Assembly: GCF_030684185.1 (NCBI RefSeq) | Contig: NZ_JAUXOY010000030.1 | Coordinates: 124,001 to 188,000 of the forward strand | Origin: Methylotenera sp. | GTDB taxonomy: Bacteria > Pseudomonadota > Gammaproteobacteria > Burkholderiales > Methylophilaceae | Direction: 5' to 3' | DNA: 64,000 nt | Shown: positions 1 to 64,000 of the stretch, in pieces | Numbering within the stretch: the stretch's first letter is position 1 | Layout of the letters: the number at the start of each line of letters is the position of its first letter | Program-made: the position numbers and the translations under genes | Notes under the pieces: generated by a model | Seen by the model: only the letters and a program-made list of their open reading frames with translations | Database searches by the model: none | Told to the model about the DNA's origin: nothing

Positions 1-1422
1 AAAGCGGTGATGTGTTGCGATATTGTTGACCGCGGTGTGGCTTATGGTGCTGGTCAAATTATCAAAAAACAAGCCGATGGTCATTTGCTTGCGTTAGATG
101 CTAAGTCAGGAAAAGTAAACTGGAAAGTGGAAATGTGCGATCCAAAGGTTGGCTCGACACTCACACAAGCCCCTTATGTGGTTAAAGATACGGTGCTTAT
201 TGGTTGTTCTGGTGCTGAGCTAGGTGTTCGTGGTGCAGTCAATGCCGTTGATTTAAAAACAGGTGCGTTGAAATGGCGTGCTTATGCCACAGGTCCTGAC
301 GAAGATATTCGTTTGAAAAAAGACTTTAACTCTGCAAACCCACATTATGGTCAATTTGGTTTAGGTACTAAAACTTGGGAAGGCGACGCTTGGAAAATCG
401 GCGGCGGCACTAACTGGGGTTGGTATGCTTATGATCCAAAATTAAACTTGTTCTACTACGGTTCTGGCAACCCAGCACCATGGAACGAAACCATGCGCCC
501 AGGCGACAACAAATGGACTATGACTATTTGGGGTCGTGATGTTGATACAGGCGAAGCTAAATGGGGTTACCAAAAAACACCACATGACGAGTGGGATTTT
601 GCTGGTGTAAACCAAATGATGCTGACTGACCAACCAGTCAACGGCAAAATGACACCATTGCTGACTCACCTTGACCGTAACGGCATTATGTACACACTTA
701 ATCGTGACACAGGTGCATTAATATTAGCGGATAAAGTGGACCCAGCAGTCAACGTGTTCAAAAAAGTGGATTTAAAAACGGGCTTGCCAGTACGTGATCC
801 AGAATTTAACACACGTATGGACCACAAAGGTACTAACATTTGTCCATCAGCGATGGGCTTCCATAACCAAGGGGTTGACTCTTATGACCCTGAATCTCGT
901 ACATTGTATGCTGGCTTAAACCACATCTGTATGGATTGGGAGCCGTTCATGTTGCCATACAAAGCAGGTCAATTCTTCGTAGGTGCAACACTTGCGATGT
1001 ATCCTGGCCCAAGTGGACCAACCAAAACTGAAATGGGTACAATTCGGGCATTTGACGTTGTAACAGGTAAAGTTAAATGGTCTAAATGGGAGAAATTTGC
1101 TGCTTGGGGTGGTACTTTATACACCAAAGGTGGTTTAGTTTGGTATGCAACATTGGATGGTCAACTAAAAGCATTAGATAACGCCAACGGTAAAGAGTTG
1201 TGGAAATTCAAAATGCCTTCAGGCGGTATCGGGTCTCCAATGACATACGCTTTCAAAGGCAAACAATACGTTGGTAGCATGTTTGGCGTAGGTGGCTGGC
1301 CTGGTGTTGGTCTAGTGTTCGACTTGACTGACCCAAGTGCTGGTTTGGGTGCGGTAGGTGCATTTAAAGAACTTCAACACTACACCAATATGGGTGGCGG
1401 TTTGATGGTATTTAGCCTGTAA
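1..1422 (+). CDS. mxaF: Methanol dehydrogenase large subunit MxaF (5' truncated by window)
   Basis: PQQ-dependent periplasmic methanol dehydrogenase alpha subunit, which oxidises methanol to formaldehyde and passes electrons to cytochrome cL. The window begins inside the gene; about 473 residues of a family length near 600 are visible, in frame from base 1. The vicinal cysteine pair (MCCD, near the visible start), tryptophan-docking propeller repeats and the WDFAGVN motif (codons 589-609) are present. The catalytic Asp (595-597) is followed two residues later by Ala (601-603), the calcium-type MxaF signature and not the Asp of XoxF. The gene heads mxaF-J-G-I. Promoter and signal peptide lie outside the window. 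Family assignment is secure, and MxaF rather than XoxF follows from the Ala position and the neighbours. Confidence 0.97.
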
Positions 1423-1477
1423 TTTACAGTTAGAAACTAGCAGTAAATAACTAAAAGTAGAACGCGTCAACTAGGTT

Positions 1478-1499
1478 GCTGGGGGAGAAATTCCCCAGC
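1478..1499 (+). terminator. Hairpin between mxaF and mxaJ
   Basis: A 7-bp perfect stem (GCTGGGG at 1478-1484, CCCCAGC at 1493-1499) closes an 8-base loop. It is followed by an AT-rich stretch but no long T run. This suits a partial terminator or a 3'-end stabiliser that keeps mxaF transcript above the downstream genes. Confidence 0.5.
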
Positions 1500-1638
1500 C
1501 ATTTAGTGAATTTTCTGTATATTCAAATGGGTGATGATGAGGTGTAATCCTCTATTTTCTTATTTGCCATTTATCTATTTGAATGTGCAGCAAAAAGCAC
1601 AATAAGGGAAGTAACCGTTTATAGGAGTGTTTTATAGC

Positions 1639-2505
1639 ATGAAGAAAAGTACCTTTTTACAGTCAGTTTTAAAATCGCTAGTGATAGGCGCAGTTAGTTT
1701 AAGCGCGTTGCAAGCACGTGCGGCAGATTTAAATATTTGTGCAGGTGAAAACGAAATGCCATATTCAAACCTTAAAAAAGAAGGGTTTGAGAACAATATT
1801 GCAGAAATAATTGGCAAAGCACTGAATAGAAAAGTGAATTTTGTATTTTGGAAAGATGCGCGCTTGGTAGAACGAGATTATCTCAATAAAGGTAAATGTG
1901 ATGTGATGATGGGCGTGGATAAATTTGTGCATACCGACCCGCGTATGAGAATGAGCGAAATGCTTAAAACCGATGCATATTACAAATCTGCTTACGTATT
2001 TATTACCCGTAAAGACCGTGAAATTGATATTTCGTCTTGGAATGATGACTTAATCAAAGAGCGTAACTTTCGCATCGGGGTGACGTATGACAGCCCTGGT
2101 AAAGTGATGTTGTTGCAAAAAGACAGATTCGATGACATGTTTGATTATTTTGCTGAAAAACAAAAATATCAATCCACCCGCAATCGCGCCATTCGCGTTG
2201 ATCCACAAGAGTATGTAAATGATGTAGCAACAAAGCACATACACACAGCCATGCTATGGGCGGCAGATGCAGGTCGCTACGTTAAAGAATCAAAAGTACC
2301 ATTAAAAATGCAAGTCATCAAAGATGATGCAGTTAAGTCCAATGGCGAAAAAGTGCCCATGCATTATGAAATTGCCATGGGTGTGCGTAAAGCGGATGCC
2401 GCCTTATTGCAAGATTTAAACCGTGCCATCAAGGAAAAACATGCGGAAATTGAAGCCGTGTTAAAACGTGAAGGTATTCCGTTGTTGCCAATCTCAGGTG
2501 GTTAA
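1639..2505 (+). CDS. mxaJ: MxaJ, periplasmic solute-binding-like protein of methanol oxidation
   Basis: About 288 residues with an N-terminal signal peptide (basic start, then a hydrophobic stretch ending near ALQARAAD). A type 2 periplasmic binding fold follows, opening with the NICAGENEMPYS motif typical of MxaJ. MxaJ is needed for active methanol dehydrogenase, probably in assembly or maturation; its ligand is not settled. The ATG at 1639 is preferred over the in-frame GTG at 1627, because GGAG at about 1623-1626 lies too close to the GTG. It sits directly after mxaF and before mxaG, the canonical order. A longer paralogue with ankyrin repeats lies at 24606. Confidence 0.93.
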   Translation: MKKSTFLQSVLKSLVIGAVSLSALQARAADLNICAGENEMPYSNLKKEGFENNIAEIIGKALNRKVNFVFWKDARLVERDYLNKGKCDVMMGVDKFVHTDPRMRMSEMLKTDAYYKSAYVFITRKDREIDISSWNDDLIKERNFRIGVTYDSPGKVMLLQKDRFDDMFDYFAEKQKYQSTRNRAIRVDPQEYVNDVATKHIHTAMLWAADAGRYVKESKVPLKMQVIKDDAVKSNGEKVPMHYEIAMGVRKADAALLQDLNRAIKEKHAEIEAVLKREGIPLLPISGG

Positions 2506-2535
2506 TATTTCCAAGTATATTTTAAGGGGCGTAAG

Positions 2536-3075
2536 TTGTATAAATTGATTAAACCAAGCCACACCACAGCGTTATTCGCGGCCATTCTTGCTACGTTTTT
2601 AACGGCTTGTCAGGCGCAGGATGCTGCAACTCCGGCAAAAACTACAGTCGCAACTGAAATTGTGGTTGATGATGGCCCAGATATAGAATTTCGCGGCACC
2701 ATTTCAGGCGATTTGCTGGATTTCAAGGATAAGCTAGGCGATGACACGCCCGCAGTAAAGCAATTCAAAAAAACGGGTAAAAACCCCTATAACGGCAATG
2801 AAGCAGTGATTAAAAATGGTTACACCATTTACTCAACTGCCTGTTCTGGTTGTCATGGACATTTGGCTGAAGGTAAATTGGGGCCGGCACTGGCAGATAG
2901 CTATTGGACATACCCGGGCAACAAAAAAGACAAAGGTTTGTTTGAAACGATTTACGCTGGCGGTCAAGGCATGATGGGACCACAAAAGGGCTTGATTTCT
3001 CAAGATGAGATTTTGCAACTAATGAGCTGGGTACGTAGTTTGCAAAATAAAGATGCAAAACCAGCAGCACATTAG
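2536..3075 (+). CDS. mxaG: Cytochrome cL MxaG
   Basis: Class I c-type cytochrome of 179 residues that accepts electrons from methanol dehydrogenase. The haem-binding motif is CSGCH at residues 103-107, and a GMMGP segment later offers the likely axial methionine. The start appears to be TTG at 2536, with AAGGGGC just upstream; no ATG suits better. The N-terminal hydrophobic segment ends in LTAC (residues 22-25), which fits a lipoprotein box, so the protein may be membrane-anchored and not free in the periplasm. Classical cytochrome cL is described as soluble, so this is worth checking. It lies between mxaJ and mxaI. Confidence 0.92.
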   Translation: MYKLIKPSHTTALFAAILATFLTACQAQDAATPAKTTVATEIVVDDGPDIEFRGTISGDLLDFKDKLGDDTPAVKQFKKTGKNPYNGNEAVIKNGYTIYSTACSGCHGHLAEGKLGPALADSYWTYPGNKKDKGLFETIYAGGQGMMGPQKGLISQDEILQLMSWVRSLQNKDAKPAAH

Positions 3076-3162
3076 TTTTTAAGAATTCTGCTTGGCGGCT
3101 AACTGGTGGTTGCCAAGCAGACAATGCAACATCACCAGCAACCATATCACAAGGAGTTTTTA

Positions 3163-3444
3163 ATGAAACGTATTTTGACATTAGTGGCAATCGCAGGCGC
3201 AATGGTTGCATCTGGCGCAGCATTTGCTTATGACGGACAAAAGTGTAAAGAAGCAGGTAACTGCTGGGAAGCTAAACCTGGCTATCCAGAAAAAATTGCG
3301 GGTTCTAAATATGACCCAAAGCATGAGTCTAAAGAAGTGGGTAAACAACAAGCTTCAATCATCGCGATGGATGCACGCAATGCAAAACGTATTGCCCATG
3401 CTAAAGCAACAGGTAAATTTGATTTCGATGTAGCAGGCGAGTAG
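3163..3444 (+). CDS. mxaI: Methanol dehydrogenase small subunit MxaI
   Basis: The beta subunit of the alpha2-beta2 methanol dehydrogenase, 93 residues including a signal peptide ending at AAFA. The mature part begins YDGQKCKEAGNCWEAKPGYP, with the two cysteines that form the known disulfide, and ends in a lysine-rich helix that packs on MxaF. The ATG at 3163 has a strong AAGGAG ribosome site at 3151-3156; longer readings from further upstream lack a signal peptide. A terminator follows, closing the first transcription block. Confidence 0.95.
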   Translation: MKRILTLVAIAGAMVASGAAFAYDGQKCKEAGNCWEAKPGYPEKIAGSKYDPKHESKEVGKQQASIIAMDARNAKRIAHAKATGKFDFDVAGE

Positions 3445-3456
3445 TTAGATTTAAAT

Positions 3457-3490
3457 TAAAAGCCGATGTTACAAAACGTCGGCTTTTTTT
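3457..3490 (+). terminator. Rho-independent terminator after mxaI
   Basis: A 12-bp stem (AAAAGCCGATGT against ACGTCGGCTTTT, one G-T wobble) with a short loop is followed by a run of T. It separates mxaFJGI from the mxaRSACKLD genes, so the latter need read-through or their own promoter in 3491-3597. Confidence 0.9.
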
Positions 3491-3597
3491 AGCTTTATTT
3501 CAAGCTTTATTTCATCAGAGACTTTTGCACGTTTCTTTGAGCAACGATTGCTGATGAAATCAAGTTCAATTTGCTTTAAACTTTTTTGGAATATTGC

Positions 3598-4617
3598 ATG
3601 GCAGACAACATAAACCTCAATGAATGGCGCGAGCGTGCTATTACCTTTGAAAGCGCACTCAATAGCGTGGTGCTTGGTTTAAATCAGCAAGTGCGTTCTC
3701 TCACTATCGCTATTTTTTCACGCGGTCATGTGTTATTAGAAGGCGATGTAGGTGTTGGTAAAACCACGCTATTACGCGCCGCCGCGCGGCTATTAGGCGG
3801 AGAGTATCAGCGTATTGAAGGTGCGATTGATTTAATGCCTAGTGACTTTTTATACCATGCCTATCTTGATCAAAATGGGCAGCCTGCGGTAGCCCCTGGC
3901 CCATTATTGCAACATGAAGAGGCGTTAGCGGTATTCTTTTTTAACGAAATTAACCGCGCCCGTCCGCAAGCACACAGCTTGCTATTGCGCTTGATGGCTG
4001 AGCGTAGTGTGAACGCGTTTAATCGTGAATATCATTTCCCACATCTCACAGTATTTGCCGATAGAAACCGCTTGGAACGTGAAGAAACCTTTGAGTTACC
4101 TGCTGCCGCGCGTGATCGCTTTTTTATGGAAATCTCGATTGATGCCCCGAATGACCGCGATTTACAACGTGATTTGATGTTTAACCAACGTTTTCACAAT
4201 GTGGATGCACTGATTGACACCTTGCAAGCTGGTCTTGTGCCATATTCAGAACTCAATGCAGTGGCGGAAGCGGTGCAAGCCAGTGTGCGTGCTGAATTGC
4301 CTTTGCAAGATTATGCAGTGAATTTATGGCGCGCCTTGCGCAACCCTGCTGAAGCTGGCGTGACTTTTGATGACGTGGACACATCAAAATTAGTGGCAGG
4401 TGGTGCTAGCCCACGTGGCATGGCCATGTTGATGCGTGCCGCACGTTGCCGTGCGTGGCTTGAGAATCGTGATTACTTAACGCCTGATGATATTCGCGCA
4501 GTATTTCACGACACCGTATCGCACCGTGTATTCTTTACGCCAGCTTATGAGTTGCGCCGCGAAACTTTAGCACCACGATTATTGAATAGCGTGCTTGATA
4601 AGGTTTCTGCACCTTAA
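3598..4617 (+). CDS. mxaR: MoxR-family AAA+ ATPase MxaR (module 1)
   Basis: Cytoplasmic MoxR-type AAA+ ATPase of about 339 residues. Walker A is GDVGVGKTTLL and Walker B is FFFNEINRA. A C-terminal lid carries the SPRGMAMLMRAAR motif usual in MoxR proteins. MoxR ATPases act with VWA-domain partners in metal or cofactor insertion; in methylotrophs the RSACKL set is needed to load calcium into MxaFI. The ATG at 3598 is preferred over an in-frame TTG at 3586. The protein is highly similar to the product at 9970, the opening gene of a second module. Confidence 0.92.
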   Translation: MADNINLNEWRERAITFESALNSVVLGLNQQVRSLTIAIFSRGHVLLEGDVGVGKTTLLRAAARLLGGEYQRIEGAIDLMPSDFLYHAYLDQNGQPAVAPGPLLQHEEALAVFFFNEINRARPQAHSLLLRLMAERSVNAFNREYHFPHLTVFADRNRLEREETFELPAAARDRFFMEISIDAPNDRDLQRDLMFNQRFHNVDALIDTLQAGLVPYSELNAVAEAVQASVRAELPLQDYAVNLWRALRNPAEAGVTFDDVDTSKLVAGGASPRGMAMLMRAARCRAWLENRDYLTPDDIRAVFHDTVSHRVFFTPAYELRRETLAPRLLNSVLDKVSAP

Positions 4618-4647
4618 GCGTTTTTAACATTTCCAGTAAAAATAATC

Positions 4648-5514
4648 GTGAATAGTTTAATTCCACAAGAATTTTATTACCATCTAGGCTGGCGCACACG
4701 TAGTGCGCAGCCTGGGACGCATCCTACACGCACGGTAGGTGGTAATGCAGATTTTCAAAACTTCGTGCCGTTTATGGAAAATCCGAACCCTAGGCGCATT
4801 GATTTACGTGCTACTTTGCGTACGCTACCACGCCAATTGATGTCTCGCGCCTACCATGAGCGTGGTGCAATTGCCGTTTATGCGGTATTAGATTTATCTG
4901 CCTCTATGCGTTTTACTGGCAATAGTGACAAACTTAACTTAGTGGCAGATATTGTTGCTTCTGCCGCTTGGTCTGCGGTACGTAGTGGTGATGCATTTGG
5001 TTTGGTGGCGTGTGATGACACAGTGAGATTGGATTTATTTGCGCCGCCTAGCCACAGGCTTGGCTTAGCCGATGAGATTCGCAACAAACTGTTGGCAGAC
5101 CTGCCAGCTAACACGCAATCTGATGCCTCTGCACTACCCCTTGCCGCACAACAATTGCGACAAAAACGCTCATTAGTATTTTTGATTTCTGATTTTCACT
5201 TGCCTGATGCACTTTTAACTAAAACATTCACATCGCTCGCTCCGCATGATGTAGTCCCGCTGGTGCTTTGGGATAGCGCGGAATATCACCATATTCCAAC
5301 ATGGGGTTGGGTACGAGTACGCGATATGGAAAGCGGCGGCTATCGCTCGATATTCTTACGCCCTAGCTTAATGAGGCAAATAAAAGCATCTTATACGGCG
5401 CGACGTCAAACCATCATCGCTCAATGTTTGCAGGCAGGCACGCGTGCGCCATTTTTTATAGAAGATACGTTTAACGCCGAGCAATTAACACGTCATTTAT
5501 TGGAGGCGAGCTGA
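4648..5514 (+). CDS. mxaS: MxaS, DUF58/VWA-like protein (module 1)
   Basis: A 288-residue DUF58-family protein with the NPNPRRIDLRATLR signature near residue 50. A VWA-like domain follows with a MIDAS-type motif, DLSAS, at about residues 88-92. No signal peptide or membrane segment is seen, so a cytoplasmic partner of the MxaR ATPase is likely. The start is taken as GTG at 4648. Its stop overlaps the start of mxaA by one base (TGATG), suggesting coupled translation. Confidence 0.9.
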   Translation: MNSLIPQEFYYHLGWRTRSAQPGTHPTRTVGGNADFQNFVPFMENPNPRRIDLRATLRTLPRQLMSRAYHERGAIAVYAVLDLSASMRFTGNSDKLNLVADIVASAAWSAVRSGDAFGLVACDDTVRLDLFAPPSHRLGLADEIRNKLLADLPANTQSDASALPLAAQQLRQKRSLVFLISDFHLPDALLTKTFTSLAPHDVVPLVLWDSAEYHHIPTWGWVRVRDMESGGYRSIFLRPSLMRQIKASYTARRQTIIAQCLQAGTRAPFFIEDTFNAEQLTRHLLEAS

Positions 5515-6446
5515 TGAAATTACCTCATATTTTAAGCGTGTTGCTTATATTGTTAAGTGCAACCAGCTTGCAAGTCAGCGCGGCTGATACCAAGCCTGTC
5601 GTGCCTGTGCAGAATGTCAGTGTTCAATCTACCATGCAAGAAATCGGCTATCAAGTGGGGGATGTTGCGCGTCAAACCATCATCATTCGCACGCCTGAAG
5701 GTTATGTGCTAGATGAGACTTCGCTACCTAATATCGGCAAAAGTGCTGCAAGCATTGAGTTACGCGATGCACAGTGGTCAGCACAAAACACCGGCAATGA
5801 AACGGTGCATACCATCATTTTGGATTGGCAGATTTTTCGCGTGATGCAAGAAACGCGTGCTTACAAATTAAAGTCGCTGGATTTGCAATTTCGTCTTGCA
5901 GATAAAGTACTCATCGCACATGTTAAACCAGCGCAAATGTCCGTGGCATCCATATTGCCCACCGCCATGAAAAAATTAACAGCAGAAACGAATGCAGATG
6001 TGCTACCAAAAGCCCGCAATACGCAAGCACTCATCAAGACTTTAATCATGGCTTTATTGGGTTTGCTAATATCCAGTTTATATTTTGCTTGGCGATTTGA
6101 TTGGCTACCAGCAAAGTTGACTGCGTTATTTTCCGCACCTAAGCCCTTTAGACGCGCTTATCGTGATATTCAATCCTTGAAAAAAAACGCTGATGCTTCT
6201 ACACAACTGAGCCATGCCATGCGTGCTTTACGACGTGCCTGTGATGCCACGGCTGGCACCACATTAAGCGCAGAAAGAGTGGCCTTGTTGTTTAATGGCA
6301 ATGATCAGCTCACCGCTAAACGCACCGAAATTGAAAGCTTTTATGCAGGCTCTGAACGTGCTTTTTTTGCTGGTGGAGTGAGCGATTTGACTATGGAGCA
6401 ACTTAAGCAATTAAGCCGTCAATTGATGTTGCTTGAGGCAAAGTAG
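5514..6446 (+). CDS. mxaA: MxaA, membrane-anchored calcium-insertion protein (module 1)
   Basis: A 310-residue protein with a signal peptide (cleavage near SAADTK), a periplasmic beta-rich domain of about 150 residues, one membrane segment at roughly residues 173-195, and a cytoplasmic C-terminal domain. This is the layout of MxaA, which is required for calcium incorporation into methanol dehydrogenase. It spans the membrane and could couple the cytoplasmic ATPase to the periplasmic enzyme. Translationally coupled to mxaS. The paralogue at 12051 is longer by about 50 residues. Confidence 0.87.
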   Translation: MKLPHILSVLLILLSATSLQVSAADTKPVVPVQNVSVQSTMQEIGYQVGDVARQTIIIRTPEGYVLDETSLPNIGKSAASIELRDAQWSAQNTGNETVHTIILDWQIFRVMQETRAYKLKSLDLQFRLADKVLIAHVKPAQMSVASILPTAMKKLTAETNADVLPKARNTQALIKTLIMALLGLLISSLYFAWRFDWLPAKLTALFSAPKPFRRAYRDIQSLKKNADASTQLSHAMRALRRACDATAGTTLSAERVALLFNGNDQLTAKRTEIESFYAGSERAFFAGGVSDLTMEQLKQLSRQLMLLEAK

Positions 6447-6456
6447 CGGCTTGCAT

Positions 6457-7503
6457 ATGGATTTTATTCAGCATATTTTGCAAGGCATGGGTTTGGAAAG
6501 CTTAGGTTTAGAAAGCTTAGGTTTGGAAAACTGGGGGTCAGCTACACCAGCTTATTTACTGCTGCTACCGCTTGCCTTATTGCCGTTATTGGCGCGTGGG
6601 CATTCTGCTTTCGCTTACCCATCTATCGCACGCTTGCCTATAGACCCGCTTTCAACATGGCTAGAATGTTTATGGCGCATGTTAGGCGCGCTAGCCATTG
6701 GTTTTATTGCACTAGGTTTGGCAGGATTTTACTGTGGTAGCCACTCAATAGAGCGTGTAGGGCGCGGCGCACACATTATGTTAGTGCTAGACCGTAGTGC
6801 CAGTATGAATGACAATTTTGCTGATAAGGCAAACCAAGAATCATCAAAAATGGAGGTTGCTAGGCGCGTGTTGCAAACTTTTGTGAGCAAAAGCCGTGAA
6901 GATTTACTCGGCATGGTGACTTTTAACACATCCCCTATCTTAGCCGCGCCATTGGGCGGCGATAAAGAAGCCGTTTTATCTGCGCTTAAAGCCACTGAAG
7001 CAGGTGGCATGGGCTTTACAGCGGTGGCGCGTGGTTTGGGCATGGCACTGGATTCCTATGAGGGTAAACCTGTGACAGGCGCACGCGTGGTGGTGCTGGC
7101 ATCTGACGGCGGTGCCCATTTAGAAAGCAAAACACAAGATATGTTACGCAATATGTTTCATCGGCAAGGGGCATCGCTTTACTGGATATTTTTGCGTACG
7201 GCCAATAGCCCTGGTCTATCTAAACCAGAGGAAGAAGGAAACGATGACGCGTACCCAGAATATCACTTGCATCGTTTTTTTGGCAGCATGGGCGTGCCTT
7301 ATAAAGCTTATGAGGCAGAAAACCCACAGGCGGTTGAGCAGGCGGTGACCGACATTGCCCGCTTGAAAAACCAACCTGTGCGCTACCAAGAGGCCGCGCC
7401 ACGGCGTGATTTATCCGCCATATTTTATTGGCTGGCATTTTTATGTGCCTGTGGCTTGCTGGCTTTTCACTTCACGGAGGTCAAGCAATGGCGCACCGCT
7501 TAA
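6457..7503 (+). CDS. mxaC: MxaC, membrane VWA protein (module 1)
   Basis: A VWA-domain membrane protein of about 348 residues. Two membrane segments precede the VWA domain, which carries an intact MIDAS motif DRSAS (LVLDRSASM), and a third segment closes the C-terminus (about residues 325-342). The ATG at 6457 is preferred over the upstream TTG at 6433. The region encoding residues 12-26 is a short tandem repeat giving a GLESL-type triplication that the paralogue at 13149 lacks. The C-terminus overlaps mxaK by 16 bases. Confidence 0.9.
   Translation: MDFIQHILQGMGLESLGLESLGLENWGSATPAYLLLLPLALLPLLARGHSAFAYPSIARLPIDPLSTWLECLWRMLGALAIGFIALGLAGFYCGSHSIERVGRGAHIMLVLDRSASMNDNFADKANQESSKMEVARRVLQTFVSKSREDLLGMVTFNTSPILAAPLGGDKEAVLSALKATEAGGMGFTAVARGLGMALDSYEGKPVTGARVVVLASDGGAHLESKTQDMLRNMFHRQGASLYWIFLRTANSPGLSKPEEEGNDDAYPEYHLHRFFGSMGVPYKAYEAENPQAVEQAVTDIARLKNQPVRYQEAAPRRDLSAIFYWLAFLCACGLLAFHFTEVKQWRTA
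6490..6531 (+). repeat. 15-bp tandem repeat within mxaC
   Basis: Nearly three copies of a 15-bp unit (GTTTGGAAAGCTTAG with single-base variants) encode Gly-Leu-Glu-Ser-Leu repeats at the N-terminus of MxaC. The unit is a multiple of three, so copy-number changes would keep the frame. Confidence 0.8.
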
Positions 7504-8066
7504 AAATTTGGGCATTAAAATGGTTACCGTGGATGTTTCTGCTATGGCTTTTATCCTTGATTGTACTTGCATGGAGCGGCTATGCGCTCTACCAAGCCGG
7601 CATTTACAATAAACATCTTAGCCATAAAACACTACAAAATAATGCCGCACCTGATGCTGTTTTTGCAGATGCTAGTTATTGGGTGGCTCACAAAGACATT
7701 GAAAAAGCCTTAAAGCTTTATGCCTTAGCTGCATCAAGCAAAGACAGTAGCGTTCGCAAGGCCGCGCATTACAATATGGCCAATGTTTATTTGCGCCAAG
7801 CCAATCAATTACTAGAAGAGACGGGCTTGGATGGGTGGGATAAAGTCACCCCCTTGTTAGCCATCGCTAAAGAAAGTTACCGTGAGGCATTGCGTCTTGA
7901 CCCACACTGGATGGATGCCAAATATAACTACGAACTCGTTTTGCGCTTAGCTCCTATTATTGAAAGCAGTAAAAGTCGTCGATCAGAAGAAGAGGAAGAA
8001 GTCACCCAAGAGACGCCCCCTGAAGGCTGGCCTGCTATTCCAGGTTTTCCACGTGGAATGCCATGA
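7488..8066 (+). CDS. mxaK: MxaK, membrane-anchored TPR-like protein (module 1)
   Basis: About 192 residues with an N-terminal membrane anchor (residues 9-30) and a periplasmic helical region resembling TPR repeats (AAHYNMANVYLRQAN, then REALRLDPHWMDAKYNYEL). The tail is acidic. The ATG at 7488 is chosen because GGAGGTC lies just upstream and the start overlaps the mxaC end. It is part of the calcium-insertion set in methylotrophs; the exact role is unknown and a scaffold function is an inference. It ends overlapping mxaL by four bases (ATGA). Confidence 0.88.
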   Translation: MAHRLKIWALKWLPWMFLLWLLSLIVLAWSGYALYQAGIYNKHLSHKTLQNNAAPDAVFADASYWVAHKDIEKALKLYALAASSKDSSVRKAAHYNMANVYLRQANQLLEETGLDGWDKVTPLLAIAKESYREALRLDPHWMDAKYNYELVLRLAPIIESSKSRRSEEEEEVTQETPPEGWPAIPGFPRGMP

Positions 8067-9106
8067 GTTTTTTAATGCGTTTTGTGGATAAATTAAGTAA
8101 GTTTGATTGGCGCGGTCGCCTGTTATTCCTCGCCATTATTTTGCTTGCCACTTGTTTATTCAAGCCGCAGGCAAACTTGCCAAAACGGGTGTTTGATTGG
8201 TTTATTGTGCTGGATATTACGCAAAGTATGAATGTGCGCGATATGGCCGAGCAGGATAAAGCGATGAGCCGCTTAGCCTATTCAAAACGTGCGATTCGTG
8301 CTTCATTAAAATCTTTACCTTGCGGATCACGTGTAGCAATCGGCTTATTTACAGAGCGTCATACGACCACTGTGACGCATCCAATGGAAGTTTGCGCACA
8401 TTTTGGCGCATTGGATGAAACCGTTGCTCATATCGATTGGCGTATGGCGTGGGCGGCCGATTCTTTCATTATTAACGGTTTATTTAGTGCCATTATGCAA
8501 ACGCCAAAACTCAATTCCAAGCTTGATAAAGACATGCGCTTAGCCTTTATTACTGATGGGCATCAAGCCCCGCCCATTAACCCTGATTACGCACCTAAAT
8601 TTGAAGGGAAAGTGGGTGAAGTCAAAGGAAGCATTTTTGGCGTAGGTGACACAACGCCAGCACGCATTCCCAAGGTTGATGCAGACGATAACATTTCAGC
8701 TTATTGGGAGCTAGAAGAAGTGATGCGCTACGCCACTTTTGGCGTTAACAAAAAAACGCAATCCGCATTAGATATGGAAAACGAGCAACACGGTCGTAAT
8801 TCCCCGCACGGAAAAACCCCTGCAGAGTCAACAAACGCGCACCTTTCTGCGTTAGATGAAAATAACTTAAAAGCGTTAGCCAAAGTGACAGGGCTGGGTT
8901 ATTGGCGACTTGGTGATGTCAGCACAATGGCTGATGTACTGACCAGCCACAAATTGGCGACATGGCGCAAAAGTAACACCGATTTACGCGCATGGTTTGC
9001 AATTCCTGCCATGTTGTTAGTGCTGTTATTTTTTGTACCTGATCATTTATTACAGAAGTTTTACAAGCAGTTGATTCAGCCATTTTTTAAAAGGAAAGCC
9101 AAATGA
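8063..9106 (+). CDS. mxaL: MxaL, membrane VWA protein (module 1)
   Basis: A 347-residue VWA-domain protein with an N-terminal membrane segment (about residues 17-33) and a C-terminal one (about 313-330). The MIDAS-like motif reads DITQS where the canonical form is DxSxS, so Thr replaces the first Ser; the module 2 paralogue reads DISES. It contributes to metal loading of methanol dehydrogenase with MxaA, MxaC and MxaK. Overlaps both neighbours by four bases. Confidence 0.9.
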   Translation: MSFLMRFVDKLSKFDWRGRLLFLAIILLATCLFKPQANLPKRVFDWFIVLDITQSMNVRDMAEQDKAMSRLAYSKRAIRASLKSLPCGSRVAIGLFTERHTTTVTHPMEVCAHFGALDETVAHIDWRMAWAADSFIINGLFSAIMQTPKLNSKLDKDMRLAFITDGHQAPPINPDYAPKFEGKVGEVKGSIFGVGDTTPARIPKVDADDNISAYWELEEVMRYATFGVNKKTQSALDMENEQHGRNSPHGKTPAESTNAHLSALDENNLKALAKVTGLGYWRLGDVSTMADVLTSHKLATWRKSNTDLRAWFAIPAMLLVLLFFVPDHLLQKFYKQLIQPFFKRKAK

Positions 9107-9615
9107 AATTGATTTACGCACTTTTATTATCAGCCATTGCCATGCCAGCCATTGCACACGGCCCAACACCGCAAAAAACAGACCAAACTGCCACACTAAA
9201 AGCCGCGCCAGATGCAGTTTGGAAGCAACTCAGCGAGCCATGTGCCATTAAAAATTGGCATCCAGACGTTGCAGATTGCCAATCCACAGACCCCAAAAAA
9301 CGCACTCTAACCTTAAAAAATGGCAGCAAAATTGCTGAAGAAGTCGATGAAATCTTGCCCATAGAAATGACTATCTCTTACCGTATCGGTGGCGAAATTG
9401 ACATAAAAGCACTCCCTGTAAGCTCGCTCACAGGGCGCATCAAAGTAAAAGCTAACGGCGCAGGTTCAGAGGTTGCATGGCTTGCACGTTATTATCGCGC
9501 CGATACCACCAACGAGCCACCCAAAGGTTTAGATGATGAGTCAGCACTAAAAGCGGTGAACGCTTATGTAAAAGCGGGATTGAGCGGATTGGATAAACCA
9601 GAAGTAAAAAAGTAG
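9103..9615 (+). CDS. mxaD: MxaD, periplasmic SRPBCC protein
   Basis: A 170-residue secreted protein: signal peptide ending near AIAHG, then an SRPBCC/polyketide-cyclase-like fold (APDAVWKQLSEPCAIKNWHPDV, followed by TLKNGSKIAEEV). MxaD is reported to aid interaction between methanol dehydrogenase and cytochrome cL. It is the last gene of the tight RSACKLD run, overlapping mxaL. Module 2 has no equivalent, but two related SRPBCC genes occur in the xox cluster at 28655 and 29237. Confidence 0.88.
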   Translation: MKLIYALLLSAIAMPAIAHGPTPQKTDQTATLKAAPDAVWKQLSEPCAIKNWHPDVADCQSTDPKKRTLTLKNGSKIAEEVDEILPIEMTISYRIGGEIDIKALPVSSLTGRIKVKANGAGSEVAWLARYYRADTTNEPPKGLDDESALKAVNAYVKAGLSGLDKPEVKK

Positions 9616-9969
9616 CATCTTCCACTGCAAGTTTACACAAAAATACTTTGTGGTGGGAGATGTTAAAGCAGAAGTTTAACCGTTAAGGAAGTGCTGATTA
9701 ATAGGTGGCGTAAGACTGCTCAGAATTATGTGTATGAAATGTCAATGCATCAAAATACACCATCGAGCATCTCACTAAACTAGCACTTGGACCATTGAAA
9801 ATCATCAAACTGGACTACGCTATGTAGCCAATATCCCAGTACAAATCAGGAATTTATCCCTAAATTAAAATCTGTCTTTAGCGTGTAATAGAGCCACTTA
9901 ATAAATCTAGCCGCGTATTTATTTTTTTAATACGGTTAAACATTGGGCTAAAAAATTTCAGGGGCTACT
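9616..9969 (+). other. Intergenic region between the two maturation modules
   Basis: No gene is seen. An imperfect inverted repeat soon after mxaD (about 9617-9662) could act as a weak terminator. AT-rich sequence just before 9970 is the likely place for a promoter of module 2. No confident operator was found. Confidence 0.4.
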
Positions 9970-10986
9970 ATGTCGGAAATCATGCTTGAAGATTGGCGCA
10001 ATCGCGCTTTAACCTATGAAAAAGAGTTGAATGGCACGGTCATCGGTTTAGCACCTGCGATACGGTCTTTAGTGATTGCGATTTTTGCGCGTGGTCATGT
10101 GTTGTTGGAAGGCAATGTGGGCGTGGGTAAAACCACGCTGTTACGTGCCGCCGCGCGTGGCTTGGGTGGTGGTTATCAACGGATTGAAGGCACAATTGAC
10201 TTAATGCCGCAAGATTTGATTTATCACACTTATATTGATCAAGACGGCAAGCCGCGTGTGGATTCTGGGCCAATTTTAGCGCAAGGTGAGAATTTATCGG
10301 TATTCTTTTTTAATGAAATCAACCGCGCCCGCCCGCAAGTGCATTCTTTGTTATTGCGAGTGATGGCAGAGCGTAGCATTACTGCGTTTAACCGTGAGTA
10401 TTATTTTCCGCATTTGCTGGTGTTTGCAGATCGTAACGCGGTGGAAAAAGAAGAAACATTCGAGTTGCCAGGTGCGGCGCGCGACCGCTTTTTGATGGAG
10501 TTGGAAATCAACCCAGCCAATGATAGCGCGGTGCATAAAGCTTTGACGTTTGACTCGCGCTTTCACGATACTGATAAATTGATAGCGCAAGTCACGGCGG
10601 GCAATGTAGGCTTTGATGCGCTCACGCCGTTTGCGCCTGTAATACAAAATTCTGTGACCGCAGGCGAGGCCGTGCAGGATTTTGTTGAGCATTTACGCCG
10701 TGCCACGCACCGCCCGCAAGATTATGGCATTCAATTGCCCGATGTGGACATGGATGAGTTGATGATTGCTGGTATGGGCCCACGCGGCACGAGTATGTTG
10801 GTACGTGCAGCAAAAGTGTCGGCTTGGTTGGATGGCCGCTTAGAACTTGCACCGCAAGATGTGGCGGCCGTGTTTCACCAAGTAGTTGCGCATCGCGTAT
10901 TCTTTACGCCGATTTATGAGTTGCAACGCGGCTGGTTGGCACGCGCATATACACAAGCAATTTTGCATAGCGTGCCTACGCCGTAA
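9970..10986 (+). CDS. MoxR-family AAA+ ATPase, second MxaR-like (module 2)
   Basis: A 338-residue MoxR AAA+ ATPase closely matching the product at 3598 along its whole length. Walker A is GNVGVGKTTLL, Walker B FFFNEINRA, and the C-terminal motif is GPRGTSMLVRAAK. It opens a second set of R-S-A-C-K-L genes, so it probably drives a parallel metal-insertion machine. The two ATPases differ mainly in the C-terminal third, where partner contacts would be expected. Whether it serves MxaF, XoxF or another PQQ enzyme cannot be told from sequence. Confidence 0.9.
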   Translation: MSEIMLEDWRNRALTYEKELNGTVIGLAPAIRSLVIAIFARGHVLLEGNVGVGKTTLLRAAARGLGGGYQRIEGTIDLMPQDLIYHTYIDQDGKPRVDSGPILAQGENLSVFFFNEINRARPQVHSLLLRVMAERSITAFNREYYFPHLLVFADRNAVEKEETFELPGAARDRFLMELEINPANDSAVHKALTFDSRFHDTDKLIAQVTAGNVGFDALTPFAPVIQNSVTAGEAVQDFVEHLRRATHRPQDYGIQLPDVDMDELMIAGMGPRGTSMLVRAAKVSAWLDGRLELAPQDVAAVFHQVVAHRVFFTPIYELQRGWLARAYTQAILHSVPTP

Positions 10987-11003
10987 TATGGTTAGCGTGC
11001 TTT

Positions 11004-11147
11004 CCCTCACCCGCGCTGTCGCGCACCCTCTGATAGAACAGCTAAGTGACCGACTAAGCCGAGATAAAACTTCGACTAAGTCTCCACTAATCCCAATGGG
11101 CGAGGGTTTAAGCTCCCTCTACCCTTGGGAGAGGGTTGGGGTGAGGG
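11004..11147. repeat. Extragenic palindromic repeat between module 2 R and S genes
   Basis: The outer arms CCCTCACCC (11004-11012) and GGGTGAGGG (11139-11147) are complementary, and an inner palindrome built on CCCTCTACCC/GGGAGAGGG lies at about 11115-11135. This GC-rich, purine-skewed palindrome resembles dispersed REP-like elements of proteobacteria and has no coding character. Confidence 0.75.
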
Positions 11148-11196
11148 TGGTTTTAAGTCAAATACATTATATAAAGCACCATCTATCGTAAACCTT

Positions 11197-12051
11197 ATGG
11201 CACAGCAACCTTTAATCCACTATCACGTCCGTTGGCGACCTTCAGGGCATCAGCCTGGGGCAAGCCGTGGCATCGTCGCTGGGCTTGGAGATCAGCTACG
11301 TTCTGTGGTGTTATTGCGCGATCATCCAGACCCAAGGCGGCTAGATTTACGTGCCAGTTTGCGCGACCCGTTTGAAAACATTTGGGTGCGCGATTTCAAC
11401 TTAAATTCGGCATTAAAAGTCATCGTGTTGGTCGATACTTCCGCTTCTATGGGTTATGTCGGCAAGGTGAACCGACTGCACGTGGCGCAAGAAATCGCCT
11501 CGCAACTGGCATTATCTGCCTATCGTTCAGGCGATGCTTTCGGCTTGTTTGCAGCAGGTGAAACCATTAATAAACAATGTATGTTGCCGCCCAAAGCCAA
11601 TCGTGGCGCGTGGTTGTGGGTGAATCACCATTTTGCAAAACTTAAAGCCCAAGGCAAACATGCGGATGGTTTATTATCAGCGGTGCCTTACCTGCCTCAA
11701 CGGCGTTGTTTGGTGTTTGTCGTGTCAGATTTTCGCTGGCCAGCAGGTAAATTAAACCTGTTATTAAAAAAACTCAGCCACCACGATGTCGTGCCAGTGA
11801 TGTTGCAAGACCCCGCAGAAATAGACGAATTACCCAAAAGCGGCATTGCCATTTTGCGTGATGTTGAAACAGGCGCAGGGCAATTCGTGTGGATGCGGGC
11901 TAGCTTACAAAAACAGATGCAAGACCTACGCGCGCAACATGTCAGCAATGTTGAAGAGGCTTGCCGCATATATGGCGGCAAGCCGTTTGTGGTAAAGGGT
12001 GAGTTTAGTACGGCACTTTTGACCAAGTATTTTATGGAGCGTAGCGCGTAA
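11197..12051 (+). CDS. MxaS-like DUF58/VWA protein (module 2)
   Basis: About 284 residues, DUF58 family, with the HPDPRRLDLRASLR signature and a MIDAS-type DTSAS motif, matching the module 1 protein in order and layout. The ATG at 11197 is chosen; longer readings run back into the palindromic repeat upstream. The stop overlaps the next start by one base (TAATG), as in module 1. Likely cytoplasmic partner of the ATPase at 9970. Confidence 0.88.
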   Translation: MAQQPLIHYHVRWRPSGHQPGASRGIVAGLGDQLRSVVLLRDHPDPRRLDLRASLRDPFENIWVRDFNLNSALKVIVLVDTSASMGYVGKVNRLHVAQEIASQLALSAYRSGDAFGLFAAGETINKQCMLPPKANRGAWLWVNHHFAKLKAQGKHADGLLSAVPYLPQRRCLVFVVSDFRWPAGKLNLLLKKLSHHDVVPVMLQDPAEIDELPKSGIAILRDVETGAGQFVWMRASLQKQMQDLRAQHVSNVEEACRIYGGKPFVVKGEFSTALLTKYFMERSA

Positions 12052-13145
12052 TGAAAATAAGAGTTGTATTGCTACTGTGTTTGTCGCTTTTCTTGCAAAC
12101 CGTATTCGCTGGAGTTACTGTTGCAACGCCAGCCGTAACAGGCCCAAAAGTCAAAATCACCATGCGCGATAACGGTTACACGCTAGGCGACACCATCGCC
12201 ATGCATGCCGAGTTTAACTTAGCCAAAGGCTTGGTGTTTGACCCAAACAGCGTGCCGCTAAAAGGCCCTGTGAACAATTGGTTAGATTTACGCAATGTAT
12301 CGATGGCTGAAGCCAAAAATGCCGATGGCGGACGTAAAATCAGCATCGATTTTACTTGGCAGATATTTGGCACAGTAGAACATGCGCAAACGCTCAAAAT
12401 ACCAGCGATACAACTGCAAACAATTCCATCAAGTGATAGCGCAAAAGCAGATGATAATGCAAAAGATAGCACAGCCAAATTGGCCGCGAATAAACCTTTA
12501 ACCATTACGATTCCTGCGCAAGGCTTTAACTTATCGCCCGTGCTACCACCCACGATTACAGAAAATACACACCGCCCACATGCGCCGCCTTTACGTTTCA
12601 ATGAACGTACGCCGCTTACATTCGCCATCATATGCTTGATTTTAGGCTTGCTGTGCGGTGCGCTTTGGCTTTGGTTGCAAGATAAAATTTCATGGTTGCC
12701 GCGCAATCCTGGCCCCATGACACAATTGGCACGCCAGTTAAAACAACAAAAGTTAAGCCAGCAAAACATAGGGCAAGTATTCACAGTAGAAAACTTACGC
12801 ACTATTCATGCAGGTTTAGCCAGCAGTGCTGGGCAGAGTTTATACCCGAATACTTTGGTCAATCTGTTTGAAAAAAGCCCATATTTAGCGGCAGAAAAAC
12901 CTGCGATTACGCAGTTTTTTAATGCGTCATGGCAAACATTTTATGAGAAAAACACCCATTCGAGTACCAGCAATATTTCTGTCACAGACACTTTACGCTG
13001 GATTAACCGTTCTGCGTTGGCTGAGCGTTTATCTCGCAGGCCAGTATCACGCAGATTAGTATCACCCAGGCAAGTATCACACAGCCAAGCCAATCAAAAT
13101 GTGCGTCAAAAGCCTGTCGCTTTAAATCGTGCCACAAAAGCTTAG
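12051..13145 (+). CDS. MxaA-like membrane protein (module 2)
   Basis: A 364-residue protein with a signal peptide, a periplasmic beta-rich domain, one membrane segment at about residues 190-210 (followed by a tryptophan-rich stretch) and a cytoplasmic domain. The layout matches MxaA of module 1. It differs by an Ala/Asp/Ser-rich insertion near residues 125-145 and a basic, repetitive tail (RRPVSRRLVSPRQVSHSQ) absent from the 310-residue paralogue. Sequence similarity is low outside the core, so identification leans on order and topology. Confidence 0.78.
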   Translation: MKIRVVLLLCLSLFLQTVFAGVTVATPAVTGPKVKITMRDNGYTLGDTIAMHAEFNLAKGLVFDPNSVPLKGPVNNWLDLRNVSMAEAKNADGGRKISIDFTWQIFGTVEHAQTLKIPAIQLQTIPSSDSAKADDNAKDSTAKLAANKPLTITIPAQGFNLSPVLPPTITENTHRPHAPPLRFNERTPLTFAIICLILGLLCGALWLWLQDKISWLPRNPGPMTQLARQLKQQKLSQQNIGQVFTVENLRTIHAGLASSAGQSLYPNTLVNLFEKSPYLAAEKPAITQFFNASWQTFYEKNTHSSTSNISVTDTLRWINRSALAERLSRRPVSRRLVSPRQVSHSQANQNVRQKPVALNRATKA

Positions 13146-13148
13146 CGC

Positions 13149-14171
13149 ATGAACGCACTGCATTTTTTTAAGCCTGAATTGCTTTGGTTGCTACCATTGG
13201 CACTTTTGCCATTGATAAGCTACGGGGTAAAGCAGTTTAATTTTCCAGGATTAGAAGACTGGCCTAAAGACTTCTTATCTGATTGGCTACGTTGGGGCGT
13301 GCGGGTTTTGGCAGCTTTAACGCTGGCTGCGTTAATCATTGCCGCTGCCGCACCTTTTACCGAGGGCGGAACAGTCACTAAAGTGGGCGAAGGCGCAGAG
13401 ATTGTGGTGGTGCTAGACCGTAGCGGTAGCATGTCTGAAAACTTGCAAAGCTATGACCAAAGCGTGAACGCTAAGCCTATTAGCAAAATTGAGGCCGCAC
13501 GCAAGGTGTTACTTAAATTTATGGAGCAACGTCCAGCGGATACCTTTGGCGTGGTGGCCTTTAATGCGGCTCCAGTGAGCGTAGCACCATTATCTGCGGA
13601 CCGCGAGCTTGCTAAAGCCGCCATGCAAAGTGCTGAAGCCAATAGTTCTGGTTTTACCGCGCTTAACCGCGCCTTAGCGATGGGCTTAGATTATTTTAAT
13701 AATCGTCCGTTTACTGCCTCGCGCTTGATTTTGTTGGTGTCAGATGGTGATGCGGTGATTGAACCTGCCGATAGAATTATTCTGAAAAATGCGTTTAAGC
13801 AAACCCGCGCCAAATTGATTTGGGTGTATGTGCATGCAGGTGCTGAAGTGACGCAATTAAGTACCGTGATTGCAGGGGATAATGAAATTATTACCAATGA
13901 AGGGTTGGCAAAAGTAGAGATGGACCAAAACCTAGCCATGAATAAGCTTTTTGAAGAGCTGGAAATTCCCTACCAAGCATTTGAAGTGAATAGCGAAGCG
14001 GGCTTGCAGCAAGCCGTGGCGGAAATTGGGCGCGCCACCAATAAGCCCACGCGCTATGAATATCGGTTGCCACGCCAAGATTATGCGGTGTATTTTTATA
14101 TGCTGACGATGGGCTTGTTAGGGGTGTTATTTTGGTTAAAACAGATAGAGATTAAAGCATGGAAACCATAA
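13149..14171 (+). CDS. MxaC-like VWA membrane protein (module 2)
   Basis: A 340-residue VWA protein with N-terminal membrane segments, an intact MIDAS motif DRSGS (VVLDRSGSM), and a C-terminal membrane segment near residue 320. It lacks the GLESL repeat of the module 1 copy. Its start lies 3 bases after the preceding stop. A palindromic repeat follows. Confidence 0.88.
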   Translation: MNALHFFKPELLWLLPLALLPLISYGVKQFNFPGLEDWPKDFLSDWLRWGVRVLAALTLAALIIAAAAPFTEGGTVTKVGEGAEIVVVLDRSGSMSENLQSYDQSVNAKPISKIEAARKVLLKFMEQRPADTFGVVAFNAAPVSVAPLSADRELAKAAMQSAEANSSGFTALNRALAMGLDYFNNRPFTASRLILLVSDGDAVIEPADRIILKNAFKQTRAKLIWVYVHAGAEVTQLSTVIAGDNEIITNEGLAKVEMDQNLAMNKLFEELEIPYQAFEVNSEAGLQQAVAEIGRATNKPTRYEYRLPRQDYAVYFYMLTMGLLGVLFWLKQIEIKAWKP

Positions 14172-14173
14172 TC

Positions 14174-14221
14174 TGTAGGTCGGGTTTTAACCCGACATGT
14201 CGGACTGAAGTCCGACCTACA
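14174..14221. repeat. Palindromic repeat between module 2 C and K genes
   Basis: A 10-bp outer stem (TGTAGGTCGG / CCGACCTACA) encloses two smaller hairpins (GTCGGGTTTTAACCCGAC and GTCGGACTGAAGTCCGAC). The shape is typical of extragenic palindromic elements. It fills almost the whole intergenic gap. Confidence 0.85.
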
Positions 14222-14237
14222 ATAGGTAGAGATAAAC

Positions 14238-14840
14238 ATGAAAATACAACATAAAATACGTCAACAATTGCTCGATAATCTGCCGCGTGCATTATTGGTG
14301 CTGATGACATTGCTATTGCTAGCGACTGGCTACCAATTTAACTTGTGGTGGAAAGCGCACCAACTCAATCTTGCTTACAACAATAAATCCATATTAAAAC
14401 AATCACTAAATAATAATGAATACTTACATGCTTATAGTGTTGGCTATTTATTAGCCAGCCAAAACAAGCCCGTTGAAGCACAAAAAGCATTTAACATTGC
14501 AGAAGTTTCACTTAACCCTGAGCTACGCGCGCGTGCCAAATACGCCATCGGCAATGTGCATTTTGAATCCGCCATTGCTTCTTCAAATATTGAAAAAGGC
14601 GGCTCGCATCGTCGCGCTATTGAGCGCGTGCTACTCGCGCGTGAGGCTTACAAAGGCGCATTGCGCATTAAGCCCGACATGTACGATGCACGCTATAACC
14701 TAGAATTAATCGACAGACTTAGCCCAGAAAAGCGCACCGAAGGCTACCAAAGAGAGCCTGACGGCACCATTGGCATGCAACCGTATCAGCAAAATGGTTC
14801 GGCCTTGATGAAGGATAATACGCGCAGAGGCTTACCGTGA
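14238..14840 (+). CDS. MxaK-like TPR membrane protein (module 2)
   Basis: A 200-residue protein with one N-terminal membrane anchor (about residues 14-34) and a TPR-like helical periplasmic part (ARAKYAIGNVHFESAIA, then REAYKGALRIKPDMYDARYNLEL). The last motif matches the module 1 MxaK almost position for position. Role inferred from position between C-like and L-like genes. Confidence 0.82.
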   Translation: MKIQHKIRQQLLDNLPRALLVLMTLLLLATGYQFNLWWKAHQLNLAYNNKSILKQSLNNNEYLHAYSVGYLLASQNKPVEAQKAFNIAEVSLNPELRARAKYAIGNVHFESAIASSNIEKGGSHRRAIERVLLAREAYKGALRIKPDMYDARYNLELIDRLSPEKRTEGYQREPDGTIGMQPYQQNGSALMKDNTRRGLP

Positions 14841-14869
14841 TGGATGTGACAGAAAAATACCCAAACAAT

Positions 14870-14928
14870 CCGTTCGTGGTGAGCTTGTCGAACCACACTC
14901 AACCCTTCGACAGGCTCAGGGCGAACGG
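14870..14928. repeat. Palindromic repeat between module 2 K and L genes
   Basis: Inverted arms CCGTTCG (14870-14876) and CGAACGG (14922-14928) flank an inner pair GAGCTTGTCGAA / TTCGACAGGCTC. This motif is a common dispersed extragenic palindrome in proteobacteria. It is non-coding. Confidence 0.85.
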
Positions 14929-14963
14929 GCTACATTTTAGCAGTCTATTTTTCAGCGATAACT

Positions 14964-15977
14964 ATGCACCATAATCTAAAACATTGGTGGGGACACTTCC
15001 GCGTTCACTTGCGTCATGCCATTCAAAATGGCGCAATTTGGTATTTGCTCGCGGGTCTGGTTTTATTGCCAGTTTGGTTTGAGCCGCAAATGCAGCTGCC
15101 AAGCGTGGTGCAAGATACGCTGTTCGTAATTGACATTAGCGAAAGCATGAACGTGCGCGATGTGAATTATCCCAAGCCACAAACCGACAGGCTCACACTG
15201 GCAAAACTCGCCGTGCGGGAGGGCATGGCGAGCTTGCCTTGTGGCTCAAAAGTCTCCGTAGCTTTGTTTGCAGGCGATGAATCGGTGGTGTTGTTTGAAC
15301 CACTTGAGGTGTGCCGACACTTTCCAGCCATTGAGCAAGTGGTTTCTGGCTTAGATAGACGGATGCGCTGGATAGGTGACTCGTGGGTGACCAACGCGCT
15401 GACGGCTTCCATTGTGGAGGCTCAGAAAAGAAAACTTAACTTGGTGTATATTTCAGACGGTGACGAAATGCCAAGCCGCGCTGCGCCAATTGTGACTGAC
15501 CTTGCCAAACTAAGAGGCAAAATTAAAGGGGTATTGCTCGGCGTGGGCGGCGATGCCCTGCAACCCATCCCAAAGCTGAATCAAAAAGATGAAATTATTG
15601 GCTATTGGACGCGTGAAGACGCAGTGCTAGAAGGCAATCACCCCAATCTACTATCCGCCGTGCGTGCTTTAGCTCCTGGTGAACGCGCACCAGAGGGTAC
15701 GTTAGATGAAGTCACCGAGCATATCTCCTCATTTAATAAGGTGTTCATGCAAGCACTATCACAAGCGTCAGGCTTTGAGTTGGTGCGTATTAACACGCCT
15801 GCCGATGCGGTAAAAGCCCTTAAAAATAGTAACTATCAAAAACAAGCAATGGCCGAGCGTGATGCAAGATGGATATTTGGCTTGGTTGCGGCGGTTTTTA
15901 TTCTGATCGGTTGGTTTTGGCAAAACATCAAAACATTTTTTACTAATAAACGTTGGTTTAAGTTCAAGCGGACTTAA
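14964..15977 (+). CDS. MxaL-like VWA membrane protein (module 2)
   Basis: A 337-residue VWA protein with an N-terminal membrane segment (about residues 23-37), a canonical MIDAS motif DISES (FVIDISESM), the LPCGSKVSVALFAGDE segment, and a C-terminal membrane segment near residue 310. It is collinear with MxaL at 8063. It closes module 2; no MxaD follows. Confidence 0.88.
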   Translation: MHHNLKHWWGHFRVHLRHAIQNGAIWYLLAGLVLLPVWFEPQMQLPSVVQDTLFVIDISESMNVRDVNYPKPQTDRLTLAKLAVREGMASLPCGSKVSVALFAGDESVVLFEPLEVCRHFPAIEQVVSGLDRRMRWIGDSWVTNALTASIVEAQKRKLNLVYISDGDEMPSRAAPIVTDLAKLRGKIKGVLLGVGGDALQPIPKLNQKDEIIGYWTREDAVLEGNHPNLLSAVRALAPGERAPEGTLDEVTEHISSFNKVFMQALSQASGFELVRINTPADAVKALKNSNYQKQAMAERDARWIFGLVAAVFILIGWFWQNIKTFFTNKRWFKFKRT

Positions 15978-16010
15978 GTCAAGCATCTAGCAAAGGCATA
16001 TTAGAGGGTT

Positions 16011-16367
16011 TTACCAAGCCATCAATACTTGATTATCACAAGCAATGACTTCTTTTTTTGTGCCATGCCCTGCATTTTTCATGGTGCGTATATCGACTAA
16101 ACCAATAGATTGCAGTACGTCAATGTCACGCTTAACCGCAGAACGGTCTCTATTGAGGCGTTTGGAAATGTCAGTAATAGAGCCAGAGCAAGCGCGAATC
16201 GATCTAAATAAATCAATTTTAGCGGCAGATACTACTCTAGCTAAATCTTCAGCATTTTCAAAGCTGACAATTCTACTTTCCTTTTGCAACAGCCCTTTAT
16301 CAGCCAGTGATGCACTGACTTTACCCCTGATAAAAAAGTCCTCAGTATTTTCGATTTTAATGTGCAT
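16011..16367 (-). CDS. HTH antitoxin-like protein
   Basis: About 118 residues with a winged-helix DNA-binding segment (SGSITDISKRLNRDRSAVKR, then DVLQSIGLVDI). Such proteins pair with DUF6516/TumE toxins. The start at 16367 is chosen because it overlaps the toxin stop (TAATG) and has AAGGAG at the right distance inside the toxin gene (16374-16379). It would neutralise the upstream toxin and repress the pair. Second gene of a two-gene operon. Confidence 0.75.
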   Translation of the reverse strand: MHIKIENTEDFFIRGKVSASLADKGLLQKESRIVSFENAEDLARVVSAAKIDLFRSIRACSGSITDISKRLNRDRSAVKRDIDVLQSIGLVDIRTMKNAGHGTKKEVIACDNQVLMAW

Positions 16368-16660
16368 TATTGACTCCTTAAAGCTAACCATTCTCTTTCA
16401 AATAAGATTTCTATGTCTTCAAAGCTAGTAAACGCCACGGCTTCAACCTTGCCATAATGATGACGATGATGATAACTGTGCGCATTATCAAAGCCGATGA
16501 CACGTCCATTATCCCCATTAAATAATTGAGCGTTAATATAAGCTAAATTGTATCTTGTGATATTGCCTTTATCGTCCACCCAAACCTCGCGTCGCAATAC
16601 GCCATTACCCTTTTTGGTCGATATGACATGCTGCTCATCAATTAGTTTTTTATCAGACAT
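16367..16660 (-). CDS. TumE-family (DUF6516) toxin
   Basis: A 97-residue protein resembling the DUF6516/TumE toxin family: an N-terminal beta-rich part (LRREVWVDDKGNITRYNLAY), then a His-rich stretch (HSYHHRHHYGK), then a FEREW-type C-terminus. The toxin gene comes first and is translationally coupled to the antitoxin gene. The target is not evident from sequence. This small module sits between the mxa and xox loci and may act as a stabiliser of the accessory stretch. Confidence 0.65.
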   Translation of the reverse strand: MSDKKLIDEQHVISTKKGNGVLRREVWVDDKGNITRYNLAYINAQLFNGDNGRVIGFDNAHSYHHRHHYGKVEAVAFTSFEDIEILFEREWLALRSQ

Positions 16661-16833
16661 GATTTATAATATCACGGCTGTAAATATTGATGCTATCTTT
16701 ATAGAAATAATCAGGATTTTTTCCCATACTAAAAAGTGAATTGTTGGCATATCTGCTATTTAAGTATTACCGCATAGTTCGTCTTTGTTTGTTATTTCGC
16801 CTTGAATTAAGGCATTTATCCAAAGGGTCGACT

Positions 16834-19047
16834 ATGCATCTGCGTAAGAAAATTTATATTGCACTATTATCTGCGTTGGCGGTTAGCCATGCGCAGGCTG
16901 AAAGCAAAGCCGAAGCCATTGAGTTGAAGGCCGTCACGGTCATCGGCATTTTGCCTGAAAAATTAGAATCTGTGCCTGGCTCTTTTACAGTGGTGGATGA
17001 AAAAGAAATGGAAGCCAAACGTCCATTTTCAGTTAAAGAGGCATTAAGCAATGTAGCTGGCATTAATATCGTTACCTCAGAAGACCCGATGAGTCTAGCG
17101 CTGAACATTGGCGTGCGTGGTAATGACCCGCGTCGTAGTGCACGTACCTTGTTGCTAGAAGATGGTATGCCGCTGTTTTTAGCCCCTTACGGCGACCCCG
17201 CCGCGCATTACTCTACGCCGCTAGACCGCGTACAACGTATTGAAGTGGTGAAAGGCTCTGGTCAGGTATTGTATGGCCCGCAAACCGTGGGCGGCATGAT
17301 TAACTTTGTAACTAAGCCTGTGCCAAAAGATGGCTTTGCAGGTAGCGTTTCTGCAACAATCGGCAATAACGATTTTACAGGGCTGCATGCAAATCTAGGT
17401 TACGGCAATGAGCGCGGCGGCATGATGATAGATGTCTTGCAGAAAAAGGGTGATGGCGTACGTAAAAACCATGAGTTTGATGTGCAAGATTTTGCGATAA
17501 AAGGTCAGCTTAATTTAACTGATCAGCATACGCTGATTGCAAAAGCCAGCTACTATGAAGAAGATTCAAACGTGTCTGAAACAGGTTTGGGCGTTACAGA
17601 ATATGCGCGTGATAAATTTCAAGCCCCCTCTGGTAAAAATGATACGTTTGAACACGAGCGTAAGTCATTTCAATTACAGCATATTTTTCAAATTGCCGAT
17701 AAAGTCAAACTTTCAACACAGGCTTATTATGTAGATGCGTGGCGTAGTTCATTTCGCCAAACGGATGAGCCAGGTGGGTTTTCAGGCGCAAATAACTCCA
17801 CGGGTTTAACGGTGTTGGAGCGGTGCCCGCAACCAGCAGGCACTGCCTTTACTGAAGTGCAGGCCGCTAATTGTGGTGGTCGTCATCGCCCTAGAAGTTA
17901 TGATTATTGGGGCATTGAGCCACGTTTAGATTTTAGTCACAATTTATTTGGCATTGCCAGTGATGCGGTGATTGGCTTTCGTTACCATGAAGAGGACATT
18001 AAACGCGAACAATATCGTGGTAATACTGCGTTATTCCAAAACCTTTCTTATGCCCAAGATAATTCATTACCTAGAGAGAAAATCTTGATTGATGTGGAGG
18101 CAAAGTCTTACTACGGACAAAACACTTTTTATATGGGTGATTGGGCCGTAACACCCGGCATTCGTGTTGAAGATATTAAAACCAAGACGGATATTCAACG
18201 CGCTAACGGCAATGCACACACTAATCCGCAATCTAAACTCACCAACAAGCAAACCAAAGTGTTGCCAGGCTTTGGTGTGGCGTGGAATGGTATAGACAAC
18301 ACTACCATATTTGCAGGTGTGCATAAAGGCTTTGCGCCACCACGCCCTAGCCGTGATATTTTTGCAGCAGGTGCAAATACCGCTGTAGCAGGCGAAACCA
18401 AGCCTGAAGAAAGCACCAATTGGGAAATTGGCGTGCGCTCTAAATATGTGAAAGGCGTGAGTCTTGAATCAACGCTATTTCATACCAAATTAGATGACAT
18501 TGTCATCAATCGCGGCGGCGGCACTTATGAAAATGCGGGTGAAACCGCGATGGCAGGTTTAGAATTAGCTGGCCGTGTTGATTTTGGCACGATTTATGAC
18601 ACCTCACATAATGTGTATGTCACGGCTTCATACACCAATATGTTTACAGCGGAATTTAAGAAAACCAGCCCGGTGGCAAGCCATGGTGTGGTAAGTGGCG
18701 AGCGTTTACCTTATGCGCCACGTCATATAGCTTCAATCAACTTGGGCTACCAGCACCCTGTGGGGGTTGATGCACGTATTGGCGTTGATTACATTAGTCG
18801 TCAAGAACCGCACCCATCGCAACGCGTATTAGCCCCTGTAGATGCAGCACTGTCTGGCTTGGCAGGCGACATACCGTCTTATAGCCTCTTGAATGCATCA
18901 GTCAGCTATAAACCAGCAGATTCAAAAGCCTCTTACTTCATCAGTGCGCACAACTTGGCTGATAAGCAATATCTGGTGACTAGAATAGACGGCATGTTTG
19001 CAGGGCGTGAGCGCCAAGTGTTTGGCGGTATTCGTTACGACTTCTAG
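16834..19047 (+). CDS. TonB-dependent outer-membrane receptor (FecA-like)
   Basis: About 737 residues. A signal peptide (cleavage near AQAESK) is followed by an N-terminal plug domain (ELKAVTVIGILPEKLESVPG, then LSNVAGINIV, RVQRIEVVKGSGQVLYGP) and a 22-strand barrel ending in an aromatic residue (RYDF). The ATG at 16834 is preferred; the upstream TTG-started reading adds an unlikely leader. No cobalamin or other riboswitch was recognised upstream. FecA-like receptors import chelated metals. Its place between two dehydrogenase loci suggests a lanthanide or iron chelate, which is an inference. A terminator follows. Confidence 0.88.
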   Translation: MHLRKKIYIALLSALAVSHAQAESKAEAIELKAVTVIGILPEKLESVPGSFTVVDEKEMEAKRPFSVKEALSNVAGINIVTSEDPMSLALNIGVRGNDPRRSARTLLLEDGMPLFLAPYGDPAAHYSTPLDRVQRIEVVKGSGQVLYGPQTVGGMINFVTKPVPKDGFAGSVSATIGNNDFTGLHANLGYGNERGGMMIDVLQKKGDGVRKNHEFDVQDFAIKGQLNLTDQHTLIAKASYYEEDSNVSETGLGVTEYARDKFQAPSGKNDTFEHERKSFQLQHIFQIADKVKLSTQAYYVDAWRSSFRQTDEPGGFSGANNSTGLTVLERCPQPAGTAFTEVQAANCGGRHRPRSYDYWGIEPRLDFSHNLFGIASDAVIGFRYHEEDIKREQYRGNTALFQNLSYAQDNSLPREKILIDVEAKSYYGQNTFYMGDWAVTPGIRVEDIKTKTDIQRANGNAHTNPQSKLTNKQTKVLPGFGVAWNGIDNTTIFAGVHKGFAPPRPSRDIFAAGANTAVAGETKPEESTNWEIGVRSKYVKGVSLESTLFHTKLDDIVINRGGGTYENAGETAMAGLELAGRVDFGTIYDTSHNVYVTASYTNMFTAEFKKTSPVASHGVVSGERLPYAPRHIASINLGYQHPVGVDARIGVDYISRQEPHPSQRVLAPVDAALSGLAGDIPSYSLLNASVSYKPADSKASYFISAHNLADKQYLVTRIDGMFAGRERQVFGGIRYDF

Positions 19048-19095
19048 TCGTTATTTTGAGTGCGTGGAGGTCTGCCCATGGCAGGTTTCTCTCAC

Positions 19096-19147
19096 AGCGA
19101 GCCCATCTGTTTCCCCTAGGTAAGGATTGATAGGCTCGCTTTTTTAC
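19096..19147 (+). terminator. Terminator after the TonB-dependent receptor
   Basis: An 8-bp perfect stem (AGCGAGCC at 19096-19103, GGCTCGCT at 19133-19140) is followed by a run of T. The long loop of 29 bases is unusual but the T run supports termination. Confidence 0.75.
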
Positions 19148-19240
19148 TTTCGGACACCTCTACTAACAGAGAACAATCTATTTACACGAAACTAAATCAT
19201 GATACAATTCTTACTTAATTAAAATTTGTAAGGAAAAATC

Positions 19241-19462
19241 ATGTTAGCACAAGCAACAATGACCAGCAAAGGACAAGCGACTATCCCTAAAGAAATCAGA
19301 GATAGCCTGGGGTTACAACCGCAAGATAAATTGCACTTTACTTTATTGAGCGATGGCACGGTGATAATGCGTGCTAAAAAAAGAAACATCTCATCATTAG
19401 CAGGCGTTTTTTATGATGCAGATCGTGCGCCGATAAGCGTTGAGGCAATGCAACACTTATGA
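19241..19462 (+). CDS. AbrB/MazE-family antitoxin
   Basis: A 73-residue SpoVT/AbrB swapped-hairpin DNA-binding protein (TSKGQATIPKEIRDSLGLQP). It is the first gene of a toxin-antitoxin pair and overlaps the PIN toxin gene by four bases (ATGA). The C-terminal part is the likely toxin-binding arm. It would repress its own promoter and neutralise the toxin. Confidence 0.88.
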   Translation: MLAQATMTSKGQATIPKEIRDSLGLQPQDKLHFTLLSDGTVIMRAKKRNISSLAGVFYDADRAPISVEAMQHL

Positions 19463-19845
19463 TTGGGCTTGATACCAATATTTTAATACGCTATGTACTG
19501 CGCGATGATGAAAAGCAATTTCAATCAGCCAGCCAATTGATTGAAGGCAAAGATACAATCATCATCAGTTTGCTGACCTTGCAAGAAAGTGAATGGGTGT
19601 TACGTGCTTGCGCAAAGCTTGATAAATTGCAGATTATTACTTTATTCAAAGCTTTGCTTGAAACCTATAACGTCACCATTCAATCAGAAGATGTATTTGA
19701 GCAAGCCTTACTTAGTTTTGAAAATGGTTCTGCAGATTTTTCTGACTGTCTGATGGTTGCACAATATCGCCATATTGGATGTGAAAAAATGGTGACTTTT
19801 GATAAAAATGCGGCAAAAGTGGACGGTGTGATATTGCTTGCCTGA
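19459..19845 (+). CDS. PIN-domain toxin (VapC-like)
   Basis: A 128-residue PIN-domain ribonuclease. Acidic metal-binding residues are seen in IGLDTNILIRY near the N-terminus, in the central QESEWVL segment and in the SADFSDCLMV and TFDKNAA segments near the C-terminus. It forms a toxin-antitoxin pair with the AbrB-type protein just upstream. RNA target unknown. Directly downstream lies the inverted-repeat element at 19850. Confidence 0.87.
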   Translation: MIGLDTNILIRYVLRDDEKQFQSASQLIEGKDTIIISLLTLQESEWVLRACAKLDKLQIITLFKALLETYNVTIQSEDVFEQALLSFENGSADFSDCLMVAQYRHIGCEKMVTFDKNAAKVDGVILLA

Positions 19846-19849
19846 CTAG

Positions 19850-20175
19850 CAGCCTGTCGGATTTAAAAGAAATCGGCTACAAATCCGTCTGAACGGTCTA
19901 TTTTTCACCGCTTTTTTGGTCAATAGGGTATCTCGATTAATTCAAGTTTCTAAGTTAGGTAAGGCGCGAATAAAAAATTAAGACGCGGTATATATTTGAT
20001 ATATAAGGAATAATTTTTTGTGAGTAACGCGGCATAACGACGAAAATTGAATTAATAGAGGTGCCCAATAGTTATTCTACTGACCTGCAGAAACGGTAAA
20101 TGGGGTAAGCAGGCAAAATCTATCCTCGCCCAGCCGAATTCTCGCTTCGATTCTTCAAATCCGACAGGCTGCTAG
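19850..20175. mobile_element. Non-coding inverted-repeat element (326 bp) carrying a nested MITE
   Basis: Perfect 19-bp terminal inverted repeats (CTAGCAGCCTGTCGGATTT at 19850-19868, complement at 20157-20175) bound a non-coding unit. It is split by a 141-bp element at 19926-20066; without that insert and its duplicated target the unit would be about 181 bp. No transposase gene is present and no clear target duplication flanks it. Confidence 0.8.
19926..20066 (-). mobile_element. 141-bp MITE, copy A
   Basis: A 141-bp non-coding element with about 20-bp inverted termini (one degenerate: GGGTATCTCGATTAATTCAA against TTGAATTAATAGAGGTGCCC), flanked by the 4-bp direct repeat AATA (19922-19925 and 20067-20070). 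It matches copy B at 21850-21990 in inverted orientation with scattered differences. It inserted into the larger inverted-repeat element. Confidence 0.85.
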
Positions 20176-20178
20176 TCT

Positions 20179-20814
20179 TCAGCTTTCCAAAATATTCAAC
20201 TTAATTGCCGCCAGTACTAATTGCGAGCGATTTTCTACATGCAACTTTTGTAAAAGATGCGTTTGGTGGTTGGCGACGGTTTTGTAATGCAGGTTGAGGA
20301 TATTGGCTACGTCTTCTAGCGACAGCCCTTTTGCGAGCAATCTGAATACTTCAAATTCTCTAGGCGTTAAGCTATCTAAAGCAGTGTCTGGTTTTAAATG
20401 TTGCGTGGCTATTGTATGGGCAAGGTCGTGGCTGATATACTTTTTGTTGGCGGCAATCGCAAACACAGCTTCCACTAACACGTCAGGCGCGCTGGATTTA
20501 GTGACGTAGCCACTTGCGCCTGCTTGCATGACGCGTGTGCAGTAAACCACTTCATCATGCATGCTGAACGCGAGTATTTTAGCGTGCTTGTCTTTAGCTA
20601 ATAATTTTTTGATGGTTTCTATACCGCCCATGCCAGGCATGGATAAATCCATGATGACAATATCAGGTTTTATTCCATCATAATTTTTATAAGCCTCTTC
20701 GCCAGTCGAGGCTTCTGCAATTACCTTAATGTTGGCTTTTTCAAGCAGGTGCTTGTAGCCTTCACGTACCACGGCGTGGTCATCGACCAGATAAACTTTA
20801 ACGGCTGTTTTCAT
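20179..20814 (-). CDS. NarL/LuxR-family response regulator
   Basis: A 211-residue two-component response regulator: a receiver domain (VYLVDDHAVVREG, phospho-acceptor Asp in DIVIMDLSMPGMGG, conserved Lys near KSSAPD) followed by a LuxR-type helix-turn-helix (LTPREFEVFRLLAKGLS, then YKTVANHQTHLLQKL). It follows its kinase gene with a 31-base gap. MxaB of other methylotrophs is also a LuxR-type regulator acting on mxa promoters. Location between mxa and xox loci makes it a candidate regulator of methanol oxidation, but orthology to MxaB is not shown. Confidence 0.88.
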   Translation of the reverse strand: MKTAVKVYLVDDHAVVREGYKHLLEKANIKVIAEASTGEEAYKNYDGIKPDIVIMDLSMPGMGGIETIKKLLAKDKHAKILAFSMHDEVVYCTRVMQAGASGYVTKSSAPDVLVEAVFAIAANKKYISHDLAHTIATQHLKPDTALDSLTPREFEVFRLLAKGLSLEDVANILNLHYKTVANHQTHLLQKLHVENRSQLVLAAIKLNILES

Positions 20815-20845
20815 AAGTTAGCCCCATTAGATGACCCCATTACTT

Positions 20846-21847
20846 TCAAACCTTTATCCGAATGTTAATTTTTGTACCAGTATGAGCGTGGGTGGCAATG
20901 GCTTGGCTGCTTATTTCCATGTTGCCAGCAAGCGCTTCAACGCGCTCTGCCATGCCAAGCAAGCCATAGCCAGAATTTTGCTTGGACATATCAAAGCCCA
21001 CGCCATCGTCAGTAATCGCTATGGTTAAATACCATTCACTTAAACTATTTGCTTTGCTTTCAATGTGACCTTTAATGTCAATGAGCACCGTTTGCGCGCA
21101 GGCATGTTTGGCAATATTGGTCAATGCTTCTTGTACGATTCTAAATACGGTAATGTTGACGGTTTCAATATAGCTATCAATATCCCCATGAATATGTAGC
21201 TGGTAATTGGTTGGGCGGCTAGTTTTATCCAGCCTGGCTACACTTTGCATCGTCTCTGTGCTTATCGACCGCCATGTATCAAGCAAATGCTCTAATGCCG
21301 CAGATAGCCCAAGGTCATCTAAGGCCACAGGGCGCAATGTGCGTATTAAATTGTGGGTGGTGTGGTAGGCGTGGTCTGCGCTTGATGTAATGCTTTTAGC
21401 AGTAAGTTGCACATCCACTGAGCTACTTGCATCAACCAATAAGCCAGCAGCTTGCGCTTTAATTGCACTGAGGTATTGCCCTAAATCATCATGTAAATCG
21501 CGTGCGATGCGTTTACGCTCGCCTTCTTGCACTTCTAGTACTCGCTGTAATAATGCGTGATTTTTCTTAATCAAAATCCTGGATTCATTGATGCGTCGTT
21601 TAGCAAACCATAGCAAAGCACCCAAGCTTGCCAGCAGTGCAGGCAGCAATTCATCAATATCTAACCCCTGCTCATATTGTCTCGCCCAAATATAATAATT
21701 TTCTGAAAAATTGAAGTGGCTTGATATGGCATACACACTTAAGAAAGCAATGGGAACCCATACTGAATCGAGCGCTATGCTACGACTATGCATTTTTTGA
21801 GTGATTGCCTGCTTAGATTGGCTGGTGTGCTTAGTTTGATTTGGCAT
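20846..21847 (-). CDS. NarX-type sensor histidine kinase
   Basis: A 333-residue kinase of the HisKA_3 class. Two membrane segments (about residues 29-47 and 65-82) are joined by a short loop, so there is no large periplasmic sensor domain. The phospho-acceptor His is in RIARDLHDDLGQYLSA. The ATPase domain follows with QEALTNIAKHA, DDGVGFD and GYGLLGMAERV. It forms an operon with the response regulator. Its start codon abuts MITE copy B, whose terminus supplies the ribosome-binding sequence. Confidence 0.9.
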   Translation of the reverse strand: MPNQTKHTSQSKQAITQKMHSRSIALDSVWVPIAFLSVYAISSHFNFSENYYIWARQYEQGLDIDELLPALLASLGALLWFAKRRINESRILIKKNHALLQRVLEVQEGERKRIARDLHDDLGQYLSAIKAQAAGLLVDASSSVDVQLTAKSITSSADHAYHTTHNLIRTLRPVALDDLGLSAALEHLLDTWRSISTETMQSVARLDKTSRPTNYQLHIHGDIDSYIETVNITVFRIVQEALTNIAKHACAQTVLIDIKGHIESKANSLSEWYLTIAITDDGVGFDMSKQNSGYGLLGMAERVEALAGNMEISSQAIATHAHTGTKINIRIKV

Positions 21848-21849
21848 TG

Positions 21850-21990
21850 GGGCACCTCTATTTATTCAATTTTCGTCGTCATACGTTGTTACTCACAAAA
21901 AATTACTCCTTATATATCAAATATATACCGCGTCCTAATTTTTTATTCGCGCCTAGTCTGACTTAGAAACTTGAATAAATAGAGGTGCCC
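21850..21990 (+). mobile_element. 141-bp MITE, copy B
   Basis: Perfect 20-bp inverted termini (GGGCACCTCTATTTATTCAA and its complement) flank a 141-bp non-coding unit, with a 4-bp direct repeat ATTG at 21846-21849 and 21991-21994. Intact termini suggest it is younger than copy A. It lies between the sensor kinase and xoxF. Confidence 0.88.
21853..21858 (-). promoter_or_regulatory. Ribosome-binding site supplied by MITE terminus
   Basis: On the minus strand the MITE end reads GAGGTGCCCCA directly before the kinase ATG. GAGGTG is a good Shine-Dalgarno match at 5-base spacing. The original upstream sequence, restored by removing the MITE and one target copy, offers only a weaker GGTGA about 12 bases from the ATG. 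Confidence 0.7.
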
Positions 21991-21994
21991 ATTG

Positions 21995-22354
21995 CTTTAT
22001 CGTCACCAATACAAACATCGCAAGCTTGTAATGTTTGGCATTTTTTCACAACAGGGATAGTCACGCCAAAATATAGGAATAATTCCCGAAACCCACTGCA
22101 TCAAGCAAATTGTGAGATTTTGAGTGCGTCATCAAGAAAAAGTCCATAGTCGACTAAGGTCGAACCCTTAATCATCATGTGCGTTGTTCGCTAGCCAGTT
22201 AATTTTACCTTCCTATATTGGACGGGAAAATATCCCAACCTATTGAAGGACTAATTCTCAATCGCTGAAAATGAAGCAGGCATATAGTTCGAACCATGTT
22301 GTGATTGTAATGATTTGTTACAAGTTGCAAATATTTAGGGGTTGAATTTTTAAT
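21995..22354 (+). promoter_or_regulatory. Long upstream region of xoxF
   Basis: About 360 bases with no gene. It must hold the xoxF promoter and any lanthanide-responsive operator. Sequence just before the gene is AT-rich and ends with a strong ribosome site (GGAGGAAGT) before the ATG. I see no operator I can name. Confidence 0.45.
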
Positions 22355-22366
22355 CACGGAGGAAGT

Positions 22367-24268
22367 ATGAAACAGAACTGGACATTAAAAGCCATGTTTA
22401 CTGCCTTGAGTGCCGTTGCCTTAATCGGCATGGTGGGTCAAGCGTCAGCAAATGAAGAAATTATTAAACGCAGTAAAGACCACAATATGTGGGCAGCCCC
22501 AGGCCAAAACCTGGCGATGCATCGTCACAGTCAACTGAAAGATATCAATACCAGCACCGTCAAGAACCTGCAAATGATCTGGTCTCAGTCATCCGGCACA
22601 TTGCGCGGTCATGAAGGTCAGCCAGTGGTGGTTGAGCACAACGGCAAGCCCATGATGTATCTTGTCAGTGCCTGGCCTAACATTGTGCAGGCCCTGGACT
22701 TATCCAATCCTGATCAACCAAAACAAATCTGGAACTACACTAAAAAATCTGACCGTGATGAATCTGCTGTGCCACGCGCATGTTGCGATACCATCAATCG
22801 CGGTTTGAACTATGCTGATGGCAAGGTGGTGTTCCATACATTAGATGGTTTCTTGATTGCCTTAGATGCTACAACGGGTAAAGAAGTTTGGGTGACTAAA
22901 CATGCTTTCCCAGAAAAAGGTGAAACGCACACCGGTCCGGCCATGGTAGCTGAAGGTTTGGTGGTTGCTGGTTTCGGTGGCGATGAATTTGCCGCACGTG
23001 GCCGTACCGTTGCTTATGACTTAAAAACGGGTAAAGAAGTTTGGAAATGTCATAGTACGGGTTCAGATGAAGATTTGTGCTTAACACCAGATACCAATAA
23101 AGCGAATCCGCATTATGGTTTGTATGGTCAAAAAACCGGGTTCACATACCCAGGCGATGAGTGGAAAATTGGTGGCGGTGCGCCTTGGGCATGGTTCACT
23201 TATGATCCTAAATTACGCATTATGTACGCAGGTACAGGTAACCCTGGACACTGGTCTCCTTCTTACCGTTGCAGCAACACCGGTGCTGATTTAACGCATA
23301 AAAAATGTAACGAAGTTGATCCAAAAACCAATGTTGGTAAGCACGATAACAAATGGTCTATGACCATTATGGCGCGTAATATCGACACGGGTAAAATGGT
23401 GTGGGCTTATCAAAAAACACCATTTGACCAATGGGATTATGATGGCGTAAACGAAAACATTTTGGTTGATAACCTGAAAGTTGACGGCAAATCATACGAT
23501 GCGTTAGTAAACTTTGACCGTAACGGCTTTGCTTACGTGCTGGATCGTAAAGACGGTACATTGTTACGTGCTCACAAGTTTGTGACCGTAAACTGGGCTG
23601 AAAAGATTGACATGAAGACTGGTCGTCCAGTCAAGGTCGAGCAGCACTCTCCGTTTGCACGTGATGTCAATACACAAGCTTGTCCATCTGCAATGGGTGG
23701 TAAAGACCAGCAACCAGGGGCGGTTGATCCTAAAGAGCCGAACATTTTCTATATGCCAACCAACAACTGGTGTATGGAAGATGAGCCACAAGAACGTACG
23801 CACACCCAACAAGGTACTGTGTATGTGTTTGCTAACGTGTACATGTATCCAGAAAAACCAGGCGTGACCGGTAAACTCAAGAAATTTGACGTAGTGACTG
23901 GTAAAACCATCTGGGAAATTTCTGACCCGTATCCAAACTGGAGTGGTGTTTTAGTAACAGACGGCGGCTTGGCGTTCTACGGTTCATTGGGTGGTGATTT
24001 CCGCGCGGTTGACCGTAAATCAGGCAAAGTGGTATGGAGCCGTAAATTGTCCTCCGGCATCATCGGTAACCCAATCACTTACAAAGTAAAAGGCAAACAA
24101 TACGTGTCTGTATGGGCAGGTATCGGCGGCTGGATCGGTTTACCTGTAACAGCAGGTTTAGATATGGATGACAAGTACGGCGCGATCGGTGCGACAGCCA
24201 TGGCTAAAGCAACAGGTCTCGACAAGATTCCTCAAGGCGGTGCACTGTACACCTTCCGTTTAGACTAA
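22367..24268 (+). CDS. xoxF: Lanthanide-dependent methanol dehydrogenase XoxF
   Basis: A PQQ-dependent periplasmic alcohol dehydrogenase of 633 residues. The signal peptide ends near QASAN. The vicinal Cys pair is at residues 139-140, and metal-binding residues include Glu207, Asn292 and catalytic Asp357. Asp359, two residues on (WDYDGVN), is the extra lanthanide ligand that defines XoxF-type enzymes. An insertion around residues 299-325 with two Cys, absent from MxaF here, fits the XoxF4 type of Methylophilaceae; that subtype is tentative. The ribosome site is strong (GGAGGAAG). A perfect terminator follows, so xoxF can be transcribed alone. Confidence 0.96.
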   Translation: MKQNWTLKAMFTALSAVALIGMVGQASANEEIIKRSKDHNMWAAPGQNLAMHRHSQLKDINTSTVKNLQMIWSQSSGTLRGHEGQPVVVEHNGKPMMYLVSAWPNIVQALDLSNPDQPKQIWNYTKKSDRDESAVPRACCDTINRGLNYADGKVVFHTLDGFLIALDATTGKEVWVTKHAFPEKGETHTGPAMVAEGLVVAGFGGDEFAARGRTVAYDLKTGKEVWKCHSTGSDEDLCLTPDTNKANPHYGLYGQKTGFTYPGDEWKIGGGAPWAWFTYDPKLRIMYAGTGNPGHWSPSYRCSNTGADLTHKKCNEVDPKTNVGKHDNKWSMTIMARNIDTGKMVWAYQKTPFDQWDYDGVNENILVDNLKVDGKSYDALVNFDRNGFAYVLDRKDGTLLRAHKFVTVNWAEKIDMKTGRPVKVEQHSPFARDVNTQACPSAMGGKDQQPGAVDPKEPNIFYMPTNNWCMEDEPQERTHTQQGTVYVFANVYMYPEKPGVTGKLKKFDVVTGKTIWEISDPYPNWSGVLVTDGGLAFYGSLGGDFRAVDRKSGKVVWSRKLSSGIIGNPITYKVKGKQYVSVWAGIGGWIGLPVTAGLDMDDKYGAIGATAMAKATGLDKIPQGGALYTFRLD

Positions 24269-24301
24269 TTTGTTAGTCTGCAAGAAGTGTAAGTAAAAGT
24301 T

Positions 24302-24334
24302 AGCAGGTGACGTTTATGCGTCACCTGCTTTTTC
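24302..24334 (+). terminator. Rho-independent terminator after xoxF
   Basis: An 11-bp perfect stem (AGCAGGTGACG at 24302-24312, CGTCACCTGCT at 24319-24329) with a 6-base loop is followed by TTTT. It separates xoxF from the accessory genes downstream. Confidence 0.93.
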
Positions 24335-24402
24335 TATGTGTAAGGTTTTTATGTACCACAGGCACTCCGATTTTCTAAGTGCTAAAGCACTTGAAAAGTC
24401 GT

Positions 24403-24480
24403 ATGTAGGAGCGATATTTATATCGCGAAACATTGGTGAAATAACCTGCAATCTTCGCGATATAAATATCGCTCCTACAT
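24403..24480. repeat. 27-bp perfect inverted repeat downstream of xoxF
   Basis: The left arm (24403-24429) begins ATGTAGGAGCGATATTTATA, and the right arm (24454-24480) is its exact complement, with a 24-base centre. It is non-coding. It resembles a dispersed extragenic palindrome and follows the terminator, so it is not needed for ending xoxF transcription. Confidence 0.88.
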
Positions 24481-24605
24481 GAAATCTTTAAATTTAACTG
24501 AACTTTTAAAAAGTAAAATGTTCTTAAAATGACGTTAAAATGCAATAACTTCTGTTAATTATTCAATAAATTCAAATAATAAACTTTTATCTTATGGGGT
24601 ATTCG

Positions 24606-26249
24606 ATGTCCAAGCAATCCGTTTTCAAACAATCTTTACTGGCTTTAGGTCTTGCGGCATTGGCATTGCCTGTAATGGCGGACGAGGTGCCAACACCAAG
24701 TTCAATCAAAACAATGGGTTCTCTACGCATTTGTGCTGACCCTGGTAACATGCCAATTACATCAGATAAAGGTGAGGGTTTTTCAAACAAAATTGCCACC
24801 ATTATTGCTGAGGGCATGGGTACGCATACCAGTTATTTTTATCGCCCGTATTTAGAGCGTGGCTTAACACGGCAAACGTTTGATAATAACGAATGCGATA
24901 TTCTGATGGATATGACCGCCGATGATAATCGCATGATGACTACCATTCCAATTTACCGTAGCACTTTTGTGTTGGCGTACAGGAATGATAAAGGCATCAA
25001 CATTAAGTCGTTAGATGACCCTAAACTGCTCAATGATTACAAAGTGGGCGTATTCCAGCATTCGGCCATTCGCACTGTGTTGCAGGAGCATGGCATTAAT
25101 CGCAATAACACCATCGTGCGCACCATTGCGCATGATGCCGATCTGAGACCTGAGCGCCAACCGCACATGGATGTGCAGCTGATGATAGATGGCAAACTAG
25201 ATGTGGCCGCGCTTTGGGGGCCAATGGCGGGCTGGTACAAAACCATGAAAAAAGCCCCCATTGAAATTGTGCCTTTAAACATGATGGAAGATAGAACCCC
25301 CATGGAATTTTCATTGGCGATTGGTATGCGTAAAAATGCACATGACCTGAAAGCTGCCATTGAAGCGGTGATGCTGAAAGAAAAAGATAAAATCAAAAAA
25401 GTGTTGGATGAATACGGTGTGCCGCTGGTGAAGTGTGATGACTGCGTGGTATCTGGCAATTTACCGACGCACGGCGCATACAAGCCCATTGTCAGGAAAG
25501 CCATTATTCCCGTGCAATCAGATATTGCCGCCTTGCCTGCCATGGTGGACGAAGCCTTGAAACAAGGCTCTAGCCTAGATGAAGAGCTTATCAATGCCAG
25601 CATCGCGCGCGATGCTACGCGCATTGAATACCTGCTTAAACGCGGCGCAAAAATTGACACCCAGGATATCGAGGGTAAAACCTCGCTTATGATTGCCGTA
25701 CAAAGCAATGATTTAGTGGTGATGAATGGCTTGCTTGAATATAAAGCAGACCCCAACAAGCAAGACCACGATGGCTGGACAGCCGCCATGTATGCGGTTA
25801 AATCAAACGAGCCGAAACTCTTTCGCCTGATGGGCAAATTTAAAGCCGATTACAACCTTGTCAATAAAGATGGCATGACCGCCCTTGCGATGGCTGTGGC
25901 TGATAACAAAGCCAATGCAGCGGTGGCGATGTTAGATAACAATGCTAACCCAGACTTTGCCATGGGTGCAGGTAAATATAATGCCTTAATGCTGGCTGTC
26001 ACCAAAGGCAACCAAACCTTGGCGCAAACTTTATTGCAATATAAAGCCAACCCCAACGCGAAAAATGCAGGTGGTGTAACACCACTGATGATTGCCGCGC
26101 ATAAAGATCAAGACATGATTGTGAGCTTGCTGTTAAAAGCAGGCGCAAAAGCAAGCATGAAAGATGATGAAGGCAAAACTGCATTGCAGATAGCCAAAGA
26201 AAATGATGCGCAAAAAGCCATTGTGATGCTAGAAAAGCCTATGGAATAG
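24606..26249 (+). CDS. xoxJ: XoxJ-like periplasmic binding protein fused to ankyrin repeats
   Basis: About 547 residues, roughly twice the usual MxaJ/XoxJ length. A signal peptide (to about AMAD) is followed by a type 2 periplasmic binding domain with the LRICADPGNMPIT motif of the MxaJ family, up to about residue 285. A linker follows with a Cys pair (KCDDC). Then come about six ankyrin repeats (roughly residues 340-545; e.g. GKTSLMIAVQSND, GWTAAMYAVKSNE, GVTPLMIAAHKDQ). The ATG at 24606 is preferred to one at 24594 because GGGG precedes it. The first half points to XoxF assembly or activation. The ankyrin part probably binds another periplasmic protein. Continuous reading frame, so a true fusion. 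Confidence 0.88.
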   Translation: MSKQSVFKQSLLALGLAALALPVMADEVPTPSSIKTMGSLRICADPGNMPITSDKGEGFSNKIATIIAEGMGTHTSYFYRPYLERGLTRQTFDNNECDILMDMTADDNRMMTTIPIYRSTFVLAYRNDKGINIKSLDDPKLLNDYKVGVFQHSAIRTVLQEHGINRNNTIVRTIAHDADLRPERQPHMDVQLMIDGKLDVAALWGPMAGWYKTMKKAPIEIVPLNMMEDRTPMEFSLAIGMRKNAHDLKAAIEAVMLKEKDKIKKVLDEYGVPLVKCDDCVVSGNLPTHGAYKPIVRKAIIPVQSDIAALPAMVDEALKQGSSLDEELINASIARDATRIEYLLKRGAKIDTQDIEGKTSLMIAVQSNDLVVMNGLLEYKADPNKQDHDGWTAAMYAVKSNEPKLFRLMGKFKADYNLVNKDGMTALAMAVADNKANAAVAMLDNNANPDFAMGAGKYNALMLAVTKGNQTLAQTLLQYKANPNAKNAGGVTPLMIAAHKDQDMIVSLLLKAGAKASMKDDEGKTALQIAKENDAQKAIVMLEKPME

Positions 26250-26266
26250 CACGGTATCAATTGGCG

Positions 26267-26300
26267 GGATTAAATCCTAGGTTAATTTAGGATTTAATCC
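26267..26300. repeat. Hairpin between xoxJ and cytochrome gene
   Basis: A 13-bp perfect inverted repeat (GGATTAAATCCTA at 26267-26279, complement at 26288-26300). No T run follows on either strand. A related GGGATTTAATCCC palindrome occurs near 31484-31496. Confidence 0.65.
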
Positions 26301-26403
26301 GTCATGCCAAATCATCCGCACGGCGTTAAATGTTTAGTTGGCTGTAAAGTGTTTTTAGTAGATTTTTGTATTATTTGTTGTTATTTTTTGAAAGGCTTTG
26401 AAC

Positions 26404-27114
26404 ATGAAATTTCGTTATGCAGGCATAGTTGCCATGTTAAGTATGTTGTCACTCAACGCTTGCGCCGCAGGCACAGATAAATCTGCTGAAAAAGCCACTG
26501 GAACTGTTAAATCAGCCGTGGTTGCTGAAGTGAAGAAAGTAGATGCTGCCCCTGAAAAAGTAATGCCTGAAAAAATCGTGGTTGCTGCCGCTGAAACACC
26601 AGCAACGCCAGAAGCTGCCGCTGCGTCTGCCCCAGCTGTAGGTGCTGATGGTTTTCCACTGCCTGCACAAAAGAAAAAATCTACAGCCCCGGAAATTAAA
26701 CCCTTAGCTTCAGATAAATCACCGTATGATGTAGCAACATCTGCCGAGAAAGGGTCGTTAAAAAACCCGTACTCATATACAACAATGAATCCGGATTTAG
26801 TTGAAGCAGGCAAGAAAAAATACATGGGTGTAAGCTGTAACGGTTGCCACGGCGGCAATGGCGGCGGCGGTATGTGTCCGCCGTTATCAAACGAAACTTG
26901 GGTATTTGGCGCAGATGATGACACACTATTCCGCCTAATCGCATTAGGTAGTGATGAGTTAATGAAGCAAGGCTACACCCGTAAAGGTCGTGAAAATGTA
27001 GTAGGCCCTATGCCAGCCCACGGCAAACTCGTAAAAACTGAAGATGATATGTGGAGAATCATTTACTTCATCCGTGGTAACTTTCGTGGCGATGCTAAAA
27101 ACATTAAGTGGTAA
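26404..27114 (+). CDS. xoxG: c-type cytochrome of the xox cluster (XoxG-like)
   Basis: About 236 residues. The N-terminus ends in LNAC, a lipoprotein-type site, followed by an Ala/Pro/Glu/Lys-rich linker to about residue 95. A class I cytochrome c domain then carries the haem motif CNGCH, with a Met in VGPMPAHG as the likely sixth ligand. It lies one gene after xoxJ, as XoxG does, and is the probable electron acceptor for XoxF. The long linker and possible lipid anchor would tether it to the membrane. The symbol rests on position plus haem motif. Confidence 0.78.
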   Translation: MKFRYAGIVAMLSMLSLNACAAGTDKSAEKATGTVKSAVVAEVKKVDAAPEKVMPEKIVVAAAETPATPEAAAASAPAVGADGFPLPAQKKKSTAPEIKPLASDKSPYDVATSAEKGSLKNPYSYTTMNPDLVEAGKKKYMGVSCNGCHGGNGGGGMCPPLSNETWVFGADDDTLFRLIALGSDELMKQGYTRKGRENVVGPMPAHGKLVKTEDDMWRIIYFIRGNFRGDAKNIKW

Positions 27115-27122
27115 TGGCGTAA

Positions 27123-28100
27123 ATGCTGAATAGGCTACAAATCAAAAGACTGTCTGTATTGTTGGGCAATCTTTTTTTAAGCGCGCATTTGCAAGTGTTT
27201 GCCGCGCCATTCGCTTATGTGACTAATCAAGGCGACCACACTGTATCTGTGGTTGATTTGGCTAGCCACAAAGTGAGTGCCACCGTCCCTGTAGGTAAAG
27301 CCCCTGTTGGCGTGGCTATTGATCCATTATCTAATCGCGCCTATATCACTAATGTAGAAAGCCGCTCAGTCTCGGTGCTAGATATGGCGCAAAACAAAGT
27401 GATACATGAAATTCAGCTGGGAAAAATTGCCCCTGTGGGCGTGGTGCTGAATAAAAGTGGCGGGCAATTATTTGTAGCAGATTGGTTTCATGACCAAATT
27501 TTAGTGATAGAAACTGACACTTATAAAACCCTCACCACTATTAGCATGGGTAAAGCCCCGGCAGGAATGGTGCTAAGCCGCGAAGGCGCTAGTTTGTATG
27601 TAGCAAACCGCGATAGTAATGAAGTAGGCGTGATTGATGCAAGAACGCATCAAGTTATTAACAAAATAGCAGTCGGCAAACACCCGTTTGGCATGACTTT
27701 ATCGGGCGATGGCAAACTGCTTTATGTGGTCAACGTAGAAAGCAATTCTGTTTCGGTGATTGATGTGCGGCGTGATGTTGTCACAACGACGATTCCTGTA
27801 GGCGAGCATCCGTATTGTGTGACATCCAATGCGGATGGCTCAAGGCTTTATGTGAGCAATACGCATGAGGATACGGTTTCGGTCATTGATGGAAAAACCC
27901 AAAAAGTGATTCAAACGATTAACGTGGGTGGTACGCCAGAAGGCATCGCTTTTGATAACAAACATCAGCGAGTATATGTGGCAAGCTGGATGGACAACGC
28001 ATTGACGGTCATTGATGCCAAAACCAATAAAGTGGTGGATACCATCAAAACAGGGGCTCAAAGCCGTGCTTTCGGGCAGTTTATAGGCGCTGCGCAATAA
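27123..28100 (+). CDS. YVTN-type beta-propeller protein 1
   Basis: A 325-residue exported protein: a signal peptide (to about VFAAPFAY), then seven or so YVTN repeats of about 42 residues (e.g. AYVTNQGDHTVSVVDLAS, LYVANRDSNEVGVIDA, VYVASWMDNALTVIDAKT). It should fold as a seven-bladed propeller in the periplasm. Similar propellers often accompany PQQ-dependent dehydrogenases. Substrate or partner unknown. It follows the cytochrome gene by 8 bases, so the two are likely co-transcribed. Confidence 0.85.
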   Translation: MLNRLQIKRLSVLLGNLFLSAHLQVFAAPFAYVTNQGDHTVSVVDLASHKVSATVPVGKAPVGVAIDPLSNRAYITNVESRSVSVLDMAQNKVIHEIQLGKIAPVGVVLNKSGGQLFVADWFHDQILVIETDTYKTLTTISMGKAPAGMVLSREGASLYVANRDSNEVGVIDARTHQVINKIAVGKHPFGMTLSGDGKLLYVVNVESNSVSVIDVRRDVVTTTIPVGEHPYCVTSNADGSRLYVSNTHEDTVSVIDGKTQKVIQTINVGGTPEGIAFDNKHQRVYVASWMDNALTVIDAKTNKVVDTIKTGAQSRAFGQFIGAAQ

Positions 28101-28126
28101 CTATTTTTTAATTTCAGGAGTATTTT

Positions 28127-28585
28127 ATGAAAACGATTCATCTTGCTTTATCAGTAATGCTTAGCCTTGCTGCAACAAATGTATATGCAGATGCAGTGAC
28201 TGCACAAAAGCTGGCAGATAAATATGCTGCCGCTGCAAAAAAAGCAGATTCGTCTTATGCCGGTTTGTCAGTAGATGATGGCAAAGCATTTTTTAATCGT
28301 GAAGTCATTCAGTTTAAAGGTGACGTCAATAATCCTGGTAAGGCGATTGCATGCGCTTCATGCCATACGAGCAATCCGGCGGATACAGGTAAACACATTG
28401 TCACTGGCAAACCAATCAAGCCGCTGTCACCTGCGGTGAATGCTAAACGTTTCAAATCAATGGATGCAGTGGAGAAGAACTTTACCAAGCATTGTAATGA
28501 AGTTGTTGGTAGTGACTGTACAGCGCAAGAAAAAGGCAATTATATTGCTTATCTGCTGACAGAAAAAACACCGACAAAAGAATAA
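28127..28585 (+). CDS. DUF1924/SHP-type monohaem cytochrome c
   Basis: A 152-residue exported cytochrome. The signal peptide ends near VYADA, and the haem motif is CASCH in IACASCHTSNPADTGKHIVT, the region characteristic of DUF1924 proteins related to sphaeroides haem protein (SHP). A second Cys pair (KHCNEVVGSDC) probably forms a disulfide, as in SHP. SHP-type cytochromes can bind oxygen or small ligands, so a role as auxiliary electron carrier to XoxF is only one option. Preceded by AGGAG. Confidence 0.82.
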   Translation: MKTIHLALSVMLSLAATNVYADAVTAQKLADKYAAAAKKADSSYAGLSVDDGKAFFNREVIQFKGDVNNPGKAIACASCHTSNPADTGKHIVTGKPIKPLSPAVNAKRFKSMDAVEKNFTKHCNEVVGSDCTAQEKGNYIAYLLTEKTPTKE

Positions 28586-28654
28586 ATATCCACGAAATGT
28601 GAAGCTGGCAACTCGGCTTCACTGATGATTGAATCAATAAATTAGGAAATAATA

Positions 28655-29194
28655 ATGAAGCTTTTATGGGTAATTTTGACAGCAGTGATTGCAATTCCAT
28701 TTTCAGCAAATGCGGCTAATGCGCCAAGTCAACAAAAAGTCATTCGTGAAGTGGTGATTAAAGCAGAGCCAGCTAAAGTATGGGCAGTGGTGAAAGATTT
28801 TGGCGGCATCCACAAATGGCATCCCGCCGTAGAAAGCACATCAACCGAAACTAAAGCTGACCAAGACGGCGTGCAATTGCCACACCGATTACTCACTTTA
28901 AAAGGCGGCGGTACGATTTTAGAAAAACAAACTATCAATTCAGATGAAGAAATGAAGCTGGAATATAAAATTGTAGAAGGCGTTTTACCTGTGAGTGGCT
29001 ACCGCGCAGTCATGACGGTAAAAGCAGGCCCTGCCGCAGGCGAATCAACCGTCACTTGGACAGGCCGTTTTTATAACAAAGCCAATGATGTACACCCCAA
29101 ATCAGGTGAAGACAATGAAACCGCCGTAAAAGCCGTTGAAGGTGTGTATGACGCTGGTTTGCCAAATTTGAAAAAAGTCATTGAAGCGCAATAA
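28655..29194 (+). CDS. MxaD-like SRPBCC protein (xox cluster copy 1)
   Basis: A 179-residue secreted SRPBCC protein: a signal peptide to about ANAAN, then the helix-grip fold (KAEPAKVWAVVKDFGGIHKW) and LPHRLLTLKGGG. It is related to MxaD at 9103 and more closely to the next gene. By analogy with MxaD it may aid docking of XoxF with its cytochrome. A good ribosome site (AGGAAATAAT) precedes the ATG. Confidence 0.85.
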   Translation: MKLLWVILTAVIAIPFSANAANAPSQQKVIREVVIKAEPAKVWAVVKDFGGIHKWHPAVESTSTETKADQDGVQLPHRLLTLKGGGTILEKQTINSDEEMKLEYKIVEGVLPVSGYRAVMTVKAGPAAGESTVTWTGRFYNKANDVHPKSGEDNETAVKAVEGVYDAGLPNLKKVIEAQ

Positions 29195-29236
29195 TTTAGT
29201 TTAAGTAATTTAGTTTAAGTATAAGGAAAAGTAGGT

Positions 29237-29782
29237 ATGAAAAAGTTTTTAGCAATGTTAGCCATGGCTTGTTTGTTACCACTAGCTGCACAAGCGCACG
29301 GCCCAAGTGGGCAAAAAGTGGTGAAAGAGTTTGAAGTTAAAGCTGAGCCAGCTAAAGTTTGGGCTTTGCTCAAAGATTTTGGCGCAATTGGCAAGTGGCA
29401 TCCTGATGTGACTGATGTGAAATTGGAAGATAGAAAAGATGCTGAATCTGATAAAACATTGCCGCATCGCCTAGTGACGCTAAAGAATGGCACCACCTTT
29501 TTAGAAAAACTGCGTGATGCCAACGATGCTGACATGAAGCTGGATTACAAAATGGTGGATGGTGCCGACAGCACCATTGCCGTGAGCAATTATCGTACTG
29601 TAGCGCAAGTGAAAGCAGGCAAGGCGGCAGGGCAATCTATAGTCACTTTAACCGCACGCTTTTATAACAAAGCCAACACGATGGAAGCCCCAGAAGGCGC
29701 AGATAACCCAGCGGCAAACAAAGTCATTAACGCGCTTTATGATGCGGCGGCGGTAGGCTTGAAAAAGGCACTTGAAAAGTAA
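29237..29782 (+). CDS. MxaD-like SRPBCC protein (xox cluster copy 2)
   Basis: A 181-residue secreted SRPBCC protein, a tandem paralogue of the preceding gene. It shares KAEPAKVWALLKDFGAIGKW and the LPHRLVTLKNG core, and has an HGPSGQK N-terminus after the signal peptide that recalls MxaD (HGPTPQK). The gap between the two genes is 42 bases. The pair probably arose by local duplication. Role inferred from family. Confidence 0.85.
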   Translation: MKKFLAMLAMACLLPLAAQAHGPSGQKVVKEFEVKAEPAKVWALLKDFGAIGKWHPDVTDVKLEDRKDAESDKTLPHRLVTLKNGTTFLEKLRDANDADMKLDYKMVDGADSTIAVSNYRTVAQVKAGKAAGQSIVTLTARFYNKANTMEAPEGADNPAANKVINALYDAAAVGLKKALEK

Positions 29783-29909
29783 GCTGAATGTGAATAATTA
29801 AGTTGCGTATGAAATGCTGTTTAGTGTGACGATAATTACTTTAAGCGACACGATAAAAGAAGATAATGCATTTTAAGTATATCTTTAACTTAATATAAGG
29901 AGCATTAAA

Positions 29910-31013
29910 ATGCCATTCATACGCAAACAATTGTTTAAAATAACCCTCGCTTTAGGGCTTGCGGCTGGCTTAGCTGCAAGCCCGCATTTATTTGCACTAG
30001 GCAATACGCAAGTAGCGGCGGCTGAAGCAACAAAGGAAAAAGCAAACACACCTAAAGTGACGGGCGAGTTTGATAATATGTGTGTCATGGGCTTGGCTGA
30101 AGGCAAGCGCATTAAAACGGATTGTTCTGTAAACATGGTGTTTGAAGGCAAAACTTACTGCTTTCGTGCAGAAGATGCAAAAGTGGCTTTCAATAAAGAC
30201 CAAAAACGCAACCTAGAACGCGCAAAAGACCACTTTGCCGCTGGTGAAGTCACGCAAACGGGCGATGATATGGGCAAATATAGCGTGGATGATGTAAAAG
30301 CATGGACGGATAAACTGATTCAAGACGAAGCCAAGAAAAACAGCGGTATTTATTATGTGCATGATTCATCAACCGGTGAAAAATTACCGTTGAAATATAA
30401 AAATATTGACTTTATGCGCACTTTGCATGGCTACGGCTTCTTTCCTGAAGCCATTTTTACCGCAAAAGATGACGATAATAAAAAATACCTAATTGATTTT
30501 TGGGTGAAGCCAAAAAACGGCAAACTCGATTTATTTGATGTGCGCATTTATAAATCCCCTAAGAAAGACGGCGCTAATTGGACGCTGGTAAAACGCCAAC
30601 CCAAACCGTGGTGGTGGATTCCTGCCTCTGAACACCCGGGTGAATCAGAACAAAAACGCAGTTGGGAAGTGATGTCGGCCATTGAAGAGCATATTGTTTC
30701 ATCTAAACAGGCAACAGGCTTGTACAAATTGACGGACGATAAAACGGGCAAAGAAGTGGAACTGGAGTTTATCGGCGTGCATCAACCTGTGCGTAAGTTA
30801 AAAGAAGGGGGACAATTTTTTGCCTGCACGGATTTTCGCAGACAAGGCAGCAAAGATGAGATTTATGACATCGACTTTTGGCTGGATGAAAAAACCGGCA
30901 AAGTGAAAGTGAAAAGCGTGCGCGTGCATAAAGTGCCTGAAATGCGCGATGGCGATATTATTCAAGTGCCGCGCTATAACCACGATCCGAAAAAGACCGA
31001 TTTAGTGCCATAG
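29910..31013 (+). CDS. Exported protein with YHS-like cysteine domain and two internal repeats
   Basis: I do not recognise a named family. The 367-residue protein has a signal peptide (to about residue 30), then a domain (residues about 48-105) with IKTDCSVN and GKTYCFRAEDAKVAFNKDQK, resembling a YHS/TRASH metal-binding domain reduced to two Cys. Two diverged repeats of about 85 residues follow (one ending KKYLIDFWVKPKNGKLDLFD, the other DEIYDIDFWLDEKTGKVKVK). The tail reads GDIIQVPRYNHDPKKTDLVP. The next gene shares the first domain and the tail. A metal-handling or XoxF-support role is a guess from context. Confidence 0.7.
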   Translation: MPFIRKQLFKITLALGLAAGLAASPHLFALGNTQVAAAEATKEKANTPKVTGEFDNMCVMGLAEGKRIKTDCSVNMVFEGKTYCFRAEDAKVAFNKDQKRNLERAKDHFAAGEVTQTGDDMGKYSVDDVKAWTDKLIQDEAKKNSGIYYVHDSSTGEKLPLKYKNIDFMRTLHGYGFFPEAIFTAKDDDNKKYLIDFWVKPKNGKLDLFDVRIYKSPKKDGANWTLVKRQPKPWWWIPASEHPGESEQKRSWEVMSAIEEHIVSSKQATGLYKLTDDKTGKEVELEFIGVHQPVRKLKEGGQFFACTDFRRQGSKDEIYDIDFWLDEKTGKVKVKSVRVHKVPEMRDGDIIQVPRYNHDPKKTDLVP

Positions 31014-31068
31014 AGATTTTGCAACAAAACTGACGGACACTTTTACAAATCACGGTTAAGGAAACCTT

Positions 31069-31473
31069 ATGAATATACCTATGAAAGCAGCTTCTTCACT
31101 TTTATTATTTTGCTTGGTAGATACTGCATTTGCGGTTGAAAGAGATACATCAACAGGTACTTGGAAAGCCGTGGTGCCAAAAAACATGCATGGCGAATTT
31201 GATAGTCACGACCCGATTGGTGTAATAGCAGGGCAAAAAATCAAAGCAGACTGTTCCCTTAACTGGGTTGATCCTGACGATCAAAAAATTTACTGCTTTA
31301 GCAGTGGCACCTCTCTGCTTTTCTTTCTGGAAATGCCTAAAACTAAAATTAAAAAGGCCAGAGAAGCGTATGAGAACATCCCGCGCGACAAGACACCAGA
31401 GTTGCATGGCGGCGATATTATCCAAGTACCACGCTATAACCACGACCCAAGCAAGACCGAGCTAGTACCTTAG
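31069..31473 (+). CDS. Short exported paralogue of the preceding gene
   Basis: A 134-residue exported protein: a signal peptide, the Cys-containing domain (IKADCSLN, then KIYCFSSG), then directly the tail GDIIQVPRYNHDPSKTELVP, almost identical to that of the 367-residue neighbour. It lacks the two internal repeats. The shared tail in two otherwise diverging proteins suggests that it is functional. No known family recognised. Confidence 0.7.
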   Translation: MNIPMKAASSLLLFCLVDTAFAVERDTSTGTWKAVVPKNMHGEFDSHDPIGVIAGQKIKADCSLNWVDPDDQKIYCFSSGTSLLFFLEMPKTKIKKAREAYENIPRDKTPELHGGDIIQVPRYNHDPSKTELVP

Positions 31474-31578
31474 CTATAATTTTTCGGGATTTAATCCCAT
31501 GCTTTTTTGGGATTTATTAAGTATCTAGGACGCCAACATCTCATTATGATGGTCTTCATCACTCTCCAAAGTGTTTAC

Positions 31579-31610
31579 GCCAGACGCCTGATCCGTGTCT
31601 GGCATTTTTT
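31579..31610 (+). terminator. Terminator before the second propeller gene
   Basis: A 7-bp stem GCCAGAC (31579-31585) / GTCTGGC (31597-31603) is followed by a T run. It probably ends the xox accessory operon. Confidence 0.8.
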
Positions 31611-31640
31611 ACCCACTTACATTAAATCTGCCAAGGTCAA

Positions 31641-32627
31641 TTGATTATGAATGCTAGCAAAATATCTTCTTTTTCATTAAAACAAACCGCCATATTGGTT
31701 GCAACTTTATTGGTGAGTAGCGCAGCTTTGGCCGCGCCGTTTGCTTATGTGCCTAATGAAAAAGACGGCACAGTCTCGGTAATTGATACCAGCACCGATA
31801 CTGTAGTAAACACGTTGCCAAAAAAAGGTAAATTCGGTAAAAAGATTCAAGCAGTCGCCATAAATGCTGATGGCACAAAACTCTATGTGGTAGTGCGCGA
31901 CAAAAACGCAGTAGCGGTGGTTGATATTGCCAAGAGCAAGCAAGAACGTTTAATTAAAGTGGGTGACGAACCTGAAGGCATTGACATTTCGCCAGATGGC
32001 ACCACCTTAGCCGCCTGCTTAGAAGAAGAACACGCAGTTTCATTCGTGAATCTAAAAACCAATAAGCTGGTACATACCACCAAAACACAAGGTAGAAACC
32101 CCGAGCATTGCGTGTATTCACCTAAAGGTGAATGGTTGCTGGCAAGCAATGAAGCAAGCGGCAATGTAGATGTGATTGATGTGGCAACACACAAATCTGT
32201 GCATTTGATTCAATCCACCAAACACCCGCGTGGCATAGGCTTTTCACCTGATGGCAAGCTCGCATACATTGCCAATGAAGCGGCCAATTTGGTTGAAGTG
32301 GTCTCTGTAGGCGATTGGGCAATATTACATAAAATCCCCGTTGGCTTGCGTTCAAATGGCGTGAAAGTGTCGCATGACGGCAGCCGTGTGTATGTGAGCA
32401 ATGGCGGCGACCACAATATCAGCGTGATTGATACGGCTAACAACACTGTGATTGCGACCATTCCCGCTGGCGAACGTCCGTGGAATATGGCACTCACGCC
32501 TGATGGTAAAAAACTCTATGTTGCTAATGGGCGTAGCAATAGTGTTTCGGTGATTGATACTGTTAAGAATGAAAAAATAACAGATATTCCTGTTGGCAAA
32601 TTCCCTTGGGGCGTTGTGATTCGCTGA
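31641..32627 (+). CDS. YVTN-type beta-propeller protein 2
   Basis: A 328-residue exported propeller: signal peptide (to about AALAAPFAY) then about seven YVTN repeats (e.g. FAYVPNEKDGTVSVIDTSTD, VYVSNGGDHNISVIDTANN, LYVANGRSNSVSVIDTVKN). It shares the APFAYV mature start with the propeller at 27123, so the two are paralogues. A terminator lies just upstream, so it probably has its own promoter. It is the last chromosomal gene before the Tn7-like element. An ATG lies at 31647 as well as the reading from 31641. Confidence 0.85.
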   Translation: MIMNASKISSFSLKQTAILVATLLVSSAALAAPFAYVPNEKDGTVSVIDTSTDTVVNTLPKKGKFGKKIQAVAINADGTKLYVVVRDKNAVAVVDIAKSKQERLIKVGDEPEGIDISPDGTTLAACLEEEHAVSFVNLKTNKLVHTTKTQGRNPEHCVYSPKGEWLLASNEASGNVDVIDVATHKSVHLIQSTKHPRGIGFSPDGKLAYIANEAANLVEVVSVGDWAILHKIPVGLRSNGVKVSHDGSRVYVSNGGDHNISVIDTANNTVIATIPAGERPWNMALTPDGKKLYVANGRSNSVSVIDTVKNEKITDIPVGKFPWGVVIR

Positions 32628-32897
32628 TAGTACCCCGTCCGTGCACACATAAAAAATGTGCATGGATCCCAAGCTGATGCAATTTTGCATTTTATCGAAC
32701 ATCGCTACAAATAAGCAGATTGAGCTGAGGTGTTTTCTTGTTTGTTCAAACATTCAAATCTTACAGAAGAAATCGCGAGCGTCATTTAGAGTTATGAATG
32801 TAGTTTGCTAATGAGTATTGATAGATCTGAGACTTTCAATCAGATGAATATTTAACACTCATTTATCTACGCGATTAAAGCGAACTGAAAACAACTT
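32628..32897 (+). other. Left junction region upstream of tnsA
   Basis: No gene is seen. A small inverted repeat (TGCACA/TGTGCA, about 32642-32662) could end the propeller transcript. No TnsB-type site like those after tnsE is visible here, although tnsA normally lies beside the right end of Tn7-like elements. A 14-bp sequence, GATGAATATTTAAC (32843-32856), recurs at 41285-41298. Confidence 0.5.
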
Positions 32898-33737
32898 ATG
32901 GCAAAACGTAGATATGGCTTTGATGAAGCCAAAATAACACGATTTTTGAAAGAAGGTCGTGGTGAGGGACATGGCAGTGACTACCAGCCTTGGCTCACCA
33001 TTCAAGATGTGTCATCCCACGGTCGCTCAACACGTATTCACTGCCGCAAAACTCAGCGTGAACACCATCTGTTATCTGATAATGAAACAGCCGTGTTTTT
33101 ATTGTTAGATTGGTCTGATGCTGTAACTGACATTCGTGAACAATTTCCGCTTGATCGAGAGTTGACCAGACGTATTGCTACAGAGATGGGCGTTACTCAC
33201 CCAGTTGATCCACATAGTCGCACCGAAATTGTCATGACGACAGACTTTCTTGTTGATGTGCGAGGTGGAATAAGCACTGTTTTGATGGCGCGTTCGGTAA
33301 AACCAATTACAGAGCTAGACAATGAGCGCACGCTAGAAAAGCAGGAAATCGAGCGCCGATATTGGGAGATCAAAGGTGTTGAATGGGGTCTAATCACTGA
33401 TTTTGACTTACCAGAGCAGCGAATCAAAAATCTTCGCTGGTTACATGAAATGCAGTCGTTGGAATATCTGGAGGAGCCATATTCTGGATACTGGAAGGAT
33501 CGCTGCAACCGATTTCTCATATGCTTGCAACAAGCAACCAGTATGACAATAAAACAGTTTAATCAACACTTAGAAAGCGCACAGGGCTTTGCCAAAGGTG
33601 AACCGTTAATGATTATTAGACATTTGGCAGCAAATAAAAAAATCAGTATCAATCTAGATGCAAAGTTTGATATGAGTAATTTAATAAGTGTATTAGGTAG
33701 TTCAGAAATCTCTAATCTCATGAGTAAAACAGCATGA
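32898..33737 (+). CDS. tnsA: TnsA endonuclease
   Basis: A 279-residue restriction-like endonuclease that cuts the 5' ends of the transposon. The N-terminus (GFDEAKITRFLKEGRGEGHG, then YQPWLTIQDV) closely follows Tn7 TnsA. The catalytic set is visible: Glu63 (in DNETAVFLLLD), Asp116 (in TTDFLVD) and a Lys at about 135 (in ARSVKPI). A C-terminal TnsC-contact domain follows. It ends overlapping tnsB by four bases. Confidence 0.93.
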   Translation: MAKRRYGFDEAKITRFLKEGRGEGHGSDYQPWLTIQDVSSHGRSTRIHCRKTQREHHLLSDNETAVFLLLDWSDAVTDIREQFPLDRELTRRIATEMGVTHPVDPHSRTEIVMTTDFLVDVRGGISTVLMARSVKPITELDNERTLEKQEIERRYWEIKGVEWGLITDFDLPEQRIKNLRWLHEMQSLEYLEEPYSGYWKDRCNRFLICLQQATSMTIKQFNQHLESAQGFAKGEPLMIIRHLAANKKISINLDAKFDMSNLISVLGSSEISNLMSKTA

Positions 33738-35908
33738 TGCTAATGCTTAATGATCTTCTAGAATACCTGGCGCCTACAACACGTACGATTCGATTGCTAT
33801 GGGTACACCCTACACAGTCTGTTGCATTCGTGATAGATGTGAATACCACTGACGCTATGCCGGAGCTTGTTCAGTTAAATGAACTCCTGGGCGATCTACA
33901 AACTGGAAATGCAAGACTGCTGACAATTGATCCTTACCTATCAATTATGGAAGAAGCTTCTATACCTGAATCACACAAACAACGGCGTGATTACGCGTGG
34001 AAAATTATTACTGATTTAGTGGATGATCAACCAAGTATTTATTATCCAACATATCGAGCTAAGCGTATCGCGGATTGTGTAGAAGCTGGCTTGGCAACAA
34101 AACCTACAATTTATCTTTATTTACGTCGCTACTGGCAGCGTGGGCAGACGCCTAATTCGTTATTGCCAGATTTTGGGAATTCAGGAGCTAAAGGCAAAAT
34201 CCGAGAGGCCAATGCCGTTATCAAGCGCGGTCGACCACGAAAATTTGGTGACTTTTCTGGGTTGAATATTACGGAAGAAATACGCCAAGTATTTCGAGTG
34301 GCAGTAGCACGATTTTATATCTCAGATAAAAAATTCACACTACGTGGTGCATATGACCAGATGATTAAGGATTTCTTTTGCGAGCGGACTATTGATGTTG
34401 AGACGGGACGGGTAATACATCTCCCCAATTCAGAAATTGCGGTGCAGGGGTTTCCGTCATACGGGCAATTTTACTATTGGTTAGAGCAGGATCATGATCG
34501 TCTGGAAATTAAGCGTGAGCGGTTACGACCGCGTATATACGATAAAGACTTGCGTGGACTGCTCGGCACTTCAACTGCAGAGGCATGGGGACCATGTGCA
34601 CGATTTCAGCTTGATGCGACGATTGCTGATGTATATCTGGTTTCACGGATTGATCAAAATAAAATCATAGGCCGCCCAGTGTTGTACATTGTAATTGATG
34701 TATTCAGTCGCATGATTGTTGGTATCTATGTTGGTCTTGAAGGGCCATCCTGGGTTGGCGCTATGATGGCTTTAGCAAATACCGCCGCTGATAAGCAGTT
34801 ATTTTGCAAAGAGCAAGGAATAGAGATTTCTGCTGATGTATGGCCTTGCCGTCACCTTCCTGCCATTTTGCTTGGTGATCGGGGTGAAATTGAAGGGTCT
34901 ATGATCGAGGCCCTATTAAACAATTTTAACGTGACTGTTGAAAATGCTGCTGCATATCGTGCCGATTGGAAGGGTATTGTGGAGCAACGTTTTCGTCTCT
35001 TGCCAGCAAAATTTAAGCCACATGTGCCAGGCTATATTGATACGGATTACCGCGCACGTGGAGGTAAGGATTATCGATTAGATGCAGTTCTGGATCTCGA
35101 TCAGTTCACACGCATTATTATTGAATGTGTTTTGTACTATAACAACCACCACGAAATTGATCGTTACGATAAGGATGCTGATCTTACTGCAGACAATGTG
35201 TCTGCTGTGCCTATTGATCTTTGGGAATGGGGTATTGCCAATCGAAGTGGTAGTTTGCGGCAATATCCAGAGACACTGGTACGCTTTAGTTTGTTGCCAG
35301 TGCAAGAGGCGACGGTGACATTAAATGGTATTAGGTTTAAAGGAATTTATTACACTTGTCAGAAAGCCATTGAAGAGCGATGGTTTGACCGTGCTCGCCA
35401 ACGAGGTACTTGGAAGGTTAAGATTTCCTACGATCCACGCAATATGGATGAGATATATCTGCATGATGCGCTGGTAAGTATGCAATTTCAGATTTGCCAA
35501 ATGACTGAACGTAGTCGTGCTCATGAACAGATGTCTCTTTGGGAAATCGAGCAGCAGCAGGCATCTGAGAAAAATGTTTCCGCAAACCGCCAGCCTCGGC
35601 AGCAACTGGCTTCAGCAGACCTTGCTGCTAGTATTGAAGGTATTGTCTCAGATGCGGTTAAACGAAAAAGCACTTCCAGCGTTGAGAGTGCTGCTAGTCG
35701 CACCAAAAATATCCGCAAGCATCGCGCAGATGAAAAGCAGTCTAATCGTCAATCTGAAACTTTTCGTTTTAATTCAGACAAGCCAGCATCAGGCAAAAGC
35801 GCAGACATTTTGACATTCCCCAGTGCTACTAGTGACGATTATAGTGAGCCAGATATTCTTGAAATTCTGGGTAGTTTAGGAGATGACGATGCAAAGCCCA
35901 AAAAATGA
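33734..35908 (+). CDS. tnsB: TnsB DDE transposase
   Basis: A 724-residue transposase of the rve/Mu class that binds end sites and cuts and joins 3' ends. The DDE triad is Asp294 (FQLDATIADV), Asp382 (LLGDRGEIEG) and Glu417 (DWKGIVEQRF), with the expected 35-residue spacing between the last two. N-terminal helix-turn-helix regions precede it. The Ser/Lys-rich C-terminal tail is the likely TnsC-interaction segment. All catalytic residues are intact. Confidence 0.93.
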   Translation: MMLMLNDLLEYLAPTTRTIRLLWVHPTQSVAFVIDVNTTDAMPELVQLNELLGDLQTGNARLLTIDPYLSIMEEASIPESHKQRRDYAWKIITDLVDDQPSIYYPTYRAKRIADCVEAGLATKPTIYLYLRRYWQRGQTPNSLLPDFGNSGAKGKIREANAVIKRGRPRKFGDFSGLNITEEIRQVFRVAVARFYISDKKFTLRGAYDQMIKDFFCERTIDVETGRVIHLPNSEIAVQGFPSYGQFYYWLEQDHDRLEIKRERLRPRIYDKDLRGLLGTSTAEAWGPCARFQLDATIADVYLVSRIDQNKIIGRPVLYIVIDVFSRMIVGIYVGLEGPSWVGAMMALANTAADKQLFCKEQGIEISADVWPCRHLPAILLGDRGEIEGSMIEALLNNFNVTVENAAAYRADWKGIVEQRFRLLPAKFKPHVPGYIDTDYRARGGKDYRLDAVLDLDQFTRIIIECVLYYNNHHEIDRYDKDADLTADNVSAVPIDLWEWGIANRSGSLRQYPETLVRFSLLPVQEATVTLNGIRFKGIYYTCQKAIEERWFDRARQRGTWKVKISYDPRNMDEIYLHDALVSMQFQICQMTERSRAHEQMSLWEIEQQQASEKNVSANRQPRQQLASADLAASIEGIVSDAVKRKSTSSVESAASRTKNIRKHRADEKQSNRQSETFRFNSDKPASGKSADILTFPSATSDDYSEPDILEILGSLGDDDAKPKK

Positions 35909-37520
35909 ATCTTCGTCAGACACCTTACCTGAGTATCAAGACAATATTTTCATCTCACATTTACCGCCATTACTCTCTCAACGTGAGTTACTTAACGCTT
36001 TAGCATCACGCCCTGAATTTCATGAGCGGGAACGTAAGTTTCCAGCCCAATTGCGTAAGCATTGCATTATGCGTTTGGGTCGTTACTTTGAGCCGTTAGA
36101 ACGTCAACTTCAGTTGGCTGAGCGTTTTGGGATGTTATTGCGACAGGGTTATGTAGGTCGTAATCCACAGACAAATGATTATATACGCCATTTACAAAGC
36201 GGTGCCGAAAGAATAGAAGCAAAATCTCTACATGCTCCAACGCGTCATCCAGTGGTAAATACTGCAACTAGCTTTGCTCTTATCGGCTGTTCTGGGATAG
36301 GAAAATCCAAGTCAATGGAGAAAGTATTGCACCAATATCCGCAGTGTATCCAGCACTCCGAACCTTTTAGTCTGATGCAAATTGTCTGGTTAAAACTTGA
36401 TTGCCCTCATCAAGGCTCACCTAAACAACTTTGTATCAATTTTTTCTCGGCGGTAGACCGATTGGTAGGTACTAATTATTTTAACTGGTATGGCAGTCGT
36501 CGAGCCAGTGTAGATGAAATGATGGTGCATATGGCACATGTGGCAAATCTACATGCGCTAGGTGTGCTGGTTATTGATGAGATTCAGCATCTGAACAAAA
36601 CTAAGATTGGTCCAGATGCTTTGTTGAATTTTTTGGTGACATTGGTTAATACAATCGGCGTGCCTGTGATTCTGATAGGTACATTGAGTGCAGTTCCATT
36701 ATTGCAGGATAACTTTCGTCAAGCACGTCGTGCAAGTGGATTAGGCTCATTGATTTGGGATCGTATGCCTAAAGGTAAGCTGTGGGATTATTTTATAGAT
36801 CAGCTTTGGCAACATCAATGGACTCGTGATGTGACTCCAATAAGCCCCGAGATTCGAGAAGTGCTGTATGACGAAAGCCAAGGTATTTTAGACATCGTGG
36901 TGAAATTGTTTATGTTGGCACAATTACGGGTAGTAGGTATCGGGAGTGTGCGTGGCACAGCGGAGTTTCTAACGCCGCAGCTTTTGCGTAAGGTTGCCCG
37001 AGAGGACTTTAGAATTGTGCGTCCAATGTTGGATGCGTTACGAGCAAATGATACTAAGGCATTGCGGAAGTATGACGATCTGCAGCCGTTACAGCTACAT
37101 ATAGAACAGATGATAGCATCTGCTGTAGAGATGCGCGATTCTGATATTGTTCAACGGACACAAACAAAGGGTGAAACCCTAGTATCCACGTCTAGTGTTG
37201 ATGAGTTAGCTCAAATTCGTACAGCTTTGCAAATGCTAGGTATTGCTGAAGACATGACGCAAATACTTATTGAAGAAGCGTGTGCACAGAATCTGTCAGC
37301 AGACCCTTTGCTGTTGATGGCAATCATTTCGGAAAGGTTGTCTGCTCGCGCGACTAAACCTATCAAGCAAAAACCCTCCAAGCAGAAAAAATCTGAACTT
37401 CGTCCTGATAATGATTTGCGGAGAATTGTTGCACTGGGCAAGCAGGGTGGGCAATCTGGGTACCAAGCGCTTCTTAATGCCGGTTTTGTAAAACCGCCTC
37501 TATTGGATATTGCGGCTTGA
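35883..37520 (+). CDS. tnsC: TnsC AAA+ transposition regulator
   Basis: A 545-residue AAA+ ATPase linking target selection to the TnsAB transposase. Walker A is GCSGIGKSKS (about residues 134-143) and Walker B is LGVLVIDEIQHL. The start overlaps the tnsB end by 26 bases; an ATG two codons later is an alternative. Length matches Tn7 TnsC (about 555), not the shorter TnsC of CRISPR-associated transposons. Confidence 0.93.
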   Translation: MTMQSPKNESSSDTLPEYQDNIFISHLPPLLSQRELLNALASRPEFHERERKFPAQLRKHCIMRLGRYFEPLERQLQLAERFGMLLRQGYVGRNPQTNDYIRHLQSGAERIEAKSLHAPTRHPVVNTATSFALIGCSGIGKSKSMEKVLHQYPQCIQHSEPFSLMQIVWLKLDCPHQGSPKQLCINFFSAVDRLVGTNYFNWYGSRRASVDEMMVHMAHVANLHALGVLVIDEIQHLNKTKIGPDALLNFLVTLVNTIGVPVILIGTLSAVPLLQDNFRQARRASGLGSLIWDRMPKGKLWDYFIDQLWQHQWTRDVTPISPEIREVLYDESQGILDIVVKLFMLAQLRVVGIGSVRGTAEFLTPQLLRKVAREDFRIVRPMLDALRANDTKALRKYDDLQPLQLHIEQMIASAVEMRDSDIVQRTQTKGETLVSTSSVDELAQIRTALQMLGIAEDMTQILIEEACAQNLSADPLLLMAIISERLSARATKPIKQKPSKQKKSELRPDNDLRRIVALGKQGGQSGYQALLNAGFVKPPLLDIAA

Positions 37521-37529
37521 GAATTCAGG

Positions 37530-39290
37530 ATGTTGTCATACTTTCCCACCATTTATCCCGAAGAGTTGTTGTACAGCGTGTTGGCGCGTTATCATCGTCA
37601 CGTTGGCTCACCTGGGCCGGTGCATACGCTGCAAGTACTATTCGATAATCGGAAAGTAATTGCGACTTATGATTTGCCAGGGCATCTTCAATTATTGGCT
37701 CAACGTATTCCGCATGATCGCGAATTGAACTGTGACAGGATTATCAATACGCTGACGCTATATCCGTACTTCACTGCATTTGAGCCCCCATATTTGCAAT
37801 CCAAAGTCAGACAGGCGATGAAGCAAGGCAAAATTGAAAATTTGCATGTGAAACTAGGTCTTGCTGCATTTCGTGTTGGGAGAATTACACAATTACGATT
37901 TTGCCATGAATGTACGCATGAAATGCAGGTTCGATATGGCGAGTTATACTGGCGCCGAGATCACCAATTACCTAGTGTAATGGTCTGTCCAGAACATGGC
38001 TGCCTATTGCTAGAAAGTGAAGTGTCTTTTACTCAGCATAGCCGACATGAGTTTATCGCTGCAACTTCAAGAAATTGCCCATACCAGGCGAGAACAATTG
38101 TTTCAGAACCAAACTTGGATAGTTCCGTGATGTTAAATTTACATCGATTGGCACGTCTAAGCGCCGACTTGCTAAACCATCCACCTGCTTCACGAACCTA
38201 TGCAGGTTGGACATATTTTTATCGTAGCCGCATGCTCGAAGTAGGCTTGGCTCGGGCATCGAATACAATGAATCAGCAACTATTCCATGAAAAATTTAGG
38301 AACTTTTATGGAGGGACGTTGGATGCATTGCCGAATGTACTAGAAAATGGTGAAATAGGAGGTGAATGGCTGGCGACTATGGTTCGCAAGCATCGTAAGG
38401 CAAGTCATCCGTTATTCCATTTATTGGTACAAGATTTTATTGCACAGACTGCGGTAAATGTCGATCCATTTGGAAAAGGTCCTTGGCCTTGTTTGAATCC
38501 GCTTGCGCAACATCAATCATCACTATCAATCAAGGATATTAGTTTACACCGTAATCATGGCAAATCTGTAGGGGTGTTTTCTTGTTCTTGTGGTTATGTT
38601 TACACTCGTAATTTTGATGTAACAACTGGCAAAATGGGGCCAACCCGATTTTTTCATTATGGCCCTCTACTAGAGCCAGCTTTGCGTAGATATGTTGATG
38701 CGGGGATGAGCTTACGAAGTGTTGGACGTGCATTACAGATTGATCCTAAAACGGTACTACGTCTCGCACGGGAATTAGATGTTGTCGTCCCGTGGAAACT
38801 TATGCAGTCTGCGCAGAAGCGGATTAATTCAGAAATTGTGCCGCGTAATAAGCTAGCAGATAAGCCATTACCATCATCACAAATAATGTCTGTTTGTAAA
38901 AAAACTAAAAATGGATATACGCGCCATAACTGGGTAAATATTGATCAGCGTTTGGTTATGAAGCTTCGTAGATTGGTTAATATTATTCTTGTAGAGAATC
39001 CTCCCGTGCGTGTCTCAATCGCCGAACTGGAACGCCGTGTTGGTAAACGTAACTGGTTTGCCAAGCGTCAGCATCGCTTGCCGATGACGATGGCATTTCT
39101 AAAAGATACTGTAGAAAGTACAGATGAATTCCAGGTACGCCGCATTTATTGGGCTATCTTCGAATTGGAGCGTGATGGTAGCGTTAAAGCTTGGCAAGTG
39201 ATGCGTAAGGCAGGATTAAGTTCAGGTAATCTAGAGCGAATTAGTGCGATACTTGAATTACCACCTAATACTTTAGGTATTGCTGCATGA
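37530..39290 (+). CDS. tnsD: TniQ-family target selector (TnsD-like)
   Basis: A 586-residue TniQ protein. An N-terminal TniQ domain (TIYPEELLYSVLARYHRHVG) carries zinc-ligand residues (RFCHECTHEM, then VCPEHGC), and a long C-terminal DNA-binding region follows with a second Cys pair (SCSCGYVYTR). Tn7 TnsD recognises the glmS end; this protein is about 80 residues longer and no glmS is nearby, so its site may differ. It lies just after tnsC and overlaps tnsE by four bases. Confidence 0.9.
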   Translation: MLSYFPTIYPEELLYSVLARYHRHVGSPGPVHTLQVLFDNRKVIATYDLPGHLQLLAQRIPHDRELNCDRIINTLTLYPYFTAFEPPYLQSKVRQAMKQGKIENLHVKLGLAAFRVGRITQLRFCHECTHEMQVRYGELYWRRDHQLPSVMVCPEHGCLLLESEVSFTQHSRHEFIAATSRNCPYQARTIVSEPNLDSSVMLNLHRLARLSADLLNHPPASRTYAGWTYFYRSRMLEVGLARASNTMNQQLFHEKFRNFYGGTLDALPNVLENGEIGGEWLATMVRKHRKASHPLFHLLVQDFIAQTAVNVDPFGKGPWPCLNPLAQHQSSLSIKDISLHRNHGKSVGVFSCSCGYVYTRNFDVTTGKMGPTRFFHYGPLLEPALRRYVDAGMSLRSVGRALQIDPKTVLRLARELDVVVPWKLMQSAQKRINSEIVPRNKLADKPLPSSQIMSVCKKTKNGYTRHNWVNIDQRLVMKLRRLVNIILVENPPVRVSIAELERRVGKRNWFAKRQHRLPMTMAFLKDTVESTDEFQVRRIYWAIFELERDGSVKAWQVMRKAGLSSGNLERISAILELPPNTLGIAA

Positions 39291-40927
39291 GTAAGCTACA
39301 GATTCAGCAATTTTCTGAATTTGCTGGGGAGCATATTGAGTTATATTGGTTTGTTGGATTTGAGCAAAATGTAAAAGAGTCTTGGTTTGTACGTGCAGTC
39401 GTACGCGGCATGGAATCAGGTAAGTTCCACATGATGCAATTGCCAATAGGTATGTTGCCAATGCTTTCTCTAGGGCATGTTTTTTCTGAAGGTGAATTGC
39501 TTTCGTTGCCAGCTAGGGGGATGATTGAAACCTTGACGATAGCTGACGTTTCTCAATTTGAGGAAGTCTCTTCAGCAGATATTCCGCAGAAACTCTATTC
39601 GTTCGAAGGTCGCGAGGCAGGCATTCAGCGACTGTTTCGTTATAAGACCTCTCAAGGTGAAGTGTTAATTCCTGCCATAGAATTGATTCGTTATCTGTTT
39701 TTGCATAACCGAGTGCTTGCCAATGCGTTGATGCGACCAGGAGCTATTAACCTTCTGTTTCATCCTGAAGTGCCTGGTCATCGTCCGAATCTAGTTTTGC
39801 GTTTTACCGCAGAGTTACCTAAACACTGCTTATCTCATAAGTTTGCGCAAGAGTTTGCTTGGATCGCACTTGATCCACAGGCGAGGCGTGCCTGGGATAG
39901 TGTCTATTTACTAAGCCATAGGCAGCAGTATGTGAGTTTTGCTCCTCCAGCCTTGAAAAACTCTGTATGGACGTTTAGAGGTGTGCAGCATGGGAACACT
40001 TGGCTAGTTCTTGAACTACTGCACCTAACTGGAAAGCAGCAGCCTTGCGACAAATTGTCTTATGGACACCCAACGTTAAAGCAAGTTATTCGGACTTTAG
40101 CAGAGAAGCCAACAATCGTAGGCGCTCCCGGGGGAGATGAAGATACAAGCGCTCCCCAAGAACAAATTGTCTATGACTATCAACTAGATGACGGGCAGTT
40201 AGGCAGTAAGTCCGACATTGGGCAAAAAGCGATTAATTTCTATTCTAAACAGTCGGATTTTGATCGTGATATTAACATTGAAAAGCTGTTGATTGATGTA
40301 GAAGTGCCCGCGGGTAAGGGGTCAAAAGCAGCAGATGTAGGTCCTGCCAAAATTGAGAAGCGACAAATTATCAAGGTTAGCGCAGGAGAGCAAGTTAGCA
40401 ATGCCAGCCTTCCATCACTGGAGTTTAAGTTGTTAACGCCAGCGAAGTGGGAGTCGATGGGTGACCAGCAAGCGTTGGCTAATACTGTGCGACACATGTC
40501 AGAAATGTTACCAGAAGCACATTTTGCTATGTCCTTGTGTCAAATCAAGGGTGGCAGAGTGTTTTCTTTAGTAAATCGCACCCAGCGAACTGCATTAGTC
40601 GTTACCATTACTTTGCCAGCCTTACCGCCAATAGTGTTACTTGATGTGGATCGTACTGGTGAGGTAGCCTTATCCTTGATAGTGTTGCGTTACAAAAGCT
40701 GCCTGTCATTCAAGGCGCTAGAGGAGTCGGTAAAGCTAATGCTAGATGGACTGGTTGACGCTAGCGGGCACTGGGATAATGAAGTTGAGCATTTACTGGA
40801 CAAAATTTGTTCTTGTGAGCGTTTGCCGAGAGTGCTTACTCCAAGGGATAAAGCAGATAGCCAAGGGCAAGTAACTGTATGGTCAATGAAACTTCTGGAT
40901 AGGTTGGGGTTAAGAAAAGAGGTTTAA
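39287..40927 (+). CDS. tnsE: TnsE-like replication-fork target selector
   Basis: A 546-residue protein, close to the 538 of Tn7 TnsE and in the same fifth position. Similarity is weak but a conserved central segment is visible (LIPAIELIRYLFLHNRVLAN against the IPQLELARSLFL region of Tn7 TnsE). The C-terminal part is the likely beta-clamp and DNA-binding region. TnsE steers insertion to lagging-strand DNA and mobile plasmids. Identification rests on position, length and this segment. Confidence 0.8.
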   Translation: MSKLQIQQFSEFAGEHIELYWFVGFEQNVKESWFVRAVVRGMESGKFHMMQLPIGMLPMLSLGHVFSEGELLSLPARGMIETLTIADVSQFEEVSSADIPQKLYSFEGREAGIQRLFRYKTSQGEVLIPAIELIRYLFLHNRVLANALMRPGAINLLFHPEVPGHRPNLVLRFTAELPKHCLSHKFAQEFAWIALDPQARRAWDSVYLLSHRQQYVSFAPPALKNSVWTFRGVQHGNTWLVLELLHLTGKQQPCDKLSYGHPTLKQVIRTLAEKPTIVGAPGGDEDTSAPQEQIVYDYQLDDGQLGSKSDIGQKAINFYSKQSDFDRDINIEKLLIDVEVPAGKGSKAADVGPAKIEKRQIIKVSAGEQVSNASLPSLEFKLLTPAKWESMGDQQALANTVRHMSEMLPEAHFAMSLCQIKGGRVFSLVNRTQRTALVVTITLPALPPIVLLDVDRTGEVALSLIVLRYKSCLSFKALEESVKLMLDGLVDASGHWDNEVEHLLDKICSCERLPRVLTPRDKADSQGQVTVWSMKLLDRLGLRKEV

Positions 40928-40973
40928 TCATTTAGTTCGCGGCCTTGAGGCTCAAGCAGATCAATCTGTAATA

Positions 40974-41125
40974 TTAGGAAAGGACTTTATTTTATGCGTT
41001 TCGGAATAGTTTGTAATTGATGAGCTTGTCTAGGAAAGAACTATATATTTTTGGCGTTTAAGTGTGACTATGGAAAATCAATGACTTAGCTGCATTTTAG
41101 GAAAGAACTTTATTTTATGAGAACA
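40974..41125 (-). repeat. Tn7-like transposon end with three TnsB-type sites
   Basis: Three copies of an AGGAAAGAACTTTATTTTATG-like site lie at 40974-40996, 41030-41052 and 41097-41119, spaced 56 and 67 bases, all in the same orientation. The last is followed by GAGAACA ending at 41125. Three separated sites and a terminal ACA match the layout of the Tn7 left end. The interior of the element is to the left. Confidence 0.8.
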
Positions 41126-41128
41126 AAT

Positions 41129-41171
41129 TGTTTGCAAATAATAAAGTTGTACCCTAAATAATAAAGTTGTA
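41129..41171 (+). repeat. Second, oppositely facing Tn7-like end
   Basis: Starting with TGTTTGC at 41129, two identical 16-bp sites (AAATAATAAAGTTGTA at 41136-41151 and 41156-41171) sit 20 bases apart, as in the overlapping sites of a Tn7 right end. They match the reverse complement of the sites to the left, so this end faces right. Only AAT (41126-41128) separates the two termini. Confidence 0.72.
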
Positions 41172-41388
41172 TCGTAGATTATTACGATGTTATGTGTTCG
41201 AATATTAGCTAGTAAGATAGGTTGCTTGCTTTTTAGACGAATAATGACCTTCTCTATCGAGCGGGCTGTTTACATTTAAATGGTGATGAATATTTAACCA
41301 AAACTACTATATAGCGATTGTGTTTAACTCTCATGTAAGTCTTTAACAATTTCTACGACTAAACTTCATTCATAATGGAGATCAAGTC

Positions 41389-42180
41389 ATGACGCAAAAA
41401 TATAGAAAATTATCTAAAGCAATATTCAATTTAATTGCACCTGTAATATTATCTATCACGCCAGTAACGATTTTTGCAGCGGAATGTTTTGCAAAAAGTG
41501 ATTCAACGACTGTACCGTTACTTGAACTTTATACATCCGAAGGATGTAGCAGCTGTCCACCAGCCGACAAATGGCTAAGTGGCTTGAAACCAGATGCCCA
41601 TAAAGTGATTCCGCTGGCTTTTCATGTGGATTATTGGAACTATATCGGCTGGCAAGATAAATTCTCCAAAGCTGAATATTCAGACCGCCAACGCAAAACT
41701 GCCGCATTTGCAGGCGCTGGTTATGTGTATACGCCGCAATTTGTATTAAGCGGACGTGATTTTAAAGGAGCAGATGTGTCGCGATTAAATCAGGCAATTT
41801 CGGCGAATCAGAAATTAGCTTCTCGCGCTAATTTAAGCCTAAATGCTATTACACAGGCCAATGGGGAAATTACACTAAAAGCGACGGCACAGGCCGTCAA
41901 TCCTGATGACGTCAAAAATGCCGATATTTTTGTAGCAATTTATGAGAATAAATTGGTTAGCAAAGTAAATGCTGGCGAGAATAACGGCCGTGAACTGAGG
42001 CATGATTATGTTGTGCGTGATTTTTTTGGCGCTTTTCAGCTAAACACCAAAAACGAATTTGTAAAAAATATTACCTTAAAGGCTGAGTGGAAATTGCGTA
42101 ATGCAGGCGCGGTAATTTTTGTACAAGATTCTCGAAATGGCGAAATTTTACAAAGTTTGCAATTACCGTTTTGTAGTTAA
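41389..42180 (+). CDS. DUF1223 family secreted thioredoxin-like protein
   Basis: A 263-residue exported protein with a signal peptide to about FAAEC. A thioredoxin-like domain begins LLELYTSEGCSSCPPADKWL, where CSSC is the redox-type motif. VPLAFHVDYWNYIGWQDKF-type residues follow, as usual in DUF1223. The function of the family is not established; a periplasmic redox or metal role is possible. It is convergent with the bufferin operon, with a hairpin between them. It probably lies just outside the transposon. Confidence 0.83.
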   Translation: MTQKYRKLSKAIFNLIAPVILSITPVTIFAAECFAKSDSTTVPLLELYTSEGCSSCPPADKWLSGLKPDAHKVIPLAFHVDYWNYIGWQDKFSKAEYSDRQRKTAAFAGAGYVYTPQFVLSGRDFKGADVSRLNQAISANQKLASRANLSLNAITQANGEITLKATAQAVNPDDVKNADIFVAIYENKLVSKVNAGENNGRELRHDYVVRDFFGAFQLNTKNEFVKNITLKAEWKLRNAGAVIFVQDSRNGEILQSLQLPFCS

Positions 42181-42188
42181 TTTTATAG

Positions 42189-42232
42189 GTAACGCACTTT
42201 TGTCGGTTCTTCATAAAAATGCGTTACTTTTT
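42189..42232 (+). terminator. Terminator between DUF1223 gene and bufC
   Basis: Stem GTAACGCA (42189-42196) / TGCGTTAC (42220-42227), followed by TTTTT on the plus strand. It overlaps the bufC stop on the other strand. Confidence 0.75.
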
Positions 42233-43015
42233 AAATTGAATTAAGGCCACATTAGAAATTAACCCCATTTCTAACCAGCTAGCAAGGTATTGAGCTGCTG
42301 TTATTGTGGCTTCGTCCAAATTAAGAATATCTTCTAGGTAGGCACAAATTTCACCAAAAGTGGCACCCATCATGCCCAAATTAAGCGCAACAGCTTCAAT
42401 CTCACTCATAGAGCGAAATTGCGAATTTAAGTTTTTGCGCCAAATCAACCATGATTGATAGGTGCTCTCTTGGATTAATGCAGGTGGCATTTCTTCCGCT
42501 TCTAGTGCTTTCCACATAGGGATAATATTCCAACGTGTGCGAATAACTTGTATAGACGGTTGAAATTTAAAGCTTAGATTACTCCAACTTTCTGGGGGAT
42601 ATTTACCAAGATTCTGCAACGTTAATTCATCTACATCTTCGGCATCAAACGCTAGCGACAAAGCCCATTCAAAATCTGCCATTTCGGCTGCCACAAGGTG
42701 TTGTGGTAGTGTGTAGAGTAGGTGCTCCCGCATGCTTCCACCATACCAGCGCAAATTGCGATAAGTCGATGGATATTTATCTAAATATTCTCGAGCAGTT
42801 TTATCAAACAGGTCATCTCCTAAAAGCATTTTAAGTTTAGGATACACTGTAGCTAATGCCTCTATGATGCGCAGGCGGTATGCATCATAGTAGATACTAA
42901 GGCGTTTCTTGGCGCCTACCTTGTCATCGTCAACAATTTGATGAGTGAAAGCAATATTCTTATTGTTTATTAAAAAAGCCTGAAAATCAGACTGGATCTG
43001 CACTAAGTCACTCAT
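42224..43015 (-). CDS. bufC: BufC-like partner protein (DUF2063)
   Basis: A 263-residue protein whose N-terminus has the DUF2063 layout (QSDFQAFLINN, then RLSIYYDAYRLRIIEALATV). DUF2063 proteins are obligate partners of DUF692 oxidases in bufferin biosynthesis and present the precursor peptide to the enzyme. It overlaps bufB by eight bases, as expected for a complex. No membrane segment or signal peptide. Confidence 0.87.
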   Translation of the reverse strand: MSDLVQIQSDFQAFLINNKNIAFTHQIVDDDKVGAKKRLSIYYDAYRLRIIEALATVYPKLKMLLGDDLFDKTAREYLDKYPSTYRNLRWYGGSMREHLLYTLPQHLVAAEMADFEWALSLAFDAEDVDELTLQNLGKYPPESWSNLSFKFQPSIQVIRTRWNIIPMWKALEAEEMPPALIQESTYQSWLIWRKNLNSQFRSMSEIEAVALNLGMMGATFGEICAYLEDILNLDEATITAAQYLASWLEMGLISNVALIQFKK

Positions 43016-43874
43016 GCTTTATTCCATTGAGAATTTTTTGAGGATAACGCGCTGCAATATCTCGTGCTCTTTGTAGCTCCTGTACCAGATCAGCTATCTC
43101 TGGGATGTTGTCATCGCGCTCTATCATAGTAGAAACCTTACCAAAACGTGATGTTGCATATTCGTATAAATCCCATACTGGGTCGATTACTGGTGCATCG
43201 TGTGTATCGATAATATAATCGCCATGATTATGATGACCAGCAAGATGTATTTGTTGCACGCGATTAGCCGGTACGCCACTAATAAAGGCTTTAGCATCAA
43301 ATTCGTGGTTGTAGCTGCTCACGTAAATATTGTTTACATCAAGCAACAGCAAGCAATCAGCTTTTTCGCAAATCAGCGAAATAAATTCCCATTCACTCAT
43401 GGTAGAGTCTACATAACTCGCATAGCTAGAAACATTTTCTAGCAAAATTCTGCGTCCAAGATAATCTTGCACAATGTTTACTCGTTCAGCGACATGTTTG
43501 GCTGTTTCTTCAGTGTAAGGCAATGGCAATAAATCGTGCATGTTTTGCCCATGCACGCCCGTCCAGCATAGGTGGTCAGAAATCCATTCAGGTTGTATGC
43601 GATCTGCTAGCTGACGTAGGTCACGTAGGTAATTTTGATCAAAAGGCGTGGTAGAGCCGATAGAAAGCGAGACGCCATGCATGACGACAGGGTAATCTGC
43701 ACGAATACGGTCTAAAAAATGCAAGGGCTTGCCGCCAGGTACCATGTAGTTTTCAGAAAGCACTTCAAACCAATCCACGTTGGGTTTAGTATCAAGAACG
43801 CTATGGTAATGCTGAGTGCGCAAACCTAAGCCAAATCCTAGATAAGGACGATTTGTATTTGGGGGATTTTGCAT
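43008..43874 (-). CDS. bufB: BufB-like multinuclear iron oxidase (MNIO, DUF692)
   Basis: A 288-residue TIM-barrel enzyme of the DUF692 family, the same family as MbnB of methanobactin synthesis. Likely iron-ligand motifs are visible: HGVSLSIGS, SDHLCW, LLENVSSY, LLDVNNIY, IHLAGHHNHG and DTHDAPV. MNIO enzymes convert cysteines of a precursor peptide into modified heterocycles (thiooxazoles in bufferins) that bind copper. It is cytoplasmic and lies between the precursor genes and bufC. Confidence 0.92.
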   Translation of the reverse strand: MQNPPNTNRPYLGFGLGLRTQHYHSVLDTKPNVDWFEVLSENYMVPGGKPLHFLDRIRADYPVVMHGVSLSIGSTTPFDQNYLRDLRQLADRIQPEWISDHLCWTGVHGQNMHDLLPLPYTEETAKHVAERVNIVQDYLGRRILLENVSSYASYVDSTMSEWEFISLICEKADCLLLLDVNNIYVSSYNHEFDAKAFISGVPANRVQQIHLAGHHNHGDYIIDTHDAPVIDPVWDLYEYATSRFGKVSTMIERDDNIPEIADLVQELQRARDIAARYPQKILNGIKHE

Positions 43875-43895
43875 ATATTAGAGGTGTAATTGACT

Positions 43896-43930
43896 AAATG
43901 AGGATCACGTCTTAGACCTGATCCTCATTT
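43896..43930 (-). promoter_or_regulatory. Hairpin between precursor genes and bufB
   Basis: A 12-bp perfect inverted repeat (AAATGAGGATCA at 43896-43907, complement at 43919-43930) with an 11-base loop. It sits between the second precursor stop and the bufB start. It has only a short T-rich tail on the minus strand, so partial termination or RNA stabilisation is likely, favouring more precursor than enzyme. Confidence 0.7.
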
Positions 43931-43939
43931 ACCTAAAAA

Positions 43940-44206
43940 TTACTTTTCTACAGTACCACCTTTTGCATCACAATCTTTCGCAGTCGTCGCCAAGAAACCA
44001 TGACCTTTACATACATTTTGGCCTTTACAAGCATTCTCAGCGGTTTTACAGTCGCTCGTTCCTTTGCATGAATTTACACCTACACAATGCACTTTAGCTT
44101 CTGTCGCCATTTCAGCGCTGATTGCAAAACCAGATTGAATCAATGCCGCAGCCCCAAATGCAATCATTGCACCTGTACGCATTTTATTTTGAATATTACC
44201 TATCAT
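43940..44206 (-). CDS. bufA: Bufferin-type precursor peptide, secreted form
   Basis: An 88-residue small protein with a long N-terminal signal (ending near SGFAISAEM) and a Cys-rich core. The six core cysteines occur in the order VHC, NSC, SDC, NAC, NVC and KDC. The central 30 residues are identical to the next upstream precursor. Bufferin precursors keep a Sec signal peptide, are modified in the cytoplasm by BufB/BufC, and are exported to bind copper. There is no lipobox Cys here, so the product should be soluble. An AAAGGATC site precedes the ATG. Confidence 0.87.
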   Translation of the reverse strand: MIGNIQNKMRTGAMIAFGAAALIQSGFAISAEMATEAKVHCVGVNSCKGTSDCKTAENACKGQNVCKGHGFLATTAKDCDAKGGTVEK

Positions 44207-44278
44207 AATAGTGATCCTTTAAGTTGAAGCTATCTTTAATGTGAAAAGGGTATGACGTACATACCGTTTGTTTGATTA

Positions 44279-44545
44279 TTAAATAATGGTGCCATGTTTG
44301 GCAGTACAATCAGCAGCGCTCATCCCCAAGAAGCCGTGACCTTTACAGACATTTTGACCTTTACATGCATTCTCAGCAGTTTTACAGTCACTCGTCCCTT
44401 TGCACGAATTTACGCCAGCACAATGCACCATTTCACCACTTGAAGCGCTTTTTGACATAGTGCCAGCACAACCAGACAACACAAGTGCTGCAGCACCAAT
44501 TGCAATCATTGCACCATTACGAACCATTGATGTTTGAATAGACAT
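44279..44545 (-). CDS. bufA: Bufferin-type precursor peptide, lipoprotein form
   Basis: An 88-residue paralogue with the same six-Cys core (GVNSCKGTSDCKTAENACKG and following residues). Its signal region ends LVLSGCAG, a canonical lipobox, so this copy is predicted to be lipidated. It is first in the operon and has a strong ribosome site (GGAAGGAAAT). The C-terminus (CTAKHGTII) differs from its sister. Two precursors with different predicted locations served by one BufBC pair is notable. Confidence 0.87.
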   Translation of the reverse strand: MSIQTSMVRNGAMIAIGAAALVLSGCAGTMSKSASSGEMVHCAGVNSCKGTSDCKTAENACKGQNVCKGHGFLGMSAADCTAKHGTII

Positions 44546-44675
44546 GATATTTCCTTCCGAATTTATTATAAAAATCTACCCGCTATAGTCAAAGATCACA
44601 TATAGCTAAGGCAGAGCATCTAAATACTTAAGTGAACACAAAATACGTTCATCATGTGCTACACACAAGTTAGTC

Positions 44676-44773
44676 GGAATCATTTTCACACCCTTACAAA
44701 TTTTTTTTTATTTCTTTAGAACTATTGATTCACCATAAAAATAAATCTACAAAATTTGTAAGGAATCATTTTC
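44676..44773. promoter_or_regulatory. Divergent promoter region with inverted and direct repeats
   Basis: A perfect 12-bp inverted repeat (CCTTACAAATTT at 44692-44703, AAATTTGTAAGG at 44752-44763) and a 12-bp direct repeat (GGAATCATTTTC at 44676-44687 and 44762-44773) lie between the bufferin operon and the thioredoxin gene. They are good candidates for shared regulator or sigma-factor sites; the regulator is not in the window. Confidence 0.55.
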
Positions 44774-44813
44774 TTTTGCGACAAATGTTCTCATTTAACA
44801 CTCAGAGGTCATT

Positions 44814-45197
44814 ATGAAAACATTATTTAAATCATTACTGTTAGCAACTAGCATTCTTGTTTCTGGTACCGCATTTGCTGATCCTACCGCGTTCACTCAA
44901 GCTGGGTTCGATAGTTTGCAGAAAGCAGGTAAATCAATTCTGGTTGAAGTGCATGCGCCGTGGTGTCCAACTTGTCGCGCCCAAGCACCCATCGTTAATA
45001 ACTTACTCAAGAAAAAAGAGTTTCAGTCAATTACTGTTTTACGTGTAGATTTTGACGGACAGAAAGATGTTTTAAAAACCTTTAATGTCAGTAAACAAAG
45101 CACCTTGATTGCATTTAAAGGATCTAAAGAAGTGGCGCGTAGTACTGGTGACACATCACCTAAAAGCATAGAAAAATTATTAAAAAAGGCCATTTAA
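44814..45197 (+). CDS. Exported thioredoxin-family protein
   Basis: A 127-residue protein: a signal peptide to about TAFADP, then a thioredoxin fold with active site WCPTC (HAPWCPTCRAQAP) and a cis-Pro region replaced by SKQSTLIAFKG. It is expected to be a periplasmic thiol reductase or oxidase. It is followed after 22 bases by a CcdA-type membrane protein that could feed it electrons. Divergent from the bufferin genes, so it may keep bufferin or copper-protein thiols in the right state; this is inference. Confidence 0.88.
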   Translation: MKTLFKSLLLATSILVSGTAFADPTAFTQAGFDSLQKAGKSILVEVHAPWCPTCRAQAPIVNNLLKKKEFQSITVLRVDFDGQKDVLKTFNVSKQSTLIAFKGSKEVARSTGDTSPKSIEKLLKKAI

Positions 45198-45219
45198 GCA
45201 ATTCAACGGAGTATTTAAT

Positions 45220-45948
45220 ATGATTGCAAGTTTTGGTGTCTATGGGTTAAGTCTTCTGGCGGGCGTGCTCTCTATTTTATCTCCTTGCGTATTGCCGCTT
45301 GTGCCTATTTTAGTGGGTACTGCGCTTAATACGCATCGTTATGGTCCTTATGCATTAGCACTTGGATTAGCCATTTCATTTACCGCTGTTGGGGTGTTTA
45401 TAGCAACGATAGGTGCATCGATTGGAATAGATCAAGAGGTATTCAGAGTCATCGCCGCTGTGCTGTTAATCACGTTTGGCATCGTATTACTTTCTAGTAC
45501 CTTGCAAGAAAAGTTCGCCAGTGCAACTGCCGGTATAGGCGGCTCAGGTAATACTCTATTAAGTAAAGTGTCGACTGACTCGTTATCCGGTCAGTTTGTA
45601 TTGGGCTTATTACTGGGAATCGTGTGGAGCCCATGTGTTGGGCCAGTGCTAGGCGCAACCATTACACTGGCAAGTCAAGGTGCAAATTTGGCACATGTTA
45701 CTTTAGTGATGGCGTTGTTTGGATTAGGCGCAGGGCTACCACTGATTTTATTAGGCTTGCTTTCACGTCAAGCCATGATGCGAGTTAGAAGTAAACTTTT
45801 TACCGTAGGTAAAATAGGCAAACGTATCCTTGGTGCAATTCTATTACTTGTTGGTCTACTTATCATTACTGGATTAGATAAACAATTTGAAACCTTAATT
45901 GTGGCAGCATCGCCGGATTGGCTTATTTCACTCACTACGCGCTATTAA
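45220..45948 (+). CDS. CcdA/DsbD-type membrane electron transporter
   Basis: A 242-residue integral membrane protein with about six hydrophobic segments. A Pro/Cys motif occurs in segment one (LSPCVLPLVPILVG) and a matching one mid-protein (GIVWSPCVGPVLGA), the redox cysteine pair of CcdA. It carries reducing power from cytoplasmic thioredoxin across the membrane, here most likely to the thioredoxin-fold protein encoded just upstream. Ribosome site AACGGAG precedes the ATG. Confidence 0.9.
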   Translation: MIASFGVYGLSLLAGVLSILSPCVLPLVPILVGTALNTHRYGPYALALGLAISFTAVGVFIATIGASIGIDQEVFRVIAAVLLITFGIVLLSSTLQEKFASATAGIGGSGNTLLSKVSTDSLSGQFVLGLLLGIVWSPCVGPVLGATITLASQGANLAHVTLVMALFGLGAGLPLILLGLLSRQAMMRVRSKLFTVGKIGKRILGAILLLVGLLIITGLDKQFETLIVAASPDWLISLTTRY

Positions 45949-46030
45949 ACTAAGCAGATAGGTAGCTTGATTTGCACAAGAGTATAGAAGAACCGGCAAC
46001 TCTTTGAATCGAAAATAATTAGGTTAATTC

Positions 46031-47230
46031 ATGACTACATTCCCTTGGTTTAAATCTATACGCATACAAATCGGTTTTGCTGTCCTTATTTTTTTGGTAT
46101 TGGCAGGCACTTTAGGTTATACATTACATGCGCTTAAATTGCGTCAGCATGATTATTTGATTCTCAACTTGACGGGTCAGCTGCACGTCATAAGTCAAAC
46201 CATGGCAGAACAAGCACGTGACTATGCGGAGCAAGCTCCGGACGATGATGATAAATACAACCGTGACCTAGGAACCTACTGGCAAGACCTGCAAAAACAA
46301 ACTGCGCTCTACGAGCGCATTGTACATTCGCTTGAGTCATGACAGATTGACGCAGGCATGACTGGCCATCCTGAGCACAATGCTATTTATTGTACGTGGG
46401 ATGACAGGTCTCGCTTACAAATGAGTAAGACCGCAGCAGAATGGAAAATCTTCAAGAAGGGGCTTGGTGAAAAACTTGGAAAAAATCTAAAAGAGCCTCG
46501 CCTAACATGGGCTGCTGAGTATATCGATGAACATGGCGACAAGCTGGTACGGTCATCAGGCAATTTAGCAATTGCATTTCAGTCCAACTCCTTTGAGTAT
46601 TAAGGAAAGCGAAAATTTAATGCCCATCAGGGAGGTTGGGCTGCGCTGTTGAATGAACAATTGGCGCTTACCTTATCAACAAAGCGTATTACTCAGGATA
46701 GTTTGGAAGAGGTTCTAGTTAGTAATGGATTCAGTGCTTCAGTATATTTACCGTTACTAAGTCAAGGCGGGAACCGTGCCATCATGACTTTTGCGAGTAA
46801 AAACCAGAATTATCAACAGGAGCATGTCGAGTTTCTTAAGAACATTGTAGCTACAATCTCGCACATTCTGGAAAGAACCGTAGTCATGGAGAATCTGGTT
46901 GCTTCTGCGGTGCAAGGGTTGGCTAAACTTGCCGAGAGTAGAGATACTGAAACTGGTGACCATCTTGTGCGCATGGCACTCTATTCCGCACTGGTTGCTG
47001 AGGAGTTGAGGCATGATCCTCAGTACACAGCCAAAATCACACCAGCGTATGTACGTGATGTTTACCATTTTGCTCCCATGCACGACATCGGCAAAGTTGG
47101 CATTCCAGACGACATCCTCTTGAAACCAGGTCGGTTGGACGTTGACGAACGCAAGCAAATGGAACTTCATCCAAGTATCGGCGGAGAAGTACTACGCCGT
47201 TGTGAAGCGCAAATGGCGGCGTTGGGGTGA
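46031..47230 (+). pseudogene. Decayed HD-GYP phosphodiesterase / sensor gene
   Basis: One reading frame is broken by two in-frame stops (TGA at 46340-46342, TAA at 46601-46603) and ends early at 47228-47230. Before the first stop there is a membrane segment and a periplasmic region. The middle part continues a sensory domain, and the last part has a GAF-like segment plus the start of an HD-GYP domain (AESRDTETGDHLVRM, then MHDIGKVGIPD). The later HHE and GYP motifs of the family are missing. Intact homologues degrade cyclic di-GMP; this copy is very unlikely to work. Confidence 0.88.
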
Positions 47231-47322
47231 CACTCTGCGCGAAGCAGTAGTAAGCTTAAACCATAAGTATTTAGAGGTATTCAGATAATAAAACAGGGTA
47301 AACAAGGATTAAGTCAGGTTTT

Positions 47323-48318
47323 TTAAAATGCTTTATATAAATTAAAAATACTAATCAGGCTAATTAAACTTCCAACTAAAATCAGCAATGTTTTGGTCTT
47401 GAGGTGTTTGGTTATGTAGGCGGCAAATGGCGCGGCAAATAAACCACCGACTACCAAGCCTGCTACGATAATCCAAACGCTATGGTCAAGTATAGAAAAC
47501 AATGCAGCGGCCACTGTCACCGTTAGAAAAAATTCGGCAAAATTGACTGAGCCTATAGTGGTTCTTGGGTCGTGACCTGAGCCTACCAGAGACGTTGTTA
47601 CAATCGGCCCCCAGCCACCACCTCCAGTGGTGTCCATAAAGCTGCCAAACAGTGCTAAAGGTGCGACTTTGGCGGTGCTGATTTCATGGCGAGCCCGAAT
47701 ATGGCGAAAAGCTTTACTCAGTACATATAAACCCATCAGTAACAAGTAAGCGCTGATGTAAGGTTTAAGCACTTTACCATCAATATTTCCTAAAATGTAG
47801 GTGCCTATCAGTGCGCCAATGATGCCAGGTATCAACAGGCTAAAGAATAGTTTTTTATTCACATTACCCATTTTAAGATGAGCAACGCCAGATACCCCAG
47901 TGGTAAATACTTCAGCTAAGTGCGTTGCCCCACTTGCCATGGCTGGTGAGGCGCCTACTGCTAACAAAAAACTACTTGAAGTGACGCCATAGGCCATGCC
48001 AAGTGCACCATCAATCACTTGGGCAATTAGCCCAACCGCAACTGCACTCCAAAACATTGGATCATGTAATGCGTTAGTAATAATTTCACTGCCACTAAGG
48101 CCGTTGTTACCAAAAAATATTTTATAGGTGAAATAGAAAATAAGCGCTGTTAATACGGCAACAACTATATAGCTGGCTATTCGAAGTAGCGGATGATCTG
48201 ATGCGTGAGTTACGTCATACTCAGCGGGCGGGAGACCTAATTCAACATGTGGCTGACTAATAATCTTATCATCTAAATCTAAACGGCGAATTTTCAAATT
48301 AAGTACTCCACGAAGCAT
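47323..48318 (-). CDS. TauE/SafE-family membrane permease
   Basis: A 331-residue membrane protein with about eight hydrophobic segments and the duplicated TauE/SafE signature (VGLIAQVIDGALGMAYGVTS near residue 95 and PLALFGSFMDTTGGGGWGPI near residue 220). An N-terminal cytoplasmic leader of about 50 residues precedes the first segment. The family exports sulfite, sulfoacetate or related anions. Stands alone between the pseudogene and yaeQ; substrate unknown. Confidence 0.9.
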   Translation of the reverse strand: MLRGVLNLKIRRLDLDDKIISQPHVELGLPPAEYDVTHASDHPLLRIASYIVVAVLTALIFYFTYKIFFGNNGLSGSEIITNALHDPMFWSAVAVGLIAQVIDGALGMAYGVTSSSFLLAVGASPAMASGATHLAEVFTTGVSGVAHLKMGNVNKKLFFSLLIPGIIGALIGTYILGNIDGKVLKPYISAYLLLMGLYVLSKAFRHIRARHEISTAKVAPLALFGSFMDTTGGGGWGPIVTTSLVGSGHDPRTTIGSVNFAEFFLTVTVAAALFSILDHSVWIIVAGLVVGGLFAAPFAAYITKHLKTKTLLILVGSLISLISIFNLYKAF

Positions 48319-48447
48319 GCATGTAGCTGGATGCTAACAATAAAAGGCTTATTCTATGGGATATTATTTAAATGATTAAATACTGAATAAGCATTATGTT
48401 ATAACATAATGCTATATAAAGACGGGGCGTGTGGTAAGCGTTTAACG

Positions 48448-48993
48448 TCAGTAGCTGCTAGGTTCTTTTAGAATAACCGGCATAATTTCAAAACTTCCGC
48501 CATCGTGCCCCACCATAATTTGCCCATCCTGAATAGTGCAACTGATATTCAAACCGCGCTGTGAAATACTCGTTAATTCTTTTGTGTCAGGTAAATTGAT
48601 CACCGTTAGATTATTTATTTTTAGTAGCGCTTTGCTATTTTGCGTCCACCACATATCGGCAATTCTTCCGCCGTAGAGCACCACTATCACTTGTTTGGCA
48701 CGGCCCGCTGCCTTACGGACATCGCGTTCTGTGGGTAAGCCTACATCCATCCAAAGTTCGATGGCACCAGTCAGGTCCTTTTGCCATAAGTCTGGTTCTT
48801 CATCGTCACTCAGGCCTTTGCCAAATATCAGCGCATCGTTGGCATACATTGCAAAGCCAATTAGCCGCACCATTACGCGCTCATCTGTTTCTGAGGGGTG
48901 TTTCGCTAATGTTAAATTATGAGCTTGGTAATAATTTCGATCCATATCTGAAACTTGCAGATCGATTTTATATATTGTTGATTTAATGGCCAT
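48448..48993 (-). CDS. yaeQ: YaeQ family protein
   Basis: A 181-residue protein matching YaeQ along its length: AIKSTIYKIDLQVSDMDRNY at the start, then HPSETDERVMVRLIGFAMYA, EPDLWQKDLTG and the IELWMDVGLPTERDVRKAAG segment. YaeQ has a fold related to PD-(D/E)XK nucleases; its cellular role is not settled. No operon partners. Confidence 0.92.
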   Translation of the reverse strand: MAIKSTIYKIDLQVSDMDRNYYQAHNLTLAKHPSETDERVMVRLIGFAMYANDALIFGKGLSDDEEPDLWQKDLTGAIELWMDVGLPTERDVRKAAGRAKQVIVVLYGGRIADMWWTQNSKALLKINNLTVINLPDTKELTSISQRGLNISCTIQDGQIMVGHDGGSFEIMPVILKEPSSY

Positions 48994-49153
48994 GTCTATT
49001 TTGCTTTTTATTAAGTGAATGCATTATACCTAGATTGCTATAGCCTTATTTGCTGCACTATTCTTTATGAGCAAGTGTATGCAAAGAAGTGTTAGCGAGC
49101 AAGCCATCCTGCTTTCTGTTAAGCTTTCATTTTTTAACATGTAAGTAAATATC

Positions 49154-50818
49154 ATGGCCCAATATGTAATGTCTATGCTCCGCGTGAGCAAAACGGTTCC
49201 CCCTAAAAAACAGATTATTAAAGATATTTCGCTGTCTTTCTTTCCAGGCGCCAAAATTGGTCTGTTAGGGCTGAATGGCTCGGGTAAATCGACTGTGTTG
49301 CGCATTATGGCTGGTGTAGATAAAGAGTTTGAGGGCGAGGTGCAGTGGCAGCCAAATTTGACTATAGGTTACTTGCCACAAGAGCCACAACTAGACCCGG
49401 AAAAAACGGTGCGTGAAGAAGTTGAGTCTGGTATGGGAGAGGTAATGCAAGCCCAAGCTAATCTAGAAGCCGTCTATGCTGCTTATGCTGAGCCAGATGC
49501 AGATTTTGATAAACTGGCAGAGCTACAAGCCAAGTACGAAAATATTATTGCCGCCAGCGGCGCAGATTTAACCACACAATTAGAAATTGCCGCGGATGCG
49601 CTGCGTTTACCAGCATGGGATGCGAAAATCGGCCCGCTATCAGGCGGTGAAAAACGCCGTGTGGCATTGTGCAAACTATTGCTATCTAAGCCTGATATGT
49701 TGTTGTTGGACGAGCCAACCAACCATTTGGATGCAGAATCAGTAGAATGGTTAGAACAGTTTCTTGTGCGTTTTCCCGGTACCGTGGTGGCAGTCACACA
49801 CGATAGATACTTCCTCGATAATGCAGCGGAGTGGATTTTAGAGCTAGACCGCGGACATGGTATTCCGTGGAAAGGCAACTACTCAAGCTGGCTAGATCAA
49901 AAACAAGCGCGCTTAGCGTTAGAGGAATCACAAGAGTCTTCACGCCGTAAAGCATTGAACACCGAATTGGAATGGGTGCGCCAAAACCCCAAAGCCCGCC
50001 AAGCGAAAAGTAAATCTCGTATTGCCCGCTATGAAGAGCTTGCCAGTGCTGAATACCAGAAACGTAACGAAACACAGGAAATTTTCATTCCTGCAGGCGA
50101 GAGGTTGGGCGACCAAGTCATTGAGTTCAACGGAGTGACTAAAGCGTTTAAAGACCGTTTGTTAATTGATAATTTGAGCTTTAGTGTACCTGCTGGCGCC
50201 ATTGTCGGTATTATCGGCCCGAATGGCGCGGGTAAATCTACCCTGTTCAAAATGATTACAGGAAAGGAGCAACCCGATAGCGGTGAGGTAAAAATCGGCC
50301 AAACGGTGAAGCTTGCTTATGTTGACCAAAGCCGTGATGAATTAAGTAGCGATAAAACTGTGTTTGAGGAGATATCTGGCGGCTCTGATATTTTGACTGT
50401 CGGGCGTTATGAAACGCCATCACGCGCCTACATTGGCCGTTTTAATTTTAAAGGCGGTGACCAGCAAAAAATCGTAGGCCAACTTTCTGGCGGTGAGCGC
50501 GGACGTTTACATCTAGCTAAAACACTGATTTCTGGCGGCAATGTGCTGTTGCTTGATGAGCCTTCAAATGACCTAGATGTAGAAACGTTACGTGCACTAG
50601 AAGATGCGCTGCTAGAGTTCGCAGGTTGTGTATTGGTAATTTCACATGACAGATGGTTCCTGGACCGTATTGCCACACATATACTAGCAGCTGAAGGTGA
50701 TTCACAATGGACCTTTTTTAACGGAAACTATCAGGAATATGAGGCTGATAAGCGTAAACGCTTGGGTGAGGAAGGCGCGAAGCCGAAGCGTATCCGCTAT
50801 AAACCAATTACACGTTAG
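49154..50818 (+). CDS. ettA: Energy-dependent translational throttle protein EttA
   Basis: A 554-residue ABC-F ATPase with two nucleotide-binding domains. Walker A motifs are GLNGSGKST and GPNGAGKST; signatures are LSGGEKRRVAL and LSGGERGRLHL. The interdomain linker (ARQAKSKSRIARYEEL) and GIPWKGNYSSWL segment are typical of EttA, which binds the ribosomal E site and gates elongation by ATP level. No membrane domain. The C-terminus (AKPKRIRYKPITR) is echoed in a remnant 190 bases downstream. Confidence 0.95.
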   Translation: MAQYVMSMLRVSKTVPPKKQIIKDISLSFFPGAKIGLLGLNGSGKSTVLRIMAGVDKEFEGEVQWQPNLTIGYLPQEPQLDPEKTVREEVESGMGEVMQAQANLEAVYAAYAEPDADFDKLAELQAKYENIIAASGADLTTQLEIAADALRLPAWDAKIGPLSGGEKRRVALCKLLLSKPDMLLLDEPTNHLDAESVEWLEQFLVRFPGTVVAVTHDRYFLDNAAEWILELDRGHGIPWKGNYSSWLDQKQARLALEESQESSRRKALNTELEWVRQNPKARQAKSKSRIARYEELASAEYQKRNETQEIFIPAGERLGDQVIEFNGVTKAFKDRLLIDNLSFSVPAGAIVGIIGPNGAGKSTLFKMITGKEQPDSGEVKIGQTVKLAYVDQSRDELSSDKTVFEEISGGSDILTVGRYETPSRAYIGRFNFKGGDQQKIVGQLSGGERGRLHLAKTLISGGNVLLLDEPSNDLDVETLRALEDALLEFAGCVLVISHDRWFLDRIATHILAAEGDSQWTFFNGNYQEYEADKRKRLGEEGAKPKRIRYKPITR

Positions 50819-51023
50819 ATTCAAGAATACATCGACCTATTACGAACGCCTTCCGTACCAGCAATTGGTATGCCCCCGAAACTACACCACAGAGACCGCA
50901 AGCGCCTTCCCCGCCACTCTTGGTGCTAAAGCACATAAGGTTGGCGTGATGGCAATTTCGGCGACAAAGGCGCGAAGCCGAAACGTATTCGTCACAAACC
51001 CATCACACGTTAAGGTTTTTTAC
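50819..51023 (+). pseudogene. Duplicated remnant of the ettA 3' end
   Basis: Positions about 50967-51013 repeat the last 45 or so bases of ettA (50774-50818) with a few changes. They would encode GAKPKRIRHKPITR and a stop, against GAKPKRIRYKPITR in the gene. The sequence between the two copies has no homologue I recognise. It looks like a leftover from recombination with, or replacement by, a second ettA allele. Confidence 0.7.
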
Positions 51024-51815
51024 TTATAACCAATCCCAATCCAAGCGCTTCTTATGAGGCGCTTTTTTCATGGCAAAATCCCATAATATTGGCGGTATAA
51101 AACGCATGAATCTAGCCAGCCAACCCATTTGCCATGGAATCACTACAAAACGGCGTTTGCGTTCGATAGTGTTTATAAATTTAGTCGCAGCAATATCGGC
51201 ATCCATTAAAAATGGCATTTTGTAGTCATTAACAGCTGTCATGGCGGAACGAATATAGCCTGGCGCGATAGTGGTTACAGTAATATTGCTGGCGGCCATT
51301 TCTACCCGTAAACTTTCTAAATAAGTTATTGCCGCAGCTTTGCTTGCGCTATAAGCACCCGCACCGGGTAAGCCGCGTATTCCGGCAACACTTGCAATAC
51401 CGACTAACCGTCCCTGCCCCGCCTGCTTCATGGCCGCAATGAATGGCTGAAAAGTATGCACCAAGCCCATGACGTTAATGTCCATCACGGCTTGAAATGC
51501 AGCAATATCTTCTTTGTGGTCTGTTAGAGTGCCACGGCTAACGCCTGCACAGGCTATCACTACATCTGGTGTGCCATGTAACAGCATAAAATCACTTGCA
51601 GCTAATGCGAGTGCAGCGTCGTCACGCACGTCTAACGGATAAATCTCACATTTTACTTGATGTGATTTTTCTAGTTTGAGTTTTAGGTTTTGTAAGTGCT
51701 CACTACGTCTGGCTATTAGGCCTATGATTGTATTCTTGTTATTGTGGCGTTTTGCATATTCTATAGCGAGTGCTTCGCCAATGCCGCTGGATGCGCCAGT
51801 GATAAAAACTTTCAT
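51024..51815 (-). CDS. Short-chain dehydrogenase/reductase
   Basis: A 263-residue SDR. It has the Rossmann motif TGASSGIGEA, the ACAGVSRG segment, the catalytic Ser in GIASVAG and the YSASK motif with Tyr and Lys. The start at 51815 is preferred because it places the dinucleotide-binding motif at the N-terminus; a longer reading from 51872 adds a hydrophobic stretch that overlaps nothing useful. The substrate cannot be inferred. Convergent with ettA. Confidence 0.9.
   Translation of the reverse strand: MKVFITGASSGIGEALAIEYAKRHNNKNTIIGLIARRSEHLQNLKLKLEKSHQVKCEIYPLDVRDDAALALAASDFMLLHGTPDVVIACAGVSRGTLTDHKEDIAAFQAVMDINVMGLVHTFQPFIAAMKQAGQGRLVGIASVAGIRGLPGAGAYSASKAAAITYLESLRVEMAASNITVTTIAPGYIRSAMTAVNDYKMPFLMDADIAATKFINTIERKRRFVVIPWQMGWLARFMRFIPPILWDFAMKKAPHKKRLDWDWL
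51043..51068 (+). terminator. Probable ettA-side terminator inside the SDR 3' end
   Basis: Stem AAGCGC (51043-51048) / GCGCTT (51059-51064), then TTTT on the plus strand. It lies within the last codons of the convergent SDR gene. Confidence 0.5.
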
Positions 51816-51874
51816 ATGTGAACCTTTATGAACCTTAAAAAATGAGCAAAGAAAAATGAAAATATTAAGCACAT

Positions 51875-51912
51875 AAAAAAACCCGTTTTCACCAACAGGC
51901 AGAAACGGGTTT
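51875..51912 (-). terminator. Terminator downstream of dsbA
   Basis: On the minus strand, AAACCCGTTTC and GAAAACGGGTTT form a stem with an 11-base loop, followed by a run of seven T. It lies between the dsbA stop and the SDR start. Confidence 0.85.
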
Positions 51913-52003
51913 ATTTTAAGCAGTCAGAAATTACAGTTGCACTGCAAAAGTTACCAATTAAAAATCCATTTGTAAAAAGATTTAAACCAGTTTTTATCTT
52001 CAG

Positions 52004-52654
52004 TTACTTTTTTGCTGGTGTAACCACCTTAGCTTTGTCAGCACGAATATTTGCAACAATATAATCGACAGTTTTTAGTGCTTGCTCGTTACCACCAGCC
52101 ATTGTGCTTGAAGTAATGAATTGGCCATTAATGATAAAGCTAGGTACGCCAGTCGCGCCAGAAGCACGGAAAATTTGTGCCGCTTGGTTTAGCTTATTGT
52201 TCATAGAAAACGATTTAAATGAAGCTTCTACTTTACTTTTATCTAAACCACTTTTTTTGGTGATCCAATCAATGGCAGCAGCTTCGTTAGTTGGGTTGAG
52301 TGTTTTATCTTTATTCACTGCATCAAACAAGGCTGTGTGCAGTTTGTCAGATAACTTTAAATCTTCCAATGCGTAAAAAGCTTTAGCCATTGGTGCCCAT
52401 GCGGGTTGAGGCAGGCCAGGTACACGCTTAAATACGACATCAGCAGGCAGTTTTTTAACCCATACATCCACCATAGGATCTATGTGATAACAATGAATAC
52501 AGCCGTACCAGAATATCTCGGTCACCTCAATTTTATTTGGCGTATCGTTTGGCATGGCCTGAGCCGTTTTATCAAAATCTTTGCCCATTTGCGGGTCTGC
52601 CGCCAACACATTGAATGAGGCTAATAAAAGTAGTGCGCTCAACAATTTTTTCAT
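52004..52654 (-). CDS. dsbA: Thiol:disulfide interchange protein DsbA
   Basis: A 216-residue periplasmic disulfide oxidase. The signal peptide ends near NVLAAD, the active site is CIHC in WYGCIHCYHIDP, and the cis-Pro loop reads GATGVPSFIING. It introduces disulfides into secreted proteins; here those would include MxaI and the vicinal disulfide of the methanol dehydrogenases. An AAGGAATAT ribosome site precedes the ATG. It is followed by a strong terminator. Confidence 0.93.
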   Translation of the reverse strand: MKKLLSALLLLASFNVLAADPQMGKDFDKTAQAMPNDTPNKIEVTEIFWYGCIHCYHIDPMVDVWVKKLPADVVFKRVPGLPQPAWAPMAKAFYALEDLKLSDKLHTALFDAVNKDKTLNPTNEAAAIDWITKKSGLDKSKVEASFKSFSMNNKLNQAAQIFRASGATGVPSFIINGQFITSSTMAGGNEQALKTVDYIVANIRADKAKVVTPAKK

Positions 52655-52785
52655 TGTTATATTCCTTTTGCTTTATCTAAATATTAAAAATATTGGTATT
52701 CACTAACAACATGTAAACTCAAACGAATGACTCCTGTTTCGGCTGACAATTCAATGCATAATAAATTAAGGCATAAATTTAAAAA

Positions 52786-53412
52786 TTACTGATTTTCAAT
52801 ATTTACTTTAATTAAATCAGCATTAAAGCCGTTGCTTAGTAAATCACCTTTTGTTTTGTTAATCTGGTCTAAATCATTTAGCGGTCCGACGCGAACGCGA
52901 TGCCAAATTCCTTTATCAGGAATGCTGGCAGTTTGCACTACGGCCTCAAATCCCTGTAATGCTAATTTGGCCTTTAGGTTATCAGCCTCTTCTTCAGTTT
53001 GAAATGCGCCAACTTGTAAAAAGTAACTTTTTTGAACAACTGGTTGTGGCTCGTTTTCTTTGATTTTGATTTCTTCTTCTTTCGTTACTTTGCTCTCGCT
53101 GCCTGGCAAAATAGTGTAAAAATCAAAGCGAGTTTGGTTTTCGGTATTGTCGGCACTCGCCAATGCGGACTTTTCGGCAGCAGCTTTCTCAGCCTCTGCT
53201 TTTGCGTTTTCTTTGATTTTATCGGCTAAGGGCTTGGTTGGTTCTTTGCCTGATTGTAGGCTGAACGGGCTGTTATCGCCTTTTATATACATAACTACGC
53301 TTAGTGACGCGGCAACGCCCAATAAAACTCCAATAAGTAAGCCTGTTAAAAATGGGCTCCCTTTTTTGCTGTTTCTAGGTTTTTCGGCACTTGGTTTGTA
53401 GTCTCTACTCAT
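52786..53412 (-). CDS. SPOR-domain membrane protein (FtsN-like)
   Basis: A 208-residue protein with a short basic cytoplasmic tail, one membrane segment (about residues 22-44), a charged periplasmic linker rich in Lys, Glu and Ala, and a C-terminal SPOR domain (SYFLQVGAFQTEEEADNLKA and on to the end). SPOR domains bind denuded peptidoglycan at division sites. Downstream of argS in the same direction with a gap of 120 bases, a common arrangement in betaproteobacteria. Confidence 0.9.
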   Translation of the reverse strand: MSRDYKPSAEKPRNSKKGSPFLTGLLIGVLLGVAASLSVVMYIKGDNSPFSLQSGKEPTKPLADKIKENAKAEAEKAAAEKSALASADNTENQTRFDFYTILPGSESKVTKEEEIKIKENEPQPVVQKSYFLQVGAFQTEEEADNLKAKLALQGFEAVVQTASIPDKGIWHRVRVGPLNDLDQINKTKGDLLSNGFNADLIKVNIENQ

Positions 53413-53532
53413 AATTAATTTTGGTCCTTATTAAATCTGTAAATCTAAACTTACTTTGCTGATTATGCCTAGTCGAAACTGTTTGTGCTTGTATCGGCTT
53501 ACCGTCATGATAGTGTTGATTTGCAAATAAAA

Positions 53533-55206
53533 TTACATTTTTTCCGGGGCACTTACACCAAGTAAATCTAAACCGCTTCTTAACACTCGCTGCGTTGCGC
53601 TTATTAAACTTAAGCGCGCAAGTTTAACCGCTTCATCATCAATTAAGAATTTATATTCATTGTAATAACTGTGTAAATCGCTGGCTAAATCTTTTAAGTA
53701 ATTAGCAATGGTATGCGGCGCAAGTTCCGTAGCAGCATTTGCAACCGTTTCAGGATAAGTGCTTAGGCGCTGCATGAGTGCAATTTCATGTGCGTTAGTC
53801 AGCGAGCTTAAATCCACCTTATCTAACTGCGTTGTACTACCACCCCACTGCGTTAATACGCTGCAAATACGCGCATGAGCGTATTGAATGTAGTACACAG
53901 GGTTGTCATTGGTTTGCGCTCTGGCTAAATCAATATCAAATATCAATTGCGAATCAGAACGGCGCGCTGCTAAGAAATATCTGGTCGCGTCGCAGCCTAC
54001 TTCTTCAATCAAATCACGCAAGGTTACATAACTGCCCGCACGTTTGGAGAGTTTTACTTCCTCTCCACCGCGCATGACGGTGACCATTTGATGCAACACG
54101 TAATCAGGCCAACCTTTTGGAATGCCGATATTTAAAGCTTGCAGACCGGCACGCACACGGGTAATTGTGCTGTGGTGGTCTGCACCCTGCTCGTTAATTA
54201 CACGAACAAAACCGCGATTCCATTTATCTGTATGGTAAGCAACATCAGGTACAAAGTAGGTATAGCCGCCGTCCGTTTTGCGCATCACGCGGTCTTTGTC
54301 ATCACCAAAGTCGGTAGTTTTAAGCCAAAGAGCCTCATTTTCTCCGTAAGTGTGGCCGCTTTTAATCAGAGCCTGAACCGTTTTTTCAACGGTTCCATTA
54401 GTATAAAGCGCGCTTTCTAGCGAAAATACGTCAAACTTAATTTGAAATGCTTTTAAATCTAAATCTTGTTCGTGCCGTAAATACGCCACACTAAACGTGC
54501 GAATGGATTCTAAATTGTTGATATCCCCACTCGCAGTCACTTCAATGTCATCTGCGATTACAGTGTGTTTGGTTAAATAGGCTGCCGCAATGTCATTGAT
54601 GTATTCACCGCGATAACCGTTTTCAGGAAAGCTTTCGTGTTCAGTCGAGATACCTTTGCATCTCGCTAAAACTGAAATGGTGAGGTTATCAATCTGCGCG
54701 CCAGCGTCATTGTAATAAAACTCACGTGTTACATCCCAACCATTTGCGTCTAATAAACGTGCCAGGCAATCACCTACTGCAGCACCGCGGCCATGCCCCA
54801 CATGTAAAGGGCCTGTTGGGTTGGCAGACACAAACTCAACTTGCACCTTTTGTGCTATGCCATTTAAGCCATGACCAATATTGTTGCGACCATAGAGCGC
54901 GCCTGCAGCTAAAATTTCTTTTACTACCGATTGTTGAGATTGCGCATTTAAAAAGAAATTGATAAAACCAGCGCCAGCAATTTCTGTTTTAGCGATATAG
55001 TCGCTTGCAGGTAATGCTTCAATAATCAGCGCAGCAATGGCCCGAGGGTTCTGTTTCAGCGGTTTAGCCAAAACCAAAGCTAAATTGGTAGCAAAATCGC
55101 CATGTTCTGCAGATTTAGGGCGTTCAAGTAAAATGCTGATTTCTGTACTGTCAGGCGCAATAGTTTTTGCGGCAGATGCCAGTAATTGGGTAAGATGTGC
55201 TTTCAA
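53533..55206 (-). CDS. argS: Arginyl-tRNA synthetase
   Basis: A 557-residue class I aminoacyl-tRNA synthetase. It has the HIGH-type motif HVGH in [14 protein letters not shown], a KMSKS-type motif in VKLSKRAG, and the C-terminal DALR anticodon-binding domain. The N-terminal additional domain is present. Length is normal for the family. Divergent from priA. Confidence 0.97.
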
Positions 55207-55342
55207 AACAAATTCGCGCTTAAGTAAATAATTTAAGAGTGATATTTTAACCTACTGTCGCCATTTTTTCTTTAAACAGTTGAAAATCAAATGGCTACAT
55301 TTAACCAAGTTATTATAATAACAACTAAAGTTTAAAATAAAT

Positions 55343-57541
55343 TTGCCTAAACTTATCCTGAAAATTGCCTTAGATGTGCCGCTGGACCGCTTATTTGATT
55401 ATTTAAGTGGTGGCCAAGTTGTAAAGATTGGTCAGCGTGTACTGGTGCCGTTTGGCCGCAGAAGCCAGATTGGTATTGTGATGGATATGGCGGACACTAG
55501 CGATTTTCCTATTGAAAAGCTTAAGCCAATCACACAAGTGTTTACTGATGAATTGCCGGTAGATGCGGAAACGTTAAATTTGGTAAAGTTTAGTGCAAGT
55601 TATTACCAATATCCGCTTGGTCAGGCTTTGTTATCTGCGCTACCTGCAAGATTACGGCAAATCGCACCAGCGGTATCACGCAAGCATTATGCCTATCAGC
55701 TTACAGATTTTGGCCAGATGCAAACAGTTGAGCAAATCCCCAAGCGCCAGTTAGTTACGCGTCGCGTATTTGCCGCTTTGCGAGCAGAAAGCTTACTGAC
55801 TGAGGCTGATTTAGATGCAATTTCGAGCAGTGCGCGTAAAGCAGTAAAACAGTTAGTCAGCGATGGCTGGGCAATTAGCAAGCAAGTGCAAGTTTCAATC
55901 AAGCTACCTGAAATGCCAGCTGCGGTAATGCCAGAGCTTAATGAAGAACAAGCAATGGCAGTCAAACAGATTGTGAATGATTCGCAAAGCTTCAAGGCTT
56001 GGCTATTGCATGGCATTACTGGTAGCGGAAAAACAGAAGTGTACATTCGTTTAATGCAACACGTTCTAGAGAATAAGTGTGCGCAAGTATTAGTTTTAGT
56101 GCCTGAAATCAACTTAACGCCACAGTTAGAAGCGCGCTTTAGAAGTCGTTTATCCAATTACCCGTTGGTGAGCCTTCATAGTAATCTCAGTGAGAGTGAA
56201 CGCTTACGTAATTGGCAGTTGGCGCAGTCAGGTACGGCGAGAATTGTGATTGGCACGCGACTTTCTATTTTTACGCCCCTACCTAATTTAAAGCTCATTA
56301 TCATTGATGAAGAGCACGATAGTTCTTATAAGCAGCAAGATAGCATGCGTTACCATGCGCGTGATGTGGCTTTGGTGCGGGCAAAGCGATTGAATATTCC
56401 TGTGGTATTGGGTTCGGCTACGCCCGCGCTTGAAAGCTGGCATAACGCAGCGGCTAACAAATATCATTTACTTAGCTTAAATCAGCGCGCGGTCACTGCT
56501 GCACAATTACCTAATATTGAATGCATCGATACCACTAAAGTTAATCTACAACATGGCTTAACACCCCAATTGATTGCTGCTTTACGTTTAAGATTAAAAC
56601 GTAAAGAACAGAGTTTGTTGTTTATCAATCGCCGTGGGTATTCGCCCGTTTTGTTATGTTCAGCCTGCCATTGGATTGCACCCTGTATGCGTTGCAGCAG
56701 TCGGCTGGTGGTGCACTTAGGGCTTCGAGCCTTACGTTGCCATCATTGCGGACATGAGCAGAAAATCCCAAACCAATGCCCAAGTTGCGGCAATGCTGAT
56801 TTACATCCAACTGGGCATGGTACTCAGCGGCTGGAACAAACGCTGGCGCAGTTGTTGCCAACTGCACGTATTGCCAGGGTGGATCGTGACAGTACTAGCC
56901 GCAAAGATGCTTTAGTTGAAATTTTGGATAAAGTGCATAACCAGGAAATAGATATTCTGGTTGGCACGCAAATGCTGGCAAAAGGCCATGATTTTCCAAA
57001 CCTTACTTTGGTGGGTGTGATTGATACCGATAGTGCGCTACATAGTCCAGATTTTCGAGCGAGCGAGCGGCTATTTGCACAGCTTATGCAAGTAGCCGGC
57101 CGCGCTGGCCGTGCAGATAAAGCAGGTCAAGTGATTATTCAAACCCAGTTTCCTGAACACTCCTTATTTAACGCCCTGCGCAGCCAGGATTATGTGAGTT
57201 ACGCAAATGCCATGCTGCAAGAACGCGAACAAGTGCAATTTCCGCCACACGTATTCATGGCGCTATTGCGCGCTGAAGCTAATGAATATCAACTAGTACA
57301 GCAATTTTTGAATCATGCGTTTACACTAGCACGTGAATTAACTAATGATGTCACGGTGTACGACCCAATCCGACCGCAAATGGAGCGACTAAAAGGTATG
57401 GAGCGCGGTCATGTACTGATGCAAAGCACAAGCAGGCAAGCTTTGCAAAACGTGCTTAAAAATTTAGTTGGTCAGTTAAGAGGTCAGCCGATTGCATCAA
57501 AAGTCAGGTGGGCGGTAGATGTAGATCCGCTGGAATTTTAG
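55343..57541 (+). CDS. priA: Primosomal protein N' (PriA helicase)
   Basis: A 732-residue superfamily 2 DNA helicase that restarts stalled replication forks. It has an N-terminal 3'-end-binding domain, Walker A GITGSGKTE, DEEH box (IIDEEHDSSYKQQD), and the zinc-binding insertion with paired cysteines (CSACHWIAPCMRC, then CHHCGH and CPSCG). The helicase C domain has QVAGRAGRADKAG. The start is TTG at 55343, the only one preserving the conserved N-terminus. Confidence 0.96.
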   Translation: MPKLILKIALDVPLDRLFDYLSGGQVVKIGQRVLVPFGRRSQIGIVMDMADTSDFPIEKLKPITQVFTDELPVDAETLNLVKFSASYYQYPLGQALLSALPARLRQIAPAVSRKHYAYQLTDFGQMQTVEQIPKRQLVTRRVFAALRAESLLTEADLDAISSSARKAVKQLVSDGWAISKQVQVSIKLPEMPAAVMPELNEEQAMAVKQIVNDSQSFKAWLLHGITGSGKTEVYIRLMQHVLENKCAQVLVLVPEINLTPQLEARFRSRLSNYPLVSLHSNLSESERLRNWQLAQSGTARIVIGTRLSIFTPLPNLKLIIIDEEHDSSYKQQDSMRYHARDVALVRAKRLNIPVVLGSATPALESWHNAAANKYHLLSLNQRAVTAAQLPNIECIDTTKVNLQHGLTPQLIAALRLRLKRKEQSLLFINRRGYSPVLLCSACHWIAPCMRCSSRLVVHLGLRALRCHHCGHEQKIPNQCPSCGNADLHPTGHGTQRLEQTLAQLLPTARIARVDRDSTSRKDALVEILDKVHNQEIDILVGTQMLAKGHDFPNLTLVGVIDTDSALHSPDFRASERLFAQLMQVAGRAGRADKAGQVIIQTQFPEHSLFNALRSQDYVSYANAMLQEREQVQFPPHVFMALLRAEANEYQLVQQFLNHAFTLARELTNDVTVYDPIRPQMERLKGMERGHVLMQSTSRQALQNVLKNLVGQLRGQPIASKVRWAVDVDPLEF

Positions 57542-57613
57542 GGGCTGGTTTATTGCTGAATGTGCTCATCGAACTAACTGCGTTTATTAAAATGCAGTAA
57601 AATATAGCCTCAA

Positions 57614-57687
57614 GCGGGCGTCGTATAATGGTAATACCCTAGCTTCCCAAGCTAGAGCCGTGGGTTCGATTCCCATCGCCCGCTCCA
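57614..57687 (+). tRNA. tRNA-Gly (anticodon CCC)
   Basis: A 74-base cloverleaf with an encoded CCA. Acceptor stem GCGGGCG pairs with CGCCCGC. The anticodon arm CTAGC-TTCCCAA-GCTAG places CCC at positions 34-36, and the T arm reads GTGGGTTCGATTCCCAT. The anticodon decodes GGG. Confidence 0.96.
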
Positions 57688-57715
57688 AACCAGCTCTCAG
57701 CTAGATAGTTGCAAA

Positions 57716-58108
57716 TTAAACTTTATGTGGATTCATGCTGCATTTAATGCAGTTTTTGTTATCTAGCAGGCTTAATGAATGACACGTTCCAATTAAGTTT
57801 GTGTAGTATTCGGTGTAATTTATTTTAAATTGTTCAGAATGCTCAATGAGATATTCGACAATTTTATATTGTATGCACGCCTCCGAGCCAAAGCCCTCTT
57901 TTGTAGAATATTCAATACGGTTATCAACACTGCTATTAATATCAAACACCTTAGGTGATATGTCGGGATAGCCCAGTGCCTTATAAAAACTCATAAAATT
58001 TTTAATGTGGTGCATTACTTCGCCATCTAAAACGATGCACCAGGAATAATGTTTTTCTGGATGCACTAGGTGCAAAGTAAAATGTGGAACCGAATCAGTA
58101 TTTTTCAT
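57716..58108 (-). CDS. Hypothetical protein
   Basis: A 130-residue protein of no family I recognise. It begins HFTLHLVHPEKHYSWCIVLD with beta-strand character, is rich in Tyr, His and Ile, and ends with a Cys pair (NCIKCSMNPHKV). No signal peptide or membrane segment. It lies beside the tRNA-Gly gene, a common integration point, though no integrase is present. Its coding status rests on length alone, so confidence is moderate. Confidence 0.5.
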   Translation of the reverse strand: MKNTDSVPHFTLHLVHPEKHYSWCIVLDGEVMHHIKNFMSFYKALGYPDISPKVFDINSSVDNRIEYSTKEGFGSEACIQYKIVEYLIEHSEQFKINYTEYYTNLIGTCHSLSLLDNKNCIKCSMNPHKV

Positions 58109-58362
58109 GTTTATAACAGCTTAATCTAACTCTGAAACTACATATCACTATACCCAAATAACATTGCCTATAAAGTGGTTAATTGTAAATAATGGTTAAT
58201 TGATTGGGATGCAATGATATTTTGAACAGCTCGAATGTATTGGGTTAAAATCTAAACTAGATGAATGTGTTTAACACCTTACCGGTGCGATGATAAATCG
58301 AAAATAACCGATGGCTCACCTACTTCAATTTTGAAAATTAAAATTAGCGATATATAAAGATT

Positions 58363-59223
58363 ATGGCAAATCAGGCTCCACCTTCAGTATTAACATTTGC
58401 CGGCACAGACCCCAGCGGCGGCGCGGGTTTGCAGGCTGACATTCTGACGTTTGCCAGTATTGGTTGCCATCCGCTTTCAGTGGTGACAGCGATTACAGTA
58501 CAGGATACGCGCGGCGTTGATAGCGTGTTGGCGATGGATGCCGATTGGGTGAATGATCAGGCGCGCGCAATTTTAGAAGATGTTCAGGTATCGGCATTCA
58601 AACTAGGTCTGTTGGGTTCTGTAGAAAACATTGCAGTGATAGCAGAAATCATGGCGGACTATCCCGATGTGCCGTTGTTAATCGATCCGATTTTAACGTC
58701 TGGTCGCGGTGATGATTTAAGCAATGACGACATGATGGATGCTATGATTGAATTGCTGTTTCCACAAGCCACTTTGATTACACCCAATAGCTTAGAAGCA
58801 CGCCGAATTGCATTTGCTGATGATGTTGATGAGGTGGCGTTGACTTCATTGGATGAAGCGGCGGCCCGTTTATTAGCTATGGGCAGTGAATACGTGCTGA
58901 TTACTGGCACGCATGAACGCTCTATTGAAGTTACTAATACTTTGTATGGTGAAAATAAGTTCATTAAAGCCTATAAATGGGAGCGTTTAGCGGGCAGTTA
59001 TCATGGTTCAGGCTGTACACTAACCAGTGCGATAGCAGCTTGTATGGCGCATGGTTTAAACATGGAAGAAGCTGTGATAGAAGCGCAGGAATACACCTGG
59101 CAAACGCTTAAAAATGGCTTTAGACCTGGCATGGGGCAATTTATACCTGACCGTATGTTCTGGGCGCGTGATGAAGAAGATGCCGTTGTGAATAGTGGTG
59201 ACGGCAGCGTCAAAGCTCATTAA
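58363..59223 (+). CDS. thiD: Hydroxymethylpyrimidine/phosphomethylpyrimidine kinase
   Basis: A 286-residue ribokinase-fold kinase of thiamine synthesis that phosphorylates HMP and HMP-P. The motifs TFAGTDPSGGAGLQADI (N-terminus), LIDPILTSGRG and the catalytic GSYHGSGCTLTSAIA are all present. Followed by thiE and hemL. No TPP riboswitch could be recognised in the 254-base upstream gap, which otherwise shows nothing. Confidence 0.95.
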   Translation: MANQAPPSVLTFAGTDPSGGAGLQADILTFASIGCHPLSVVTAITVQDTRGVDSVLAMDADWVNDQARAILEDVQVSAFKLGLLGSVENIAVIAEIMADYPDVPLLIDPILTSGRGDDLSNDDMMDAMIELLFPQATLITPNSLEARRIAFADDVDEVALTSLDEAAARLLAMGSEYVLITGTHERSIEVTNTLYGENKFIKAYKWERLAGSYHGSGCTLTSAIAACMAHGLNMEEAVIEAQEYTWQTLKNGFRPGMGQFIPDRMFWARDEEDAVVNSGDGSVKAH

Positions 59224-59244
59224 TTCAGTAACGACAAACACCTC

Positions 59245-59880
59245 ATGATTAGTGGTTTATACGCCATAACGCCAGACGAAACCAATACTGATGTACTGCT
59301 AAGTAAAATAGAAGCGGCGCTGCAAGGTGGCATCAGCGTGTTGCAGTACCGCAATAAGTTGGCCAGCCATAAGCTTCAAACCCAACAGGCTCGTGCGATA
59401 TTGCCAATATGCAGGCAATATCGAGTACCGTTCATTATCAATGATTCAGTTAAGCTTTGCATGACTTTAGACGCAGATGGCGTACACATAGGCGCAGATG
59501 ACGGTAATATAGCAGAAGTTCGTGCAAGAATGGGTTTAGATAAAATCATTGGTGCATCTTGTTATAATCGATTTGATTTAGCCTTGCAAGCGCAACATTC
59601 TGGCGCAGATTATGTGGCTTTCGGAGCATGTTTTGCTTCTAATACCAAACCTACCGCACCTGTGGCTAACTTAGATTTATTTAAAATGGCGCAAACGCAG
59701 CTGAATATCCCGGCAGTGGCAATTGGTGGTATCACCCTGGAAAATGCTTCGTTGGTGATTGAGGCTGGGGCTAGTTCTATTGCTGTGATTAGTGCTATTT
59801 TTAATGCGAGTGACGTAAAATTAGCCGCACAACAATTTTCACAATTATTTAACGATAAAAACTTAAAGACTTCATCATGA
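59245..59880 (+). CDS. thiE: Thiamine-phosphate synthase
   Basis: A 211-residue TIM barrel joining HMP-PP and thiazole phosphate to give thiamine phosphate. Family motifs seen are [35 protein letters not shown] and [11 protein letters not shown]. Its stop overlaps the hemL start by four bases (ATGA), so translation is coupled. Confidence 0.94.
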
Positions 59881-61166
59881 CATCTACCAATCAAACCCTT
59901 TTTGAAAAATCACAAAAACTCATTCCAGGAGGGGTGAACTCGCCAGTGCGTGCATTTAGAAGTGTGGGAGGCACCCCGATTTTTTTCAAAAAAGGCTTGG
60001 GTTCTAAACTGTGGGATGTGGATGACAAAGAGTATATTGACTATATCAACTCATGGGGGCCGATGATTGTTGGCCATGCCCATCCGCAGGTGATTAAAGC
60101 CGTGCAAGAAGCTGCGGCAAATAGCTTGTCGTTTGGCGCGCCGACTGGTTTAGAGCTTGAAATGGCTGAACTTATCAATAAACTCGTCCCCAGCATGGAG
60201 CAGGTGAGGTTAAACAGCAGCGGTACAGAGGCTACCATGAGTGCGATTCGCACGGCGCGTGGCTTTACTGGCCGCGATAAAATCGTGAAGTTTGAAGGCT
60301 GTTACCACGGCCATTCAGATGGTTTGTTGGTGAAAGCGGGTTCAGGGCTGCTTACTTTTGGCGAGCCAGACTCCGGCGGCGTTCCTGCGAGTGTGGCTGC
60401 TCACACTTTAACGCTTGAATATAACAATACGCTGGCGCTTAAGGATTTATTCAGTCAAGTGGGTGATGAAATCGCTTGTGTGATTATTGAGCCGGTTGTT
60501 GGCAATATGAACTTAATTGTGCCGCACATGGAGTTTTTACAAACCTTACGTGAGTTGTGTACTAAACACGGCACAGTGCTGATTTTTGATGAAGTCATGA
60601 CAGGCTTCCGTGTGGCATTAGGCGGTGCGCAAGCGATGTATAACATTAAGCCCGATATGACTACGTTGGGTAAAGTAATTGGTGGCGGCTTGCCGGTAGG
60701 TGCGTTTGGTGGACGAAAAGATATTATGCAATGTCTCGCACCTGTCGGTAAGGTTTATCAGGCTGGCACGCTGTCAGGCAACCCGGTAGCGGTGACCGCT
60801 GGTTTGAAAACGCTGGAGCTGATTCAGGCGCCAGATTTTCACGCCAAACTAAGCATGCAAACTACTAAGCTGGTCGATGGACTAAAAGCCGCAGCAAAAG
60901 AAGCGGGCGTGATTTTTAACGCACAAAGTGTAGGCGGCATGTTTGGGCTGTATTTCTGCGAAAAATGCCCAACTTCTTATCATGAGATGATGCAATCTAA
61001 TAAAGAGCACTTTAATCAATTCTTCCATAGTATGCTTGATAGCGGAATTTATTTAGGCCCTTCGGCGTTTGAAGCAGGTTTTGTGTCAGCCGCACATTCT
61101 GATGAAGATATAGCAATTACTATTGCTGCAGCTAAAAAAGCTTTTCTATCGATAGCGGTGTCTTAG
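59877..61166 (+). CDS. hemL: Glutamate-1-semialdehyde 2,1-aminomutase
   Basis: A 429-residue PLP enzyme of the C5 haem pathway that makes 5-aminolevulinate. Motifs include [12 protein letters not shown] near the N-terminus, [27 protein letters not shown], and the PLP-binding Lys in [17 protein letters not shown]. Haem supply suits an organism with many c-type cytochromes, but the gene is universal in this group. Normal length. Confidence 0.97.
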
Positions 61167-61303
61167 ACAGTAGTGATTAAATTCGCCTGCATTGCATTGA
61201 TGTTTATAAAAATAATCTGAAACTTTAGGCTCTATCTTATTGAACACATAGGCATTAAGCGGTAAACTTAAAGGTTCCGCTAAATGTTTTGTGACTAGAT
61301 AAT

Positions 61304-64000
61304 ATGGCATCAGATTTAAGTAGTTCAATCAACCTAAATTCAAGCAACCTGAATTCAAACAAATCAGTCAAGCAAGGTCTGAACAGCCTCGCTCCAACTC
61401 AGCAGGGCTTATACAGCCCTTCTAACGAACGCGATGCTTGTGGTGTTGGTTTTGTGGCGCATATCAAAGGCAAAAAAAGCCATGATATTGTGCAAAAAGG
61501 CTTGGAATTACTCACTAACTTAACGCACCGTGGGGCAACAGGTTATGACCCTAAGTTGGGTGATGGCGCTGGTTTGCTCATGCAAATGCCTGATGCATTT
61601 ATGCGTAAAGAGGCAGCCAAACTCAATATTAATCTGCCAGCTGCCGGGCATTATGCCGTGGGTAATGTGTTTTTACCGCAAGCTGTAAAAAACCGCAAAG
61701 CATGTGAAGCGTTATTCACAAAAATCATCGCGGAAGAAAATCAAACATTATTAGGCTGGCGTGATGTGCCGGTTGATAACAGTAACATCGCCCAGGCTGC
61801 ACGTGATGTTGAGCCTACCATGCGCCAGGTGTTTATCGCCTCTGCCAGCGCAGATCAGGATGTGTTTGAGCGTAAGTTATTTGTCATTCGTAAGCGTATT
61901 GAACATGCGGTACGCGCACTTGAGTTAAAAGATAACGCTGCGTTTTATATGCCTTCATTATCCTCACGTACCATTGTTTACAAAGGCATGTTGCTGGCAA
62001 ATGAGGTTGGTGTTTATTACAAAGATTTAAGTGATGGAACCGTTGTTTCAGCGCTTGCGCTGGTACATCAGCGCTTCTCTACCAATACATTTCCGGCATG
62101 GGATTTAGCGCATCCGTTTCGCATGATTGCGCATAACGGTGAGATTAACACCATCCAAGGTAACGTGAACTGGATGGCTGCTCGTCACGAAACGATGAAA
62201 TCCAGTCTGATTGGTGAGGATTTAGAAAAACTATGGCCATTGATTGTTGATGGCCAATCAGATTCAGCCTGTTTTGATAATTGCTTGGAGTTGCTGGTCG
62301 CTGGTGGCTACAGCTTGCCGCATGCAATGATGTTGCTGATTCCTGAGGCTTGGGGTGCAAAAGATGCTGACGGTAATCCGCTGATGGAAGAAGAGCGTCG
62401 TGCATTCTATGAATATCATGCCGCATTGATGGAACCATGGGACGGGCCCGCGGCAGTAGCATTTACTGATGGCCGTATGGTTGGGGCGACCTTAGACCGA
62501 AATGGATTGCGCCCTGCACGTTATCTGATAACCGATGATGACATCGTGATGATGGCCTCTGAAATGGGCGTGATTACCTTTCCGCAAGAAAGAATTGTTA
62601 AGAAATGGCGTTTAGAACCAGGAAAAATGCTGTTGATTGACATGGAGCAAGGGCGCATTATTGAGGATGCCGAGGTGAAGGGTGCGCTTTCCAGCGCCAA
62701 GCCTTACAAGCAATGGTTAGAAAAAACACGCTACTTTTTGAGTGATATGCCAAATGTAGACAATAGTTTGGATATGACGGTTAGTTTGCTGGATGCACAA
62801 CAGGCATTTGGTTACACACAGGAAGACATTAAATTTGTGTTGCAACCGATGGTGCAAACTGGCGAAGAAGCTTATGGCTCTATGGGTAACGATGCTGCAT
62901 TGCCAGTGTTATCAGCGAAACCTAAGCTTTTATATAACTACTTCAAGCAGTTGTTCGCACAAGTGACTAATCCACCAGTCGACCCAATCCGTGAAGAGTT
63001 GGTCATGTCGCTGGTTACCTTTATTGGCCCTAAACCTAACTTGTTGGCAGTGGATGAAGTCAAGCCATCTATGCGGCTAGAGGCCAGCCAGCCGGTATTG
63101 ACGCTAGAGGAGTTGGAGCAGTTAAAGGTGATTGCTACTCTCACACAAAATCAGCATAAATCCCTGGTGCTAGATATTACTTACCCAGCTGAGCAAGGTA
63201 AGGCGGGAATGGCTGCCGCAGTAGCAAACATTACAAGTGCCGCAGAAAATGCCGTGAAAGAGGGCTTCAATATCCTCATCCTTTCTGATAGAAGCATGAG
63301 CGAAACGCGTCTGGCAATCCCCGCATTGCTGGCTTGCTCTGCAACGCATAAGCATTTGGTACAATCTGGCTTAAGAACCAGCACAGGTTTAATAGTTGAC
63401 ACCGGATCAGCTCGAGAAGTCCATCATTTTGCGCTGCTTGGTGGTTATGGTGCAGAGGCAGTTTGTCCGTGGTTAGTGTTTGAAACCATTAAACACATGG
63501 ATACAAAAGATACATACGAAGCTGGGAAGAAGTTTGTAAAAGCGATAGGCAAAGGCTTGTATAAAGTCATGTCTAAAATGGGTATTTCTACTTACCAGTC
63601 ATACTGTGGTGCGCAAATATTTGAAGCAATTGGTTTAAATAGCGCGTTTGTTAATCAGTACTTTACTGGCACTGCGACCAATATCGAAGGTATCGGTCTG
63701 GATCAGGTAGCTGAAGAAACTGTACGTTTACATAGTGCTGCCTTTGGTGAAGACCCGGTGTTGGCGAACAGCCTGGATGCAGGCGGTGAATATGCTTTCC
63801 GCGTGCGTGGCGAGGAGCATACCTGGACACCAGATTCTATTGCTAAATTGCAAAATGCTACACGTACTGGCCAATATGAAACTTACAAAGAATATGCGAA
63901 ATTGATTAATGATCAAACGCGTCGCCACATGACGTTGCGCGGCTTGTTTGACATTAAGCCAGCAAGTTTGCCTATTCCACTGTATCGCGTTGAATCAGCT
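61304..64000 (+). CDS. gltB: Glutamate synthase large subunit (3' truncated by window)
   Basis: The reading frame is open from ATG 61304 to the window edge, 899 codons of a family length near 1500. A serine/asparagine-rich leader of about 43 residues precedes the catalytic Cys in ERDACGVGFVAHI, which is exposed by propeptide cleavage. The class II amidotransferase domain follows (LTHRGATGYDPKLGDGAG, FSTNTFPAWDLAHPFRMIAH). The central domain begins later. The product makes glutamate from glutamine and 2-oxoglutarate. The rest, and gltD, lie beyond the window. Confidence 0.95.
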   Translation, partial: MASDLSSSINLNSSNLNSNKSVKQGLNSLAPTQQGLYSPSNERDACGVGFVAHIKGKKSHDIVQKGLELLTNLTHRGATGYDPKLGDGAGLLMQMPDAFMRKEAAKLNINLPAAGHYAVGNVFLPQAVKNRKACEALFTKIIAEENQTLLGWRDVPVDNSNIAQAARDVEPTMRQVFIASASADQDVFERKLFVIRKRIEHAVRALELKDNAAFYMPSLSSRTIVYKGMLLANEVGVYYKDLSDGTVVSALALVHQRFSTNTFPAWDLAHPFRMIAHNGEINTIQGNVNWMAARHETMKSSLIGEDLEKLWPLIVDGQSDSACFDNCLELLVAGGYSLPHAMMLLIPEAWGAKDADGNPLMEEERRAFYEYHAALMEPWDGPAAVAFTDGRMVGATLDRNGLRPARYLITDDDIVMMASEMGVITFPQERIVKKWRLEPGKMLLIDMEQGRIIEDAEVKGALSSAKPYKQWLEKTRYFLSDMPNVDNSLDMTVSLLDAQQAFGYTQEDIKFVLQPMVQTGEEAYGSMGNDAALPVLSAKPKLLYNYFKQLFAQVTNPPVDPIREELVMSLVTFIGPKPNLLAVDEVKPSMRLEASQPVLTLEELEQLKVIATLTQNQHKSLVLDITYPAEQGKAGMAAAVANITSAAENAVKEGFNILILSDRSMSETRLAIPALLACSATHKHLVQSGLRTSTGLIVDTGSAREVHHFALLGGYGAEAVCPWLVFETIKHMDTKDTYEAGKKFVKAIGKGLYKVMSKMGISTYQSYCGAQIFEAIGLNSAFVNQYFTGTATNIEGIGLDQVAEETVRLHSAAFGEDPVLANSLDAGGEYAFRVRGEEHTWTPDSIAKLQNATRTGQYETYKEYAKLINDQTRRHMTLRGLFDIKPASLPIPLYRVESA

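Follow-up and report, generated by a model that had tools for sequence, protein, structure and literature searches.

A Buf2-type operon in Methylotenera pairs a lipobox with a Sec-type bufferin precursor behind a promoter motif shared with envelope genes

Why should one pair of bufferin-modifying enzymes be encoded behind two precursor genes whose products share a run of identical core residues and carry different export signals? The question is raised by a 64,000-nucleotide stretch of a Methylotenera sp. contig (NZ_JAUXOY010000030.1, positions 124,001 to 188,000; hereafter the window), in which the original prediction placed an operon of two precursors, BufB (DUF692), and BufC (DUF2063) at 42224–44545. 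Both the coordinates and the gene order are right, with A1, A2, BufB, and BufC following one another on the minus strand, and curated models, Pfam, and fold agree on the families. A1 (bufA-lipo, 44279–44545) and A2 (bufA-Sec, 43940–44206), each of 88 residues, pass the cut-off of the BufA2 model NF050166 (98.3 and 100.6 bits respectively, cut-off 60), as does the MNIO (DUF692) maturase BufB (43008–43874) that of NF050167 (394.1 bits, cut-off 310), with a further 382.6 bits against PF05114; the reading frames of BufB and BufC (42224–43015) share 8 bases. These curated models support the identity of the operon as a Buf2-type bufferin operon. The Buf2 operons (BufA2, Buf_6/12Cys) described in PMC12452194 have the same precursor-BufB-BufC order, six-Cys core, signal peptide, and DUF2063-RRE partner, with the difference that doxX here lies outside the operon, adjoining msrPQ.

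BufC, a DUF2063-RRE partner protein (PME-type 1), is assigned by Pfam (PF09836, 69.1 bits, cut-off 27.2) and by fold, since its score of 21.3 bits against the NCBIfam HvfC model falls below the cut-off of 142; a sequence search of the PDB returned no significant match. An AlphaFold2 model of BufC (pLDDT 94.8), for which 44 of the 105 collected BufC sequences served as input and some choices were made by eye, has as its best Foldseek matches 3dee (E = 8.6e-7) and chain A of the TglHI complexes 8hci/8hi7. The PF09836 match and the likeness of the model both point to a DUF2063 domain fused to an RRE-type domain, and the modelled fold is as expected for a PME-type 1 partner (PMC12452194). The entry 3dee is itself a Neisseria partner protein. 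BufB matches 3bww in the PDB (E = 5e-48), and reads ERDDN where this solved relative reads ERDFN. In MNIOs of the Cys-Lys group an Asp replaces the Phe beside the catalytic Asp (PMC13097082), and the Asp of ERDDN would appear to occupy the corresponding site; the cores of both precursors contain CK motifs and are CK-rich.

The two precursors differ in their signals. Residues 22–26 of A1 read V-L-S-G-C, with the LSGC codons at 44468–44479, Cys26 at 44468–44470 (minus strand), and Ala at +2. A lipoprotein signal comprises a hydrophobic segment ending in a lipobox with its Cys at position 15–35, with a PROSITE side rule asking for Lys or Arg within the first seven residues; A1 follows the former with Cys26, and narrowly misses the latter, its first positive charge being Arg9. 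No Cys precedes the mature part of A2, which therefore cannot be an N-terminal lipoprotein. Its likely signal peptidase I site, placed by eye, follows AIS (residue 30), a region that reads SGLAFSAE, SGFVVAAD, and SGFVASAE in its orthologues, and a GAMIA stretch is common to the signal peptides of A1 and A2. The predicted contrast between an LSGC lipobox in A1 and a plain Sec signal in A2 is supported by the sequence, the pair being conserved in three related genomes (G127, G163, and G168), and this supports two predicted locations, one membrane-anchored and one exported free.

The core was predicted to be an identical stretch of 30 residues with six Cys. The 30 identical residues (GVNSC...HGFL) stand, at 44327–44416 in A1 and 43991–44080 in A2 on the minus strand, but this run holds four Cys; six is the count for the mature part of each precursor, the seventh Cys of A1 being Cys26 of the lipobox. 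Six conserved mature-part Cys and a signal peptide, the latter judged by inspection, place both proteins in BufA2. That the identical core is a fresh copy or stems from recent gene conversion is ruled out, as A1 and A2 differ at 20 of 114 bases over a 38-codon core (5 amino-acid and 11 synonymous codon differences; dN of 0.076 versus a dS of 1.06, the latter near saturation). The A1 core of the window genome (G000) is likewise the same as that of G127 over 38 residues, yet 20 of 114 bases have changed. The low dN relative to dS, together with the conservation of the A1 core despite base changes, suggests that selection keeps the core. The nearest named relative of A1 is from Methylotenera sp. 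P-RSF-NP-04 (88%).

The arrangement was thought to be undescribed, which holds for the combination only. Lipoprotein signals occur in ~16% of Buf2 precursors and tandem precursors have also been noted (PMC12452194), and a lipidated MNIO product, tri-acylated NedA, has been made in E. coli (PMC12636315). A lipoprotein and a Sec precursor as a mixed pair were not found described in the literature searched, and the text of PMC12452194, figures aside, gives no case of the two sharing one enzyme pair. The DAG-RiPPs NedA of Neisseria dentiae and DybA resemble A1 in carrying a lipoprotein signal on an MNIO substrate, however NedA is an EGKCG-type precursor, and the parts of PMC12636315 consulted make no mention of a soluble counterpart.

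How common such pairs are was addressed by the proposed survey of buf operons for lipobox precursors, in which signal types were assigned by a scripted lipobox motif rule. The BufA2 search exceeded the cut-off in 23 of 187 genomes at family level, 46 of 399 at order level, 67 of 369 at class level, and 26 of 398 at phylum level, in samples that overlap, and all places over the cut-off were taken in except two of the phylum list (G1059:C1:1897760 and G1154:C9). A lipobox is present in 58 of the 204 pooled precursors, with 20 of 28 distinct Methylophilaceae precursors carrying one compared with 38 of 176 elsewhere; the Sec copy is therefore the exception in this family. Tandem BufA2 genes (two or more on the same strand, with a gap below 800 bases) occur in 18 genomes, nine of which mix lipobox and Sec types, ruling out an arrangement unique to the window genome. 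The mixed pairs span six families, with four in the Methylophilaceae (f1; G000, G127, G163, and G168) and one in each of five more (G872, G697, G657, G925, and G914). The other nine genomes hold tandems of a single type (G261, G217, G303, G397, G768, G1059, G1116, G1130, and G1191), that of G397 comprising two lipobox genes, and that of G768 including one long membrane fusion among its two genes. BufB follows the mixed pair in eight of nine cases, the contig of G872 ending first, and the lipobox gene precedes the Sec gene in seven of nine, with the Sec gene first in G657 and in the three-gene tandem of G925. In G404, one precursor of each type flanks BufBC on either side, not in tandem. Among named loci, 4 of 80 have tandem BufA2 genes, three of them mixed and one Sec-Sec (L267), with one of the three mixed loci being G127 counted again and the other two (L240 and L291) belonging to one MAG.

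From the pooled lipobox share, random pairing predicts a mixed share of 0.41 against the 0.50 seen (9 of 18), so that mixed pairs are not clearly in excess of chance, and the count alone therefore proves no selection. Better evidence of selection comes from the conservation of the pair in two genera, with the lipobox-then-Sec order and one BufBC kept in G000 and G127, of the same genus, and in G163 and G168, of another. An independent origin of every mixed pair is not borne out; it is shown well for G872 only, whose two cores are 85% alike compared with 74% and 71% to any pooled core outside its family. Each core of G697 finds its closest match in the MAG of L240 and L291, in the core with the corresponding signal type, and the Methylophilaceae pair is present in two genera; family searches around G697 and G872 covered 1 and 3 genomes respectively and added little. 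The Sec signals look like lipobox signals minus the Cys, with QSGF or QSGL in place of LSGC.

A new element of the finding is a promoter motif that suggests shared regulation of the buf operon with envelope genes. The ECF-like motif TGTAAG-N16-CGACTA lies, exact, at 44671–44698 on the minus strand, ending 125 nt before the ATG of A1, and again, exact, at 41334–41361 on the plus strand, where 27 nt separate it from the downstream DUF1223 gene (41389–42180, plus strand; PF06764, 207.1 bits), a convergent neighbour of the operon and putative regulon member. A copy with one mismatch (44757–44784, plus strand) precedes a divergent pair encoding a thioredoxin-like protein with a signal peptide recognised by eye (44814–45197, plus strand; PF00085, 56.5 bits), also a putative regulon member, and a CcdA/DsbD-TM-like membrane protein (45220–45948, plus strand; PF02683, 58.9 bits). 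DUF1223 also adjoins buf in six (L103, L105, L179, L214, L215, and L237) of 26 loci, many of which are too short to show it, and the thioredoxin-like divergent neighbour recurs in L015 and L019. Three sites with at most one mismatch are present in the window, a number reached by 0 of 100 shuffles. Across the 2.72 Mb genome there are four exact sites versus 0.38 expected from base composition, all four of them intergenic, 27–125 nt before bufA1, DUF1223, msrP, and doxX; the msrP, msrQ, and doxX products pass curated cut-offs, doxX as the HvfX family. With one mismatch allowed there is no excess over the reversed pattern in the window genome (10 sites versus 15), nor a general one in six relatives (11/16, 16/20, 12/11, 10/7, 13/17, and 8/17), and the case therefore rests on the exact sites, their placement, and orthology.

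Orthology was followed in seven Methylophilaceae genomes, whose 25 exact sites include 19 that precede bufA (6), doxX (5), msrP (4), DUF1223 (3), or thioredoxin (1), with the downstream genes in the relatives identified by eye from their translations. Three of the other six lie 161–199 nt upstream of DsbD-like genes, again named by eye (G127, G163, and G168), and are left uncounted as they may be coding; two have no gene within 220 nt, and one is unread. G178 has no exact motif, with a one-mismatch copy before its bufA. TGTAAGG-N15-CGACTA stands upstream of A1 in all four mixed Methylophilaceae, and the consensus extends to TTGTAAGG-N15-CGACTAA. With at most one mismatch, the motif is found within ~250 nt upstream of the open frame at 21 of 25 Methylophilaceae BufA2 loci, a non-redundant set drawn up by hand from 34 rows that included duplicates, and is exact at 16, compared with 0 of 25 for the reversed control. 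L011, one of the four loci lacking it, has too little upstream sequence, and the remaining three (L013, L016, and L017) also show no BufB in 3.2 kb. Outside the family, the motif occurs in 24 of 245 rows (duplicates included) and the control in none, with 29 versus 3 at two mismatches. The operon is probably served, together with msrP(Q), doxX, and DUF1223, by one shared ECF-like motif, as probably is the thioredoxin/CcdA pair. The text of PMC12452194, figures aside, speaks of no promoter or regulon.

Which regulator would read this motif? In Caulobacter, the SigF regulon comprises two DUF2282-DUF692-DUF2063 operons, YedY/MsrP, and a DoxX protein behind the promoter GTAACC-N16-CGAA (PMC3511200); copper induces it in both of the media and both of the cell types examined, and mutation of sigF renders cells sensitive to copper (PMC8224329). 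Like the genes found here behind a shared motif, the SigF-NrsF regulon, governed by one ECF sigma factor, thus unites bufferin-type operons with MsrPQ and DoxX, and as there a -35/-10-like motif precedes buf, msrP, and doxX. It differs in its DUF2282-type precursors, in a promoter sequence unlike TGTAAG-N16-CGACTA, and in encoding NrsF; no match to the NrsF anti-sigma family (PF06532) was found in the window genome, whilst the Caulobacter positive control matches, and the operon is therefore not filed as a SigF-NrsF member. No motif precedes the sigma-factor genes of the window genome in a scan that covered six loci along with the second MNIO cluster. The ECF sigma factor of that cluster is a possible regulator, but its gene has no upstream motif, and the one motif site within the gene (C10:282580) is taken as coding because it encodes CKELEVTAT in frame and comparable sites are present in the six relatives searched. 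The precursor in the clusters of Haemophilus RpoE2 and Neisseria SigE is of the EGKCG type. These ECF sigma factors govern a periplasmic methionine-sulfoxide reductase and a cluster of DoxX, UPF0276 (MNIO), and DUF2063 genes (PMC7907618), a similar linkage to that seen here, with MsrAB there in place of MsrPQ and a 67-residue anti-sigma, HrsE. Sigma and anti-sigma genes are reported in Buf1, not Buf2, clusters (PMC12452194), and our reading is that control of Buf2 operons can fall to an ECF sigma factor encoded elsewhere. A role in copper handling had been argued from exported cytochromes; the shared motif and the parallel with the Caulobacter copper regulon would be better grounds for it.

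The reading that we favour, with a probability of roughly 0.6, is that BufB–BufC feeds both an anchored and a free copper buffer, from an operon under a shared ECF-sigma-like promoter. One BufB–BufC pair would most likely modify A1 and A2, whose Cys-Lys core is the same, while they are still in the cytoplasm and not yet exported by Sec. A1 would then receive its lipid on Cys26 and be cleaved by signal peptidase II; the Ala at +2 makes the outer membrane its probable destination, where it would act as an anchored buffer of copper or another thiophilic metal, whilst cleavage by signal peptidase I would release A2 into the periplasm as a free protein. In the Methylophilaceae, where the lipoprotein form is usual, the Sec copy has the look of a duplicate in which Phe or Leu replaced the lipobox Cys, and which may have gained a signal peptidase I site as that Cys was lost. 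The shared promoter would switch on the operon together with msrP(Q), doxX, and DUF1223, and probably with the thioredoxin/CcdA pair as well, as part of an envelope response to copper or oxidants. Between A2 and BufB the RNA is predicted to form a strong hairpin (43895–43931, minus strand; -23.6 kcal/mol, z -6.0), a possible attenuator, and hairpins of unrelated sequence lie at the same place in G127 (z -5.8, with a terminator-like T run), G163 (-4.1), and G168 (-3.6), which possibly fits enzyme being kept below precursor; the hairpin between A1 and A2 (44249–44265, minus strand) is weak (z -1.4), with 21 of 200 shuffles folding as well.

The second gene might instead merely supply more of one buffer, the signal of A2 having drifted incidentally and its soluble form having no role. 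Mixed tandems not clearly commoner than random pairing would allow, and nine other tandem genomes that keep two precursors of the same type, are both consistent with dosage, however the retention of order and of both signal types in four genomes of two genera, and of a plausible signal peptidase I site in the Sec copies, makes this account unlikely. It is very doubtful that BufBC modifies one precursor only, leaving the other as an unmodified thiol-rich protein such as an oxidant sink: Antoine et al. raise the possibility that an MNIO serving several precursors modifies some of them only, and oxidant repair (MsrPQ) is represented among the genes behind the motif, but the 30 identical core residues and the common GAMIA stretch argue against it, as do preliminary Buf1 results in Antoine et al. 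implicating the signal peptide in recognition by BufBC. As for the motif, the site of another activator, with co-regulation independent of a sigma factor, would suit the lack of a cognate sigma gene by position and of NrsF; two blocks at a fixed spacing, placed strand-specifically before gene starts and resembling the SigF promoter, render it rather improbable.

The mixed pair offers a ready-made comparison of a RiPP metal buffer with and without its anchor, the core, enzymes, and promoter being the same on both sides. The motif would be a cheap means of predicting which bufferin operons are induced by stress, and of finding partner genes elsewhere in a genome, such as doxX here. More tentatively, a two-compartment bufferin design, in which one cytoplasmic enzyme pair serves anchored and free copper buffers, may have been adopted more than once, with hairpins setting the precursor to enzyme ratio, and many beta- and gammaproteobacterial Buf2 operons might be members of an ECF-type regulon so far unrecognised, linking copper capture with the repair of methionine sulfoxide and the reduction of thiols, although the cluster itself has no sigma gene.

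The genome from which the window derives carries a second MNIO cluster on the minus strand of contig C10 (locus L323, positions 4047–7139), with genes for an ECF sigma factor, a zinc-finger anti-sigma factor, an HvfA-like repeat precursor, HvfB, and HvfC. The sigma factor matches TIGR02943 with 201.8 bits against a cut-off of 162.2, the repeat precursor scores under its family cut-off, and no adjoining DoxX-like gene was seen on inspection by eye.

Within the window, upstream of the DUF1223 gene, positions 37530–39290 (plus strand) hold a gene for a Tn7-like TnsD/TniQ protein, which scores 239.7 bits; the next gene encodes a product of 546 aa for which a Pfam search gave no match. Three short ORFs in succession at 46031–47230 (plus strand), the third matching an HD domain and showing a sub-cut-off GAF match, may represent a broken HD-GYP gene.

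Three Methylophilaceae BufA2 genes (L013, L016, and L017) lack the ECF-like promoter motif, with no BufB seen within the 3.2 kb examined per locus; at L016 and L017, the BufA2 gene is followed by a DUF2282-like gene. Several lipobox precursors of the family (L015 and L018–L024) have cores extended by added CKG repeats, and therefore contain more than six cysteines. A single uncultured gammaproteobacterial MAG (SRR5242447_bin.13) holds two distinct bufferin loci (L240 and L291), each pairing a lipobox precursor with a Sec precursor.
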